From the NCBI GenBank assembly GCA_005223085.1, contig NJBP01000007.1:1-59081 (forward strand): DNA of 59,081 bases, in the 5' to 3' direction. The notes below the pieces were generated by a model that had not been told where the DNA came from, searched no databases, and was given only the letters and a program-made list of their open reading frames with translations. Positions 1-59,081 of this stretch are shown here, in pieces. The position numbers and the translations under genes were made by a program. The stretch is from Candidatus Aerophobetes bacterium Ae_b3b (GTDB lineage Bacteria; Aerophobota; Aerophobia; Aerophobales; AE-B3A). Position 1 is the first letter of the stretch. Each line of letters opens with the position of its first letter.

Positions 1-300
1 CGTTCCATCTAATTCAATCATCAATTGATCGATCTCGGACTGATGGGTTGCATCCATCTCTTTAATCTTTGGATTAATAATCTCGTTAACATTCTTTATG
101 GCCTTACCTACTCCTTTACCCATCCATTTTTTTCCTCCATCCCTTAGCTCCACCGCTTCATATGCTCCGGTAGAAGCTCCGGAAGGAACAGCTGCTCTAC
201 CAATAGATCCATCCTCCAGTCTTACCTCTACTTCCACGGTAGGATTTCCCCGGGAATCCAGGATCTGCCACGCCTCTACACCTTTAATATTTTTACCCAT
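1..300 (-). CDS. eno: Enolase, N-terminal part (3' end beyond window)
   Basis: Enolase interconverts 2-phosphoglycerate and phosphoenolpyruvate in glycolysis and gluconeogenesis, in the cytosol. Only the first 100 codons are inside the window; the frame is open at the left edge. The reading [20 protein letters not shown] is the classic enolase start, followed by the mobile loop SGASTG (about residues 40-45) and EAVELRDG. The catalytic Lys/Glu residues of the barrel domain lie outside. The ATG at 300 has a GAGGAGG ribosome site about 10 nt upstream, inside the last codons of the preceding gene, so the two are probably co-translated. Family assignment is secure; completeness cannot be judged. 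Confidence 0.95.
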
Positions 301-305
301 GGTAG

Positions 306-677
306 CTAGACCTCCTCTATCCTTACCGGATCATGATCCTTGATGATTTTAAATCCCTCTGGATCTGTCTCTATTTTTCCCACAACAATCACCTCGCTGG
401 CCGGTCTGATTTCCTCCCCCTTGCTTGCAGGAGTGGGACCAAAGAATATGCAAAGAGCACTCCCAGGGGGCCAAAAAGCTATATCCCCCCTGTCCACCAC
501 GTTTCTCTTCTCCCCTCCTGCCTGCTTTAAGGATACGGCAAAATAAATCTCATCCCCCCAGCGATTAGCAGAAGCCTCGATAGGAAGAGCTTCTACCAAA
601 GCTTCTGCCATAGGCGAATTATTTAAGATGGCCATTCTTTCCACTGCACCTGCTTTTATCCTAATTCTTTTACTCAT
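306..677 (-). CDS. Cyclophilin-like fold protein (TM1367 type)
   Basis: A 123-residue protein resembling the small cyclophilin-like family typified by Thermotoga TM1367 (Pfam Cyclophil_like, formerly DUF369). The visible signature is NRWGDEIYF near residue 45 and [17 protein letters not shown] near residue 75, followed by PAS and VIVVGKIE. The family has a cyclophilin-type barrel but no established enzymatic role. An in-frame start exists six codons upstream, but the ATG at 677 has GGAGG five bases before it and fits the family length better. It sits between purE and eno with short gaps, so it is likely part of their transcript; context does not reveal a function. Confidence 0.8.
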
Positions 678-710
678 ATCTTCCTCCGTTAACAAGACAA
701 CTCGGGATGT

Positions 711-1193
711 TTAAGGGGATGATGGTGGAAAGGATCCACGGGCAAGTTTGACTTTGTAATCCTTTAATTTTTTCTTAATCTCAGGTGATGATAAAGCCAG
801 TATTTGAGCGGCTAACACGGCTGCGTTTTTTGCTCCAGCAGCTCCTAAAGCCATGCAGGCTACTGGCACCCCACTCGGCATTTGAACAATGGAATACAAG
901 GAGTCCAGGCCTTGCAGGCTTGAGGTAAGAGGCACTCCAATTACGGGCAAGGTTGTATGAGCAGCCATTGTCCCGGGCAGGTGAGCTGCTCCTCCTGCTC
1001 CTGCAATAACCACCTTTATCCCCCGAGACTCAAGATGTTTGGCATAGTCCGAAGTTGCCTCAGGCGTTCGATGAGCAGAGAGAACTTTCACCTCATAGGA
1101 AATGGTAAACTCGTCGAGTAAAGTCAAGCAATTTTTCATAACCTCCCGGTCAGATTCACTGCCCATTACGACACTAACCCGAGTTTTGGACAA
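711..1193 (-). CDS. purE: N5-carboxyaminoimidazole ribonucleotide mutase
   Basis: PurE moves the carboxyl of N5-CAIR to C4, making CAIR in de novo purine synthesis. The 160-residue product has the class I signatures [17 protein letters not shown] (catalytic His) and [10 protein letters not shown][13 protein letters not shown]. The start chosen is a TTG at 1193, one base after the hisG stop, with AAGGTGG nine bases upstream; a longer version from TTG at 1229 would overlap hisG by 35 nt and has no family support. PurK is not in the window. The tight junction suggests translational coupling to hisG; both are nucleotide-linked biosynthetic genes. Confidence 0.95.
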
Positions 1194-1194
1194 C

Positions 1195-2067
1195 TTAATA
1201 CACCACCTTATTAAGGGGATACTCAACAATTCCCTCTCCCCCTATTTTTTTAATTCTGGGGATTAACTGCCGAGCTTGAAACTCATCTAGGATTATCTCC
1301 ACTGCCCACCATCCTTCTTCGCTGAGCTTAGAGATAGTCGGTTTTTTTAAAGCAGGCAGGACGTCAAGGAGTTTCTTTAGATTAGCCTGGGAGATGTTCA
1401 TTTTTAAACCGACCTTTCCCATCCCATTTAGTGCTCCTTCTAAAAGAATAGCTATATTTTTAATCTTCTCTTTCTTCCAGGAATCAGTCAAAGAGAATGG
1501 ATTAGCAATTAACCAGGTCGTTGACTCCAGTACCGTGTCTACTATACGAAGATTATGGGCCCTTAGGGATTCTCCTGTTTCGGTAAGCTCGACTATGGCA
1601 TCTACCAGAGAGGGAGGCTTCACCTCGGTAGTTCCCCAGGAAAACTCTACCTCAGCGCTTACACCCTTTTCCTTTAAATAATTTCGGGTTACATTGACGA
1701 GCTCAGTAGCAATCCTTTTCCCCTCGAGGTCCTCTACCTGCTTTATTGGGGAATCTAAAGGAACGGCCAGAACCCATTTCACTCGATTTAGCCCCTGCTT
1801 GGAATAAATTAACTCCTTCACCCTCTTTACCACGGCTCCTCTTTCCAGAATCCAGTCATGACCAGCCAAACCTACATCCAGCATTCCCTTTTCTACATAA
1901 ACCGGGATCTCCTGAGTCCGGATCAATAAACCCTCCAACTCTTCGTCATTTATGGAGGGAACATAGGACCTTTCCCCCCGGGTGATTTGATAACCGGCCC
2001 TGGCAAATAGATCAATGCTCATTTTCTCTAAACTTCCCTTGGGCAGTCCTATCTTAAGTTTTCGCAT
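1195..2067 (-). CDS. hisG: ATP phosphoribosyltransferase, long form
   Basis: HisG condenses ATP with PRPP, the first and feedback-regulated step of histidine synthesis. At 290 residues it is the long form with its own C-terminal ACT-like regulatory domain (about residues 210-290), so it should not need HisZ. The N-terminus [11 protein letters not shown] and the PRPP-binding stretch [19 protein letters not shown] are visible. It lies 59 nt downstream of a secretin-related pilus gene and directly upstream of purE, away from other his genes apart from hisB about 9 kb upstream on the same strand. Start ATG has a modest AGAGG site. Confidence 0.95.
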
Positions 2068-2093
2068 CTCTAACTACCTCTTATGGTAAACGC

Positions 2094-2116
2094 TGTTAGA
2101 TGTTTACTATCTAACA
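2094..2116 (-). other. Stem-loop between the secretin gene and hisG
   Basis: A perfect 8-bp inverted repeat (TGTTAGAT / ATCTAACA) with a 7-nt loop occupies most of the 59-nt gap between the secretin-related gene and hisG. There is no T-run after it on the minus strand, so it is not a standard intrinsic terminator. It may stabilise the mRNA end or bind a regulator; function is inference. Confidence 0.5.
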
Positions 2117-2126
2117 CGGTAAATCT

Positions 2127-4424
2127 TTAGCTTGACCGGGGAACATCGAGCAGCTTAATAATAGTTTCCACTTCTTGCTGATAGAAGACACTATCAATCA
2201 CCACTATTTTATTACCCTGGCCAAAAATTTTACCCTTATCTGATAAAAGAACTCGAACCACTCCCTCTACCTTTTCGGCCTCAATATACTTTAATTCATA
2301 AATTCTTCTTTTCTTTTGTCTTTCGAAGGTATCTATTTTCTCAATCTCTTCTTTAATGAGCTCAAAAGGATAAGGACTCTCCTCTAAAGTAAGTAAATTC
2401 GAAACTTCATCTATACTTAAAATCCGGGCCGGGGGAGACTTCATTCTCTCTACTATTTCTATGACTTGAGGAAGAGAGGCGTACTTTAAATAGACAAAGT
2501 TCCTCTTCTTTTGCTTTTCAAAATCATCGAGAGCGGCCAGTCTTTCTCCAATCAGTTTCAGGTGATATTCGGAATCCACAGCAGACAGAGAGTTTTTCTC
2601 CAGGATAGCCTCAATGCTACCTTTATCGGACAAAAGGCTCTGCAGGTGCCTCGCTAGAGAGGAGTCCAGAGCATACTTTAACTGATAGACCATCTTCTTG
2701 GGTTGATAAGTGTCAAAACTGGCTACCATCTCTGTTATCTGAGGAAACCTCCATCCCCGAGCCGTAATTATGAGAGCATTCCTCTCTGGATTTACCCCCA
2801 TGGTTGCTTTATCTGAGAGTAGCAGAGAAGAAGCCTTTTTAAATTCCTCGGATTGGAAAAGATCTTTTGCCCTTACATATTTTAGGGAATATAGCTCGGT
2901 CTTTTTCTGAGTCTCAAAGTTGTCCAGTTTTTTAATCTCCCCGGTTATTTGCTGGATCACCCAGTTATTGTCTACCACTACCAGGCTTTCTTCTTCCACG
3001 CGAATAGATCCCTGAGGAGAGAGGAATTTTTCCAGGAGAGAGATAACTTCGGCTTCCTTAACGTACTTTAAGGGAAAGACCTTTTTCTGAGGTATCTGAT
3101 TGGACATCTCTACGGAAGATATAGCTTTTTCTATCTTAAAGACCTGATATGCCCCATCCTCCACCACCAAACTATTAGTCTTTTTGTCTATCTTGATAGA
3201 ACCTCTTGAGGAAAGAAGAAGAAGAAGGGTCTCTTTAGTAGGTTCGGGAGAAGAGTAACGAAGGGGGAAGATCTTCTCTCTTCTCTGCTGTGGGTAAGTG
3301 CCAATTTTGGTGAGCACATCCTCAATGACCTTCATTTGATCTTCATTGTCCCTCACCAGAACTGAATTGGGAGGAGCCTCTTTAGGATTTATTTCCATCA
3401 TCCCCTGGGGGCTAATGATCTCGCTTATCTGTCGAGCAACCTCTTCGGCGAGGGCGTAGCGGAAAGTGAAAATCCTTTTGGTTCTGCCCTCTATTTCTCT
3501 CGGTCTAAGGATATGGGGTTTTATGGTGATAAGAAGATTCCCGGAGGATTCGGTCTCCTTCCAACTCTTAAATAGATTTCCCAGGATGGGTAGACCAGAG
3601 AGAATAGGAAAGCGCGTTTGTACCCTGCTCTTTTTCTCGGTTTTTAACCCACCAATGATAATGGATTCCCCGCTTTTTACGGTAATGTTGGTGGGAGATA
3701 CCTTTCGAAGAAATGTAGGCCGCTCTGGCCCAAATTCGGTAGTGTCATAGCGGGCTATCAATGGAACGATGACCATTTGGACCAGATCATCTCCGATTAT
3801 CTTTGGCAGTACTTGAAGAACAATACCCACGGTAGCATACTCATAGATGTATTCTTCAGTGACCACTCCTTCTATGATCTCACGGTTAATTTTGGAAAGA
3901 TAAGAAATATCTTTGACATCATAGATTCCTGCCACCTCTCCGCTCATGGTGGTTATCCGAGGTGCAGAGAGGACCCTGGCTTTTCCCTCCGAGATGAGGG
4001 TATTTAGAATAGCCTCAAATTTTTCTTCTCCGGTCAGGAGCCGATAAAATGTGAAAAGGAGCCCTCCTTTTTCCCTTTCTCCCACTTCGGAAAGTTCACT
4101 GGTTCCGTATTTCAACTCTGTTCCCTCTCCCGGTGTCTCGGAAGGAACTTTTACTCCGGTTAACCGCTCGAAATAAGTACCAAAAGTTTGGGCTACATCT
4201 TCACTGAGTTCCAGTACTCGGGCTTCAATTTGAACTTGCCGGATTTCCATAGGGAATTGAGGAATCATCCTCTCTATGTCTTGCAGTTTTTCCCGAGTTG
4301 CTTTAACGGTTATCCTGCCAGTAGACGTATCTACTAAAATAGAGGATTGGCTAAAAGCCTTAACCGCGCAAAAGAAGAATATTGTGGAGAAGACCAATAT
4401 TTGCACCATATTAATTTTACGCAT
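2127..4424 (-). CDS. Secretin-domain protein with seven C-terminal N1-like modules (rearranged PilQ)
   Basis: A 765-residue predicted outer-membrane secretin component. Residues 1-25 form a signal peptide (hydrophobic core followed by AFSQ). A half N1-type segment spans about 28-75. The secretin domain runs about 135-306, with RVLSAPRITT, VGIVLQVLPKI, NITVKSGESIIIGG and FPILSGLPILGNLFKS followed by LLITIKPHIL. In ordinary secretins this domain is last. Here it is followed, from about 317 to 765, by seven diverged modules of about 60-68 residues, each opening with a pattern like LKY-A and containing LLS-x-x-GSI, which resemble secretin N1 repeats. The ATG at 4424 has CGGAGA seven bases upstream. 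It is the last of the pilMNOP-linked genes and would give a periplasm-to-outer-membrane channel; that it works with the adjacent N-domain protein is inference. Confidence 0.8.
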   Translation of the reverse strand: MRKINMVQILVFSTIFFFCAVKAFSQSSILVDTSTGRITVKATREKLQDIERMIPQFPMEIRQVQIEARVLELSEDVAQTFGTYFERLTGVKVPSETPGEGTELKYGTSELSEVGEREKGGLLFTFYRLLTGEEKFEAILNTLISEGKARVLSAPRITTMSGEVAGIYDVKDISYLSKINREIIEGVVTEEYIYEYATVGIVLQVLPKIIGDDLVQMVIVPLIARYDTTEFGPERPTFLRKVSPTNITVKSGESIIIGGLKTEKKSRVQTRFPILSGLPILGNLFKSWKETESSGNLLITIKPHILRPREIEGRTKRIFTFRYALAEEVARQISEIISPQGMMEINPKEAPPNSVLVRDNEDQMKVIEDVLTKIGTYPQQRREKIFPLRYSSPEPTKETLLLLLSSRGSIKIDKKTNSLVVEDGAYQVFKIEKAISSVEMSNQIPQKKVFPLKYVKEAEVISLLEKFLSPQGSIRVEEESLVVVDNNWVIQQITGEIKKLDNFETQKKTELYSLKYVRAKDLFQSEEFKKASSLLLSDKATMGVNPERNALIITARGWRFPQITEMVASFDTYQPKKMVYQLKYALDSSLARHLQSLLSDKGSIEAILEKNSLSAVDSEYHLKLIGERLAALDDFEKQKKRNFVYLKYASLPQVIEIVERMKSPPARILSIDEVSNLLTLEESPYPFELIKEEIEKIDTFERQKKRRIYELKYIEAEKVEGVVRVLLSDKGKIFGQGNKIVVIDSVFYQQEVETIIKLLDVPRSS

Positions 4425-4464
4425 TATATATCTCCGCTATTATTTTTCTTCATTTGTGGGTCGG

Positions 4465-7398
4465 TCATTTTACCGGTCCTATCTTTCCCAAATCAATGGT
4501 CAGGGAAGGAACCTCCATCTCCATCCATTTACCTTCTTCTTTCTTTAACTCTATTCCCTGGATCTCCTCCGGTTTTACCCCCAGCATATTGGCTATGGCA
4601 ATGGCTATACGTTCCAGGGAACCCTCTTTGATGTAAAATGTCCTCACCGCAACTTCCTCAGCTCGGACGTTCATCTCCTTTACTACCTCATCAATCTGGA
4701 GTATCTGTCTTTTTAGATCCGTTACATAGATTATATTATTTTCCACTTGAGTTTTATTCTCGGAAGGATTGCTCTCTTCGGGACTACCCATTCCCTCCTG
4801 AGGAATTATGATATAGTCCCTGGTACTGCTTCTACTTTGGGTTTCTTCAGAATAGGGAAGACGAATCTTTCCGTATTCACTTATTACACCTTGAAGCTCA
4901 GATTCAGCTTCCTGGGTCGTTAAGTATTTAAGGAAGAATCTCCTGGTTACCAGTTGACCTTCCAGGATGTCTGTTTGTTTGACTAATCCATCTATACGCT
5001 TCAGATTTTTCGCTACGTCAACTACCACCAGGCTGGAGGTCTCCTCTTGTTCATCTACTTTGCCCTGGTCAGAAAGAAGGTCCTCCACTTTTCCCTTAAC
5101 CTCAGAAAGAAGAGCAAACCTGATCTCATAAGTTTTCTTCTGGGGCTGGAAGGTATCGAGCTTGGCCACCATCTTTTCGATCTGCGGAAGGTGGTAGGAG
5201 GTATCTTCCACGGTAAGAGTAGAGCTGGAGGGATCTCTCTTGAGCGTCCCTTGAGGTGAGAGGTCTTCTTTAACCACCTCGGCCACCTCCTCGAGGCTCA
5301 GATACCGGATGAAGAATTTTTTCTTCCTCATCTGCTTGGAGGGAGTATCCAGATCAGCAAGGAGATCTTCTATTTTCTTCAGGTTATAGGGAGTAGCCGT
5401 GACCACGACCTGATTTTCGGCCTCATTCACCTCTATCTTTCCCTTATCGGAAAGATAAAGGCGAGCAATTTTGGCTGCTTGAGGAGCCAAGGCAAACTTG
5501 AGGGTAAAAAGCTTCTGTGATGGTCGGAAATAATCCAATTTTGAGATAAGCTGCCCTGTCCTCATAAGATTATACCTAGTATCGGTGATGAGAAGAGAGT
5601 TGGTAGAGGAGTCGGCCTCTAGTTTACCCAGCCTGCTTAGATGGGGCTGGATAAGGGGAAAGATAGCCTCTGCCTGCACAAACTTCAAGCTAAAGCTCTG
5701 GGTAGAAAGCTGTCTGGCCGGCTCATCCAACTTTAAGATAGAGGCCGCTATCTCCTCCATCCTCTTTGGCTTATCGGTGATGAGGAGGCTGTTGGTCTCC
5801 TGGTTTAGCTCCATCTTTCCTACCTCGGAGAGAAGGGGCTTGAGGGAGCTAACTACCTCACCCACCAGAGCAGACTTGAGGGTAAAACTCTGGCTAAGAA
5901 GAGGAATGGGGCTGACCCTGATGATATTACCCATAACCTGGTACTCATAGTTATGAGGCTCAAGGATGATCTCAAGAGCCTTTAAGATAGGGATGGGTCT
6001 TTCAAAGCGAGCGCTGATCTTACCTTTAACCTCAGGGGGAGCGATTATGTTAAGGCCGGTCTTGGTAGAAAGAAGAGCTAGGGCCTCTTTTAAATCTACC
6101 CCCTTAAAGTCAAAAGGAGGAATGAGCTGATTTTCTATGGTGTCCAGCTCTTTAATGAGCTTATCTAAGATTTTTAGGTTTTTTCTTACATCAACTACCA
6201 CCAGGCTGGAGGTCTCCTCTTGTTCATCTACTTTGCCCTGGTCAGAAAGAAGATCCTCTACCCTGGTAGCTACCAGGGAAAGGGGAGCAAAGCTGATCTT
6301 ATAGATTCTTTTCCGGGGCTGGAAAGTATCGAGCTTAGTCACCATCTTTTCTATTTGGAGAAGGTGGTAGGAGGTATCTTCCACAGTAAGAGTAGAGCTT
6401 GAGGGATCTCTCTTGAGCTTGCCCTGGGGGGAGAGACTTTCTTTAACCACCTCAGCCAAATCTTTTAAGCTCATATACCTGATGAGGAATTTTTTCTTTT
6501 TCATCTGCTTGGAGGGAGTATCCAGCTCAGCAACAAGATGGTCGATCTTCTCCAAACTGTAGGAAGAGGCCTTGACCAGAATCTCATTTTTATCTTCTCT
6601 CACCTCGAGATCACCCTCAGGAGTAAGGTAGCCGGAAATGAGCTTCGCTACCTCAGAAGCTAGAGCAAACTTTAAGCTAAACAGCTTCTCTTGGGCTTTG
6701 AAGTGGTCCAAAGATAAGATGACCTCCTCGATTTTGCTGAGACTGTATCTGGTATCGGTAATGAGAAGGCTATTGGTAGAAGAGTCAACCTCTAGTTTAC
6801 CCACCCTGCTTAGATGGGGCTGGATCAGAGAAGAAATAGCCTCTGCCTGGATAAACTTCAAGCTAAAGCTCTGGGTAGAAAGCTGTCCGGCTGGCTCATC
6901 CAACTTTAAGATAGAGACCGCTATCTCCTCCATCCTCTTTGGCTTATCGGTGATGAGGAGGCTGTTGGTCTCCTGGTTTAGCTCGATCTTTCCTACCTCG
7001 GAGAGAAGAGGCTTGAGGGAGCTTTCTATCTCACTAGCTAAGGCAGACTTTAGGGTAAAACTTTGGCTAAGAAGAGGGATGGGGCTGACCCTGATGATAT
7101 TGTCCACGATCTCGTACTCATAGTCATAAGGCTCAAGGATGATTTCAAGAGCCTTTAAGACAGGGACATTTTCAAAACGAGCAATGGGAACCCTACCCTG
7201 AACTTCCGGGGTGACAATTATATTCAACCCTGTCTTAGCAGAAAGGATATCCAATAAGTCATTCAAATCTATATCCTTAAAATCAATAGAAATAGAAATT
7301 GAGTCATAAGGAATGCCTTCAGCGTGACCGAGCAAGGCTGCGTTAATCAATCCTCCAAGAAATCCCAGCAGCACCAAAACCAAAAGTAATTTTCTCAT
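4465..7398 (-). CDS. PilQ-like N-domain protein with duplicated N0 plus N1 modules, no barrel
   Basis: A 977-residue exported protein. Residues 1-27 are a signal peptide. An N0/STN domain (about 36-105; IDFKDIDLNDLLDILSAKTG and ending IIRVSP) is followed by five N1-like modules to about 425. A second N0 domain (about 427-496) and five more modules follow, then one degenerate module and a short tail from about 817 to 977. The two blocks align with a constant offset of 391 residues. No secretin barrel domain is present. N0/N1 domains in PilQ build stacked rings in the periplasm, so this looks like the periplasmic part of a split secretin. Its ATG overlaps the pilP stop (ATGA), giving translational coupling with pilMNOP. 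Confidence 0.8.
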   Translation of the reverse strand: MRKLLLVLVLLGFLGGLINAALLGHAEGIPYDSISISIDFKDIDLNDLLDILSAKTGLNIIVTPEVQGRVPIARFENVPVLKALEIILEPYDYEYEIVDNIIRVSPIPLLSQSFTLKSALASEIESSLKPLLSEVGKIELNQETNSLLITDKPKRMEEIAVSILKLDEPAGQLSTQSFSLKFIQAEAISSLIQPHLSRVGKLEVDSSTNSLLITDTRYSLSKIEEVILSLDHFKAQEKLFSLKFALASEVAKLISGYLTPEGDLEVREDKNEILVKASSYSLEKIDHLVAELDTPSKQMKKKKFLIRYMSLKDLAEVVKESLSPQGKLKRDPSSSTLTVEDTSYHLLQIEKMVTKLDTFQPRKRIYKISFAPLSLVATRVEDLLSDQGKVDEQEETSSLVVVDVRKNLKILDKLIKELDTIENQLIPPFDFKGVDLKEALALLSTKTGLNIIAPPEVKGKISARFERPIPILKALEIILEPHNYEYQVMGNIIRVSPIPLLSQSFTLKSALVGEVVSSLKPLLSEVGKMELNQETNSLLITDKPKRMEEIAASILKLDEPARQLSTQSFSLKFVQAEAIFPLIQPHLSRLGKLEADSSTNSLLITDTRYNLMRTGQLISKLDYFRPSQKLFTLKFALAPQAAKIARLYLSDKGKIEVNEAENQVVVTATPYNLKKIEDLLADLDTPSKQMRKKKFFIRYLSLEEVAEVVKEDLSPQGTLKRDPSSSTLTVEDTSYHLPQIEKMVAKLDTFQPQKKTYEIRFALLSEVKGKVEDLLSDQGKVDEQEETSSLVVVDVAKNLKRIDGLVKQTDILEGQLVTRRFFLKYLTTQEAESELQGVISEYGKIRLPYSEETQSRSSTRDYIIIPQEGMGSPEESNPSENKTQVENNIIYVTDLKRQILQIDEVVKEMNVRAEEVAVRTFYIKEGSLERIAIAIANMLGVKPEEIQGIELKKEEGKWMEMEVPSLTIDLGKIGPVK
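4948..7293 (-). repeat. In-frame tandem duplication, 1173-bp unit, inside the N-domain gene
   Basis: Two adjacent units of 1173 bp (about 6121-7293 and 4948-6120) encode the two N0-plus-five-module blocks. The offset is exact at widely separated landmarks: for example 5018-5079 and 6191-6252 are identical over 62 nt, and the segment starting at 5761 recurs at 6934. The unit is a multiple of three and preserves the frame. Boundaries are approximate because the ends are less conserved. Confidence 0.85.
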
Positions 7399-7874
7399 TC
7401 TCTCATCCTTAGCTTAACTATTTTCTTTTCGCCAACTAGGGTAACCTCGCCCTTTTTGGCCTCGAGCTTAAATACTTGAAACTCTCCGATCCGATCACCC
7501 TTTTTCACAATCCATTTCCCATCTTTTCCCTCAATTAAAGCAAAAACCCCTTTTTTATCCCATACCAGCCCGATCAATCTATATCCTGACTCTGTTACTA
7601 TTTTTTTTGGCCTGGATTTTTCCACTTCTTGCCTGGTTTCTGGTACTTGCGGTCTTGTCTCCATGCTTTCTTCAACTACTACTATCTTTTCTTTAGTCAC
7701 TAAAGGAATAAAAGGATCCCGTAACCCCTCGCTGTTGTACAAAAAAATTGGCGGTAAGAAGGACTCTATTTCGATGTCCCTTTCCTCTCCTTTCAAAGCA
7801 AAGCACCCATAGAAAGAAATGCTCATCATTACCCCGGCACCTAAGACAATCGAAGAAATTATCTTTCCCTTCAT
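7395..7874 (-). CDS. pilP: PilP-like pilus assembly lipoprotein
   Basis: A 159-residue PilP-type protein linking the PilMNO inner-membrane complex to the secretin. It has an N-terminal hydrophobic segment ending FYGC (Cys24, a possible though non-ideal lipobox), the family motif RDPFIP at about 52-57, a low-complexity linker, and a C-terminal beta domain (about 95-155; GYRLIGLVWDKKG-x-FALIE and VKKGDRIG). It overlaps pilO upstream and the N-domain gene downstream by 4 nt each (ATGA), which argues for one coupled operon. The N-terminal lipidation is uncertain. Confidence 0.8.
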   Translation of the reverse strand: MKGKIISSIVLGAGVMMSISFYGCFALKGEERDIEIESFLPPIFLYNSEGLRDPFIPLVTKEKIVVVEESMETRPQVPETRQEVEKSRPKKIVTESGYRLIGLVWDKKGVFALIEGKDGKWIVKKGDRIGEFQVFKLEAKKGEVTLVGEKKIVKLRMRE

Positions 7875-8521
7875 TCCTCTTTTTCTCGACTCCGTCTTGG
7901 CGTCTCTTTTGCAGATTGAGAACTTGAAATTTTGGGGGTCTTTTCGGCAGTTAACTCTGCTTTAGACTTGTATAAGGATAAAAGAAGATCTACCTCCACC
8001 GTATATTTCTCTTTCTCCTCAAGACTCTGCTCCCCTTTCCTTATCCCTCGCATTTTAATCTCATCAACCCATAGACCCATTATCCTACCTCTTTTATCCA
8101 TGGCGGATAGAAGCATACCCAGGGCATGATAGGTAGAAAACAAATGAATTCTCACCGGAATTCGATTGTAATATTGCCCCCCTATAACCTCCTCAGGAAC
8201 TATCTTCACATAATCAATCCCATATTTCTTCGACATCCGACCCAATTCTTGAAACACAGAAAAACTTTCGTCTTCCTTTACCAGGTAGCTCTCCAGAGAA
8301 GTCAGCTTTAAGGTTATCGCCTGGTACTTCTCTTTTAACTTTTCATATTCAACCACTTTCTCCTTAATCTGTAGAACTCTTAGATTGGCCCCCTTCACCT
8401 CTTGGTTTATTTTTTCAACAAGTTTAGCTTGAGGATAGTAAAATCCCCAATAAAAAAAGGCAATGACCCCGAGAAAGATCCCCAATCCAACTACTATTCT
8501 ACCCCTTAGCGTGAAAATCAA
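7871..8521 (-). CDS. pilO: PilO-like inner-membrane pilus assembly protein
   Basis: A 216-residue PilO-type protein: short cytoplasmic N-terminus, one transmembrane helix at about 8-30, a coiled-coil at about 35-75, then a periplasmic ferredoxin-like domain (YGIDYVKIVPEE, YYNRIPVRIHLFSTYHALG). The C-terminus is a charged low-complexity tail of about 30 residues. In type IV pili PilO pairs with PilN and contacts PilP. It begins one base after the pilN stop and overlaps pilP by 4 nt. GspM-like alternatives are possible on fold alone, but the gene order supports PilO. Confidence 0.82.
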   Translation of the reverse strand: MIFTLRGRIVVGLGIFLGVIAFFYWGFYYPQAKLVEKINQEVKGANLRVLQIKEKVVEYEKLKEKYQAITLKLTSLESYLVKEDESFSVFQELGRMSKKYGIDYVKIVPEEVIGGQYYNRIPVRIHLFSTYHALGMLLSAMDKRGRIMGLWVDEIKMRGIRKGEQSLEEKEKYTVEVDLLLSLYKSKAELTAEKTPKISSSQSAKETPRRSREKEE

Positions 8522-8522
8522 A

Positions 8523-9098
8523 CTATAGTCCCTTCTTGAGAGGAACAGGTCCCCTCAGCTTACAACTAATGGCAAAATCCATTACTTCTCTTTTCTCCAT
8601 GGTTCTCTTGGTCATTCCCAAGAGAGCTACTTCTGTAAAAAGAGGTGACTTGATTAAATTTTCCATAAACTTACCCATATCAATGGTTTTACTGAGGCTA
8701 CTTCCCTCAATGGCTAAAATCTGTTCTTTTCCTTGAGTCTCTTTAGTGAGTTCAGTGAGCCAGATTTTCTCGGGTAAAGCTCGGCTTATTTCATACAACA
8801 CCTGTGACCAAGGAGACCGTGAGACGATTAAATTTTCAATCGAGGTCAACCTTGCCTGAAGTTCGCTCTCTTCACGCTTTAATTTTTCCAATTCCTGCAG
8901 GACCGGTCGGTATTTTCTTAGTGTTAGTTGTTCCAACTCTAATCGCCGTTTTGCTGCTGGGAGCTCATCTCTCAGGGGGAGAAAAAGAAGAACACAGATC
9001 AGGACACTGAACAGAATAGAAATTGATACAAAAACTACAAAAGCGCCAATTTTTTTCTTTTCGATTAGCTCTCTTGGTAATAGATTTATCCTGATCAA
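8523..9098 (-). CDS. pilN: PilN-like inner-membrane pilus assembly protein
   Basis: A 191-residue PilN-type protein. It opens with MIRINLLPRELIEKKK, the conserved INLLP peptide that docks into the PilM groove, followed by a transmembrane helix (about 17-40), a coiled-coil (about 45-90) and a ferredoxin-like periplasmic domain. The start overlaps the pilM stop by 4 nt. Together with pilM, pilO and pilP it forms the alignment subcomplex between the cytoplasmic motor and the outer-membrane channel. No pilus motor ATPase, pilin or prepilin peptidase gene is in the window. Confidence 0.87.
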   Translation of the reverse strand: MIRINLLPRELIEKKKIGAFVVFVSISILFSVLICVLLFLPLRDELPAAKRRLELEQLTLRKYRPVLQELEKLKREESELQARLTSIENLIVSRSPWSQVLYEISRALPEKIWLTELTKETQGKEQILAIEGSSLSKTIDMGKFMENLIKSPLFTEVALLGMTKRTMEKREVMDFAISCKLRGPVPLKKGL

Positions 9099-10204
9099 AT
9101 TTGCTTCACCTCCTGAAGAGCAAAACCTAAGGCTACAGTAAACATAGGACCAACTCTAGCCAGGTAGTCTAGTTGAAACTTTTTCGACTCATAGGTAATT
9201 TTGGCGAAAGGGCTGATTATTTCGACCGGGAGTCCCAATTCTTGCGACAAAAATTTGTCTATATTGCGCAGCTGTGCAGTACCTCCACTCAAGACAACTT
9301 TTTTTATGGGTCTTCCCTCTCTCTGGGAAGCGTAATACTCAAAGGAGTGAATTATTTCCTCTACCAGATCTTCCATAGATTTCTTGATTACCTGATCTAC
9401 CAGAGATTTGTCTACTTTCTCTTTTGTGCTAAGTTCTTTCAGTCCATCATTAAGGTCAACTTCTCCTTCACTTCCATTTGAGGTCACAAGTCCGTATCTC
9501 TGCTTTATCTGTTCCGCCGTCGCAAAACTAGTACCTATTTTCTCAGCTATAGTCTCAGTAATGTGAAATCCACCCAGGTTCACGTCTCTAATCAAAGAAG
9601 GGCTGCCCTTATCCAGAAGAACAATACTAGTTGTACTATGTCCAATCTCGAGAATTGCTATCCCATCGGTTTCGTCCAGATTAGATAACTGAAAAACATT
9701 AAATAGAGAGACAGTATTTACACCTATGGCTTTAGGAGAAACCCCTGCTTGGCGCAGAAGCCAAAGATGCTTCTCAATGGTTTCACGTTTTACTCCTACC
9801 AATATCACCGCCATTTCCTCTCTTTTTTCTTGGGAAAAACGTTGATTAAGAACATGGTATCCTAGATAAACTTGATCCATAGAATAGGGGATATACTCTT
9901 CTGCCTGCCATTTGACAGCCTGGGAAATTTCTTTTTCTGTTATCAGGGGCAGGGTTATCCTTCTCACAATGACCGACTCCCCTCCCACGCCTGAGACAAC
10001 TCGCCTGGTATTAATCCCATATTTGTTGATGAGATCCTTAATGACTTTTACAATAATTTTTTCTCTCTCGGTAGGGCCATAATCTTCAAATGGTATCTCT
10101 AATTTGGCTAATTTCCTTAGCTGGTAGCCGTTTTTTCTGTGAGTTAACTCCACCGCTTTCACTGCCCCCATACCCACCTCAAGGCCAACAATCACCTTTG
10201 CCAT
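9095..10204 (-). CDS. pilM: PilM-like actin-fold pilus assembly protein
   Basis: A 369-residue actin-fold cytoplasmic protein. Motifs in order: GLEVGMGAVKAVEL (phosphate 1, about 7-20), ILEIGHSTTSIVLL (phosphate 2, about 182-195) and VVLSGGTAQLRNIDKFL (adenosine motif, about 305-321). PilM binds nucleotide and the PilN N-terminal peptide on the inner face of the cytoplasmic membrane. It starts 17 nt after dtd and is the first of six coupled pilus genes ending with the two secretin-related genes, which makes the pilus assignment firmer than for PilM alone. Confidence 0.9.
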   Translation of the reverse strand: MAKVIVGLEVGMGAVKAVELTHRKNGYQLRKLAKLEIPFEDYGPTEREKIIVKVIKDLINKYGINTRRVVSGVGGESVIVRRITLPLITEKEISQAVKWQAEEYIPYSMDQVYLGYHVLNQRFSQEKREEMAVILVGVKRETIEKHLWLLRQAGVSPKAIGVNTVSLFNVFQLSNLDETDGIAILEIGHSTTSIVLLDKGSPSLIRDVNLGGFHITETIAEKIGTSFATAEQIKQRYGLVTSNGSEGEVDLNDGLKELSTKEKVDKSLVDQVIKKSMEDLVEEIIHSFEYYASQREGRPIKKVVLSGGTAQLRNIDKFLSQELGLPVEIISPFAKITYESKKFQLDYLARVGPMFTVALGFALQEVKQI

Positions 10205-10221
10205 TTTATCTCCATGACCAC

Positions 10222-10677
10222 TTAGTTCACAAAAGTGCTACCAGAGTTCAAAATCAAAGTCACCGGTCCGTCATTGTCAACTTTTATCCTCATCTTAGCA
10301 CCGAATTTCCCTTCTTTAACCACGGTCACCTTTTCCCCCATTAATGCCAAAAATTTAAGATAAAATCTCCTGGCTAAATCTGGTGGAGCTGCCTCCATGA
10401 AATCAGGACGAAGGCCTTTTCTGCAATCTCCATAAAGCGTAAATTGCGGAATAACGAGAACCTCTCCTTTCACCTGCGCAAGGGACAAATTCATTTTATC
10501 TTTTTCATCAGCGAAAATACGAAGATTAGCTATCTTCTCAGCTAAATACTGCACATCTACCAACTGATCTTTCCTCCCAACACCCAAAAAAACAACCATC
10601 CCTTTCCCAATAGATCCCACTAACTTTCCATTTACCTCGCACGAAGCTTCTCTTACTCTCTGGACTACCGCCCGCAT
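10222..10677 (-). CDS. dtd: D-aminoacyl-tRNA deacylase
   Basis: Dtd removes D-amino acids (and glycine from tRNA-Ala) mischarged on tRNAs, a translation proofreading enzyme. The 151-residue product has the usual start MRAVVQRVREA, the active-site stretch PQFTLYGDCRKGLRP (about 86-100) and the C-terminal NDGPVTLIL containing the Gly-cisPro element. Length is normal. It sits 9 nt downstream of hisB and just upstream of pilM in a mixed operon that begins with mcsA. Confidence 0.95.
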   Translation of the reverse strand: MRAVVQRVREASCEVNGKLVGSIGKGMVVFLGVGRKDQLVDVQYLAEKIANLRIFADEKDKMNLSLAQVKGEVLVIPQFTLYGDCRKGLRPDFMEAAPPDLARRFYLKFLALMGEKVTVVKEGKFGAKMRIKVDNDGPVTLILNSGSTFVN

Positions 10678-10686
10678 AAACAGACC

Positions 10687-11277
10687 TCACTCCAGGGTCT
10701 CTTTGGTAGAAGGAACTTCTCTCCTTCTGTGCTCACGGCTTGTTGCTTCATCTAAACTTAGGGCAAAAGCTTTGAAGATGGCTTCCATTAAGTGATGAAC
10801 ACCATTCCCATAACAGAGATTGATGTGGAGGGTAATACCAGAATGGGATGAGAAACCCTGGAAGAATTCCTTGGCTAGTTCAAGATCGGAGACTCGCGAT
10901 TTCGCCTGCGAGGGAAAATTGAAAACCAGGAGCGGCCTACCACTAACATCCAGCGCTACCTGTACCAATACCTCGTCCATAGGAACGAAACAATTCCCGT
11001 ATCTCCTTATTCCCTTTTTTTCTCCCAAGCCATTTTTAACTGCTTCTCCTAGACAAATACCGACATCCTCCACCAGATGATGATAATCAATCTGAGTATC
11101 ACCCTTGGCAGATATCTCGAGATCAAAAAAACCGTGGTAACAGAAAAGAGAAAGCATATGATCCAAGAAAGGATAAGAAGTGTTAATCTTCGACTCCCCC
11201 TTTCCATCAAGGTCTAGTAAGATTCTGATCTCGGTCTCTTTGGTTTTCCTTTCTACCTTAGCTTTTCGATCAATCAT
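10687..11277 (-). CDS. hisB: Imidazoleglycerol-phosphate dehydratase
   Basis: HisB dehydrates imidazole glycerol phosphate in histidine synthesis, using two Mn ions. The 196-residue protein has the metal-binding pairs DYHHLVEDVGI (about 70) and HHLMEAIFKAFA (about 165). It is the monofunctional form without the HolPase domain. The ATG at 11277 with GGGAG four bases upstream was chosen over a start 15 codons earlier, because the family begins near IDRKAKVERKTKET. It overlaps the end of tilS by 8 nt. Confidence 0.93.
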   Translation of the reverse strand: MIDRKAKVERKTKETEIRILLDLDGKGESKINTSYPFLDHMLSLFCYHGFFDLEISAKGDTQIDYHHLVEDVGICLGEAVKNGLGEKKGIRRYGNCFVPMDEVLVQVALDVSGRPLLVFNFPSQAKSRVSDLELAKEFFQGFSSHSGITLHINLCYGNGVHHLMEAIFKAFALSLDEATSREHRRREVPSTKETLE

Positions 11278-12781
11278 GGGACTCCCGGATTCTAACTTTG
11301 ATAATGGATTTGGTATCTTCATCTACTCTGAACCTCTCGTCAATTCGATAACCGACTATCCACACTAATTTGTCCTTGCTGATCAGAAGAGGGATTCTTT
11401 TCCTCTGCTCCAAAGGAATCTTAACATCAATAAAAAAATCCTTAATCTTTTTGCTTCCCTTCATCCCCAAAGGATGAAATCGGTCACCATCTTCTCGTGT
11501 TCGCAGGTAGAGAGGTTTTTCAAGTTTATCCAAATCAAACCAGGCCTCTGGTTCTGGGAAATCACTGATTTGATCTGATTTGATCTTCTTGACTGAAGCT
11601 AAAGACCGGAGACTACCCCAACGTCCCGAGGAGATGAACTGCTGCCCCAGTCTCTTCGGCCGATCTTTCTGGGGAGAGACCTCGGATGAGGCAGAGATTA
11701 ACTCCGTATCCAACGCTAGATTTAACTCTGTAAGCTTAGTCGTTCCCGGAATAACTAGATTACGAACGAAAGTCAAACTTTTCTCTTTTCCTTTCTTAAT
11801 CAACAAATTCCCGTAGCGGTGTCGAATCGCCAAGCCGTGAGGAAGATCCAATTGCCCAGGCTTCTTGGTTTCATATAACTCGACAATCGACACAATGTGA
11901 TCAAAGGCAATCTCCTTCAAATCCCCCTTAATTTTTTCAATGGCTTTACGAAGAACCCTCCTTTGCAAAGCTGGGTGTAAACAAGACAATTTCTCCTCGT
12001 TCAAAACTAATCCCTCACTTCTTTTCTCCTCCAGAACTGATCTAAACACCCTCTCAGTTTCTTTTTTAAGATATTCACTATCCTGCCTGAGGAGATTGGT
12101 GGTTTGAAAGAGAATCCTTTCTATTTGATCACCATACTCTTGAGAAAGATAGGGAATCAAGTTAAGGCGGACCCGGTTGCGAAGAAAAGAAGTCTCCATA
12201 TTAGAGGAATCGAAGCAGGGTTGGAGGCTATTCTCCCGACAGTAGTCTTGAATCTCTCCTCGAAAAACCTCGATTAGGGGACGGATGATCTTATCCCTGA
12301 TCGGCGGTATCGCCGAAAGGCCATCCAGGCCAGAGCCTCTCATTAGCCTCATCAGCAGGGTCTCTGCCTGATCAGACGCGGTATGAGCCAAGGCGATCTT
12401 GCTCGCTCCCATCCGATTAGCAACCTCTTCGAGAAAATCGTATCTTGCTCGTCGGCCGGCCTCTTCCAGCGAAAGCCTCTTTTCTTTGGCCAGTGCTGAC
12501 ACATTGAACGTATCAGAGATCACGGGGATTCCTAGTTTGGAGGCAAATTTTTTCACCCATTCCGCTTCCAAATCTGCCTCTCTCCCTCTTAACCCATGAT
12601 TGAGATGCGCCACCGATAGCCGCAAATCATACTTGGGTCTCAGCCTGAAAAGAAGATCAAGCAAAGTGGCAGAATCAGGGCCACCCGATACGGCCACCAC
12701 CAACCTGGTATTTGAAGTAAGCATTTGGTATTTTCTGATAGTGCCTTGGACCTTTTTTAGTAAAATTTCAGTGATTGGCAT
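11270..12781 (-). CDS. tilS: tRNA(Ile)-lysidine synthetase
   Basis: TilS converts C34 of the CAU-anticodon tRNA-Ile to lysidine, changing codon and amino-acid identity. The 503-residue protein has the N-type PP-loop VVAVSGGPDSATLLD (about 29-43), the HLNHGLRG and HTASDQAETLLMRLMRGSG segments, a middle substrate domain, and the C-terminal TilS domain (about 420-500; LRTREDGDRFHPLGMKG). Length and order match full-length bacterial TilS. It lies 35 nt from mcsB, and that short gap contains a run of GAATTAAG-like repeats. Confidence 0.94.
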   Translation of the reverse strand: MPITEILLKKVQGTIRKYQMLTSNTRLVVAVSGGPDSATLLDLLFRLRPKYDLRLSVAHLNHGLRGREADLEAEWVKKFASKLGIPVISDTFNVSALAKEKRLSLEEAGRRARYDFLEEVANRMGASKIALAHTASDQAETLLMRLMRGSGLDGLSAIPPIRDKIIRPLIEVFRGEIQDYCRENSLQPCFDSSNMETSFLRNRVRLNLIPYLSQEYGDQIERILFQTTNLLRQDSEYLKKETERVFRSVLEEKRSEGLVLNEEKLSCLHPALQRRVLRKAIEKIKGDLKEIAFDHIVSIVELYETKKPGQLDLPHGLAIRHRYGNLLIKKGKEKSLTFVRNLVIPGTTKLTELNLALDTELISASSEVSPQKDRPKRLGQQFISSGRWGSLRSLASVKKIKSDQISDFPEPEAWFDLDKLEKPLYLRTREDGDRFHPLGMKGSKKIKDFFIDVKIPLEQRKRIPLLISKDKLVWIVGYRIDERFRVDEDTKSIIKVRIRESHD

Positions 12782-12816
12782 TTTTCAAGGTTCTTTTACT
12801 TCTTAATTCTTAATTC

Positions 12817-13872
12817 TTACTTCAACTTACCCAGACGTTGTCTGATGACCTTTGCCCTTAATTCGTCGCGGTCTAAGGGAGCCATCTCCTTTCCTTCTTT
12901 AACCTGAAGCTGAGCGGGGGTAATCATGAAAAACAGCTCATTTAGAACCTGAACATTAAGTTGCGGGAATAAATTTAAACTGACTCCGAGTCTTAGCTTT
13001 GAGAGCAAGCTTATCGCCTCTTCTGAGCGCAAAAGGTAAGCGCTAACTAAAGTTCCGTAGGCCCTTCCCATCTGATCTCTAAGCTGAATTCCGTCTCGTC
13101 TAAGTAAAATATCCCGGGCCTTTTTTTCCTGTCCTACCACTTGTCGGGTCACGCTTTCCACATGGTCCACAACTTCCTCCTCCCTTGAACCCAGAGTGAC
13201 CTGATTCGATATTTGGAAAAAATCACCTTGAGATTTGGTCCCTTCCCCATACAGTCCTCTTGCTACCAAACCCAATTTGGAGATGTTCTTCATTAATTCA
13301 TCAATCTTATGAGTAACTGCCAAGGCAGGTAGATGTAACATGCACGAAGCTCTCATTCCGGTACCCGTATTGGTGGGGCAGGAGGTCAGGTAACCCCATT
13401 GAGGCAGAAAGGCATAATCTAAATTCTGTTCTAACTCATCGTCTATTTTATCAGTCAACCGCCAGGCATCCATTAACTGAAGCCCGGAAAGAATGCTCTG
13501 GAGACGTAGATGATCCTCCTCATTCACCATCAAAGAGATCATCTCCCTTTTTTCAGTGATCAAAAACCTATGAGGCCCTCCAGAACTAAATTCGGGGCTG
13601 ATGAGGTGCCTTTCTAAGAGAAATCTTCTCTCGGTGGAAGAAAGTTCGCTCATCTTGATCAGGCGACTATTCTTTAGATAATGAGACCTCTTTACAGCAT
13701 TGAGAACTTTATCGGAAACGTCCTTCAATACAGAATCGTGAGCCCAAGGAGGAAAGGTAAAACCTTCTAGGTTGCGTGCCAGTCTAACCCGACAACTAAA
13801 AACAATTTCTGCCTCCGGTCCATCTGCTCTTGACCATTGACTGGCTGAATTGGCCATCTCTTGAAGAATCAT
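12817..13872 (-). CDS. mcsB: Protein arginine kinase McsB
   Basis: McsB is a phosphagen-kinase-fold enzyme that phosphorylates protein arginines, marking proteins for ClpCP in Firmicutes. The 351-residue protein shows FSCRVRLARNLEGF (about 25-38), the catalytic-cysteine region TSCPTNTGTGMRAS (about 163-176) and, near the C-terminus, RDELRA, which fits the RDxxRA phosphoarginine receptor motif of allosterically regulated McsB. It overlaps mcsA by 4 nt (ATGA). Unlike the Bacillus arrangement, no ctsR or clpC lies beside it; tilS follows. A candidate phosphoarginine phosphatase is encoded at 51164-52255. Confidence 0.93.
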   Translation of the reverse strand: MILQEMANSASQWSRADGPEAEIVFSCRVRLARNLEGFTFPPWAHDSVLKDVSDKVLNAVKRSHYLKNSRLIKMSELSSTERRFLLERHLISPEFSSGGPHRFLITEKREMISLMVNEEDHLRLQSILSGLQLMDAWRLTDKIDDELEQNLDYAFLPQWGYLTSCPTNTGTGMRASCMLHLPALAVTHKIDELMKNISKLGLVARGLYGEGTKSQGDFFQISNQVTLGSREEEVVDHVESVTRQVVGQEKKARDILLRRDGIQLRDQMGRAYGTLVSAYLLRSEEAISLLSKLRLGVSLNLFPQLNVQVLNELFFMITPAQLQVKEGKEMAPLDRDELRAKVIRQRLGKLK

Positions 13873-14363
13873 TTCTCTCTTTCTAACCTACGAATTTCAT
13901 CTCTCAGTTTAGCTGCCCTTTCATACTCTTCTTTTCTCACCAGGATTTCTAGCTCCTTGCGCAACTCATAAATCCGTCTTTCCTTTTGGTCCTCCACTTT
14001 TCCTTTTTTAGGAACCTTGCCGGAATGGCGAACTTTGCCCTGAATTCTCTCGAGAAGTGGAGTCAGATATTCCTCAAGCTCCTGATAACACAATCCACAG
14101 CCTATTTTCCCCTTCCTCTTTATATCCCCATAGCTTAATCCACAATGCGAACAGGTGACAGAAGCCTCTTCAGAAAGTGGAACTTCAAGCTCGGTTAATC
14201 CTGCCATAAGATCAGACAGAGAAAAACTGGGCATAAAAAATGTCTGACCTAATCCTTTCTTTTGGGCGCAGATTTCACATAAGTGAAGTTCTTTCACCTG
14301 TCCATTTGTCATTTCCTGGAAATGAAATGTAGCTTCTCTCTCTCCGCAAACCTGACAGATCAT
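13869..14363 (-). CDS. mcsA: McsA, activator of McsB
   Basis: McsA is the zinc-finger partner that activates McsB. The 164-residue protein has four Cys pairs (CQVCGE, CEICAQ, CSHCG and CGLCY, within residues 3-80) and a C-terminal UVR-type helical hairpin (RKELEILVRKEEYERAAKLR, about 133-152). It is the first gene after a predicted promoter in the truA-mcsA gap, so the mcsA-mcsB-tilS-hisB-dtd-pil series may be driven from there. No CtsR-like operator could be recognised. Confidence 0.9.
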   Translation of the reverse strand: MICQVCGEREATFHFQEMTNGQVKELHLCEICAQKKGLGQTFFMPSFSLSDLMAGLTELEVPLSEEASVTCSHCGLSYGDIKRKGKIGCGLCYQELEEYLTPLLERIQGKVRHSGKVPKKGKVEDQKERRIYELRKELEILVRKEEYERAAKLRDEIRRLEREK

Positions 14364-14423
14364 TTTCTTCTTAGGTACGATTATTGTCTTTTTTTTTGCC
14401 GATCAATCCCCATCATCTCTCCT

Positions 14424-14451
14424 ATTCTACTAGAAATTGAGGCTATGTCAA
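14424..14451 (-). promoter_or_regulatory. Sigma-70 type promoter for the mcsA operon
   Basis: On the minus strand, TTGACA (14446-14451) and TAGAAT (14424-14429) are separated by 16 nt, in the 93-nt gap between truA and mcsA. The start of transcription would be near 14417, about 54 nt upstream of the mcsA ATG. The match is seen directly; activity is inferred. Confidence 0.7.
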
Positions 14452-14456
14452 CTTTT

Positions 14457-15209
14457 CTACCACACTCGATGCTTGCCGTATTCTACCCTCATCAGACACA
14501 GACCCTGTGGCGGAGCTGTGGGGCCAGCCATCCTTCTATCCCTGGCCTCCAAAATTTCTTTCATCTCCAGAGGTACCATCTTCTTCCTACCTATCTCAAC
14601 CAGGGTGCCTACCATGTTTCGAGCCATTTTATAGAGAAAACTATTAGCCTCAATATAAATGACAATAAATTTTTTCCTCTTAAAAACTGAGAGCTTTTTT
14701 ATTTCTCGGAGGGTTGAAGAGGTTGAACTTCCCTGTGATTGAAATGATAAAAAATCGTGTTCGCCTATCAGAAACTTACCTGCCTCTCTCATTAGGTCTG
14801 GGTCCAAATTAAAGGGAACCCACCACACGAAATTACGGTAGAAGGGAGAAAGAAAGCTGCTGTTATAGATTAAGTACCTATAAACTCTTCTTAGGGCAGA
14901 TTTTCGGGCGTGAAAGTCCATATCTACCTGATGCACCTTCTTGATTCTTATATCTTTAGGTAAATAACTATTTAAAGCGGGTTGGATGGAAGTGGAAGAA
15001 ATCGAGGCCTGAGTGAAAAAATTTACTACCTGACCTTGGGCATGAACCCCGGCATCAGTCCTTCCAGCAGCCACTGTTTCTATTCTTTCTCGAAAAAGGG
15101 GAAATAAACTGTCTTCCAGTGTAGTCTGGATAGTAGGAAGTCGGGGTTGTTTTTGCCATCCATGATAAGAACTGCCGTCGTACTCTAAAATGAGCTTTAT
15201 GTTATGCAC
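14457..15209 (-). CDS. truA: tRNA pseudouridine(38-40) synthase
   Basis: TruA isomerises uridines 38-40 in tRNA anticodon arms. The 250-residue product begins HNIKLILEYDGSSYHGWQ and has the catalytic motif AAGRTDAGVHAQGQVVNF (Asp52). The C-terminal half carries NMVGTLVEIG and the closing CLMRVEYG. The start is GTG at 15209 with only a weak ribosome site. It follows rplQ after a 132-nt gap that is mostly filled by a palindromic element, as truA often follows rplQ in bacteria. Confidence 0.95.
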   Translation of the reverse strand: MHNIKLILEYDGSSYHGWQKQPRLPTIQTTLEDSLFPLFRERIETVAAGRTDAGVHAQGQVVNFFTQASISSTSIQPALNSYLPKDIRIKKVHQVDMDFHARKSALRRVYRYLIYNSSFLSPFYRNFVWWVPFNLDPDLMREAGKFLIGEHDFLSFQSQGSSTSSTLREIKKLSVFKRKKFIVIYIEANSFLYKMARNMVGTLVEIGRKKMVPLEMKEILEARDRRMAGPTAPPQGLCLMRVEYGKHRVW

Positions 15210-15231
15210 TCTTTGCTCAGCTTCAGCAAAC

Positions 15232-15339
15232 GTGACTATTCAGCCCTATCATAATTTCATAGTTTTTTCTGTTATTTCATCAAGTTTTTCTTTTTGATTC
15301 ATTTCTGCGTACTCTGCGATCTCGGCGGTGAATAGTCAC
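15232..15339. mobile_element. Palindromic element family B, copy 1 (108 bp)
   Basis: A 108-bp element bounded by the inverted repeat GTGACTATTCA (15232-15242) and TGAATAGTCAC (15329-15339). Its interior, TTTCATTTCTGCGTACTCTGCG-like text, recurs in the interrupted copy at 39137-39434, where the ends read GTAACTGTTCA and TGAATAGTTAC. It has no coding capacity and lies 2 nt beyond the rplQ stop codon in the rplQ-truA gap. It looks like a MITE or other small non-autonomous element; no clear target duplication was found. Confidence 0.7.
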
Positions 15340-15341
15340 CA

Positions 15342-15692
15342 TCAGACTAACTGCACTTTACACATCAGAGCGTCGTCTCCCTGACGATATCTAAGTTTGA
15401 TTACTCGTATGCAACCTCCTTTACGATCCCTGTATCTGGGACCAATGATATCAAAGAGTTTCTTTATCACTTTCTTGTCTCGGATAAACTTTAATACACT
15501 GCGTCGATGATGAACAGAATCTTCCTTAGCTAAAGTGATTACTCTCTCACAAAATCTAGCGGCTTCCTTGGCTTTAGCCTCGGTAGTAATAATTTCTTCA
15601 TGGAAAAGTAAGGATCTGACCAAATTGGCTAACAGCGCCTTTCGATGAGCCTTATCTCGTCCCAGCTTTTTCTGCTTTCTCTTGTGCCTCAC
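15342..15692 (-). CDS. rplQ: 50S ribosomal protein L17
   Basis: L17 lies near the exit tunnel of the large subunit. The 116-residue protein starts RHKRKQKKLGRDKAHRKALL and contains TTEAKAKEAARFCERVITLAK, both standard for the family. The start is GTG at 15692 with AAGGGG six bases upstream. This makes a 41-nt out-of-frame overlap with the end of rpoA, unusually long; the L17 start is fixed by family alignment and the RpoA tail is the flexible element. It is the last gene of the alpha operon. Confidence 0.96.
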   Translation of the reverse strand: MRHKRKQKKLGRDKAHRKALLANLVRSLLFHEEIITTEAKAKEAARFCERVITLAKEDSVHHRRSVLKFIRDKKVIKKLFDIIGPRYRDRKGGCIRVIKLRYRQGDDALMCKVQLV

Positions 15693-16620
15693 TTATTTCC
15701 CCTTCACTTAAACTTAAACCGCATTCTGCTAATTTCTTCTCTAACTTTTGTAGCGACTTCTCCCCAAAGTTTTGAATCTTCAAAAGCTCCTTGGAGCTCT
15801 TTTCCACCAAATCACCTATTTTTTTTATCCCTGAACTTCTCAAAGCTTTAACGGGTACAGCAGAAAGTCCTAATTCTTCAACTGACTGCTCCAGCAGCTT
15901 CTTTTCGCTCTCTGCTTTCTTTCCTTTCGGGGGTTCGGCCATGAAAAATCCCAGATATTCAGTCAAAATTCTTGCAGCCTCCCCGACTGCATCATCAGGT
16001 TTAACCGTGCCATCAGTAAAAATTTCTACAATGAGTGAATCGAAACTCGTCTTTCGTCCAATTCTAGCTGGTTTTACTTCGCACTTCACTCTCTTAACAG
16101 GGCTAAAAATGGAGTCCATGGGTATAGTTCCTAATGGCTGATCGGAATCTCTGCTCTCGTCCATAGTTGCATAACCTCGACCCTTAGCCAAGGTAATCTC
16201 CATTGTCAGATGGGTTTCTTTGTTATCGAGAGTGGCAAGGTATAGGTCTGGATTAACAATTTCTACCTCGCTATCCGCCTTTATATGGGAGGCCTTCATT
16301 TCAAGGGGACCTCTCACATCCAAAAAGACCTTTTTCTCTCCATCAACAAATAACTTTACCCTAATTCGTTTTAAATTTTGGATGATCTGCAGCACGTCTT
16401 CTTTCACTCCAGAAATTGTGGAAAACTCATGAGAAACACCTTCAATTTTAACCGCCCTGACCGCGGCTCCCGAGATAGAAGAAAGTAGTATCCGTCGAAG
16501 GGAATTACCTAAAGTGATACCATACCCTCTCTCCAAGGGCTCAATAATGAATCTACCGTAGGTGTCAGAGAAGGTCTCCCTTTCAATCACGACCTCTTTT
16601 GGCTTTATTAATTGCCTCAC
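15652..16620 (-). CDS. rpoA: RNA polymerase subunit alpha
   Basis: The 322-residue alpha subunit initiates polymerase assembly and contacts UP elements and activators. The N-terminal dimerisation domain (GRFIIEPLERGYGITLGNSL) spans about 1-230. The C-terminal helix-hairpin-helix domain (VKALRSSGIKKIGDLVEKSS and NFGEKSLQKLEKKL) is at about 250-310. A lysine-rich tail of about 20 residues follows and overlaps rplQ. The start is GTG at 16620 with AAGGAGG five bases upstream. Confidence 0.97.
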   Translation of the reverse strand: MRQLIKPKEVVIERETFSDTYGRFIIEPLERGYGITLGNSLRRILLSSISGAAVRAVKIEGVSHEFSTISGVKEDVLQIIQNLKRIRVKLFVDGEKKVFLDVRGPLEMKASHIKADSEVEIVNPDLYLATLDNKETHLTMEITLAKGRGYATMDESRDSDQPLGTIPMDSIFSPVKRVKCEVKPARIGRKTSFDSLIVEIFTDGTVKPDDAVGEAARILTEYLGFFMAEPPKGKKAESEKKLLEQSVEELGLSAVPVKALRSSGIKKIGDLVEKSSKELLKIQNFGEKSLQKLEKKLAECGLSLSEGEISEAQEKAEKAGTR

Positions 16621-16721
16621 TCTGGCCTCCTTGCATCAGACATCAATAACTAAAGATTTATAGATTTCTTCCTTTTTTCCTAATTCCTGACAACTGGTTC
16701 TTAGTTACTCACTGATAACAA

Positions 16722-17339
16722 TTATCTTGAATAATACCCTACTACTAAAGGTAAATCAATTTCCTGATCTAATTCTTCAGAGAGGGGTAACCGTCTTACC
16801 ATTCCGTTGAGGGATTTCTTATCTATTTCCAGCCATCCTGGAAGGGCTTTCTTTTGAGAAACCTTCAGAATCTCTTTCATCAAGGGAAGCTTTTTACTCT
16901 TTTTTTTAATCTCAACCACGTCCCCTTCCTTTATGAGATAGGAAGGAATATCCACTGCCCGGCCATTCACTAAAAAATGACCATGATTGACCAACTGTCG
17001 GGCTTGTGACCGGGAAAAACTGAATCCCAATCGGTATACCACATTATCTAACCTTCGCTCCAAAAGTCGCAGAAGTTCTTCCCCAGTAATATTTGAAGAT
17101 CTTTCTGCCATTCGGTACCATCTCTCAAACTGACCCTCCAACATCCCATATTTCCACTTCACTTTTTGCTTTTCTTTGAGTTGCTGGCCGTATTGAGACA
17201 ATCTCCTTCTCCTTAAGAAACGTTGAGGTTTTCTCTTTTCTAAACTACAGTTATCCGTGTAGCATTTTTCTCCTTTAAGGAAAAGCTTAAGATTTAACGC
17301 CCGACATCTCTTGCATTTACTCTCTTTGTGCAATGGCAA
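16722..17339 (-). CDS. rpsD: 30S ribosomal protein S4 (zinc form)
   Basis: S4 nucleates 16S rRNA folding and often represses its own operon. The 205-residue form starts at TTG 17339, which has AGGAGG six bases upstream and gives the family length; an ATG 16 codons earlier would overlap rpsK. The N-terminus has four Cys (CKRCR, CYTDNC), the zinc-binding type. The S4 RNA-binding domain (RLDNVVYRLGFSFSRSQARQ and VNGRAVDIPSYLI) is at about 92-155. The 101-nt gap to rpoA shows no feature I could identify. Confidence 0.95.
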   Translation of the reverse strand: MPLHKESKCKRCRALNLKLFLKGEKCYTDNCSLEKRKPQRFLRRRRLSQYGQQLKEKQKVKWKYGMLEGQFERWYRMAERSSNITGEELLRLLERRLDNVVYRLGFSFSRSQARQLVNHGHFLVNGRAVDIPSYLIKEGDVVEIKKKSKKLPLMKEILKVSQKKALPGWLEIDKKSLNGMVRRLPLSEELDQEIDLPLVVGYYSR

Positions 17340-17356
17340 ACGACTCCTCCTTTGAC

Positions 17357-17752
17357 TTATACCTTCCTTTTCTTGGGAGGACGGCATCCATTATGGGGAA
17401 TAGGAGTTGCTTCTTTGATCGAGATAACTCTTAATCCTGCGGCTTGTAGAGTTCTGATGGCAGTCTCCCTGCCGGATCCTGGACCTTTTACCACCACTCT
17501 CACTCGCCCCAATTGAAACCCTTCCTTAGCTTTTCTTGCTACTTGTTCTGCCGTCTTCTGAGCAGCGAATGGAGTACCCTTCTTTGTGCCCTTAAAACCC
17601 GCCTCTCCTGCCGAGGACCAGCAAAGAACATCCCCGTTAAGATTGGTCATAGTAATAATGGTATTGTTGAAGGTGGAATGAATGTAAGCCATCCCTTCTT
17701 CAACTTTGATTCTCTTCTTTTTCTTGGTAATCTTTTTTCTTTTTTTTGGCAT
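17357..17752 (-). CDS. rpsK: 30S ribosomal protein S11
   Basis: S11 shapes the platform of the small subunit. The 131-residue protein begins with a lysine-rich tail, then [20 protein letters not shown], and ends with [16 protein letters not shown], the conserved C-terminal signature. It lies 9 nt after rpsM and 17 nt before the chosen rpsD start, in the normal alpha-operon order. Confidence 0.97.
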
Positions 17753-17761
17753 TTCTGACCC

Positions 17762-18139
17762 CTATTTCACTCCCTTCTTTTTGGACCCCACTGTCCTTCG
17801 CCGTCCCTTACGGGTTCTGGCATTACACCTTGTTCTCTGCCCCCTTACTGGAAGTCCTTTCTTATGGCGAATTCCTCGATAGCAGCCAATATTTATTAAT
17901 CTATTTATGTTCGAGCTAATTTCTCTTTTCAGATTTCCTTCTATTTTGTAACCACTTTCTATAATCTTGCGAAGTTCATTTACCTGAGATTCAGTTAAAT
18001 CTCTCACCCTGAGGCCGGAGTCAATTTTAGCCTTTGAAAGAATTTCTTCCGCCAATGACTGCCCAATTCCAAAAATAGCGGCCAGACCAATGTTTATCTT
18101 TTTATTAGACGGAAGTTCTACTCCGGTAATTCGAGCCAT
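17762..18139 (-). CDS. rpsM: 30S ribosomal protein S13
   Basis: S13 sits in the head of the small subunit and contacts L5 and the P-site tRNA. The 125-residue protein reads [19 protein letters not shown] at the start, has the H2TH domain [13 protein letters not shown], and ends [20 protein letters not shown] plus a basic tail. It lies 12 nt downstream of rpmJ. Length and order are ordinary. Confidence 0.97.
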
Positions 18140-18151
18140 TTTGACCTCCCT

Positions 18152-18265
18152 TCATCCCTGACGCTGTTTGTGTTTGGGATTTTCACAGATAACCCGCAGA
18201 ACTCCTTTTCTTTTCACTATTTTACATTTTTTACATAATTTTCTTACCGAAGATCTAACCTTCAC
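18152..18265 (-). CDS. rpmJ: 50S ribosomal protein L36 (zinc form)
   Basis: A 37-residue protein found by hand translation of the gap between rpsM and infA. It reads [20 protein letters not shown] and then [16 protein letters not shown], with the Cys-Cys-Cys-His zinc ligands (C11, C14, C27, H32). The start is a GTG at 18265 that overlaps the infA stop codon (GTGA), with GGAGGG about nine bases upstream inside infA. Order infA-rpmJ-rpsM is standard. Confidence 0.95.
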
Positions 18266-18489
18266 TTACCTTTTCCCTCCCTATAGACAATCCTACCCCG
18301 GGAAAGATCATAGGGAGAGATCTCCAAGCTAACTCTGTCGCCCGGAAGTATTCTAATAAATCTCATTCTCATCTTCCCGCAAACGTGGGCTAAAACCTTA
18401 CGACCATTAGGTAGCTCTATCCTAAATGTAGCATTGGGTAAGGTTTCAACCACAATCCCCGAAGTCTTTATCAGTTCCTCCTTAGCCAT
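18262..18489 (-). CDS. infA: Translation initiation factor IF-1
   Basis: IF-1 occupies the A site during initiation. The 75-residue OB-fold protein starts [20 protein letters not shown] and contains [20 protein letters not shown] and [13 protein letters not shown]. The ATG at 18489 has GGAGG six bases upstream; an in-frame ATG five codons earlier would overlap adk and lengthen the protein beyond the family size. The map gene usually found between adk and infA is absent. Confidence 0.97.
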
Positions 18490-18503
18490 CCGGTCCCTCC
18501 CCA

Positions 18504-19154
18504 TTAGTGAACATCTTCAACCCTCTGTAAAAGGTCTACTATACGGTGAAAAACTTCCTGCGGGCTCCTTTCTCCCGAAACACTAAGTAGAATCCCTTTT
18601 TCCTTGTAATAATCAATTAAAGGAAGAGTATGCCTTAAATAAACCTTTAGCCTTTCCTCGATTGCATCGGGATTATCATCACTCCTCTGAGAAAGGCGGC
18701 TTCCACAATCTTTACAGACCAGTGGTTCATCTACAAAGTGATCTACATTATAGGTCTTGCCACACTCCGGACAAATCACTCGCCCATTTAAGCGGTCAAT
18801 CACTTCATTATGATTGACCTCTAAGTTAATTACCAAATCGAGCTTTTTATTCTCGGCCTCCAGAAGCTCATCCAGTTCCTCTGCCTGGATTATGTTACGA
18901 GGAAAGCCATCCAGAAGGAATCCAGAGGCTCCCCCCCTAATCTTATTTTTTATGAGGTCTAGAATAATGCGGTCAGGGACAAGCCTACCTCGTAGCATAA
19001 AGTCCTGGGCCTGTTTGCCTAAAGAGGTCTCTCTCCTGACTGCCTCCCTCAATAAATCTCCCGTAGCTACATGAGTCAACCCAAACTCACCTTCTATTTT
19101 TTTAGCTTGCGTTCCTTTTCCTGCTCCGGGTGGACCCAATAAAACTATGATCAA
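18504..19154 (-). CDS. adk: Adenylate kinase (zinc LID form)
   Basis: Adk catalyses ATP + AMP to 2 ADP. The 216-residue long-type enzyme has the P-loop [10 protein letters not shown] (about 7-16), [10 protein letters not shown] (about 80-89), and a LID with four Cys ([14 protein letters not shown]) predicting structural zinc. It starts 2 nt after the secY stop. Gene order secY-adk-infA is typical of many bacteria apart from the missing map. Confidence 0.97.
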
Positions 19155-19156
19155 GG

Positions 19157-20443
19157 CTAGCCCCCTCCCTTCATAAATCCCTTATAGTGCCGCATTAATA
19201 GATGAGATTCCAATTGCTGTACGGTATCCAGAGCCACTCCCACGGCGATGAGAATAGAAGTTCCTCCAAAGGGGAAACTATTAAACAAGAGCTTTTGATT
19301 GATTAATAGAGGTGTTATAGCAATAAAGGCGAAAAAAAGAGCACCCACAAAGGTGATTCGAGTAAGTACACCCGTGATATAATTAGCTGTGGGTTTCCCC
19401 GGGCGAAGACCGGGAATAAATCCTCCGTATTTGCGCATATTATCTGCTACCTCAACCGGATTGAAAACCACCGCCGTGTAGAAGAAAGTAAAGAAAATAA
19501 CCGCCAGGGCATATAAAACATAGTACAAAAAAGCACCAGGATTTAGCCAGCCGGCAATGGTCTGAAACACGGGGTTAGGAACAAATCTAGCTAAGGTGCT
19601 GGGGAGTAATAAAACAGATATGGCAAAAATTATGGCAATAACTCCTACCCCTCCGATACGGATAGGAAGATATGTAGTTTGCCCCCCATAGACCTTCCTT
19701 CCCACTATCCTTCGAGCATAGCGAATGGGAATTCTTCTCTCCCCTTCATAGATAAGTACCACCGCTGCTGTTATCATTACAGCAATGATACTGAAAAGAA
19801 AAAGCATAAAAGGGGTAAGTTGTCCAGTTCGCAGTATATTCAGAATATTTCCACTCATTGGGCGTATCTGCGCTACAATCCCAGCAAAAATAATCAAGCT
19901 TATCCCATTTCCTATACCCCTTTCGGTAATCTTTTCTCCTAACCACATTATGAAAATGGTACCGGTAGTTAAAGTTACCACGGCAGGGAGCAAAAAACCA
20001 ACTCCCTGAATCACCACAAAGGCCCCGTTATTGATACTCTGAATCCAGTAACATAGGCCCATCCCCTGAATGCCGGCAATGGGCAAAGCGAAATATCTGG
20101 CAATCTGGGTAATCTTTTGTCTCCCTTCTTCTCCCTGTTTGCTCAACTCCGCCAGGCGAGGTATAGCTACCGTTAAAAGCTGCATAATAATAGAGGCACT
20201 AATGTAAGGCATTATGCCCAGGGCAAAAACAGACATTCGCCGTAAGGCTCCTCCAGCAAAAATATTCATCAGTCCGAATGCTCCCGTTTGAAAGATATTG
20301 CTTCGAAGCAGGGCCTCCATATTTACTCCAGGGACAGGAATAAATGAACCTAGCCTGAAAACCAAAAACATAGCCAAGGTAAAAAGAATCCTGTATCGAA
20401 GTTCGGGAATCTTAAAGACATTTTGAAACTTTCCCAACATCAT
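19157..20443 (-). CDS. secY: Protein translocase subunit SecY
   Basis: SecY is the channel of the Sec translocon in the cytoplasmic membrane. The 428-residue protein has ten hydrophobic helices, the N-terminal FRLGSFIPVPGV, the plug-region GALRRMSVFALGIMPYISASI, and cytoplasmic loops such as ERRIPIRYARR and GFIPGLRPGKPT. The start overlaps the end of rplO by 4 nt. SecE is encoded at 42078-42263; SecG is not in the window. Confidence 0.97.
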   Translation of the reverse strand: MMLGKFQNVFKIPELRYRILFTLAMFLVFRLGSFIPVPGVNMEALLRSNIFQTGAFGLMNIFAGGALRRMSVFALGIMPYISASIIMQLLTVAIPRLAELSKQGEEGRQKITQIARYFALPIAGIQGMGLCYWIQSINNGAFVVIQGVGFLLPAVVTLTTGTIFIMWLGEKITERGIGNGISLIIFAGIVAQIRPMSGNILNILRTGQLTPFMLFLFSIIAVMITAAVVLIYEGERRIPIRYARRIVGRKVYGGQTTYLPIRIGGVGVIAIIFAISVLLLPSTLARFVPNPVFQTIAGWLNPGAFLYYVLYALAVIFFTFFYTAVVFNPVEVADNMRKYGGFIPGLRPGKPTANYITGVLTRITFVGALFFAFIAITPLLINQKLLFNSFPFGGTSILIAVGVALDTVQQLESHLLMRHYKGFMKGGG

Positions 20444-20871
20444 ATTATCTCTATCTCACCTTTGGCTTCTTCAATCTTTTCTTGAGCCTGCTTGGAGAAA
20501 TGATGAGCCTTTACCCTTAAAGGCCGACTCAATCTTCCTCGACCTAAAACTTTAATTTTTCCCCGTCCTTTCACCAGTCCCGAAGCTCTTAGAATCTCGG
20601 GGGTTATTATTTTTTCACGGTTAAAGATATTTAAATCATCAATGTTTATTATGAGGTCTTTTTGCTTAAAGCGGCTCTTGAAGCCCCTTTTGGGAACTCT
20701 TCTTACCAGGGGCATCTGACCACCTTCAAACCATTTGTGGATCTTACTCCGGGCTTTTTGACCTTTATGTCCCCTGGTAGAAGTTTTTCCATGCCCCGAA
20801 CCAGGACCCCTGCCTACCCTTTTTCTAGGGTGAGTAGATCCTGAAGACGGTCTTAATATTGACAGATCCAC
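20440..20871 (-). CDS. rplO: 50S ribosomal protein L15
   Basis: L15 is an assembly protein of the large subunit. The 143-residue protein has the Gly/Arg-rich N-terminal extension RKRVGRGPGSGHGKTSTRGH, GGQMPLVRRVPKRGF and the C-terminal globular part with VKGRGKIKVLGRGRLSRPL. The start is GTG at 20871, sharing its G with the rpsE stop (TAGTG). The gene rpmD (L30), normally between rpsE and rplO, is not present because the two genes touch. Confidence 0.97.
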   Translation of the reverse strand: MDLSILRPSSGSTHPRKRVGRGPGSGHGKTSTRGHKGQKARSKIHKWFEGGQMPLVRRVPKRGFKSRFKQKDLIINIDDLNIFNREKIITPEILRASGLVKGRGKIKVLGRGRLSRPLRVKAHHFSKQAQEKIEEAKGEIEII

Positions 20872-21377
20872 TATTTTTTCCCTTTCCGCAGCTCAAAAAC
20901 TTTCTGGGGATCTTTTAACTGCTTTAACCCCTCCAGTGTGGCCTTAGCCACATTTAGAGAATTGTTACTCCCCAGAGATTTGGTCAAAACATCTTTTACT
21001 CCAGCCAATTCCACCACTGCCCTTACTGCTTCACCGGCAATTATCCCAGTTCCCGGACAGGCGGGTTTAAGGAGAACCCTCGATGCTTCATATTTTCCAA
21101 TAACCTGGTGAGAAATGGTATTATTTTTCAGAAAGACATAGATTAGACTTCTTTCCGCCTTTCTTCGTCCCTTACCTATAGCCTCAATCAACCCTTTTGC
21201 TTTACCTAAAGCCACACCTACCCGTCCATTTCGGTCACCTACCACCATTAAAGCATTGAAACCAATAGTTCGACCACCTTTAACTACAGTAAAGACTCTC
21301 CTTACCCTTATCAGCCTTTCTTCGATCTCCCCAATTCCTTCTTCTACCTTTTTATCTTCCTCTACAGTTTTTTCCAC
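20871..21377 (-). CDS. rpsE: 30S ribosomal protein S5
   Basis: S5 helps secure decoding accuracy near the mRNA entry site. The 168-residue protein has the double-stranded-RNA-binding-like N-domain (RVFTVVKGGRTIGFNALMVV and GRVGVALGKAKG) and the C-domain ACPGTGIIAGEAVRAVVELAG. The start taken is GTG 21377, with AAGGAG eight bases upstream; a GTG three codons earlier overlaps that ribosome site. The gene directly abuts rplO. Confidence 0.95.
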   Translation of the reverse strand: MEKTVEEDKKVEEGIGEIEERLIRVRRVFTVVKGGRTIGFNALMVVGDRNGRVGVALGKAKGLIEAIGKGRRKAERSLIYVFLKNNTISHQVIGKYEASRVLLKPACPGTGIIAGEAVRAVVELAGVKDVLTKSLGSNNSLNVAKATLEGLKQLKDPQKVFELRKGKK

Positions 21378-21422
21378 TCTTAGCACTCCTTAACAGCATT
21401 GAGGCAGGAGGTCTCTGTCTGG

Positions 21423-21791
21423 TTAAAACTTAATTCCCTGGCCCCGCATTCCTTCTGCCAAAGCCTTTATCCGTCCATGATAAGGATAACCGCTTTTATC
21501 AAAGACGATTTCTCTTATTCCTTTAATCTTTGCTTGTTTTCCTAGCTTTTCTCCTAATTTCCTCGCTATCTGAAGGTTATTGGCGCAATATCCACTCCGA
21601 GATATATCCTTTAAAGAGGAAACGCAAGCTAATGTCTTGTGCTCCTCATCATTTATCAATTGAGCATAGATATATCGGTTACTTTTACATACGGAAAGCC
21701 TCGGTCTATCCTTTAGACCTCGAATTTTTTTCCTCACTCGTTTTCTTCTTCTCTCTCTAGCTAGATACTTGTGGGTGGCGTGAGAGATCAT
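21423..21791 (-). CDS. rplR: 50S ribosomal protein L18
   Basis: L18 binds 5S rRNA with L5. The 122-residue protein shows RKRVRKKIRGLKDRPRLSVC, SNRYIYAQLINDE and the C-terminal KIREIVFDKSGYPYHGRIKAL-type segment with EGMRGQGIKF. The ATG at 21791 has GAGG eight bases upstream. It sits between rplF and rpsE as expected for the spc operon. Confidence 0.96.
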   Translation of the reverse strand: MISHATHKYLARERRRKRVRKKIRGLKDRPRLSVCKSNRYIYAQLINDEEHKTLACVSSLKDISRSGYCANNLQIARKLGEKLGKQAKIKGIREIVFDKSGYPYHGRIKALAEGMRGQGIKF

Positions 21792-21813
21792 CTTAGGTTC
21801 CTCACCAATTCTA

Positions 21814-22359
21814 TCATTTTGTCACTAGTGCAGCTTTACCTACCTTGCGTCTTATTACCTCTCCTTTATACCTGATACCCTTTCCCTTGTAAGGTTCAGG
21901 TTTCTTTACAGCTCTAATCTCTGCTGCAACTTCTCCTACTTTTTGCTTATCACAACCAAAAACCCGAATTGTGTTGGGATTGGGAACTTCTATCCCTACA
22001 TCCTCTGGACCCGTATACCTGACAAGATGGGAATATCCAACCCTCAAGGTCAAAACCCCATTTTCTAAGGTAGCTTTGTATCCCATCCCCACAACCTCCA
22101 GAACTTTCTCAAATTCTTCCGAGACACCCTTCACCATGTTGAAAATGAGGCTGCGAAGCGTACCGTGGAGAGATTTACTACGTTTATCTTCATTAAGTCT
22201 TTGAACTAAAATTTGCCCATCTTCGATAACTACCTTAACTGCCGATGGCATCTCTCTTTCCAGTTCACCTTTGGGGCCTTTTACTTTAATCTTACTTTTG
22301 ATTATCTCCACTTTTACCCCTTCCAGGATCGGAATAGGTTTCTTGCCAACTCTTGACAT
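21814..22359 (-). CDS. rplF: 50S ribosomal protein L6
   Basis: L6 lies near the factor-binding stalk base. The 181-residue protein begins SRVGKKPIPILEGVKVEI, has two homologous alpha-beta domains, and ends with PEPYKGKGIRYKGEVIRRK-type text typical of the C-domain. The ATG at 22359 was preferred to an in-frame TTG two codons upstream, because the family begins MSR. Spacing to rpsH is 25 nt. Confidence 0.97.
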   Translation of the reverse strand: MSRVGKKPIPILEGVKVEIIKSKIKVKGPKGELEREMPSAVKVVIEDGQILVQRLNEDKRSKSLHGTLRSLIFNMVKGVSEEFEKVLEVVGMGYKATLENGVLTLRVGYSHLVRYTGPEDVGIEVPNPNTIRVFGCDKQKVGEVAAEIRAVKKPEPYKGKGIRYKGEVIRRKVGKAALVTK

Positions 22360-22384
22360 AGTCAAATTTCCTTTCTATTTTCAA

Positions 22385-22783
22385 CTACCATACATCGCAA
22401 AGAATTTCCCCTCCTACTCCCATCCTACGTGCCTCCTCACCTGTAAGAATTCCCTTAGGTGTGGAAAGAATACAAATACCCAGTCCATTCAATACCCGGG
22501 GAATCTCATTCTTTCTGACATATCTTTTTCTGCCCGGCTTGCTGATCCGCTCTAAATGCGTGATAATTTTCTCTCCCCCATCTGAGTACTTCAAATATAT
22601 TTGAAGTACTCTTTTCTTTCCTCTTGTCGTGATGACACGATGCCCCTTTATGAACCCTTCTTTTTGTAAAACTCTAGTTATAGCTTCTTTTAGGTTGGAA
22701 CCTGGAAGCTCAACTTTAGTGTTTGACACAGCATTAGCATTTCTAATTCTCGTCAACAAGTCGGCAATAGAATCAGTGAGCAT
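22385..22783 (-). CDS. rpsH: 30S ribosomal protein S8
   Basis: S8 binds helix 21 of 16S rRNA and in some bacteria represses the spc operon. The 132-residue protein opens TDSIADLLTRIRNANAV and closes GGEILCDVW, with SKPGRKRYV and GLGICILSTPKGILT in between. All are conserved family segments. It follows rpsN after 30 nt. Confidence 0.97.
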   Translation of the reverse strand: MLTDSIADLLTRIRNANAVSNTKVELPGSNLKEAITRVLQKEGFIKGHRVITTRGKKRVLQIYLKYSDGGEKIITHLERISKPGRKRYVRKNEIPRVLNGLGICILSTPKGILTGEEARRMGVGGEILCDVW

Positions 22784-22813
22784 CTTATTATCTCCCTTTA
22801 GGAACCAATGTCC

Positions 22814-22999
22814 CTACCAGCTGGCCTTTTTGACCCCGGGCAGAACCCCACTGTGAGCTAGGCGACGAAAGCAAATTCGGCAGAGGCCAAATTTTCTTAT
22901 GTAACCTCTAGGCCGACCACAGATTTGGCACCGATTACGTGTACGAACTTTAAACTTTGGTTTTTTCTTTGCTTTTTCTATTAAGGCCTTCCTTGCCAT
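22814..22999 (-). CDS. rpsN: 30S ribosomal protein S14, zinc type
   Basis: A 61-residue S14 of the short zinc-binding class. The pattern [20 protein letters not shown] gives four Cys ligands at about residues 24-43. It begins [16 protein letters not shown] and ends GVKKASW. Located between rplE and rpsH in standard order. Confidence 0.97.
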
Positions 23000-23032
23000 T
23001 GGCCCAATATTCTCCTTTTCTCCAATCCAGAT

Positions 23033-23605
23033 CTAGGCTTCTATATTGCTAGAACTCAGCGAAGCTTCCTTTTTAAAGGGCATACCCAGATAAGCTAAAA
23101 GCTGCCTGGCTTCTTCATCTTTTTTGGCGCTGGTTACTATGGTTATGGATAAACCCTGAATCTTCCCTGCTTCCTTATACTCCAGTTCTGGAAAAACTAA
23201 TTGTTCTTGCAAACCCACGGTGAAATTACCCATTCCATCGAATTGATTCGAAGAAACACCTTGAAAATCTCTGATTCGAGGTATGGCTAGATTAAACAAC
23301 CTATCCAAAAATTCGTACATTCTTTCTCCTCTAAGAGTAACCTTACAGCCTATGAACATACCTTCTCTTAAGGAAAATCCAGCGATGGACTTTTTAGCCC
23401 TGGTAACAATCGGCTGCTGTCCACTGATCAAAGCAAGACTCTTTTTAGCTGCATCAAGAGATTTTGAATCCGTCTTAGCATCACTTACTCCCATATTAAG
23501 ACAAACCTTCTCCACCTTGGGAACTGCCAGGGAGTTATTATAACCAAATTTCTTGATCATCAAAGGAACAACATTTTCTTTGTATAATTTCTTTAATCTA
23601 GCCAT
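23033..23605 (-). CDS. rplE: 50S ribosomal protein L5
   Basis: L5 binds 5S rRNA and forms an inter-subunit bridge with S13. The 190-residue protein contains VPKVEKVCLNMGVSDAK, ISGQQPIVTRAKKSIAGFSLR and FPELEYKEAGKIQGLSITIV, standard L5 segments. The C-terminus extends about ten residues past the usual end. It starts one base after the rplX stop. Confidence 0.97.
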   Translation of the reverse strand: MARLKKLYKENVVPLMIKKFGYNNSLAVPKVEKVCLNMGVSDAKTDSKSLDAAKKSLALISGQQPIVTRAKKSIAGFSLREGMFIGCKVTLRGERMYEFLDRLFNLAIPRIRDFQGVSSNQFDGMGNFTVGLQEQLVFPELEYKEAGKIQGLSITIVTSAKKDEEARQLLAYLGMPFKKEASLSSSNIEA

Positions 23606-23606
23606 C

Positions 23607-23930
23607 TTAATCTATTACTTCTCCACACTTTTTACAGAATCGTAATTTTTCTTGTTCTCTTGGCGATTTTCGTAGAACCCTAACTCCTATCCTAGTTGTC
23701 TTCCCGCACCTTGGACATATGAGCGTTACCTTGCTACTAAAAATGGGGGCTTCCCTTTCAACTATTCCACTTTCCTGGCCTCTTCGAGTAGGTCTAATAT
23801 GCCTTTTGATAATATTAACCCCCTCAACAACCAGTTTACTTTCCTTAGGGATCTTTTGAATTACCTTACCTCGTTTTTCTTTATCTTTGCCAGACACGAC
23901 CACGACTTCGTCACCCACTTTTATCTTCAA
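23607..23930 (-). CDS. rplX: 50S ribosomal protein L24 with zinc-ribbon-like cysteines
   Basis: L24 initiates large-subunit assembly. The 107-residue protein has the KOW motif (KIKVGDEVVVVSGKDKEKRG), GVNIIKRHIRPT and, in the C-terminal half, two Cys pairs (CPRCGK and CKKCG) able to bind zinc. Spacing to rplE is 1 nt and to rplN 16 nt. Confidence 0.96.
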   Translation of the reverse strand: MKIKVGDEVVVVSGKDKEKRGKVIQKIPKESKLVVEGVNIIKRHIRPTRRGQESGIVEREAPIFSSKVTLICPRCGKTTRIGVRVLRKSPREQEKLRFCKKCGEVID

Positions 23931-23946
23931 TATCCCTCTTCCTGTT

Positions 23947-24315
23947 TCATAGAACTTCCGGAGCCAGGGAAATTATCTTCATGAAATTCTTTCCCCGCAG
24001 TTCCCGGGTCACAGGGCCAAAAATCCTTGTCCCACGCGGATTTCCTGCTGCATCAATCAATACCCCGGCATTATCGTCAAATCTTATATACGAGCCATCT
24101 GGGCGACGTATTTCTTTTTTCGTCCGAACCACCACCGCCCTAACTACCTCACCTTTTTTTATTTCAGTATTAGGTAGAGTCTTTTTCACCGAGGCTATTA
24201 TTACATCTCCTATTCGAGCATAACGCCTGGAGGAACCTCCCATTACCCTTATGCACATTATTATTTTTGCACCGGTATTGTCAGCAACTGTCAGTCGCGT
24301 TTGGAGTTGAATCAT
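23947..24315 (-). CDS. rplN: 50S ribosomal protein L14
   Basis: L14 contributes to inter-subunit bridges and to silencing-factor binding. The 122-residue protein starts [20 protein letters not shown] and contains [13 protein letters not shown] and the C-terminal [23 protein letters not shown]-type ending. The start overlaps the rpsQ stop by 4 nt. Confidence 0.97.
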
Positions 24316-24572
24316 TTTGCCATCTCTTTCCTCACCAAGACCTCAGTCACTCGCCAATGTTTGTCTTTACTTAGAGGTCTGGTTTCTGCTACTTTCACCA
24401 CATCTCCTTTTCGGCATAAGTTCTTTTCATCATGAGCTTTTATTTTTTTTCTCTTCCTTATCCTTTTTCCATAAAAGGAATGGGCAAATTCACGGCTAAT
24501 CATAACCACCACCGTCTTATCCATTTTATCACTCATTACCTCACCCACTCTTTCCTTAGTATTCTTCCTCAA
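24312..24572 (-). CDS. rpsQ: 30S ribosomal protein S17
   Basis: S17 is a primary 16S rRNA binder of the OB-fold class. The 86-residue protein shows [36 protein letters not shown] and [20 protein letters not shown]. The start is TTG at 24572 following GAGG five bases upstream. It lies between rpmC and rplN. Confidence 0.96.
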
Positions 24573-24588
24573 GTTCCCCTCGCCTTCA

Positions 24589-24771
24589 TCATTTCTCGGA
24601 AAGCAACGTCTTTACCCTAGCTATGGTTTTTCTCACTTTTCTGATTTGAGCCGGATTTGCCGTTCTTCCCTGGGCTGCTTGTACTCTTAAACTAAATAAC
24701 TCGGCCTTAAGCTCTTTAAAACGCTGAAAAAGATCTCCCCGGGATAAATCTCTCAGTTCCTCAATTTTCAC
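24589..24771 (-). CDS. rpmC: 50S ribosomal protein L29
   Basis: L29 is a small helical protein at the exit tunnel, near the docking site of trigger factor and SRP. The 60-residue protein has the typical [20 protein letters not shown] and the C-terminal [17 protein letters not shown]. Its start overlaps rplP by 4 nt. Confidence 0.95.
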
Positions 24772-25190
24772 AGTAAACCCCCGTAGGAAGAGATAACCTT
24801 TGTCTTAAGGGGAAGTTTGTGGGAAGCTAAACGAAAGGCTTTCTCGGCTGTCCCACTCTCCACTCCCCCAAGTTCAAACATAATTCTTCCTGGCTTAACC
24901 GGCGCTACCCAGAACTCGGGTTCCCCTTTACCCTTTCCCATTCGAGTTTCCAAAGGTTTCTTGGTAACAGCTTTGTCAGGAAAAATTCTGATCCAGAGCC
25001 GTCCTTGATGTCCTATAGCGCGGACTATAGTAACTCTACTGGCTTCTATCTGACGAGCAGTTATCCAACCAACTTGTTGAGCTACCAAACCATATTCGCC
25101 AAAATTCAATTTTGTCCCTTGCGAGGCCTTACCTTTTAAACTGCCCCTTTGGCTTTTTCTGTATTTAACTCTCTTTGGTTGCAGTCTCAC
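24768..25190 (-). CDS. rplP: 50S ribosomal protein L16
   Basis: L16 organises the A-site region of the large subunit. The 140-residue protein has [34 protein letters not shown] and the conserved [19 protein letters not shown]. The start is GTG at 25190 with GGAGG nine bases upstream, which gives a 26-nt out-of-frame overlap with the end of rpsC; the L16 N-terminus is well conserved so the overlap appears real. Confidence 0.96.
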
Positions 25191-25842
25191 TTTCGAATTC
25201 CTCCTTCCTCAAGGCAGGTAAAACCTCTCCCTTGCATATCCATACTTTCACTCCGATGCACCCATAAGTGGTATGAGCGGTGGCAACCCCATAATCGATG
25301 TCTGCCCGTATGGTATGCAAAGGAATTCTCCCCTCCTTCATCCACTCAGTCCTAGCTATCTCTGCTCCAGCAATCCTTCCTTTGCAGGTAATCTTGACAC
25401 CCTCTGCTCCAAGCTCCATTGTGCGGGAAATAGCTTGTCTCATGAGTCTTTTCACTCCCATTCTTCTCTCCAACTGAAAGGCCATCCTTTCGGCAACCAA
25501 TTGGGCATCTAAGTCGGGCTTATTTATCTCCTCGACATTCAGGAAGATCTTTCCATCTATTATCAACCGTTCCAGCTCCTCCCTTGTCTTCTCGATAGCC
25601 TCACCTTTTCTACCAATAATTATGCCAGGACGAGCAGCAAAGATATTTACCCTTACTTTATTCACCGCCCTTTCTATCATAATTTTTGAAATATTAGCTC
25701 TTTTGAACTTCTCTTTAATAAAATTGCGGATCTTAAGGTCCTCCTGAAGACGCAAAGCATAGTCTTTTTCTTCATACCACCGACTCTTCCAATTCTTAAC
25801 TATTCCCAGTCTGAACCCTTCCGGGTTAACCTTTTGTCCCAT
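25165..25842 (-). CDS. rpsC: 30S ribosomal protein S3
   Basis: S3 lines the mRNA entry channel. The 225-residue protein begins [18 protein letters not shown] and has the KH domain (about 40-105; [19 protein letters not shown]) and the C-domain [20 protein letters not shown]. The ATG at 25842 with GAGGAG seven bases upstream was preferred to one five codons earlier. It overlaps the end of rplV by 17 nt. Confidence 0.96.
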
Positions 25843-26176
25843 TCTCAAACTCCTCAAGAATTATGGTAATGTGCGAGCTTCTTCGTCTCTTCACATCAGC
25901 TCTACCTCTAGCTCTTGGCTTCATTCTCTTTAAAGTAGGTCCTTTACCAACCAGAGCCTTTTTAATGTAAAGCCTATCTAAATTTAATCCGAAATTATTC
26001 TTAGCATTGGCTAAAGCCGATTTTAAAACTTTTGTTACTTCCACGACAGTACCTTTTCTGGTAAAATTCAAAATCTCTACCGCCTCTCCTGCAGGTTTAC
26101 CTTGGATAAGGTCGGTAACCTTTTTTACTTTTAAAGGGGATACCCGAATATATTTTGCAACTGCTTTCACTTCCAT
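25826..26176 (-). CDS. rplV: 50S ribosomal protein L22
   Basis: L22 extends a beta hairpin into the exit tunnel. The 116-residue protein shows [36 protein letters not shown] and the hairpin [20 protein letters not shown]. It is separated from rpsS by 110 nt, much more than other junctions in this cluster, and that gap contains short repeats. Confidence 0.96.
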
Positions 26177-26248
26177 TTAAAACCTTCTCTGTAGAAAATT
26201 AGAAAATCTAATACTGTGCTGCTACTATCAAGAATCAAACGTCTCTTT

Positions 26249-26290
26249 ATAATCCTTAATTCTTACTTCTTAGTTCTTAGTTCTTTTTAC
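26249..26290 (-). repeat. Short degenerate direct repeats in the rpsS-rplV gap
   Basis: On the minus strand the gap reads as iterated 7-10 nt units of the type AAGAACTAAGAACTAAGAAG followed by TAAGAATTAAGG. A very similar run occurs in the mcsB-tilS gap at 12791-12826. Both runs lie between a stop and the next gene. They could be slippage-prone filler or remnants of a repeat family; no function is evident. Confidence 0.45.
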
Positions 26291-26574
26291 TTCGGTGCTA
26301 TAGTTCTTTTGGTATGTGCTCCTCCGTGATGACCAAACTTCCGGGTAGGGGAAAATTCACCTAATTTATGTCCCACCATGTCCTCAGTGATGTAAACTTG
26401 ATGGAAATCCCTCCCATTATGAACAGCCATGGTATAACCCACAAAATCAGGGACAATCATGGACCTACGGGACCACGTCTTTATGGGCTCTTTTATCCCT
26501 TCTTTGTTCATTCTCTCCACTTTTTTCAGAAGGGATGGCTCTACGTATGGACCCTTCTTGATACTCCGCCCCAT
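26287..26574 (-). CDS. rpsS: 30S ribosomal protein S19
   Basis: S19 lies in the small-subunit head. The 95-residue protein begins [19 protein letters not shown] and contains [20 protein letters not shown] and the closing [20 protein letters not shown]. It follows rplB after 13 nt. Length is typical. Confidence 0.97.
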
Positions 26575-26587
26575 TCTCCTACCTCCA

Positions 26588-27418
26588 TTATCTCTTCTTC
26601 CTCCTTTGAATAATTAGCCTATCTGAGAATTTCTTTTTTCTCCTAGTTTTTGCCCCCCTGGTGGGTTTTCCCCAAGGAGTTACCGGATGCCTTCCGGGGC
26701 CACTACGTCCTTCACCTCCTCCGTGGGGATGATCTACAGGGTTCATGGCCACTCCTCGAACCCCTGGACGTCGACCCAACCACCTAGATCTGCCAGCTTT
26801 ACCTCCTTGGATATTCTCGTGCTCTACATTTCCCACCTGACCCACAGTAGCTTTACACTCCAGAGGAATCAACCTCACCTCCCCCGAGGGAAGCTTCACC
26901 TGACCATATTTTTCTTCCTTACTTAAAAGTTGAGCATTGGTGCCTGCAGAACGAACTAACTGAGCTCCCCTTCCCGGCTTTAGCTCAACATTATGAATTT
27001 GACTTCCTTCAGGGATCTCCCGCAAAGTAAGCGTATTCCCATTCTTTAAAGGTGCCTCTTTTCCTGAAATAATCTCATCGCCCACTTTCAAGTCCTTGGG
27101 AGCAATAATATATCTTTTTTCTCCATCTTTATAGTGAAGTAGAGCAATTCTGGCAGACCTGTTGGGATCATATTCAATGGAAGCGACATAACCCAGTATT
27201 CCATCTTTGTCTCTCTTAAAATCAATCATGCGGTACTTTCTTTTGGTCCCGCCCCCTTTGTGTCTAATACTAATTCTACCCTGATTGTTTCTACCTCCCT
27301 TCCTTTTTAAACTGTGGGTAAGACTTTTCTCGGGCTTGTCTTTAGTAATCTCCGAAAAATAATAACCACTTCTACCTCTTTTTCCAGGCGAGGTGGGCCT
27401 GTAGATCTTGACTGCCAT
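26588..27418 (-). CDS. rplB: 50S ribosomal protein L2
   Basis: L2 is needed for subunit association and peptidyl-transferase integrity. The 276-residue protein has [34 protein letters not shown], and the hallmark [20 protein letters not shown] with the conserved His. It lies one base after rplW. Nothing unusual in length. Confidence 0.98.
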
Positions 27419-27419
27419 A

Positions 27420-27710
27420 CTATACTCCTAACTCCTCTATAGTCTCTCCTTCTTTCAACCTTACAATAGCTTTCTTCCAGTTGGGCGTTTTAACAATGGC
27501 TCGGCCTCGCGATCTCTTCCTTTTTCCCTTAACCCACATGGTTCTCACTCTATCTACTTTCACTTTGAACAGTTCTTCTACTGCCTTTTTTATCTCTACT
27601 TTACCCGAGGTCGGAGAAACTTTAAACAAATACTTGTTATCCTTTAAAAGTTGTGTCCCCTTCTCTGAGACTACAGGAGATAAGATAATGTCCTGAGGCA
27701 GCTTATTCAT
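27420..27710 (-). CDS. rplW: 50S ribosomal protein L23
   Basis: L23 is the exit-tunnel docking protein for trigger factor and SRP. The 96-residue protein shows [40 protein letters not shown] and [16 protein letters not shown]. Its start overlaps the rplD stop by 8 nt. Confidence 0.96.
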
Positions 27711-28335
27711 CTTTTTTCTTTAATCTCTCCACCAAGTGTACTAAGGCACCCTTAGTGATACATATATTTTTGTGGGAAAGAATGTCATATGCACTGAGAC
27801 AGACAGCAGGAGATAGACGCAGATTTTTTAAATTGGAAGCGGATCTTATTATCTTTTCATTTGGCTCCTCCAAAACAAGTAAGGTTTTCCCTTTTAAGGA
27901 AAGTAATTGCAGAAATTCTGCCATCTCCTTGGTCTTTCCATTTTTTATAGAAATCCGATTCAGAATAATCAACCCTCCCTCTCTGATTTTCTTTCTTAGA
28001 CTTGATTTTAGAGCTATCTTTTTCATCTTCTGAGGGAAATGATATTTGAAGTTTCTTGGCTTTGGTCCAAAGACAACTCCTCCACCTACCCAGAGAGGTG
28101 AGCGTCTGCTACCCGCTCTAGCTCTTCCCGTGCCTTTCTGAATCCACGGTTTTCTCCCTCCTCCTCTCACTTCAGCACGTGATTTTGTGGAAGCTGTACC
28201 CTGTCGATGGCTGGCCCTGTAAGCTAGCACCGCCTCCCTCAAAACAGAAGATCTGATTTCGCCCTCAAAGATATCTCCATCCAGAGAGAGAACCTCAACT
28301 TCTTTCCCTTGCATATTATAAACTTTTATTTCCAT
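27703..28335 (-). CDS. rplD: 50S ribosomal protein L4
   Basis: L4 reaches into the exit tunnel and in some bacteria regulates the S10 operon. The 210-residue protein contains ASHRQGTASTKSRAEVRGGG, RKPWIQKGTGRARAGSRRSP (the tunnel loop) and LKNLRLSPAVCLSAYDIL. It starts 3 nt after rplC. No L4-binding leader was recognised upstream of rpsJ, which abuts fusA. Confidence 0.97.
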   Translation of the reverse strand: MEIKVYNMQGKEVEVLSLDGDIFEGEIRSSVLREAVLAYRASHRQGTASTKSRAEVRGGGRKPWIQKGTGRARAGSRRSPLWVGGGVVFGPKPRNFKYHFPQKMKKIALKSSLRKKIREGGLIILNRISIKNGKTKEMAEFLQLLSLKGKTLLVLEEPNEKIIRSASNLKNLRLSPAVCLSAYDILSHKNICITKGALVHLVERLKKKDE

Positions 28336-28338
28336 TGA

Positions 28339-28965
28339 TCAGTTCTCTGTGCCTTTTATAGCTACGAAACCCCCTTTCCTCCCTGGTAGACTACCTTTAA
28401 TCAAGAGGAGATTGAGTTTCTCGTCTATCTTTACTAGCTTCAAATTACGGGCGGTTACTTTCTCTGATCCCATCCTCCCTGGCATTTTCTTTCCCTTGAA
28501 TACCCGAGAAGGATCGGAAGAGGCTCCTATGGAACCGGGTCGGCGATGCCACTGTTTTGCTCCGTGAGAAGCAGGACCACCCTTAAAGCCGTATCTCTTC
28601 ACCACACCTGCAAATCCCTTTCCTTTTGAGACACCAGCAACATCTACCAGGTCACCCTCCTTAAAAACGCCAACTTTGATCATATCCCCTACCTTTAAAC
28701 CACCGATATCCTCCACTCTAAACTCTTTTAAATACCTGCGCGGGGAAACTTTAGCCTTTCTGAAATGTCCTAACTTCGGCTTATTAACGCGAGTTTCCTT
28801 CACCTCTTCAAAGCCCAACTGAACTGCATTGTAGCCATCTTTTTCTTTAACCTTTCTCTGCACCACTATACACGGTCCAGCTTCCACTACCGTCACCGGA
28901 ATAAGACTATTGTCTTCATAGATTTGACTCATGCCTATCTTTTTGCCCAGGATAACACGCATCAT
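28339..28965 (-). CDS. rplC: 50S ribosomal protein L3
   Basis: L3 extends to the peptidyl-transferase centre. The 208-residue protein begins [19 protein letters not shown], has [40 protein letters not shown] and [20 protein letters not shown]. Two adjacent ATGs (28965, 28962) are possible starts; the rpsJ stop overlaps them. Otherwise ordinary. Confidence 0.97.
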
Positions 28966-29270
28966 AACTTCACCTCTACGTGCACTCCGGTGGGAAGATT
29001 CATTCCCATTAAAGCATCCACTGTCTTAGGGTTGGACTCCAGAATGTCTATCAGTCTCTTATGAATTCGCATCTCAAATTGTTCTCGGGAGTCCTTGTGG
29101 GTATGAGGACTCCGCGTCACTGTGAATCTTGAGATCTTTGTCGGTAAAGGTATGGGCCCACATATTCTTGCTCCCGTTCTTTCTATGGTATCTATAATTC
29201 TCTTCACTGACTGATCTAGTATTCTATGATCATAAGCCTTTAATTTAATCCTAATTCTTTGTTTGGCCAC
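28962..29270 (-). CDS. rpsJ: 30S ribosomal protein S10 (NusE)
   Basis: S10 is a head protein and also the NusE partner of NusG/NusB. The 102-residue protein reads [20 protein letters not shown] and [20 protein letters not shown]. The GTG at 29270 has GAGGAG six bases upstream and gives the exact family length; a start six codons earlier is possible but unsupported. It overlaps the end of fusA by 20 nt, so fusA and the S10 cluster are physically continuous. No tuf lies between them. Confidence 0.96.
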
Positions 29271-31344
29271 GCATAACTCCTCTTCCAATGATTTTCTCAG
29301 CTACGTCAGAAGGTACTTCCTCATAATGAGAAAATTCTATATTAGGAATACCTCTTCCTTGAGTCATTGACCTCAGTTTAGTAACATATCTAAAAAGTTC
29401 GGCCAAGGGAACATAGCCACTAAGATAACGACTGTCATCTCTTGTCTCCATCTTGTAGATTCGACCTCGTCGGCTGGCAAAATCACCGATCACCTCACCC
29501 ATAAAATCTTGGGGAACCCTCAGTTCTACCTTCATTATTGGTTCCAACAAATAAGGCTCCGCTTCCTGACATGCTTTTTTAAAAGCAATAATAGCGGCCG
29601 TTCTAAAGGCGAACTCTGAGGAATCAACCGGATGATATGAACCATCGAGAAGATTCACCTTAACATCGGTTAAAGGATAACCACTCAGTATTCCACTCGA
29701 CATTACTTGTTTTATCCCCTTTTTTATGGAAGGTATAAATTCTTTGGGAATAACTCCTCCTTTGGTTTTATCTACAAACGTCTCTTCTGCATCTTTCCTG
29801 GGTTCAATCTCAAGCCATACATCTCCATACTGACCTCTACCCCCGCTCTGACGTATATATTGACCTCGAGCCTGCGCTTTTTTCCTTATTGCCTCTTTGT
29901 AAGCTACCTTAGGCTTCCCCGCATCGACTCCTACTTTGAAATCACGTCTGAGTCGCTCCAAGACAACTTCTAGGTGCAATTGGCCCATGCCCGAGATTAC
30001 GATTTGCCCAGTCTCCTCATCTTGACGGATCTTAAAAGTAGGATCCTCCTGAGTTAATTTAGACAATGAACTGGCTAATTTATCCTGATCCAAGCTGGTC
30101 TTAGGCTCAATAGCTATCGAAATCACCGGTTCAGTAAACTTTATAGGTTCAAAAATTAGGGGATGTTTTTCCTCGCAAAGAGAATCTCCAGTATCTATTT
30201 CTCTTGGCCCTATGGCTGCCCCTATGTCTCCGGTAGAAATCTCTTTTCTGTCCTTTCGGTAATTAGCATGCATTTCTAAAATGCGAGCAATTCTCTCTTT
30301 TCGACACTTTGTGGAATTATAAACCAACTGACCAACCTTTATCATCCCGGAATAAACCCTGAAATAAGTTAATCTACCCATATATGGATCAGTTACTATC
30401 TTAAAAGCCAGGCCGGAAAAAGGCTGTTCAATGGAGGCGTATCTTTTCTCTTTCTTCCCACTCAGAGGATTTACGCCCACAACCGGTGGAATATCCAGGG
30501 GCGAAGGCAGATAGTCTACGATGGCATCTAAAAGAAGTCGAGTTCCTTTATTTTTTAAGGCACTTCCGCAAAAAACAGGAACTACCCCTTGATTCAGGGT
30601 TAGCTTTCTTACCTCTCTTTTGATCTCCTTTACTTCTAGACTCCCTTTTTCTAAAAACCTCTCCAGACATTCGTCATTGTTCTCGGTAATCTTTTCCAGT
30701 AAATGGTTGTGCCAGTACGAAGCAAGTTCCGTTAGAGAAGAGGGAATTTCTTCGGTTAAGATCTTAGCCTCCAAGCCATCTCCGTGCCAAATCAAAGCCT
30801 TCATCCCGACCAGATCAACAACCCCCCTAAAATTTTCTTCCTTTCCAATAGGTAATTGAAGGGGCAGGGGAACAAGTTCGAACTTTTGCTTGATAGAATC
30901 AATGACCCGGTAAAAATCAGCCCCCACTCTATCCATTTTGTTAACGAAGGTAAGACGTGGAATATTATAACGATTGGCCTGCCGCCAGACTGTTTCTGAC
31001 TGAGGCTCTACTCCCTCTACTCCACAAAAAATTATTACCCCTCCATCCAGCACCCTCAATGTCCTTTCTACCTCTACAGTAAAATCTACATGGCCGGGAG
31101 TATCAATAATATTAATGCGATGATTTTTCCAGCTACAGGTAGTAGCAGCGGAGGTAATAGTAATCCCACGTTCTTTTTCCTGTGTCATCCAATCCATAAC
31201 TGCTGTACCCTCGTGTACCTCGCCTACCTTATGAATTTTTCCTGTATAGTAAAGCATACGCTCAGTAGTAGTTGTCTTCCCCGCATCTATGTGGGCAACT
31301 ATACCAATATTTCTGACTTTGTCTAGAGAACCTTTGGGTTCCAT
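29251..31344 (-). CDS. fusA: Elongation factor G
   Basis: EF-G is the GTPase that drives translocation and, with RRF, recycling. From ATG 31344 it is 697 residues, the normal size: GTP-binding motifs [23 protein letters not shown] and NKMDRVGA, then domains II-V ending near [16 protein letters not shown]. The frame is open 33 codons further upstream to a TTG at 31443, but most of that extension is encoded by a palindromic repeat element (31367-31458) and has no family counterpart. The chosen ATG has only a weak ribosome site, so the exact start is uncertain. Confidence 0.93.
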
Positions 31345-31366
31345 CTGTTTATCCAGGTATTGTTTT

Positions 31367-31458
31367 ACCCCGTTAGAAAGAAGGCTTCGTCCACGCACCC
31401 CCTCGAAGATCTTCTCTCTAGCAAGGTTCAAAAACCCCTCCAAGTTTTCTAACGGGGT
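31367..31458. repeat. 92-bp palindromic element between rpsG and fusA (family C)
   Basis: Perfect 13-bp inverted repeats ACCCCGTTAGAAA (31367-31379) and TTTCTAACGGGGT (31446-31458) enclose 66 bp. The right arm touches the rpsG stop codon with no spacer. The element is open in the fusA frame and would add residues such as [11 protein letters not shown] to EF-G if translated. It looks like a small mobile or MITE-like repeat inserted at the operon junction; only one copy was found here, so mobility is inferred. Confidence 0.65.
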
Positions 31459-31929
31459 TTACCATCGATAATGAGCAAAAGCTCGATTAGCCTCTGCCAT
31501 ACGATGGGTATCTTCCTTCTTTTTCACCGCTAAACCTTCTCCTCGTGACGCCATGATGATTTCTTGGGCCAATTTCTCTTTTGTTGGCTTACCCTTTTTT
31601 TGGCGAGCAAAATGCACTATCCACCGAAGAGCCAGAGCTTCTTTCCTTTCAGATCTAACCTCTGTGGGTATTTGATACGTAGCTCCTCCTACCCGACGAC
31701 TGCGAACCTCCAAAACGGGTTTAACGTTGTCTAAGGCCTTAAGGAAAACTTCCATAGGATTTCTCTTTTCCCTTTTCCGTATAATATCGAAGCACTCATA
31801 ACAAATAGCCTCGGCTTTGCTCTTTTTCCCTTGCTTCATTATCTTATTGATCAACTTGCTTAATACTTCACTATTATAAAGTGAATCTCCGGGTACACTC
31901 CTCTTTTTAGCTATTCTTCTTCTGGCCAT
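31459..31929 (-). CDS. rpsG: 30S ribosomal protein S7
   Basis: S7 nucleates the 3' major domain of 16S rRNA and can repress the str operon. The 156-residue protein has [40 protein letters not shown] and [19 protein letters not shown] at its end. It follows rpsL after 10 nt. Its stop codon abuts a palindromic element. Confidence 0.97.
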
Positions 31930-31939
31930 TTAAGTCCCT

Positions 31940-32308
31940 TTATCCTCTCTTTCTCCCATATCTTGATCGACTCTGCTTTCTTCCCTCTACTCCAGCCGTG
32001 TCTAAGGCTCCTCGTATAATATGATATTTTACTCCGGGCAAATCCTTTACTCTTCCCCCTCTCACCAGAACAATGGAATGTTCCTGCAAATTATGTCCTT
32101 CTCCAGGAATATATGCGGTCACCATTTTTCCATTGGACAGCCTCACCCTAGCTACTTTTCTCAGAGCAGAATTAGGTTTCTTGGGGGTAAGAGTTCTTAC
32201 GTTAACACAGACCCCTTTCTTTTGAGGTGATTTTTGCAAAGCTAAGCTTTTTCCTTTCTTTTTAACGCGCAGTCGTCCCTTTTTTACCAATTGATTTATA
32301 GTAGGCAT
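31940..32308 (-). CDS. rpsL: 30S ribosomal protein S12
   Basis: S12 sits at the decoding centre. The 122-residue protein shows [40 protein letters not shown] (with the Lys residue targeted in streptomycin resistance present in wild-type form) and [20 protein letters not shown]. It begins directly after the rpoC stop, with no spacer, placing rpoBC and rpsLG-fusA in one transcription unit. Confidence 0.97.
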
Positions 32309-35300
32309 TTATTCTCCTTTAGTGGGTGCTCTATCTTTCGAATTTATGTCGAATCCGGTGCCTGCCGGGACTAACTTGCCAACAATTACATTTCCTTTTA
32401 GTCCCTTTAGGGTATCGACCTGTCCACAGATAGCTGCCTCAGCCAGAACCTGCTTGGTTTTTTGGAAAGAAGCAGCCGACAAAAAACTTTCCTTGTCTTC
32501 CTGGGCCGCCTTAGGTATAGCTAATAGAACAGGTTTTACTGTAGCAGGCCTACCTTCCCTCTCTTTTACTTTCCGGTTAACCTCTTCAAATTGGACTTTG
32601 TCTATCTGTTCCCCTGGAAGATAATCGGTATCTCCCGGCTCTTCCACCTCAACTTTCCTCATCATCTGTCTTACGATCACTTCAAAGTGTTTGATATTAA
32701 TATTTACCCCTTGAGACTTATATACTTGTTGCGTTTGATTGACCAGATACTCCTCTACTGCTCTAGTCCCCTTTATACTCAAGAGACTGCGAGGATTAAT
32801 ACTTCCTTCAATAATTTTATCTCCCGCCTCTATGATATCCCCATCCGAGACCAACACCTCTCCCCCTACCTCATAGGTTATCTCCCTGTCTCCTTCCCCT
32901 TTCACCTTGACGTAGACGCCTCCTTTTTCTTCCCTTATGCTCACCTTCCCTTCTATCTCGCTGATAAGAGCCTCTTCTCCTTTGCGCTGCCTGATAACTC
33001 CCTTACGCGGATAATCGTGTTTTCGAGGTTCAAAGAGTTCTGTAGCTCGAGGCAACCCTTGAGGAATATCTCCACCCTTCTGAAATATTCCTCCCGTGTG
33101 GAAAGTACGTAAGGTCAGCTGAGTACCAGGCTCACCTATAGACTGGGCTGCTATTACTCCTACCGCTTCGCCAAGATCTACCAGCCTATGAGTAGTCAGG
33201 TCCCATCCATAACATCTTTGGCACAGTCCCCATTTTGCTTGACAGGTGAGAGGAGAGCGAACCTTTACTCTCTTCACTCTGCACTTCTCGATTCTTTCTG
33301 CTAACTCCTCAGTTATCTCCTGGTTAGACCCAACGATCACCTCTTTTGAGGAAGGCTCTGTCACCGGAGATGCAGTTACCCTGCCTACTATTCTCTTCCT
33401 CGGAGACTCTGCCTCTTTCTTCTCCTCATTTAAGGGTGCTATGAAGATACCATCAATCGTTCCACAGTCTCTCTCAGTAACAATAACATTTTCCGCTACC
33501 GCCACTAATTTACGGGTAAGATAACCAGCGTAGGCTGTTTTTAAGGCTGTATCTACCAGGCCTTTTCTACCTCCTGAGGTAGAAATGAAATATTCTGGAG
33601 CAGTAAGACCTTCCTCGAAGCTAGAGCGCACAGGCTCCTCCCCAATTCTTCCCTTTAATCTTCCTCCAGAAATGGGATAAAAGTATTGCTTAATTAACTC
33701 TGAAGGGATATTTGGCTCTCTTTTAAATACCTCGTCCCAGAGTTCTCTGCGATAGGTTTCTCTTACGGATCTAGCCATTAGGCCTCTCATTCCTACTATT
33801 TGACGCAGTTGATCGGCGGATCCTCTGGCTCCGGATTTCCACATGAGATACAGGGGATTGAAAGGGTTTTCAGAAAGATACTGGGATACCTTCTGTCCAA
33901 TTTGCTCAGTAACCCTCATCCATAAATCAATTACATCCATATACCGCTCTTCCTCGGTAATTTCCCTGTCCTCAGCCCTGAGACTGTACCCCTTTGCTTC
34001 GTCTTCAGCGTCTCCTAGAAGTTCCCGTTTCTCTTTTATTTTAGGGACATCGGAAAGGGCAAAGGTCAGCCCGGATCTGGTGCCAAAATCAAATCCCAAT
34101 CTTTTAATTTCATCCAAGACCTCCACTGTAGTTACATTTCCGTATTTTCGCCAGATTTTACTTATAATCTCAGCCAAGGTCTTCTTGTCAATTAGCCTAT
34201 TTTGAAATTCCATCCCCTCTGGCAGGATTTGATTGAATATTACTCTACCGGGGGTAGTCTGGATCCACTTTCCATCTATAAGCAGCTTTATCCTTTGATG
34301 AAGATCTATCTTCTCCAACTCGTAAGCGAGTATTGCTTCATCCGAGCATGAGAGGACTTTTTCTTCTGCCTTTTCCTCTCTTTCTAGAGTTAAGTAATAG
34401 CAACCGGCAGCAATGTCCTGAGTGGGAGTAACTATGGGGTCTCCATTAGATGGAGAGAGAATATTGTTACTGGAAAGCATCAAAGTCCTTGCCTCAAGCT
34501 GTGCCTCATAGGAAAGGGGAATGTGAACCGCCATCTGATCACCATCAAAATCAGCATTGAAAGCGCTGCAGACCAGAGGATGAAGTTGAATAGCATTTCC
34601 CTCTATTAAAACTGGCTGGAAGGCCTGGATTCCAAGTCTATGCAAAGTAGGGGCTCTGTTCAGGAGAACCGGATGATCCTTAACTACCTTTTCTAATATT
34701 TCCCATACAAAAGGATCGGTTTTTTCCACCAGATCATTGGCTCTTTTAATGGTTTCAACTTTGCCTCCTCTTAAGATTTCACTCAGAACAAAGGGTCGAA
34801 AAAGCTCCAGAGCCATACTTTCGGGCAGTCCACATTGGTAAATCTTTAAATCTGGACCGGGCACAATCACTGCTCTTCCCGAGTAATCAACCCTTTTACC
34901 TAAAAGATTCTGTCGGAACCGACCTTGTTTTCCCTTGATTATCTCACTTAAAGACTTCAGCGGCCTTCCTCCTGCTCCTAATATGGGTTGAGGAAGTTTT
35001 TCATTTTCGAATAAGGCATCTACAGATTGTTGAAGCATTTTCTTTTCGTTCTGGATAATTATTTGAGGCGCCCCAATATCGAGCAAATACTTAAGTCGAT
35101 TATTACGATTAATAATTCGTCGGTATAAATCATTAAGATCAGAATTGGCAAAAATTCCACTCTCCAGTTGCACCATGGGCCGAAAATCGGGAGGAATAAC
35201 AGGAACAATTTTTAGAATCATCCACTCGGGCCTGTTTCCTGAGCGGAGAAAATTCTCCACTACCTGCAGGCGTCTGATTAATTTGAGTCTTTTGCCTTTG

Positions 35301-35893
35301 GATCTTTCCTGGAGGAGCTCTTCCTTCAATTCATCTTTTAAGTGCTCGATCTTCATCTCCTCGAGCATATTTAGAATTACCTCTGTTCCGGCGCCAGCCT
35401 GAAATGAACCTTCCCCATATAGATTCTTATATCTTTGATACTCCTCCTCATCCAGGATTTGCAATTTCTTCAAGGGAGTCTCGCCCGGATCGACTACCAG
35501 ATAACTTATAAAGTAAATTACTCTTTCTAGTTCGTTTTTCTTAAGCCCCAGTAGAAGAGGTAGATAATTCTTGGTATACCAGATATGAGCAACCGGGGCC
35601 GCCAGTTCAACGTGTCCCATTCTTTCACGACGAACCTTGGAGGAGGTGACCTCTACCCCACACCTCTCACATCTCACCCCCTTATATTTCATTTTTCTAT
35701 ATTTGCCGCAGTAGCACTCGTAACTCTTGGTAGGACCAAATATCCGCTCGCAAAAAAGGCCGCCTCTTTCCGGTCTGAAAGTACGATAATTAATGGTATC
35801 GGTCTTTTTTACCTCTCCATAAGACCACCCTCTCATCTCTTCCGGAGAGGCTAGCCTTATTCTAATCTTGTCAATATCACTCATCTTCCACAC
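32309..35893 (-). CDS. rpoC: RNA polymerase subunit beta prime
   Basis: The 1194-residue catalytic subunit. Near the N-terminus is the zinc ribbon ([20 protein letters not shown]), then the clamp, the catalytic loop [18 protein letters not shown], the bridge-helix and trigger-loop region ([20 protein letters not shown] and [20 protein letters not shown]) and a second zinc site ([20 protein letters not shown]). The GTG at 35893 has GGAGG seven bases upstream; an ATG three codons later is the alternative. Size is at the compact end, without large lineage-specific inserts. Confidence 0.97.
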
Positions 35894-35904
35894 TGGCTTA
35901 CCTC

Positions 35905-38900
35905 CTATTCCCCCTCTTCTTCCATATCCTTAATAGAAAACTTTTTTCCATTCCCCCAAAATTCTAAATTTAGTCCCAGAGATTGAAGCTCCTTAGTCAG
36001 AACCTTGAAAGACTCGGGAGTCTGGGTATCCAGCAGGTTCTCTTCCTTTATTATCCACTCATGTATCCTAGTCCTACCCTGGAGATCATCCGACTTACCC
36101 GTAAGCATCTCCTGTAGAGTATAGGCTGCTCCATAGCCTTCCAGAGCCCACACTTCCATTTCGCCAAATCTCTGTCCTCCTTGCCTGGATCTTCCTCCTA
36201 AGGGCTGTTGGGTAATCAAAGCATAAGGCCCGGTAGATCTAGCATGCATCTTCTCCTCGCCAATATGAATAAGTTTCATTACATACACATATCCCACAGC
36301 AACCTTGCGATCAAAGGGTCTGCCGGTTCGTCCATCATAAAGAGGAGTTTTGCCCGATTCTGGCAGGTGAGCTTCTTTCAATAAAGCTCTTATCTCCTCC
36401 ACCTTAGGCCCCTCAAAAACAGGACATATCATTCGGGTATTCAGAGTTTTGGCCACCCATCCTAAATGCATCTCCAGAATCTGACCAAAGTTCATCCTGG
36501 AGGGAACCCCCAAAGGGTTTAACACTACTTCCACGGGAGTCCCATCAGGAAGGTAGGGCATATCCTCTTCCGGAAGGATTTTAGCAATAACTCCTTTGTT
36601 CCCATGTCGACCAGCAATTTTATCTCCTACTCCAATTTTCCGCCTGATAGCTACATATACTTTGACTCTCTTTTTCACATCCGGTGGTAGGTCATCCTTG
36701 TTTTCCTGCGAGAACACCCTTACCATAATCACCTTACCCTTAATGCCATGAGGAACCCTTAAAGAGTTATCTTTGACTTTCTGCGCTTTTTCCCCGAAGA
36801 TACTCCTAAGAAGTCTTTCCTCCGGAGTCAATTTTATCTCCACCTGAGGGGTGACTTTTCCTACCAGTATATCCCCTGAGTTAACTTCGGCTCCTATTCT
36901 AATAATGCCTTCGGCGTCTAGATCCTTTAAGGATGATTCCTCCACATTAGGAACATCGGCGGTTATCTCCTCCATCCCTGATCTAAGTTCTTTTGCCTCA
37001 ACCTGAAATTCTTCCATATGGATGGAAGTAAAAATATCTTCTTTGACCAGTTTTTCACTTACCAGGATAGCATCTTCAAAATTGTAACCTTCCCAGGGCA
37101 TAAAGGCTACCAGAACATTTCTACCTAAGGATAACTTGCCCTCCGAGATAGCAGCACCATCAGCGATAAAATCTCCTTTTTTAACCTTATCCCCTTGGGA
37201 AACAATGGGTCTTTGGTTTATACAGGTCCTTTGATTAGACCTTTTAAACTTGGTGAGCTTGTATTCATCTATACCCTTTAAGGTCTTTATTCTTACGCAG
37301 TCAGCATCCACGGAAATAACCCGACCTTCTTCTTTTGTCCTCACCCCACACATAGAATCCTCAGCTACTTTTCCTTCCATCCCCGTTTGAACAAAGGGTT
37401 GTTCTGGATTCTCCAGGGGAACTACCTGGCGCTGCATGTTCGATCCCATGAGAGCCCTGTTGGCTTCATTATGTTCCAGAAAGGGAATTAATGAGGTAGT
37501 GACACTCACTATCTGTTTAGGGGACACATCTACATAGTCCACTTTTTCCCTGGAGATAGTGACAATATCTCCTCGGTACCTGGCTATTACCTGAGAGTCA
37601 ACGAACCTTCCCTCTTCATCTACGGTATCAGCACCCGCAATATAGTACTCATCTTCTTCTCGGGCATCAAGATAGACCGCTTCCTCGCTTGCCTTTCCGG
37701 TGACTACTTTCCTATAGGGGGTTTCCAGAAAACCAAACACATTTACCCTGGCATAAGTGGCCAAAGAGGTAATCAAACCAATATTCTGTCCTTCAGGCGT
37801 CTCTATAGGACAAATACGTCCATAATGGGTATAGTGGACATCCCTTACCTCCTCCTTAGCCTGAACTCGAGTTAATCCTCCTGGTCCTAGAGCGGATAAT
37901 CTCCGTTTGTGGGTTAGTTCCGCTAAAGGATTGGTCTGGTCCAGATATTGGGAAAGACGTCCAGTGTTAAAAAAGCTATTCACTGCCGCCCTTACGGCTC
38001 TAGTATTGATGAGAGAACGAGGAGTAATAGTATCAGGATCTTGAATACTCATCCCCTGCTGAATTATCCTGGCCAGATGGGTCAAGCCTATACGCAGCTG
38101 CTCCGAGAGAAGATCTCCTATCCTTCTCACCCTTCTATAAGAGAGATGATCCAGGCTCCTAACCTCTTTTTTCTCCCTGCTTAATCTAAGTAGATATTTT
38201 ACCACCCCTATTATATCATTTAATCTAAGAACACATATCTGCCAATCGGTGTCCAACCCCAACTCTTTGTTGAGTTGAAATCTACCCACTTTGCCAAGAT
38301 TATATCGGCGAGAATCTTTAAAGCTCCTCTCAAAAACTTCTTTAATGGACTCAAAAATCAAAGGACGTCCTGACCGAATTTTTTGGTAGATCTTAACCAG
38401 AGCCTCTTCCTCAGAATTTGCTCCATCCTGTTTAAAACTTTCTTCAAGAATTTCTCTATCCTGAGGATTAGTGAATTCCTTGAGAACTTCAGCTGGTGCC
38501 CCGCCCATAGCTCTAATAAACAAGGTAGCCAGAGATCTCCTTCCTCTATTCATGCGTATAAAAAGAAGGCTATCTTTAATTTCAAAATCTAACCAGTTCC
38601 CTCTCTCTGGAATAATCCGGGCACGATATGATATTCGTCCGCCTGAAACGGTTGAGGTATCTTCTTCAAATAAGACACCGGGAGAGCGCTGCAGCTGATT
38701 AACTATTATCCTTTCCGCTCCATTGACAACAAAACTTCCCTCTTTTGTCATTAATGGAAAATCTCCTAGATAAACCTCCTGTTCTGCTACCTCTCCAGTT
38801 TCAATCTTTTTCAGGCGAAGCTTAACATACAAAGGAAGAGAGTAAGTAAGTTCTTCTTCTCGGCATTTTTCTACGGTGTACCTCGGTTCATTAAAATGAT

Positions 38901-39120
38901 ATTCTACAAAATCTAGAACTAACTTTCCATTATAGCTCTCCACCGGGAAGACATCTTTGAATATTCCTTGTAGCCCCTCTTCCTTTCTCTTCTTTGGAGA
39001 GACATCCTTTTGCAAAAAGGCCTCAAAAGATGTTCTTTGCATCTCTAACAGATTGGGAACTTCCACTACGGGTTTAGATTTAGTAAAATCTATCATCCCT
39101 TCCCGTGATCTTCTATGCAT
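35905..39120 (-). CDS. rpoB: RNA polymerase subunit beta
   Basis: The 1071-residue beta subunit, short compared with the 1150-1340 seen in many bacteria. It contains the rifampicin-pocket stretch RLSQYLDQTNPLAELTHKRR followed by LSALGPGGLTR, the ETPEGQNIGLI motif, GYNFEDAILVSE and the C-terminal GGRSRQGGQRFGEMEVWALE. The key rifampicin residues Asp516, His526 and Ser531 (E. coli numbering) are wild type, while the Ser522 position is Ala. ATG 39120 has GGAGG eight bases upstream; that site lies directly beside the palindromic element filling the rplL-rpoB gap. Confidence 0.97.
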   Translation of the reverse strand: MHRRSREGMIDFTKSKPVVEVPNLLEMQRTSFEAFLQKDVSPKKRKEEGLQGIFKDVFPVESYNGKLVLDFVEYHFNEPRYTVEKCREEELTYSLPLYVKLRLKKIETGEVAEQEVYLGDFPLMTKEGSFVVNGAERIIVNQLQRSPGVLFEEDTSTVSGGRISYRARIIPERGNWLDFEIKDSLLFIRMNRGRRSLATLFIRAMGGAPAEVLKEFTNPQDREILEESFKQDGANSEEEALVKIYQKIRSGRPLIFESIKEVFERSFKDSRRYNLGKVGRFQLNKELGLDTDWQICVLRLNDIIGVVKYLLRLSREKKEVRSLDHLSYRRVRRIGDLLSEQLRIGLTHLARIIQQGMSIQDPDTITPRSLINTRAVRAAVNSFFNTGRLSQYLDQTNPLAELTHKRRLSALGPGGLTRVQAKEEVRDVHYTHYGRICPIETPEGQNIGLITSLATYARVNVFGFLETPYRKVVTGKASEEAVYLDAREEDEYYIAGADTVDEEGRFVDSQVIARYRGDIVTISREKVDYVDVSPKQIVSVTTSLIPFLEHNEANRALMGSNMQRQVVPLENPEQPFVQTGMEGKVAEDSMCGVRTKEEGRVISVDADCVRIKTLKGIDEYKLTKFKRSNQRTCINQRPIVSQGDKVKKGDFIADGAAISEGKLSLGRNVLVAFMPWEGYNFEDAILVSEKLVKEDIFTSIHMEEFQVEAKELRSGMEEITADVPNVEESSLKDLDAEGIIRIGAEVNSGDILVGKVTPQVEIKLTPEERLLRSIFGEKAQKVKDNSLRVPHGIKGKVIMVRVFSQENKDDLPPDVKKRVKVYVAIRRKIGVGDKIAGRHGNKGVIAKILPEEDMPYLPDGTPVEVVLNPLGVPSRMNFGQILEMHLGWVAKTLNTRMICPVFEGPKVEEIRALLKEAHLPESGKTPLYDGRTGRPFDRKVAVGYVYVMKLIHIGEEKMHARSTGPYALITQQPLGGRSRQGGQRFGEMEVWALEGYGAAYTLQEMLTGKSDDLQGRTRIHEWIIKEENLLDTQTPESFKVLTKELQSLGLNLEFWGNGKKFSIKDMEEEGE

Positions 39121-39136
39121 AAATTAATCCTCCTTG

Positions 39137-39434
39137 GTAACTGTTCACTGCAAAGATCGCAGACTGTGCAGAGATGAAGCAAAAAGAAAGACTTTAGGTA
39201 AGTATTCATGAACCCCGTCATTTTTCCTAGTCGCCGGTAGCCGCAGGCTTCAGCCTGCGCAAAATCCTAGCCTGCGTTTATACGCACCCTAAAGGGTGCG
39301 GCTACCCTGAAAATCCAATGTGACACGGCGTTTACTGAGCATTTACGACTTTAGTAAGCATCCAGAGAGTCCTTGATAATTTTCCTGCTTCTTAGCGTGC
39401 TCTGCAGTGAAATATAATAGGGCTGAATAGTTAC
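39137..39434. mobile_element. Palindromic element family B, copy 2, interrupted
   Basis: Ends are GTAACTGTTCA (39137-39147) and TGAATAGTTAC (39424-39434). The text near both ends matches the 108-bp element at 15232-15339 (for example CAGCCCTAT next to one end and TCTGCGATC next to the other). It is split by the 149-bp family A element at 39198-39346; without that insert and one target copy it would be 141 bp. It fills the whole rplL-rpoB gap: its right end is 2 nt from the rplL stop codon and its left end abuts the rpoB ribosome site. No coding capacity. Confidence 0.7.
39198..39346. mobile_element. IS66-like MITE (family A), copy 1, with 8-bp target duplication
   Basis: A 149-bp element starting GTAAGTATTCA and ending TGAGCATTTAC, with extended imperfect terminal inverted repeats of about 40 bp. 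It is flanked by perfect 8-bp direct repeats GACTTTAG (39190-39197 and 39347-39354). Internally it has two short hairpins, GCAGGCT-TC-AGCCTGC and GCACCC-TAAA-GGGTGC. IS66-family elements are known to have ends beginning GTAA and 8-bp target duplications, so this is best read as a non-autonomous IS66 derivative. It is inserted within a family B element. Confidence 0.85.
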
Positions 39435-39436
39435 CT

Positions 39437-39871
39437 TTATTTCAACTCTACTTTGGCTCCTACCGCCTCCAAGGTTTCCTTGATCTTTTGAGCCTCTTCC
39501 TTGCTCACCCCCTGCTTAACTGGTTTAGGGGCCTGTTCCACTAAATCCTTAGCTTCTTTTAGGCCCAGAGAGGTAAGTTTTCTCACCTCTTTAATTACCT
39601 GAATCTTCTTGCTTCCTATCTCACTTAGCACTACCTCAAATTCGGTCTTTTCTTCTTCCTTCTTTTCACCCGAAGGGGCAACTTGAGAAATCACTTGGGG
39701 AGCAGCTGCTTCCACTCCAAATCTATCTTCAAGTCCCTTTATTAGTTCCGAAAGCTCCAGCACATTCATTCCCTCTACCGCTTTTATAACCTCTTCTTTC
39801 TTATCTACTTTAACTTTGGGCTTATCACTTTTTTCATCCTTTTTTTTCACCACGGGTGGTGTCTTAACCAT
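39437..39871 (-). CDS. rplL: 50S ribosomal protein L7/L12 from an internal start
   Basis: L7/L12 forms the flexible stalk that recruits translational GTPases, in 4-6 copies bound to one L10. From ATG 39871, preceded by GGAGG with seven spacer bases, the product is 144 residues. It has an unusual Lys-rich N-terminal extension of about 22 residues, then the dimerisation domain ([20 protein letters not shown]), an Ala/Pro hinge, and the C-terminal domain ([20 protein letters not shown], ending [14 protein letters not shown]). The same frame is open into rplJ upstream with no stop codon. Multiple free L12 copies are essential, so initiation at this internal ATG is expected. Confidence 0.9.
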
Positions 39872-40393
39872 AGATGAACCTCCTTTTTTCTCCAAAATCG
39901 AAGTCAGCAAAAAAATTAAATTGCCCATGGGGGAACTCAAGACGCCTAACAGTCGCCTTAAAGGGAACTGCATCAGGGTCAAAAGTTGTACCAAGAGAAT
40001 CTCCCGTGAGGGAAGTCCACCCAGAACCTTTATTTTATCTCCCTCCAAGATCTCTCCCCCCAGAATCCCTCCTTTAAACGTTAATTGAGGATGATCTAAA
40101 ACAAAATCCTTAAGTATTTTAGCCGAGGCCAAAGGATCGTGCTCAACAAAGACTATCCCGGTGCATCCGTAAAAAAACTTACCGACCCCTTCCAAATCTG
40201 CTCCCCCTACAGCCCGAGAGGCCAGAGTATTTTTTACCACCAGGAACCTGGCGCCTTTACTCCTTAATAACTTGCGAAGCTCCGTAAGTTCAGTCACCTT
40301 CAATCCCTGATAATCCACTACGAAGGAAGCCTCACTTCTTTCCAATCCTTCTTCAACCTTTTTTACCTTTACTATTTTGTCCTCTAAACTCAT
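39437..40393 (-). CDS. rplJ: 50S ribosomal protein L10, in-frame with L7/L12 (apparent fusion)
   Basis: L10 anchors the L12 stalk to 23S rRNA. The L10 part is about 174 residues from ATG 40393 ([47 protein letters not shown]), a normal full length. Instead of a stop, the frame runs through LEKKGGSSM directly into rplL, giving a 318-residue fusion. The junction contains a run of six A: one extra A there would place a TAA stop just after the rplL ATG, the usual overlapping arrangement. So this is either a true fusion, a slippage site, or a homopolymer error. The start lies one base after the rplA stop with GGAG ten bases upstream. Confidence 0.85.
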
Positions 40394-40394
40394 T

Positions 40395-41096
40395 TCACAA
40401 AATCTCCAGGGCTTTTTGCACATTTACCCCTATTCCTGGACCCATGCTGGAGCACAGGGAAATCCCCTTAATGTATCTTCCCTTCACCGTAGAAGGCTTA
40501 ACTTCTATCAGAGATCTGAGTAAGGCCTTGAGGTTATCCAATAAAGCTTCTTCGTTGAAGGAAGCTCTTCCCAGCGCGGCATGAATTACTCCGGTGGCAT
40601 CACTTCTGTACTCAATTTTACCCTTCTTCAATTCTTCTACAACTCTTGCAGGATTATCACTCACCGTTCCTACTTTGGGAGAAGGCATCAAACCTTTCGG
40701 TCCCAGAATTCGACCTAACTTGGCCACTACTCTCATCATCCTGGTAGTCGAGACTACCGCATCAAATTCTAACCAACCAGCCTCAATTCTCTTAGCTAAC
40801 TCTTCTCCATCCACATAGTCAGCTCCGGCCTCTTTAGCTCGCTCAGCCTCATCTCCCTCAGCGAAAACGGCTACTTTTATCTTCTTTCCTAGACCCTGAG
40901 GAAGTACAACTGTCCCCCTTACCCGTTCTCCCTTCGTTTTAGGCTTTACATTCAGGCAAATAGCTACCTCGACCGACTCCTCAAACTTGCAATTAGAGGT
41001 CTCTTTGACCAGCTTCACAGCATCCATGGCGACATATAACTTATTCTTATCTATCTTCTTTTTTAACAGGAGATATCTCTTTCCTCTTCTTCCCAT
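40395..41096 (-). CDS. rplA: 50S ribosomal protein L1
   Basis: L1 forms the mobile stalk at the E site and often represses its own operon. The 233-residue protein has [53 protein letters not shown] and the closing [15 protein letters not shown]. It follows rplK after 2 nt. Length is standard. Confidence 0.97.
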
Positions 41097-41098
41097 CC

Positions 41099-41527
41099 TT
41101 ACTCCTCTATCTCCAGACCCATATTTCTAGCTGTTCCTTCGATAATCTTCACGGCGCTGTCCACATCGTAGGCATTTAAATCAGGTAATTTAGTCCGGGC
41201 TATTCTTACCAGATCTTCTCTCTTCAGCTTGCCCACTTTTCTCTTATTAGGCTCCCCAGAGCCTTTCTCTATTCCGGCTGCTGTCTTAAGGAGCGACGCT
41301 GTCAGAGGTGTCTTCAGCTCGAAGGTAAAAGACCTGTCTTTATAAACGGTTATCCTGACCGGTATGAAAATATCGCCTTGTGCTTTTGTTTTTTCATTAA
41401 AAGACCTGCAAAAATCCATTATATTAACCCCATGCTGACCCAATGCTGGTCCTACTGGAGGGGCAGGGTTTGCCTTACCTGCCTGAATCTGGAGCTTAAT
41501 ATAGGTTAAGATTGGTTTCTTTGCCAC
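41099..41527 (-). CDS. rplK: 50S ribosomal protein L11
   Basis: L11 lies at the base of the stalk, with the GTPase-associated rRNA. The 142-residue protein shows [40 protein letters not shown] and [20 protein letters not shown]. Its first base is shared with the last base of the nusG stop. Typical L11 length and order. Confidence 0.97.
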
Positions 41528-42069
41528 TAGAGCCTCTCCACATTCACATATTCTAGTTCCACAGGAGTCTCCCTACCAAATATGGAAACTAATACTTTGA
41601 GTCTCTGTTGATGAGGATTGATCTCTATTATTTCCCCTTGAAAATTAGTAAAGGGGCCTTGTACGATACGAATGCTCTCCCCTGGTTCAAACACAATACC
41701 GGGTTTTGGTTTTTTCTCTAAAAGACCCATTCGATGCTCAATATTGCTCACCTCTTTTTCATCCAGAGGAACAGGCTGATTCTTAGGACCCACAAAACCA
41801 CTAACCCCGGGGGTATTGCCGATTACATACTTGGTTTCTTCAGTCAAATCCGCCTCTATCAACATATATCCGGGAAAGAACTTCCTCCTATATATTCTCC
41901 TTTTCCCATTCTTAACTTCGGCTATCTTCTCCTTGGGAATTAAGATGCGAAAGATCTTGTCCTTCATTCCAAAAGATTCGATTCTCTGTTGCAGATTAGC
42001 CATTACCCTATCTTCTTGCCCAGCATAGGTATGTAGGGCATACCATTTTTTACTCCATTTTTCACTCAT
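41527..42069 (-). CDS. nusG: Transcription termination/antitermination factor NusG
   Basis: NusG binds RNA polymerase and couples it to the leading ribosome through S10. The 180-residue protein has the NGN domain ([20 protein letters not shown] and the [20 protein letters not shown] segment) and a C-terminal KOW domain ([20 protein letters not shown]). ATG 42069 was chosen; a GTG four codons upstream overlaps the secE stop and lacks a ribosome site. It begins 8 nt after secE. Confidence 0.95.
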
Positions 42070-42077
42070 TAAAAGTC

Positions 42078-42263
42078 TCACCCCATAAAGAGTCTTAAGA
42101 TCTGGAACAATACAAAATCTATTCCCCCAATGATAACAGCAAAAATAATAATAGCCATTATGACAATAAAGGTGGATCTTACAAGTTTCGCCCGATTAGG
42201 CCAGCTAACCTTCTTTAATTCACCTCTCACTGCCCGCAAAAAGACACTTACCTTCTTCGTCAC
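42078..42263 (-). CDS. secE: Protein translocase subunit SecE
   Basis: SecE clamps SecY in the membrane. The 61-residue protein has the amphipathic helix with SVFLRAVRGELKKVSWPNRA and one transmembrane helix (about residues 28-55). It is the single-helix form common outside Enterobacteria. The start is GTG at 42263; a frame stop occurs about 20 codons upstream and no better start is visible. It follows tRNA-Trp by 133 nt. Confidence 0.93.
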   Translation of the reverse strand: MTKKVSVFLRAVRGELKKVSWPNRAKLVRSTFIVIMAIIIFAVIIGGIDFVLFQILRLFMG

Positions 42264-42396
42264 CTCTTTCGCTCTTTCAGATAATTCACTTATCAGAAAT
42301 TTAAAGCCCGGGGTCAGTAACTAAACCCCAGGGCTACAGACCAGCCCAATGGCGGTTTTTCTTCCACTGATTTTTGATTTCTGAGCACGGTAACCT

Positions 42397-42473
42397 TGGC
42401 AGGCCCGGCAGGACTCGAACCCGCAACCGCCGGATTTGGAGTCCGGTGCTCTAGCCAGTTGAGCTACGGACCT
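42397..42473 (-). tRNA. tRNA-Trp (anticodon CCA)
   Basis: A 77-nt cloverleaf: acceptor arms AGGTCCG and CGGGCCT, D-arm GCTCAACTGGCTAGAGC, anticodon loop with CCA between CCGGA and TCCGG, T-arm with GGTTCGAGTCC, and an encoded 3' CCA. Its first two bases are also the last two bases of the rpmG stop codon. Trp next to secE-nusG is a common arrangement. Confidence 0.95.
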
Positions 42474-42612
42474 ATTTTTCCTTATGAACTGTGTGTTTAC
42501 GACAAATCGGACAATACTTTTTAAGACTCAAAGAAGGACTCTTTTTTTCTTTGGTGGTTGTATAATTCCTTCCTTTGCACTCACTGCAGGCAAGGGTAAT
42601 TATCTCCCTCAA
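42472..42612 (-). CDS. rpmG: 50S ribosomal protein L33 (zinc form)
   Basis: A 46-residue protein found by hand translation between tuf and tRNA-Trp. It reads [20 protein letters not shown] and then [15 protein letters not shown], with two CxxC pairs for zinc. The start is TTG at 42612 with GGAG six bases upstream, overlapping the tuf stop region. Its TAG stop shares its A and G with the first two bases of tRNA-Trp, so 5' processing of that tRNA would cut through the stop codon. Confidence 0.93.
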
Positions 42613-42621
42613 TTTCTTCTC

Positions 42622-43824
42622 CTACTCGATTATCTTCCCAACCACTCCTGCACCCACCGTATGTCCCCCTTCCCTGATAGCGAATCTCAAGCCCTGCTCC
42701 ATAGCGATAGGAGTGATGAGCTTTATGGCTAATTTTACACTATCGCCGGGCATCACCATTTCAACCCCCTCGGGAAGGTTTACATCTCCGGTTACATCGG
42801 TGGTGCGGAAGTAAAATTGAGGCCGGTATCCCTCAAAGAAAGGAGTATGTCGCCCACCTTCTTCTTTGCTCAAAACATATACCTCTGCTTCAAACTTGGT
42901 ATGAGGAGTGATACTATTGGGAACAGCCAACACCTGACCCCTTTCCACCTCATCCTTTTCTATCCCTCGCAAAAGAACCCCTATATTGTCTCCTGCCTGA
43001 GCCTCATCCAATGTCTTCCTAAACATCTCTACTCCTGTTACCACTGCTTTTCTGGTCTTTTCGCTCATCCCTACTATCTCTATCGAATCTCCCAGCGATA
43101 CTTTTCCTCTTTCCACCCTTCCCGTTACCACGGTTCCTCTTCCCGTAATGGTAAAAATGTCCTCAATGGCCAGCAAAAAGGGTTTGTCCACTTCTCTTGT
43201 AGGTACAGGAATATAGTCATCAATCGCATTCAGTAATTTTACTATGGGACCACACTTCGGACAATCCTCTTTACTACATAAACAACTCAGGCACTGAAGA
43301 GCCGAGCCAGCGATGACGGGTATCTCATCTCCTGGAAATTCGTAATTGGACAAAAGCTCCCGTATCTCCAACTCTACCAGTTCCAATAGCTCCTTATCTT
43401 CAACCTGGTCCACCTTGTTCAGGAAAACTACGATAGCCGGAACATTAACCTGACGAGCGAGAAGAATATGCTCCCTGGTCTGTGGCATAGCCCCATCAGC
43501 GGCCGAAACAACCAGGACAGCTCCATCCATCTGTGCTGCTCCAACAATCATGTTCTTAATATAGTCAGCATGCCCAGGACAGTCAATATGAGCATAGTGT
43601 CTCTTTTCTGTTTCATATTCTGCGTGATAGATAGCAATGGTTAGACCTCTTTCTTTCTCCTCGGGAGCATTGTCGATTTCCTCCAAGGTCTTGGCAACAG
43701 CTAATCCTCCTTTAGCTAAAAGCTGGGTTATGGCCGCTGTAAGAGTGGTCTTCCCATGATCGACGTGTCCAATTGTTCCAATATTAACATGAGGCTTGGT
43801 TCGCACAAATTTTTCCCGTGCCAT
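42622..43824 (-). CDS. tuf: Elongation factor Tu with a Cys-rich loop
   Basis: EF-Tu carries aminoacyl-tRNA to the ribosome. The 400-residue GTPase has [14 protein letters not shown] (18-31), DCPGHADYI (81-89) and NKVD (136-139). Switch I differs from the usual text: [20 protein letters not shown]. At 178-191, between the G domain core and domain II, it has C-x2-C-x-C-x4-C-x2-C (Cys178, 181, 183, 188, 191) where many EF-Tu have an acidic Cys-free loop; this could bind metal. It is the only tuf here and lies in the tRNA-tuf-rpmG-tRNA-secE order rather than after fusA. Confidence 0.97.
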
Positions 43825-43873
43825 TCTTTCCTCCCTTTCCCCTTAACTCACAAGGAATTAAAGTATTTTTTAA

Positions 43874-43902
43874 GGGCGTTGGATAATCTCTTTCCAACAC
43901 CC
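43874..43902 (-). other. Leader stem-loop upstream of tuf
   Basis: On the minus strand GGGTGTTGGA and TCCAACGCCC form a 10-bp stem (one G-U pair) with a 9-nt loop, between tRNA-Thr and tuf. The G-U pair becomes a C-A mismatch on the other strand, consistent with function in the minus-strand RNA. No T-run follows, so it is not a simple terminator. It may be a processing or stability element. Confidence 0.45.
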
Positions 43903-43964
43903 CTATTATTAAGTTTTTCACGGAGAATTCCGCACATTTTTTTCTTTGTTTTACGAGTTTTAAC

Positions 43965-44040
43965 TGGAGCCCATGACCGGGTTCGAACCGGTGACCTCAT
44001 CCTTACCAAGGATGTGCTCTTCCGCCTGAGCTACATGGGC
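43965..44040 (-). tRNA. tRNA-Thr (anticodon GGT)
   Basis: A 76-nt cloverleaf with perfectly paired acceptor arms GCCCATG and CATGGGC, D-arm GCTCAGGCGGAAGAGC, anticodon stem CATCC/GGATG around the loop TTGGTAA (anticodon GGT), T-arm GGTTCGAACCC and encoded CCA. It precedes tuf. Confidence 0.96.
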
Positions 44041-44047
44041 CAGTTTA

Positions 44048-44075
44048 GCTCATAGTTCATGGCTCATAGTTCATG
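44048..44075. repeat. Perfect 14-bp tandem duplication
   Basis: GCTCATAGTTCATG occurs twice head to tail (44048-44061, 44062-44075) just upstream of tRNA-Thr. Related text AGCTATGAGCTAT appears beyond the nearby MITE at 44279-44292. Just to the right, 44116-44139 contains a REP-like stretch around AGCCTGTCCCC. Nothing else is visible in this part of the 327-nt gap between the two tRNAs. Confidence 0.6.
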
Positions 44076-44160
44076 AGGGGTAAAGTTTATAACAGCTTGA
44101 TTCATCAAATTCAGAAAAGTAGCCTGTCCCCTTTTATTTACCTCGCTGTGATCAGCTATG

Positions 44161-44277
44161 GTAAGTATTCAGTGAATCCCGTCATTTTTGGTAGTCGCAA
44201 GGCTCAGAGCCTGCGCACCCTAAAGGGTGCGGCTACCCTAAAAATTCAATGCGACACGGCATTTACTGAGCATTTAC
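44161..44277. mobile_element. IS66-like MITE (family A), copy 2, with 8-bp target duplication
   Basis: A 117-bp element beginning GTAAGTATTCA and ending TGAGCATTTAC, closely related to the one at 39198-39346 but lacking part of the interior. Perfect 8-bp direct repeats CAGCTATG flank it (44153-44160 and 44278-44285). The terminal repeats extend inward about 40 bp with gaps, and the core hairpin GCACCC-TAAA-GGGTGC is present. It lies between tRNA-Thr and tRNA-Tyr. Confidence 0.87.
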
Positions 44278-44367
44278 CAGCTATGAGCTATTCGAGTCCC
44301 TCGATACATGTATAAATCTTCTTAATACTTTTCTACTCCTATCAACACAGCGAAACTGTCTAGCTAG

Positions 44368-44449
44368 TGGGGAGGGATGGATTTGAACCATCGTAGGCAA
44401 CGCCAACGGGTTTACAGCCCGCCCCATTTGGCCACTCTGGCACCTCCCC
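44368..44449 (-). tRNA. tRNA-Tyr (anticodon GTA)
   Basis: An 82-nt class II tRNA: acceptor arms GGGGAGG and CCTCCCC, D-arm GCCAGAGTGGCCAAATGGGGC, anticodon loop CTGTAAA (anticodon GTA), a long variable arm typical of bacterial tRNA-Tyr, and T-arm GGTTCAAATCC. Unlike the Thr and Trp genes nearby, no CCA is encoded (the discriminator A is followed by CTA), so it needs CCA addition. Confidence 0.94.
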
Positions 44450-44497
44450 AGCAAATTTTCTCAACTACCCTTCTAATCCTCTACTCCTCTACCTCTT

Positions 44498-47167
44498 CTA
44501 ATCTGCTTTTTTGGTGTTCCGGTTCTCCTCCAGCTTTGCCTGAGCAGCGGCTAGCCTAGCAATAGGAATTCTATAAGGCGAACAACTCACATAATCCATA
44601 CCCACACCGTAACAGAATTTGACCGAGGAAGGCTCCCCTCCATGCTCACCACAGATACCTACTTCCAAATCGGGGTTAGTTTTTCGTCCTCTTTGCGTCC
44701 CCATCTCCACCAGTTGTCCCACTCCGGTCTGATCCAATACCTGAAAGGGATCATCGCGCAGAATCTTCTTTTTTATGTATGCAGGAAGAAATTTACCCTC
44801 TGCATCATCCCGGCTTAAACCAAAGGTAGTCTGAGTTAAATCATTGGTGCCAAAGGAAAAAAAATCTGCTTCTTGAGCAATCTTATCAGCACAGAGGCAA
44901 GCACGAGGTAGTTCGATCATCGTACCAATCTTATACTTAAAATCGACCCCCTTTTCTCTTTCCACTTCTTTAATCACCTCGATAGTCTGCCGACGAAGGA
45001 TGCTCAACTCCCTCTCATGGACAACCAGGGGAATCATAATCTCTGGATAGACTTTCCTTCCCTCAAGGAGCAGCTCCGCGGCTGCCTCAAAGACTGCTCT
45101 GGTCTGCATATTATAAACTTCCGGAAAAGTAATGCCTAAACGGCAACCACGATGACCCAACATAGGGTTCATCTCTCGAAGACCGGTCACTCGTTGTAGA
45201 AGCTCTCTTTTTTCCTCAATCTTTTTCTTATCCGAGTTTTGGAACTCCAGTTTGTTTATCTCCAACAGAAGATCCTCATAGTTAGGTAAAAACTCATGCA
45301 GAGGGGGATCGAGCAGGCGAATAATAACTGGCAAACCTTCCATTTCTATTAAGATTCCTTTGAAATCCTCTTTCTGCATGGGTTCCAATTTTTCCAGTTC
45401 TTTTTCTCGTTCTTCTTTATCTTCAGCCAAGATCATTCTTTGAACGAAGGGGAGTCTATCCTCTCCAAAGAACATATGCTCAGTTCGGCAAAGTCCGATT
45501 CCTTCAGCTCCTAATTCACGTGCCTTTTTCGCATCTTTTGGAGTATCTGCATTGGCTCTGACCCCAAGGGTCCTAATCTCATCGGCCCATTCCATAAGTT
45601 TTTTAAACTCATCGCTTGGCTCTGGTTCCAGCGTGGGCACCTCACCCTTTATTACCCTCCCCGTGGTACCATCCAGGGTAATAAAGTCTCCCTCTTTGAA
45701 GACAAGCCCATTTACAGTAAACATGCCTTTCTTTTCTTCCACTTTTATGGCTTCACATCCTGCTACACAGCACTTACCCATACCTCTAGCTACTACAGCC
45801 GCATGGCTGGTCATTCCTCCTCTCGCCGTCAAAATCCCCTGAGCAACAGCCATTCCATGAATATCATCGGGAGAAGTTTCCTTACGAACCAGAATAACCT
45901 TTTCACCATCTTGAGTTATTTCAACTGCCCTATCAGCAGTAAAAACTATTGTTCCGGCGGCTGCGCCTGGAGAGGCAGGGAGCCCTTCAGCCAATACTTC
46001 GAGCTCTGCATCTGGGTCAATCCTCGGGTGAAGCAACTGCTCCAATTGACTGGCTTCAATTCCCATTAGTGCCTCTTCTTTATCGATCAGTCCCTCCTCG
46101 ACCATATCACAGGCTATCTTTACCGCTGCTTGGATGGTTCTCTTTCCGGTTCTGGTTTGCAGAAGATAAAGCTTTCCTTTTTCTATGGTAAATTCAAAAT
46201 CCTGCACATCCTTATAATGTCGTTCCAGTCTCTGAGTGATTTCTACAAGCTCATCGAAAATCCGAGGCATATCTTCCTTTAGATTTGAAAGGGGTAGGGG
46301 TGTCCTTATTCCGGCAACAACATCTTCCCCTTGAGCATTGAGCAGATATTCTCCATAAATCTTTTTCTCACCGGTAGCCGGGTCTCTGGTAAAGCCGACT
46401 CCGGTACCCGAATCGTTCCCCATATTTCCGAATACCATAATCTGAACATTAACCGCTGTTCCCCAGTGCTCAGGAATTTTGTTGATTTTGCGGTAGTTAA
46501 TAGCTCTTTTAGTATTCCAGGAGGCAAAAACGGCATCTTTAGCCATATCCAGCTGCTTAAAAGGATCCTGAGGAAACTCAGTCCTTTTCTCCTTTTCTAT
46601 CAACTTTTTAAACTCTTCTACTAGCTCCTTAAGATTCTCTGCGGTTAGATCAATATCCTCCTTAACCTGATGGCTCTTTTTTTTCTCCTCCAATAATTCC
46701 TCAAATTTTTCTCCTTCTATCCCTAAAACCACGCTTCCAAACATCTGAATAAGCCTTCTGTAGACATCGTAGGCAAAACGTGGATTGCCAGTTTGCTCCA
46801 GCAGGCCCTTTATCGTGTCATCATTCAGGCCTAAATTGAGCACCGTATCCATCATTCCCGGCATGGATATCCTTGCCCCTGAGCGAACCGAAACCAATAG
46901 AGGATTATGGGCATCACCGAATCTTTTATGACTCACTTTCTCGATCTTATTTAAATTCTCCCTTATCGCAGCCTCCAGGTTTTCTGGATAACGGTGGTTT
47001 TGGGTGTAGTATGTGCATACCTCGGTACTAATGGTAAAACCAGGAGGAACTCGGATGCCTAAATTGGCCATTTCAGCAAGATTTGCTCCTTTTCCTCCCA
47101 GGATATTTCGCATCTTTGTTGATCCATCGCCCCTATTTTGCGCAAAAAAATATACATACCCCCCCAT
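44498..47167 (-). CDS. ppdK: Pyruvate, phosphate dikinase
   Basis: PpdK interconverts pyruvate + ATP + Pi with PEP + AMP + PPi; in anaerobes it often serves glycolysis with PPi or gluconeogenesis. The 889-residue enzyme has the N-terminal nucleotide-binding domain (GGKGANLAEMANLGIRVPPG), the phosphohistidine motif GGMTSHAAVVARGMGK (about 455-470) and the C-terminal PEP barrel with GTNDLTQTTFG and the catalytic ICGEHGG. ATG 47167 has GAGG six bases upstream; a TTG five codons earlier is less likely. It has its own promoter. Confidence 0.97.
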   Translation of the reverse strand: MGGYVYFFAQNRGDGSTKMRNILGGKGANLAEMANLGIRVPPGFTISTEVCTYYTQNHRYPENLEAAIRENLNKIEKVSHKRFGDAHNPLLVSVRSGARISMPGMMDTVLNLGLNDDTIKGLLEQTGNPRFAYDVYRRLIQMFGSVVLGIEGEKFEELLEEKKKSHQVKEDIDLTAENLKELVEEFKKLIEKEKRTEFPQDPFKQLDMAKDAVFASWNTKRAINYRKINKIPEHWGTAVNVQIMVFGNMGNDSGTGVGFTRDPATGEKKIYGEYLLNAQGEDVVAGIRTPLPLSNLKEDMPRIFDELVEITQRLERHYKDVQDFEFTIEKGKLYLLQTRTGKRTIQAAVKIACDMVEEGLIDKEEALMGIEASQLEQLLHPRIDPDAELEVLAEGLPASPGAAAGTIVFTADRAVEITQDGEKVILVRKETSPDDIHGMAVAQGILTARGGMTSHAAVVARGMGKCCVAGCEAIKVEEKKGMFTVNGLVFKEGDFITLDGTTGRVIKGEVPTLEPEPSDEFKKLMEWADEIRTLGVRANADTPKDAKKARELGAEGIGLCRTEHMFFGEDRLPFVQRMILAEDKEEREKELEKLEPMQKEDFKGILIEMEGLPVIIRLLDPPLHEFLPNYEDLLLEINKLEFQNSDKKKIEEKRELLQRVTGLREMNPMLGHRGCRLGITFPEVYNMQTRAVFEAAAELLLEGRKVYPEIMIPLVVHERELSILRRQTIEVIKEVEREKGVDFKYKIGTMIELPRACLCADKIAQEADFFSFGTNDLTQTTFGLSRDDAEGKFLPAYIKKKILRDDPFQVLDQTGVGQLVEMGTQRGRKTNPDLEVGICGEHGGEPSSVKFCYGVGMDYVSCSPYRIPIARLAAAQAKLEENRNTKKAD

Positions 47168-47249
47168 TTTTTTCCTCTTCAACCTTTCTTTTTTACTTTC
47201 TTATCTTATTTTTATGTTTTTATCAACCCCTTTTTAAAAGGTTAGGTTT

Positions 47250-47277
47250 ATTATAATAAACTATTCGTCCCTGTCAA
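47250..47277 (-). promoter_or_regulatory. Near-consensus sigma-70 promoter for ppdK
   Basis: On the minus strand TTGACA (47272-47277) and TATAAT (47250-47255) are 16 nt apart, upstream of ppdK with a leader of about 75 nt. Both hexamers match the consensus exactly. The remaining gap back to hflC (47282-47381) has short direct repeats (AGTAGTCAG) and a loose inverted repeat CAGGGA...TCCCTG, possibly the end of the hflC transcript. Confidence 0.8.
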
Positions 47278-47381
47278 GTGCCTCGAGAAAACCGAAGTTG
47301 AAAAATCAGAAATCAGGGATTATTACTCAGTTTCAGTGATTAGCACAAGTCCCTGACTACTAATTACTGACTACTGATCAC

Positions 47382-48323
47382 TTACTTTTTAGGAGAAATA
47401 CTCTTTAGATACTTGTAAAAGTCGCTGTCGGAGGTTAAAAGTAGCCAGGTCTGTTCATTTAGTGTTCCTTTGTAGGTATCCAGGGTCTTCAAGAAAGAAT
47501 AGAATTCAGGGTCTTTACTGTAAGCCCCAGCATAAATCTTGGTAGCCTCAGCATCAGCTTTACCCGTAATCTCTTGCGCCCTTCGGTAAGCCTCCGAGGT
47601 GATCCTTTGCAGCTCCTTTTCCCTCCTACCCTCAATCTCGGCTTTTTTACCTTGACCTTCGGAGCGATATTGTTCAGCCACCCTTTTTCTCTCAGCAATC
47701 ATTCTGGCATAGACCCCTTGTCTTACCCGCTCCACATAGTTGAGCCTCTTAATCCTCACATCCGCCAGTTCTATTCCGAATCCAGGAACGAGCCGAGAGG
47801 CCTCCTCTAGAATCGACCGACTTATCTCTTCCCGACCATACTTCACTTCACCTATCTCCTCTTCAATCTCTAGACTCACCTCTGTCTCGACAAACTCTCT
47901 CTCTGAATTTCTCACCAGCTCATAGAGAAGGTGGCTGGTGATTTGATTTCTGGTGGCAGAATCGATGACATCATCGAGCCTGCCAAGAGCCGTCCTTTCA
48001 TTTCCTACTGTCTGGAGAAACTTAAGGGGATCAATAATTCTCCAACGGGCGGTGGTATCAACCCAGATATATCTTTTATCTTTAGTGGGAACCTGAGTAG
48101 GAAGACCATCCCAGGCCAAAAGGCGCTTCTCGAAATAGTTTACCTTCTGGATAAAAGGCTTCTTGAGGTGAAGGCCAGCTTTGGTTATGGGTTTTCCAAT
48201 GGGCTCACCAAACTGGGTAATGATTACCTGTTGGGTCTGGTCTACCGTATACAAGGTGCCACCCAGAATAATCAAACCTATGATAATCACCACTAATACA
48301 GGAACCAATCTTGTGAGTCTCAT
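47382..48323 (-). CDS. hflC: HflC, FtsH protease modulator
   Basis: HflC pairs with HflK in a membrane-anchored SPFH complex that encloses the FtsH protease. The 313-residue protein has one N-terminal transmembrane helix (about 7-26), VDQTQQVIITQFGEPIGKPI, the SPFH domain with KRLLAWDGLPTQVPTKDKRY, and an Ala/Glu-rich coiled-coil containing ADAEATKIYAGAYSKDPEFY. The start overlaps the hflK stop by one base. FtsH itself is not in the window. Confidence 0.95.
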   Translation of the reverse strand: MRLTRLVPVLVVIIIGLIILGGTLYTVDQTQQVIITQFGEPIGKPITKAGLHLKKPFIQKVNYFEKRLLAWDGLPTQVPTKDKRYIWVDTTARWRIIDPLKFLQTVGNERTALGRLDDVIDSATRNQITSHLLYELVRNSEREFVETEVSLEIEEEIGEVKYGREEISRSILEEASRLVPGFGIELADVRIKRLNYVERVRQGVYARMIAERKRVAEQYRSEGQGKKAEIEGRREKELQRITSEAYRRAQEITGKADAEATKIYAGAYSKDPEFYSFLKTLDTYKGTLNEQTWLLLTSDSDFYKYLKSISPKK

Positions 48324-49294
48324 TACTCGCCTCCTTTTTCAGCAAGGGATAGTAGAGGAAGTATCCCCTTTTGGTCTACATCAATTATATAGGTTCTTCC
48401 TATCTTGGGTAGAATCTCTCCCAATGTTTCCAGATATAACCTTCTCTTGGTTACATCTTTAGCCATCTGGTATTCCTTCCAGACAGCCACGAACTTGTTA
48501 GCATCTCCCATGGCTCGATTGACTCTGTTTACCGCATATCCTTCTGCCTGGCTAATAGTCTTCTCTGCTTCTCCTTTTGCTTTGGGAATAACCTTATTAT
48601 AAGCCTCCCAGGCCTGATTGATAGTGGTCTCTCTATCCTGTTTTGCCACGTTGACCTCATTAAAGGAGTCTTTTACCGGATCAGGTGGGTTGACATCTTT
48701 TAACTTTACCGTGGTTACCTGAATTCCTACCTGGTAACTATCCAGAATTTGCTGAAGTTTTTCCTGTGTCTCTAATGCTACCTCTATTCGTCCTACCGTT
48801 AAAACCTCATCTACACTTCTGTCTCCCACTATCTGACGCATAGCCGACTCAGAGAGATCTCTCATCGTTTTCTGCACATCTCTCACCTTAAAAAGATATT
48901 CGATAGGGTCCTTAATTCTGTATTGAACGATCCACTCCACCACCGCTACATTTAGATCACCGGTTAACATCAAAGACTCTTCTTCAAAGCGCTCCGGCGC
49001 ATATATAGTTTCCACCCCGGCTCGCAAAGTCCTAAAGCCAAACTCCCCCTTAAAGATATGCTTTACCCTGACCTTGGTTACTGTTTCGGCAAAGGGAATT
49101 TTAAAATGAAGTCCCGGCTCAGTAGTCCTGACAAATCTGCCCCACCTCTTAATCACTCCCACTTGCTCCGGTCCTATTGTATAAAAGAGAGAGATCAAAA
49201 TAATTATCAAAACAATCCCTAAAATCCCCCAGCCAATCGTTTTCTTGGAAAGAGGCATAGGAAACTTAATCTCATCTCCTTCTTCATAAGCCAT
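48323..49294 (-). CDS. hflK: HflK, FtsH protease modulator
   Basis: The 323-residue partner of HflC. It has a short Gly-poor cytoplasmic N-terminus, one transmembrane helix (about 20-43), YTIGPEQVGVIKRWGRFVRT, GLHFKIPF, the SPFH domain, and the coiled-coil segment AEGYAVNRVNRAMGDANKF. It lacks the long Gly-rich N-terminal region of E. coli HflK. The ATG at 49294 has AAGGAGG-like text just upstream. It is first of a two-gene unit with a predicted promoter near 49480. Confidence 0.94.
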   Translation of the reverse strand: MAYEEGDEIKFPMPLSKKTIGWGILGIVLIIILISLFYTIGPEQVGVIKRWGRFVRTTEPGLHFKIPFAETVTKVRVKHIFKGEFGFRTLRAGVETIYAPERFEEESLMLTGDLNVAVVEWIVQYRIKDPIEYLFKVRDVQKTMRDLSESAMRQIVGDRSVDEVLTVGRIEVALETQEKLQQILDSYQVGIQVTTVKLKDVNPPDPVKDSFNEVNVAKQDRETTINQAWEAYNKVIPKAKGEAEKTISQAEGYAVNRVNRAMGDANKFVAVWKEYQMAKDVTKRRLYLETLGEILPKIGRTYIIDVDQKGILPLLSLAEKGGE

Positions 49295-49479
49295 TTTTTC
49301 CTCCTTAAATTATCTTCCTCTTTATTTGAAACTCTTTACCTTATCAACTCTAAAATAATCCCCTCCAGCTTTTCTTTATCTTTTCCCGTTGCAAGAGACC
49401 GAACCTCTTGTCCTGATGGCAGAATTAATTCTCCCGACACACCTCCTTTTTTAACTTAGTATGTCAAACTCCTATTATC

Positions 49480-49507
49480 AGTATATCAAACTCCCTATTA
49501 ATTGCAA
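49480..49507 (-). promoter_or_regulatory. Possible promoter and 18-19 nt direct repeat upstream of hflK
   Basis: On the minus strand TTGCAA (49502-49507) and TATACT (49480-49485) are 16 nt apart. The promoter lies within two near-identical direct repeats whose minus-strand core is GGAGTTTGAYATA (49460-49477 and 49482-49500). The repeat pair could be a regulator site. The leader of about 180 nt to hflK also holds a 34-codon open frame (49336-49440) that I do not accept as a gene. Confidence 0.45.
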
Positions 49508-49780
49508 GCAAAAAATTTGACTTGATCGTACTGGGGAAGTATTGGTATCCTGTGGATTTATACGCGTATCGAGGGACTTTCCCCGCAGGAGCCTTATATC
49601 AGCCACCTTAACGAGTCAGCTCTGCACGCTTTGAATTTAGGGGGAGCAGTGAGCGAAGCGAGCGTCGAGGGGGGATGTTTCCCCCCTCGAGATCCTCATG
49701 TCTTTCCCGAGACGAGAAGACGAGCAGAAACAATCCAAAGTCGATATACAGCGACGAAGGGGAAGAGTCCCGAGATTCTC
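49508..49780. other. Gene-free stretch with a strong G/C hairpin upstream of proA
   Basis: This 270-nt stretch has no convincing gene on either strand. It contains an 11-bp perfect hairpin, TCGAGGGGGGA - TGTT - TCCCCCCTCGA (49665-49690), preceded by GAGCGAAGCGAGCG, and smaller hairpins such as GTCTTTCCCGAGAC. A promoter-like pair TTGACT/TATTGG (49518 region, plus strand) precedes it. No T-run follows the hairpin, so a terminator is not obvious. It could be an unrecognised small RNA or a decayed repeat; I cannot match it to tmRNA, 6S RNA, RNase P RNA or a T-box. Confidence 0.4.
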
Positions 49781-49808
49781 TTGACTTTTACCAATGGTGG
49801 GGTAGAAT
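49781..49808 (+). promoter_or_regulatory. Sigma-70 promoter for the proA operon
   Basis: TTGACT (49781-49786) and TAGAAT (49803-49808) are 16 nt apart on the plus strand, about 85 nt upstream of proA. The leader contains a 7-bp inverted repeat AGTACTT/AAGTACT with a 27-nt loop. The operon downstream is tightly packed from proA to the alcohol dehydrogenase. Confidence 0.7.
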
Positions 49809-49894
49809 GGACTATTCGCAGGCAAGACCTCTGAGTACTTGGTGAGAGCAGTTTAAGTAGTCGAAAGTACTGAGATCATAGTAAGGAGCCGAAG

Positions 49895-51151
49895 ATGAGC
49901 CTCAAGGAAGATATTCTAGAGATAGCCAAACAGGCTAAATTTTCCAGTCAAAGATTAGCTAACCTGTCCTCAAAGATAAAGGATGAGGTCCTCTCAAGAA
50001 TGGCCGAGGCCATCGAAACCAATGCCAGAAGAATAAAAGAGGAAAACTGCAAAGATGTGGCCTCAGCCAGAGAAAAAGGATTATCTGGTGCCTTAATAGA
50101 CAGATTAACCTTAAACGATAAGAGGATCAGACAGATGGCCGATAGCCTAAGACAGATGGCTAGACTGGAGGATCCTATAGGAAAAGTGGATAAAATGTGG
50201 AGAAGGCCCAATGGACTTTTGATTGGTAAAGTAATCGTTCCCCTGGGAGTAATAGGCATTATTTATGAAGCACGGCCCAACGTCACGGTAGATGCTGCTG
50301 TACTCTGTCTAAAGGCGGGAAACGCTACCATCTTAAGAGGAGGATCTGAGGCCATCCATTCTAATATCTGTCTGGCCGATCTTTTGATAAAAGTAATAGA
50401 GGAGGCAGAACTTCCCGCAGGATCTATTCAATTAATAAGAACCACGGATAGAAATGCCGTAATGGAGATGTTAAAGCTGGATGAATATATCGACGTCATC
50501 ATTCCGCGAGGAGGAGAAAGCCTCATTCGTACAGTTACTGAAAACTCCACTATTCCGGTAATTAAACATTATAAAGGTGTGTGTCACACCTATGTAGATG
50601 AAGAGGCAGATTTAGACATGGCTGAGAAAATTGCCTTCAACGCTAAGGTTCAGCGACCAGGAGTTTGTAATGCTATGGAAACCCTTCTGGTAAATGAAAA
50701 GATTGCCGCTCAATTTCTACCAGGCATGATCAAAAAATTTCAAGGAGCAGGAGTGGAGGTTCGGGGAGATGAAAAGACCTGCAAAATAGCGGAAGGAATC
50801 AAGCCCGCTACTGAGGAGGACTGGCAGACTGAGTATCTCGATCTTATTCTCTCTGTTAAAGTGGTGAAAGGAATCGAGGCCGCTATCCATCATATCAATA
50901 GATATGGCTCCCATCACTCTGATGCTATCGTTACCGAAAATTTAAGAAAATCGAGGAAATTCTTGCAGGAGGTTGACTCAGCAGCCGTTTATGTGAACGC
51001 CTCCACCCGGTTTACTGACGGAGGTGAGTTTGGTCTGGGAGCGGAGATAGGAATTAGCACCCAGAAATTACATGCTCGAGGCCCAATGGGAGTATGCGAG
51101 CTGACTAGCAGCAAGTTTATTATATTAGGGGACGGACAGATAAGAGAATAG
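49895..51151 (+). CDS. proA: Gamma-glutamyl phosphate reductase
   Basis: ProA reduces glutamyl-5-phosphate to glutamate semialdehyde with NADPH in proline synthesis. The 418-residue aldehyde-dehydrogenase-superfamily enzyme shows VPLGVIGIIYEARPNVTVDA, LKAGNATILRGGSEAIHSN and the catalytic-cysteine segment VQRPGVCNAMETLLVN. It ends with FGLGAEIGISTQKLHARGPM and GVCELTSSKF. AAGGAG lies six bases before the ATG. ProB is not in the window. Confidence 0.96.
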   Translation: MSLKEDILEIAKQAKFSSQRLANLSSKIKDEVLSRMAEAIETNARRIKEENCKDVASAREKGLSGALIDRLTLNDKRIRQMADSLRQMARLEDPIGKVDKMWRRPNGLLIGKVIVPLGVIGIIYEARPNVTVDAAVLCLKAGNATILRGGSEAIHSNICLADLLIKVIEEAELPAGSIQLIRTTDRNAVMEMLKLDEYIDVIIPRGGESLIRTVTENSTIPVIKHYKGVCHTYVDEEADLDMAEKIAFNAKVQRPGVCNAMETLLVNEKIAAQFLPGMIKKFQGAGVEVRGDEKTCKIAEGIKPATEEDWQTEYLDLILSVKVVKGIEAAIHHINRYGSHHSDAIVTENLRKSRKFLQEVDSAAVYVNASTRFTDGGEFGLGAEIGISTQKLHARGPMGVCELTSSKFIILGDGQIRE

Positions 51152-51163
51152 AGACGTGGTAAG

Positions 51164-52255
51164 ATGAAAATTATTAAGATAGATCCTGACCATCCGGAAG
51201 AGAAGAAAATAGAGAAAGCCATTCAAATATTGAAAAAGGGTAAGATAGTAGCCTTTCCCACTGATACAGTCTATGGTCTCGGAGTTAGTGCTGAGAATGA
51301 GGCAGCCATAAAGAGACTCTACTGGGTGAAAAAAAGGCCATTAGATAAACCCATGACCTTGTTCTTAAGAAAAAAAGGAGGCTTCATACGGTTCGTCCAG
51401 GCTGTTCCGCTTTTTGCTCAAAGGTTGATAAATGAGTTCTGGCCCGGTCCCCTTACTTTAATCTTTAAGGCAAGCCAGGGCAGTCCTCCCAGTCTCATCA
51501 GCAAACAAGGAAAAATTGGACTAAGACTCTCGGCACATTCTATTCCCCGAACAATTATGGAAAAAGGAGAAATTCTGCTGGCGACCACCAGTGCTAATCT
51601 GTCTGGTGAATTCACCCCTTCTACTTCTGGGGATCTGGATAAAGCGTTATTAGAGGATATAGATCTTCTCATCGATGGAGGAGAGAGTCTACTAGGCGAG
51701 GAATCTACCATAGTAGATGTCACTCGGTTTCCTCCTCTTTTAATCAGGGAAGGGTGGTTACTCCCAGCCCAAATAGAGAAAGTATGGCAGGGAAAAGGAG
51801 ATGTTCTCTTTGTCTGCACAGGCAATACATGTCGAAGTCCTATGGCAGAGGGTCTATTAAAAAAGCTATGGCCTCAAAGAAAAAAAAATGAGATAAAAAT
51901 AGATTCGGCAGGAACAAGTGCCCTGCCCGGCTTGCCCTCAACTTCTTTAACCCAAAAAATAATGAAAGAAAAGGGAGTGGATATCTCTTACCATGAGAGT
52001 AAGCCTTTAAACCAAAAGATGGTGGAAGAGGCTGATTTAATCTTAGTAATGGAAAAGATGCATAAAAACAAAGTCCTGGATCTTTCCTCTTTAGCCGAAG
52101 GTAAGGTCTTCTTGCTTACAAAATTTGCTTTAGGAGTAGATGAAGAAATTCTTGATCCTATGGGGAGATCGGAAGAGAGTTATCGAGAATGCGCGAGGGA
52201 GATTGAAAAAAATATAGAAGGCGTGCTGGAAAAATTGATGGGCTGTGGCAAATGA
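51164..52255 (+). CDS. Fusion of L-threonylcarbamoyladenylate synthase (Sua5/YrdC) and low-MW phosphatase (YwlE-like)
   Basis: A 363-residue two-domain protein. Residues 1-205 are Sua5/YrdC, which makes threonylcarbamoyl-AMP for the t6A tRNA modification: [10 protein letters not shown] (31-40), KKRPLDKPM (56-64) and TTSANLSGE (141-149). Residues 213-360 are a low-molecular-weight phosphatase: P-loop CTGNTCRS (218-225) and general acid in [13 protein letters not shown] Thr at the fifth P-loop position (Thr222) is the feature known to favour phosphoarginine in Bacillus YwlE, where tyrosine phosphatases usually have a bulky aliphatic residue. In Bacillus the separate genes ywlC and ywlE are near neighbours. 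That this domain reverses McsB action is inference. It overlaps comEB by 4 nt. Confidence 0.88.
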
Positions 52256-52749
52256 AGGAAAAACGACCTTCCTGGGACGAATATTTTACGCAGATTACTC
52301 ATTTAGTAGCTACTCGTTCCACCTGCTTGAGGCGAAAGGTGGGAGCTTTATTGGTCAAGGAAAAGAGAATTCTTTCTACCGGGTACAATGGTGCCCCTCG
52401 TAATTTACCTCATTGCAGAGAAGCAGGATGTCTTCGTGGTAAACTAAATATCCCCTCCGGGGAAAGACAAGAGATCTGTCGGGGTCTGCATGCTGAACAA
52501 AACGCCATAATTCAAGCTGCTTTATACGGAATAAGTATCAAGAACTCAATCCTTTACTGCACACACCAACCCTGTATAACCTGCAGTAAGATGATAATAA
52601 ATGCAGGAATAAAAAGAATTATTTTCCAGGGTGAGTATCCTGATCCCCTGGCTCGCCAAATGCTTGAAGAAGCCGAAGTTGAACTAATCAAAATGGGAGA
52701 GGAAAATGCCGGAAGAGGCTCTGAAAAGAATAGAAAAAGCGGAAAGTGA
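52252..52749 (+). CDS. comEB: dCMP deaminase family protein (ComEB-like)
   Basis: A 165-residue zinc cytidine/deoxycytidylate deaminase, expected to make dUMP from dCMP. It has [20 protein letters not shown], the zinc ligands HAEQNAII (about 83-90) and [11 protein letters not shown], plus an internal Cys/His-bearing insert ([13 protein letters not shown]) typical of dCMP deaminases. The start overlaps the previous stop (ATGA). The last 44 nt overlap the start of ahaH out of frame. The competence-linked symbol is by family only. Confidence 0.88.
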
Positions 52750-53032
52750 GGCAAAGAGAATACTGGAGGAAGGAAGAAAGAAAAAAGAAAAGATATTGGA
52801 ACAGGCTGGACAAAAAAGCGAAGAAACTCTCACCCAAGCCGAGAAAGAGGGAAAAAGAGAAGGAGAAAAAATAAAAGAGAAGCTACAAAAAGAAGCGGAG
52901 GAAGAAATAAAAAGAATCAGGGAAGAGTTTGAGAAGAAACGAAAAAATATTGAGAATCAGAGAAGGGAAAATCTAGCTCAGGTAATAGAACACATTGTCA
53001 AAAGGGCAAAGCAATGGCTCTCTATGAGATGA
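52706..53032 (+). CDS. ahaH: A/V-type ATP synthase subunit H (peripheral stalk)
   Basis: A 108-residue, almost wholly coiled-coil protein rich in Lys and Glu ([20 protein letters not shown] and onward), with a C-terminal [12 protein letters not shown]-like end. This matches the subunit H/G stalk family that pairs with subunit E. Low-complexity coiled coil alone would be weak evidence, but it is directly followed, with overlap, by subunit I, the usual ahaH-ntpI order. GAGAGG precedes the ATG. Confidence 0.75.
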
Positions 53033-55071
53033 GGAAGGCATATATTATTGGAGATCTTAGTCTTCGAGACTCTATCATAAAAAGACTGGGAGACTTAGCG
53101 CTTTTGCAGCCCGGGAAGATCGATGAAAAGACGACAACCTCATCCTTCAAGCCAACCCAGATGAAGACAGAAGAGCTGGACGATAAACTTTCTCGGCTTA
53201 ATTGGACCATTAAATACCTGGAGCAGTTTGATGAAAAAAAAACCTCACTAGGATTTTTCCCGGCTAAGACCATAATAAAAGAAAAGGATTTTTCCACATG
53301 GATTGAAAGTTTTGACTGGCAGAAAATCCAAAAAAGATGCCAGGGGCTCGAAGAAGAAACGGAAATTCTCAAGGAAGAAAAAAATAATCTTGAAGAAAAG
53401 TATTCACTTCTCTCACCCTGGAGGCAGCTACCTATCTCTACGGAAAGATTAGAGGGAGGAAGATGGGTTGACTACCAGCTGGGAATGATTCGCCTCGAGC
53501 TAGAAGATCTCTTTCGAAAGGAACTGGAAAAACTGGAGGCAACCCATTTAAATATCATTAAAGAAGAGGGGGGTAATCTTTTCTTCTTACTTATCTTCCT
53601 CAAGGAAGACCGGAAGAAGTTAGAATCAATTTTCCAGAGATTAAAAGTAGAAAAGGCTCAGCTTAAGGAATTCGGAGTCCCGGAGAGAAAACTAAAGGAA
53701 ATTCGCCAAAGAATCGACCACATAAGAAATCAAATAGGGAAGATCAAGGAAGAATCAAAGAGAATTTGCCGGGAAAAAATCAGACTCATGGCCCTATACG
53801 ACCATTTTTATCATTTGCGTCAGGAAAGGAAGGTAGCGGCAAATACCAGATCAAGCCCCTACACCTTCCTCCTGGAAGGATGGATTAGAAAAGTTGATTT
53901 AGCCAAACTAAAGGCCGGACTAAAAGATTTTTCATCCCTCGAAATCGTGGTAAGAAAGCCTCATCAAAATGAGGAAAGTAAAGTTCCCGTTGCCCTTCAT
54001 AATGCCTCCCCCTTCAAGCCATTCGAGCTGGTAACCAATCTTTATGGAATACCCCGGTACTTTGAAATTGACCCCACTCCCTTTCTGGCCCCTTTCTTTG
54101 CTCTTTTTCTGGCCATTTGTTTAACTGATGGTGGTTATGGGATCATTTTATTGGTACTTTCCTACCTGATGCTTAAAAAATTTAAGGCCGAGGGAGGAGC
54201 AAAGAAACTATTCAACATGTTGTTCATAGTTGGATTTGTTACTTTAGGGGTAGGAATCATCACCGGAGGTGTCTTTGGAATTGAGTTTACTCATCTTCCC
54301 GCATCTTTAGGTTTTTTTAAAAAATTGGCCTTATTAAATCCCATGAGAGACCCCATGACATTTCTGGCCATCTGTCTGGGTCTGGGACTCATTCATTTAT
54401 TGCTGGGAATAGGTCTGGAATTATGGGAAGATCTAAGAAGAAAAGATATAGTCTCGGCGGTGCTGGATCATGCCTCCTGGATCGTACTTATTCTGGGAAT
54501 AATCCTTGTGGCTATGCCTATTTCGAAAGGTTTCCTTTTAGGAGCTAGTTCAGCCACTACCCAGGGAGCTAACCCCGGACCAAATATAGCTATGTCCTTC
54601 TCCTTTCAAAACCTTGCCAGAATCTGGAATGCACTACCAGGATATTCCCGCGTGGGTCTGGTAATGTCCCTCTGGGGCGTGATGGCTCTATTTCTCTTTG
54701 TGGGAAGAAAAAGCAAAAATCTCTTTATCAGATTGGCTAAAGGAGGATATGAGCTCTATGGGATAGTTCAACTCTTTGCTGATGTCCTTTCCTATTCCCG
54801 ACTTTTAGCCCTGGGTCTAGCCACTGGCGTAATCGCTACTGTAGTCAATACTATAGCGCTAATGACCTATGGTATTCCTATTATTGGCCCTGTGCTCATG
54901 GTGATGATTCTTATAGGGGGTCATCTAGGCAACCTAGTCATAAATTGTCTTTCTGGGTTTATTCATACCTCTCGTCTTCAGTTTGTAGAATTCTTTGGCA
55001 AGTTCTATCAAGGGGGAGGGAAAAGCTTTAGACCATTCCGGCGAGAAGGAAAGTACGTAGCCATACGGTAG
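53014..55071 (+). CDS. ntpI: A/V-type ATP synthase subunit I
   Basis: The 685-residue membrane subunit that forms the half-channels against the rotor ring. The N-terminal half (to about 345) is a soluble coiled-coil arm; the C-terminal half has about seven transmembrane segments, starting at FLAPFFALFLAICLTDGGYG. DVLSYSRLLALGLATGVIA near residue 595 carries the essential Arg. ATG 53014 has AAGGG seven bases upstream; ATG 53029 is an alternative. No other ATPase subunit (K, E, C, F, A, B, D) follows; an alcohol dehydrogenase does. Confidence 0.9.
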   Translation: MALYEMRKAYIIGDLSLRDSIIKRLGDLALLQPGKIDEKTTTSSFKPTQMKTEELDDKLSRLNWTIKYLEQFDEKKTSLGFFPAKTIIKEKDFSTWIESFDWQKIQKRCQGLEEETEILKEEKNNLEEKYSLLSPWRQLPISTERLEGGRWVDYQLGMIRLELEDLFRKELEKLEATHLNIIKEEGGNLFFLLIFLKEDRKKLESIFQRLKVEKAQLKEFGVPERKLKEIRQRIDHIRNQIGKIKEESKRICREKIRLMALYDHFYHLRQERKVAANTRSSPYTFLLEGWIRKVDLAKLKAGLKDFSSLEIVVRKPHQNEESKVPVALHNASPFKPFELVTNLYGIPRYFEIDPTPFLAPFFALFLAICLTDGGYGIILLVLSYLMLKKFKAEGGAKKLFNMLFIVGFVTLGVGIITGGVFGIEFTHLPASLGFFKKLALLNPMRDPMTFLAICLGLGLIHLLLGIGLELWEDLRRKDIVSAVLDHASWIVLILGIILVAMPISKGFLLGASSATTQGANPGPNIAMSFSFQNLARIWNALPGYSRVGLVMSLWGVMALFLFVGRKSKNLFIRLAKGGYELYGIVQLFADVLSYSRLLALGLATGVIATVVNTIALMTYGIPIIGPVLMVMILIGGHLGNLVINCLSGFIHTSRLQFVEFFGKFYQGGGKSFRPFRREGKYVAIR

Positions 55072-55088
55072 AATAGAGGAGAAGAAAG

Positions 55089-56258
55089 TTGCAGAGTTTT
55101 CAATTTTACCTTCCTACCAGAGTTTATTTCGGAAAAGGAATGATAGAAAAAGTAGGAGAAGAGGCTAAAAAACTGGGTAAAAGAGCTTTAGTTGTCACAG
55201 GTGGAAAATCCGCTAGAAGGATGGGAGCTTTGCAAAAAATAGAAGACTTTCTGAAGAAAATGGGAGTAAAGACAATTCTTTTTGAGGGGGTGGAGGCCAA
55301 CCCGAGTCTGGAGACGATAAAGAGAGGAATGAATCTTGCTAAAAAGGAAAAGTGCCAGATTATTGTGGGACTGGGAGGAGGAAGCCCCATGGATGCAGCC
55401 AAGGGAATTGCGGTCTCATCCACCAACCCAGGCGGCTTTACCCAATACTTGGGAAGAAATAAACTGAAAGAGGTTCCCCTTCCAGTGATAGCCATTCCCA
55501 CTACCGCAGGAACAGGAAGTGAAGTAACTCCTTATGCAGTCTTTACTACGACAGATGGGAAGCACCAAAAAAAAATTATGGCTGATGATTTTATCTTTCC
55601 TAAAGTAGCTTTGGTTGACCCGGAGCTCACCCTATCCTTACCCGCATCGGTTACTGCCGACACAGGAATAGATGCCCTCTCCCACGCCATTGAGGGTCTT
55701 ATTTCCAATAACTCGCAGCCCCTTAGCGATCGTTTAGCCCTGGAAGCGATTAAACTTCTCTCTACCCACCTACCAGAAGTAGCGAGAAATCCTCAGGATA
55801 CAGAGGTTCGGGGCCAGATTTTATATGCTTCTCTCCTGGCAGGGATGGTTATCGCTCAAACCGGCACTATCATCGTTCACGGAATGAGTTACCGGCTAAC
55901 TACCGATTTAAATCTTCCTCATGGAAGGGCTTGTGCAATTCTTCTTCCCTGGGTATGTGAGTTTAATCTTAAGAGCAGCTCTGCTAAACTCACTTCTTTA
56001 GCTAAAAGTTTAGGAGAAGACGTAGAAAATCTATCTCAAGAGGAAGCTGGCCAAAGGGTAGTCAATCGATTAAGAGAGCTTCTCTTACAGGTGGGTCTTT
56101 CTCAGGATTTAAACCTGAGGAAAATAGAAGAATCCCAGATTAGGGATTTCGCTCATGAAGTGATGCAGGACAAAAGAAAACTGGCCAACAACCCCCGTAA
56201 GATCACTCTAGAGAATATAATAGAGATCTACCGGAAGGCTTTTGGGGTAGTCAAATGA
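55089..56258 (+). CDS. Iron-containing (group III) alcohol dehydrogenase
   Basis: A 389-residue NAD(P)-dependent alcohol dehydrogenase. It has the nucleotide-binding GLGGGSPMDAAKGIA (about 97-111), TTAGTGSEVTPYAVF and metal ligands in LVDPELTLSLP (Asp), DALSHAIEG (His), VHGMSY (His) and NLPHGRA (His). All four ligands are present. The start is TTG at 55089 with GAGGAG seven bases upstream, 17 nt after ntpI. A truncated aldehyde:ferredoxin oxidoreductase follows, so the pair may once have handled alcohol and aldehyde oxidation together; the substrate cannot be told. Confidence 0.92.
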   Translation: MQSFQFYLPTRVYFGKGMIEKVGEEAKKLGKRALVVTGGKSARRMGALQKIEDFLKKMGVKTILFEGVEANPSLETIKRGMNLAKKEKCQIIVGLGGGSPMDAAKGIAVSSTNPGGFTQYLGRNKLKEVPLPVIAIPTTAGTGSEVTPYAVFTTTDGKHQKKIMADDFIFPKVALVDPELTLSLPASVTADTGIDALSHAIEGLISNNSQPLSDRLALEAIKLLSTHLPEVARNPQDTEVRGQILYASLLAGMVIAQTGTIIVHGMSYRLTTDLNLPHGRACAILLPWVCEFNLKSSSAKLTSLAKSLGEDVENLSQEEAGQRVVNRLRELLLQVGLSQDLNLRKIEESQIRDFAHEVMQDKRKLANNPRKITLENIIEIYRKAFGVVK

Positions 56259-56443
56259 GCCTGAAAAGACGGCTGATAAAGTCCCGATTGACTCCTGCTC
56301 AGATTAAGACTATGAACACCGAGGAGCTTATAAGGGGTGAGCATATGTTTACCTATCTCCAAGAGCCCGATGTCCCAAGATCTGGCAATTCAGAGAACTT
56401 CATAAACTGGTTAGATCCTGGGAAGGTCCAGGTATGGTTTTAG
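56255..56443 (+). CDS. Small protein of unknown function (62 residues)
   Basis: It starts at an ATG overlapping the dehydrogenase stop (ATGA) with GGGG seven bases upstream, so translation is plausible. The sequence is basic at the N-terminus (SLKRRLIKSRLTPAQIKTMN) and ends in NWLDPGKVQVWF. I recognise no family; it may be the 5' remnant of a longer gene lost in the decayed stretch that follows. The 216 nt from here to the next gene hold nothing I can identify. Confidence 0.4.
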   Translation: MSLKRRLIKSRLTPAQIKTMNTEELIRGEHMFTYLQEPDVPRSGNSENFINWLDPGKVQVWF

Positions 56444-56659
56444 AATCACCAAAAGTCTTCAGGATCACCTGAAACTGTATCAAAAGATGAAATATAGGGC
56501 AAGTGTAATATAAAACAAAAATTTCTCGCTCAAATTAGCACCTGACAAGAGAAAGAACTAGAAAAGTTGCCACAAGCTTGACCAAGTTTCTTGTTCAGAG
56601 AAAAAAGGGATGCTCCGGCTCTTGTTTAAAGAGTTAAACTAAAGAACGGGAGGATGAGT

Positions 56660-57553
56660 ATGGTGGCAAAAGGATACATGGGAAAGATTTTGCGGGTAGA
56701 CCTAAGCAGAAGAAAGGTGATCATAGAAGACACCGAAGAAGAGCAGGCTAAGAAATACATTGGTGGAAGCGGGTTAGGAGCAAAAATTCTGTTCGAGGAA
56801 ACGTCGGTGGAAACCAATCCTCTCGGCTCCGAAAACCTACTGATTTTTGCTGTTGGTCTTTTGACGGGAACCCGTGTTTTCAGTTCGGATAGATCTGAAG
56901 TAATTGCCAAGTCCCCAGCTACGGGTATTTATTGCGAGGCAAATTGTGGAGGACACTGGGGAGAAAAGTTTAAACGGTGTGGATATGATGCGTTGGTTAT
57001 TCAGGGCAAAGCAGAAGTCCCCGTATATCTCTCTATTGATGAAGATCAGGTCGAGATCAAAGATGCATCCCACCTCTGGGGTAAGGATACCTTTGAAGCT
57101 GCAAAAATCCTGAAAGAAGAAAGAAGTGAATCAGCGCAGGTGGCCGCAATTGGTCAGGCTGGAGAGAACCTGGTAAAATTTGCCGCTATCATGACTGATG
57201 GTGAACATGGAAGAGCCGCAGGTAGAGGCGGTCTGGGAGCAGTAATGGGGTCAAAAAAGTTAAAAGCAATAGTGGTGAATGGCAAAAGAAAGGTTGACAT
57301 TGCACAGGAAGAAAAGTTTAACAACTTATTGAGAAAAATTGTACCTACGATGAAAACTGATCCGCAGGCCCTGGCGCAATTTGGCACTTCTGCTGGTCTT
57401 GTTCTTTGTGAAAATATAGGTGATCTTCCCATCAAAAACTGGTATCAGGGAAAATGGGAACAAGGAGCAGGAAAAATCTGTGGCCCAACAATGGCTAAAA
57501 CTATCTTGGCTGGAAGGTATGCCTGTGGGCGTTGTGTAATCGGGTGTGCCTAG
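56660..57553 (+). pseudogene. Aldehyde:ferredoxin oxidoreductase, N-terminal half only
   Basis: AORs oxidise aldehydes with a tungstopterin and a 4Fe-4S cluster. The product here (297 residues from ATG 56660, with GGGAGG six bases upstream) covers domain 1 (GYMGKILRVDLSRRKVIIED, KYIGGSGLGAKILFEETSVE) and the start of domain 2, and stops with a TAG right after CGRCVIGCA. That is the first CxxCxxxC of the cluster; the family is about 580-620 residues with a fourth Cys near 490. The rest is not found downstream in any frame. It lacks cofactor-binding residues and should be inactive. Confidence 0.85.
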
Positions 57554-57579
57554 CTATTAAGATAGATTTACCAAAACAG

Positions 57580-57870
57580 TCAAATTGTCAGTAAAATTTC
57601 TTTCAGCTCTCTTTTGAAAAAATTGAAGGTCGCTGATAGTATCAGTTGGTCAGAGGGGTTTTTCACCTCTCTCCTAGAGAATAACAGATATTTGCGGATG
57701 AAAGCCGGCAGTGGATCTTCGCTTGTAAAAAGAAAGTAGGGTAATTGATAAAAAAAATTTAATGGCAAATGGCTTGTCATTTCAATGGCCTTTTTGAGGG
57801 ACTGCTTTAGAATTGTTGAAGTCATGGACAATTTTTTTTGCCCTTGTTTTTTCCATATCGATAAAGACAA
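57580..57870 (-). other. 345-nt stretch with an unrecognised 96-codon minus-strand frame
   Basis: Between the truncated oxidoreductase and the aminotransferase there is no supported gene. The minus strand has an open frame of 96 codons (TTG start, no ribosome site) with protein-like text such as PLPAFIRKYLLFSRREVKNP and ATFNFFKRELKEILL. It could be the tail of a lost gene, for instance a transposase, but I recognise no motif. A hairpin-like AGAGGGGTTTTTCACCTCT (57652-57670) is inside it. Confidence 0.25.
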
Positions 57871-57898
57871 TTACTATATTATCAATGAGGAGGTTTAA

Positions 57899-58630
57899 AT
57901 GGTTTCTGCTCAGAACTTAAAAGTTTTGTCACGAGATGAAATTTTCTCGAAGGAACCTGAATGGCGAGTTCCCGGGGGCTCGAACTATTTTTCCATGTAC
58001 TCCAGTGTTTTTGGAGGCGTGGTAACCGATCCTGCTTTAATGGTACTTCCGGTGGATGATCATATGGTCCATCGTGGGGATGGTATTTTTGAAGCTTTCA
58101 AGTGTGTAAATGGGTATATTTACAACCTTGGCGCCCACCTTGCAAGATTGCAAAAATCTGCAGAGCTCATCTCGCTGAATTTACCCTTTGATCTTGATAC
58201 CATTAGGAAAATCATTATCGAAACCGTAGCTATAGGTGGGGTGAGGGATTGTATGATACGGGTTTTTGTTTCCCGGGGACTGGGAGGATTTGACTGCGCG
58301 CCAAAAGAGTGCCCCAAGAGCAATCTCTACGTTATCGCCATGGAGGCTTGGACTGCGCCAGGCTATTTTTATACTGAGGGAGTATCAGCCATAACCAGCA
58401 AGATTCCGGTTAAACCCGCTTTTTTCCCTGAGGTTAAATCCTGTAATTATCTGCCAAATGTACTGGTGGATATGGAGGCAGAGCAGAATAAGGCAGAGTT
58501 TGCCATCATGGTTGATCCAGAAGGATACCTGGCGGAAGCAGCAACTGAAAATGTAGCTATCGTGAACGAAGAGAAGATATTTATGTATCCCAAATGTGGC
58601 CAATGGTCAATAGGTCTATGGCCGCCCTAG
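57899..58630 (+). pseudogene. Class IV aminotransferase, C-terminally truncated
   Basis: A 243-residue product related to branched-chain/D-amino-acid aminotransferases (PLP fold type IV). It has VHRGDGIFEAFKCVNGYIYN (about 60-79), the PLP-lysine region EVKSCNYLPNVLV and the conserved Glu in GYLAEAATENVAIV. After KIFMYPK the text departs from the family and stops; the expected ILPGITR phosphate-binding turn and about 70 C-terminal residues are missing. GAGGAGG precedes the ATG, so it may still be translated. A frameshift near 58590 or a rearrangement could explain it. No continuation was recognised in 58631-58740. Confidence 0.8.
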
Positions 58631-58793
58631 CCCAATATTCCCTGAACAGGCAGTCATTTCCGAAAAGCGGAGGGTTTATTCACCTTGATGATGGGGATAT
58701 GCTAGGTGAACTGACCATCGAGCTTTCCCCCCCGACTGTGTGAGATCCCATTGTTATACATCATATTTGAGGAAAAAAATTTTGGAAAAATTC

Positions 58794-58822
58794 TTGACTT
58801 TTGTCAATTATTAAAGTAGACT
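58794..58822 (+). promoter_or_regulatory. Sigma-70 like promoter, upstream of the right-edge leader
   Basis: TTGACT (58794-58799) and TAGACT (58817-58822) are 17 nt apart. It precedes a second, stronger promoter by about 95 nt. The 163 nt before it (58631-58793) follow the truncated aminotransferase and hold nothing I recognise. Confidence 0.5.
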
Positions 58823-58888
58823 TAGAGGTTATTTTGTCAGAACTTAAAAGGTTATATGCTTACCTTCCCTAATGAAGAGAAAAAAATC

Positions 58889-58917
58889 TTGACATTAACG
58901 TAAATGTTTATTATACT
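58889..58917 (+). promoter_or_regulatory. Near-consensus sigma-70 promoter at the right edge
   Basis: TTGACA (58889-58894) and TATACT (58912-58917) are separated by 17 nt, nearly ideal. Transcription would start at about 58923, inside the palindrome described next, which would block the promoter when bound by a repressor. Confidence 0.8.
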
Positions 58918-58918
58918 A

Positions 58919-58941
58919 ATGGTAATGATAATGATTACCAT
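58919..58941 (+). promoter_or_regulatory. Fur-box-like operator
   Basis: ATGGTAAT and ATTACCAT are perfect 8-bp inverted repeats around GATAATG. The central 19 bases match the classical Fur box GATAATGATAATCATTATC at 16 of 19 positions. Placement over the transcription start of a strong promoter is typical for Fur-family repression (iron, zinc or manganese). Which family member binds cannot be decided from one site. Confidence 0.7.
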
Positions 58942-58972
58942 CTAAAAGTGAATCACCAGAGGAGATGGGAAG

Positions 58973-59081
58973 TTGATATTGAAGAGGGGCAACAAAAGCG
59001 TAAAAGGCTTGATAGGCGTAAAAAAGAGGGGAAGGTTTTTGGCCTACGGCCATCTGGCCGATTTTATAGGGCTCAATGAAC
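58973..59081 (+). CDS. Possible start of a metal-regulated gene (partial)
   Basis: Downstream of the Fur-box promoter, AGAGGAG is followed after eight bases by a TTG whose frame stays open to the window edge (36 codons: ILKRGNKSVKGLIGVKKRGR, then FLAYGHLADFIGLNE). No family is recognised in this fragment. A second TTG two codons on is an alternative. Regulation by a metal-responsive repressor is inferred from position only. Confidence 0.4.
   Translation, partial: MILKRGNKSVKGLIGVKKRGRFLAYGHLADFIGLNE

What the first reader, a model, noticed from the sequence alone, without database searches (positions are those of the whole stretch)
2127..7398. A pilQ locus split in two, with the secretin barrel first and N1-like modules after it
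Seen: the 765-residue product has its secretin domain at about 135-306 and then seven N1-like modules to the C-terminus. The neighbouring 977-residue product has two N0 domains and about eleven N1-like modules but no barrel. Known: in PilQ/GspD secretins the N-domains precede the barrel in a single chain. Inference: the two proteins co-assemble, the second supplying a very tall periplasmic stack, or the trailing modules of the first fold back or face outward. Coupled pilM-N-O-P genes upstream support a pilus or pilus-like secretion role. I know of no described secretin with this order.
Basis: partly seen in the sequence, partly recalled or inferred. Interest (0 to 1): 0.88.

Follow-up and report, generated by a model that had tools for sequence, protein, structure and literature searches.

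The report
Two-protein pilus secretin with barrel tail
In the bacterial phylum Aerophobota the outer-membrane gate for the type IV pilus (PilQ) is made as two separate proteins, and the pore-forming one carries its ring-building modules after the pore rather than before it, an order not seen in any of the other secretins examined here.

Summary
Downstream of pilMNOP (minus strand) lie two genes: a 977-aa protein with signal peptide, two N0 and ten N1 modules plus an interrupted eleventh but no barrel, and a 765-aa protein with signal peptide, secretin barrel (Pfam 143-307) and then seven N1-like modules. It is not an assembly join: the same adjacent pair occurs at ten loci in nine Aerophobota genomes from five families (48-88% identity to the window's barrel protein). 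The tail has 2-7 modules, each position orthologous across families, and is under purifying selection as strong as the barrel. Secretin hits outside the order (386-genome scan) stop at the barrel end, and 39 inspected outgroup secretins carry no N1 after it. The window's genome has no other secretin but has PilB/PilT-type ATPases and pilins. The split falls inside the last N1 module: the barrel protein starts with its second half (strong evidence), the partner ends with a segment placed as the first half (weak sequence evidence). Best reading: an obligate two-subunit PilQ. Split secretins are known (RhcC1/RhcC2, rhizobial type III secretion); N1 modules after the barrel I did not find described. 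New variant of a known kind. Structure predictions were too weak to place the tail.

The parts
2127..4424 (-). C-subunit gene (PilQ-C): signal peptide, half N1, secretin barrel, 7 N1-like tail modules (765 aa)
4347..4424 (-). predicted Sec signal peptide of the C-subunit (by eye; residues ~1-26)
   Evidence: sequence; conserved pattern in 10 orthologues
4254..4343 (-). second half (beta-beta-alpha) of the last N1/N3 module, residues 28-57
   Evidence: N1 model positions 26-52; profile alignment continuous with the barrel in outgroup secretins, E 3e-46; strands 28-32, 37-41 and helix 44-56 in a low-confidence model
3504..3998 (-). secretin barrel domain PF00263, residues 143-307
2133..3476 (-). 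tail of seven N1-like modules after the barrel, residues 317-764
4425..4464 (-). 40-bp spacer between the two genes, with GGAG upstream of the C-subunit ATG
4465..7398 (-). N-subunit gene (PilQ-N): signal peptide, N0, N1x5, N0, N1x5, interrupted N1, C-terminal half module (977 aa)
7081..7287 (-). N0 domain of unit 1 (residues 38-106)
6127..7065 (-). five N1 modules of unit 1 (residues 112-424)
5905..6114 (-). N0 domain of unit 2 (residues 429-498)
4954..5892 (-). five N1 modules of unit 2 (residues 503-815)
4669..4941 (-). sixth N1 module interrupted by an insertion (residues 820-910)
4468..4665 (-). conserved C-terminal segment (residues 912-977), proposed first half of the last N1/N3 module
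7395..7874 (-). pilP-like gene
   Evidence: PF04351, E 2e-4, below gathering cut-off
7871..8521 (-). pilO
   Evidence: PF04350
8523..9098 (-). pilN
   Evidence: PF05137
9095..10204 (-). pilM
   Evidence: PF11104

Best explanation
The pair is a two-subunit PilQ. Shown: both chains are encoded next to each other after pilMNOP, both start with a signal-peptide-like sequence, and both are conserved together across the order. Inferred: both are exported; the N-subunit builds the periplasmic ring stack, its N0 domain(s) meeting PilP/PilO/PilN at the inner membrane and its N1 modules forming rings; the C-subunit builds the outer-membrane barrel. The chains meet where one N1/N3 module is divided, the N-subunit supplying the first half (beta-alpha) and the C-subunit the second (beta-beta-alpha), so one completed module per protomer pins the stack to the barrel. 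The C-subunit's tail starts only about nine residues after the barrel's last strand, on the periplasmic side, and most likely forms a second set of N1 rings or struts beside or around the upper part of the stack (a collar), stiffening it or holding it to the outer membrane. The pore serves type IV pilus extrusion.
For: Same adjacent pair at ten loci in nine genomes of five families. No other secretin in the window's genome, while PilB/PilT-type ATPases and seven N-methyl pilin-like ORFs are present. 4-bp coupling of pilP to the N-subunit gene. NCBIfam: the N-subunit best matches PilQ N-domains; the C-subunit matches GspD and PilQ from their late N-domain to their end. The C-subunit N-terminus aligns from column 109 of an outgroup secretin profile to the barrel end (E 3e-46); the N-subunit's last 66 residues align best at columns 77-101, immediately upstream, and 0 of 200 column permutations match both place and score, 3 of 200 the place. 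Tail T1-T3 dN/dS 0.13 against barrel 0.17 and hisG 0.11. Each tail position T1-T7 groups by position across genomes. Short linkers in the tail (2-7 residues) as in the N-array (1-3, apart from the N0 between its two units).
Against: No direct evidence that the chains bind. The first-half match is weak on its own (hhalign P about 0.04; the N1 model scores it no better than shuffles) and the segment stayed low-confidence in AlphaFold. The C-subunit model is poor overall (mean pLDDT 46; only tail modules 1-3 reach 65-82), so tail placement is inferred. A joint fold of the two chains could not be run.
Confidence: 0.68

Rival explanations
1. The two proteins are independent. The C-subunit makes a self-sufficient pore whose periplasmic rings are its own tail, folded back under the barrel; the N-subunit is a separate periplasmic scaffold attached to PilP.
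For: The tail alone has enough N1 modules for a ring stack and starts right after the barrel. N-subunit length varies by whole units.
Against: The tail has no N0, the domain expected to meet PilP; some members have only two or three tail modules while the N-subunit always has at least the N0 + five N1 array where fully sequenced. The C-subunit keeps half an N1 that needs a partner.
Confidence: 0.17
2. The tail is mainly an anchor rather than a ring stack: flexible struts binding peptidoglycan, a lipoprotein or other machine parts around the pore, much as AMIN domains or S-domain/pilotin pairs do elsewhere.
For: Tail length varies 2-7 and modules 4-6 can be lost; the first three modules are the most conserved.
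Against: Tail modules are ordinary ring-type N1 domains with short linkers; no known peptidoglycan-binding domain was found.
Confidence: 0.1
3. The order is a recent accident: rearranged or decaying gene, or an assembly join, with no function for the tail.
For: In the same-genus relative L032 the tail is degraded after module 3.
Against: Conserved across five families; dN/dS of tail modules 1-3 is 0.13; modules group by position.
Confidence: 0.03

Closest known systems
PilQ of type IVa pili (e.g. Vibrio cholerae 6w6m, Myxococcus 3jc8, Thermus PilQ)
   Same: pilMNOP context, N0 and N1-type modules, secretin barrel with recognisable sequence to its end
   Different: PilQ is one chain with N-domains before a C-terminal barrel: in 197 proteobacterial T4aP secretins the dominant order is AMIN(0-3)-STN-Secretin_N-Secretin (PMC7545093). 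Here two chains, and N1 modules follow the barrel.
Thermus thermophilus PilQ
   Same: tall stack: N0 plus five beta-alpha-beta-beta-alpha rings (PMC5745081)
   Different: single chain, six rings, barrel C-terminal; here about 14 ring positions in the window's N-subunit and seven more N1 modules after the barrel
RhcC1/RhcC2 split secretin of rhizobial type III secretion
   Same: N-domain part and barrel part encoded by separate genes (PMC3574062, PMC3973906)
   Different: genes are apart in the cluster, the barrel part is reported to be of Tad origin (PMC4500985), and no N1 array after the barrel is described; Aerophobota genes are adjacent and vertically inherited
GspD of type II secretion
   Same: closest barrel by sequence in the PDB search (5zdh, 6i1x); several N1-type modules
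   Different: one chain; short C-terminal S-domain after the barrel instead of N1 modules (general knowledge)

Membership tests
Secretin superfamily (PF00263) | secretin barrel domain | tested here: met
   E 2e-32, full profile 2-169/169
Secretin superfamily (PF00263) | N0/N1 periplasmic modules | tested here: met
   PF03958, PF07660 and PF21305, shared over the two chains
PilQ (type IVa pilus secretin) | encoded with pilMNOP | tested here: met
PilQ (type IVa pilus secretin) | single chain with N0-N1/N3 before a C-terminal barrel | tested here: not met
   two chains; N1 modules after the barrel
PilQ (type IVa pilus secretin) | curated PilQ model TIGR02515 above cut-off | tested here: not met
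   270.1 and 171 bits for the two chains, cut-off 284.35
PilQ (type IVa pilus secretin) | rest of a type IV pilus machine in the genome | tested here: met
   T2SSE-family ATPases of PilB and PilT size, N-methyl pilin-like ORFs, PilM
PilQ (type IVa pilus secretin) | forms an SDS-stable 12-15-mer that passes a pilus | not testable with these tools
   needs protein work
Split secretin of the RhcC1/RhcC2 kind | N-domains and barrel in separate genes | tested here: met
Split secretin of the RhcC1/RhcC2 kind | part of a type III secretion cluster, genes apart | tested here: not met
   pil operon, genes 40 bp apart

The most novel reading that the evidence does not exclude
The mature channel is a hetero-oligomer of two chains interlocked by a shared N3 module, with the barrel protein's tail forming a second, concentric set of N1 rings outside the N-subunit stack: a double-walled periplasmic conduit whose height and wall can be tuned separately by adding modules to either gene.
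Probability: 0.27. Interest if true: 0.83.

Novelty: new variant of a known kind. Interest (0 to 1): 0.64.

Why it matters
Secretins are textbook one-chain machines with N-domains first and the barrel last, and that order is built into assembly models. A stable lineage in which the barrel comes first and carries ring modules behind it shows that N1 rings can be attached from either side of the pore. It provides a natural test of which contacts (N3-barrel, N0-PilP) must lie in one chain, and makes assembly of a pilus channel from two polypeptides directly testable.

Tried and rejected
Assembly or chance artefact: rejected by conservation across families. Decaying gene: rejected by dN/dS; only L032 shows decay past module 3. 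Outward-facing tail: considered unlikely from known secretin topology (PMC10499894), not tested. HMM detection of the first half module by the N1 model alone was no better than shuffles. Search for the N-subunit C-terminus in other phyla, to find the unsplit ancestor, gave only two weak hits (E about 0.002), not followed up. Genome-contig search returned one relative only. Literature: no paper found for this order or for Aerophobota PilQ. Tandem Repeats Finder found nothing in the two genes.

Full report
What was claimed and what is there. Both ORFs exist as described. Pfam puts the secretin domain at residues 143-307 of the 765-aa protein with seven Secretin_N stretches after it, and two STN/N0 domains with ten Secretin_N stretches and no barrel in the 977-aa protein. 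A local N1 model built from the window's modules gives exact boundaries, finds an eleventh, interrupted N1 in the 977-aa protein, and finds half an N1 just before the barrel of the 765-aa protein. The genes follow pilM, pilN, pilO and a pilP-like gene, several joined by 4-bp overlaps.

Whose genome. The window is contig C42 of a 2.04-Mb, 88.6% complete MAG. The nearest named record is Candidatus Aerophobetes isolate CSMAG_2676 (L032, 87% identity), with the same gene order tilS-hisB-dtd-pilMNOP-N-C-hisG-purE (the non-pil gene names are by eye); a genome placed in the same genus (G001) carries the hit on a contig of the same length as that record. PF00263 hits the window's genome only here. The genome also holds T2SSE-family ATPases of PilB and PilT size and seven N-methyl pilin-like ORFs, so a type IV pilus is the likely client.

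Conservation. Among 17 genomes of the order, the adjacent pair is seen at ten loci in nine genomes of five families; others hold pieces at contig ends or on short contigs (G007, G012, G014). The usual N-subunit is N0 + five N1 + interrupted N1 + conserved C-terminus (589-610 aa). The window carries the N0 + five N1 unit twice (78% DNA identity between units, uneven along the length) and one G002 locus three times. The C-subunit tail has seven modules in the window, G009 and G011, six in G010, at least five in the partial G014, three in G002 (two loci), G004, G013 and G001, and two in G003. In L032, remains of module 7 follow module 3 out of frame, which reads as loss of modules 4-6. A tree of 69 modules groups each array position A1-A5 and each tail position T1-T7 across genomes: the tail is old and vertically inherited. 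Between window and L032, dN/dS is 0.13 for tail modules 1-3, 0.17 for the barrel, 0.11 for hisG and 0.35 for pilM. Modules 4-7 are less conserved than the barrel (44-46% against 54-60% identity to other families).

How unusual. A profile of the C-subunit scanned over 386 genomes (most outside the order) finds secretins in 340, but only Aerophobota hits run into the tail; listed hits elsewhere stop at profile positions 307-329 (not all matches are listed). Six genomes of one further phylum gave the same. In 39 outgroup secretin loci read in full around the barrel, no N1 follows it. Some Aerophobota genomes also have single-chain secretins in other loci (G002, G010, G016), with the usual order and in two cases a weakly scored TPR match behind the barrel. 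A published survey of 197 proteobacterial T4aP secretins gives AMIN(0-3)-STN-Secretin_N-Secretin as the dominant order (PMC7545093).

Where the chain is split. In outgroup secretins the last N1 runs straight into the barrel. The C-subunit's mature N-terminus aligns with the second half of that module (column 109 onward, E 3e-46), while the N-subunit's last 66 residues, with twelve invariant columns, align best just upstream, at columns 77-101. The second match is weak; 0 of 200 column permutations match both its place and score, 3 of 200 its place and 9 of 200 its score, and the N1 model alone does not beat shuffles. Division inside the last N1 is therefore well supported from the C-subunit side and only suggestive from the N-subunit side.

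Structure. A joint model could not be run. Tail placement is inferred: the barrel's C-terminus is periplasmic in known secretins, where S-domains bind pilotins (PMC10499894), and only nine residues separate the Pfam barrel end from tail module 1.

Mechanism. Most likely the pair forms one channel: N-subunit as ring stack from PilP upward, C-subunit as barrel, joined through the divided module, with the tail as an outer collar or second ring set. Shown: anatomy, synteny, conservation, constraint. Inferred: export, binding, ring formation, tail position, pilus function.

What is known. Split secretins exist: rhizobial and some Pseudomonas syringae type III systems encode N-terminal and barrel parts as RhcC1 and RhcC2 (PMC3574062, PMC3973906), the latter reported to come from a Tad system (PMC4500985). 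Tall stacks exist: Thermus PilQ has six rings (PMC5745081). I found no description of N1 modules after the barrel, or of any Aerophobota PilQ, within an open-access library that lacks most subscription papers. I therefore call it a new variant of a known kind.

Noticed in passing
L046:5856-6653 and L047:9183-9980 (genome G002, contigs C12 and C130): A 266-aa protein with N0 + N1 (and in L046 a sub-threshold T2SSB match) sits directly before a complete single-chain secretin that has a weak TPR match after its barrel: a second way of adding N-domains from a separate gene in the same phylum.
   Followed up: partly
L032:13017-13161: Remains of tail module 7 follow module 3 out of frame with a stop: recent loss of modules 4-6 of the C-subunit in the closest relative.
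   Followed up: yes
L048:1326-4904 (genome G010, contig C66): Two secretin genes in tandem, 554 and 635 aa, the second with about 240 residues after the barrel that match no Pfam family.
   Followed up: no
window 51164-52255: One 363-aa ORF joins a Sua5/YrdC domain to a low-molecular-weight phosphotyrosine phosphatase domain.
   Followed up: no
window 4948-7293: The two N0 + five N1 units of the N-subunit differ unevenly (60-92% DNA identity in 120-base blocks), which may reflect gene conversion between units.
   Followed up: no
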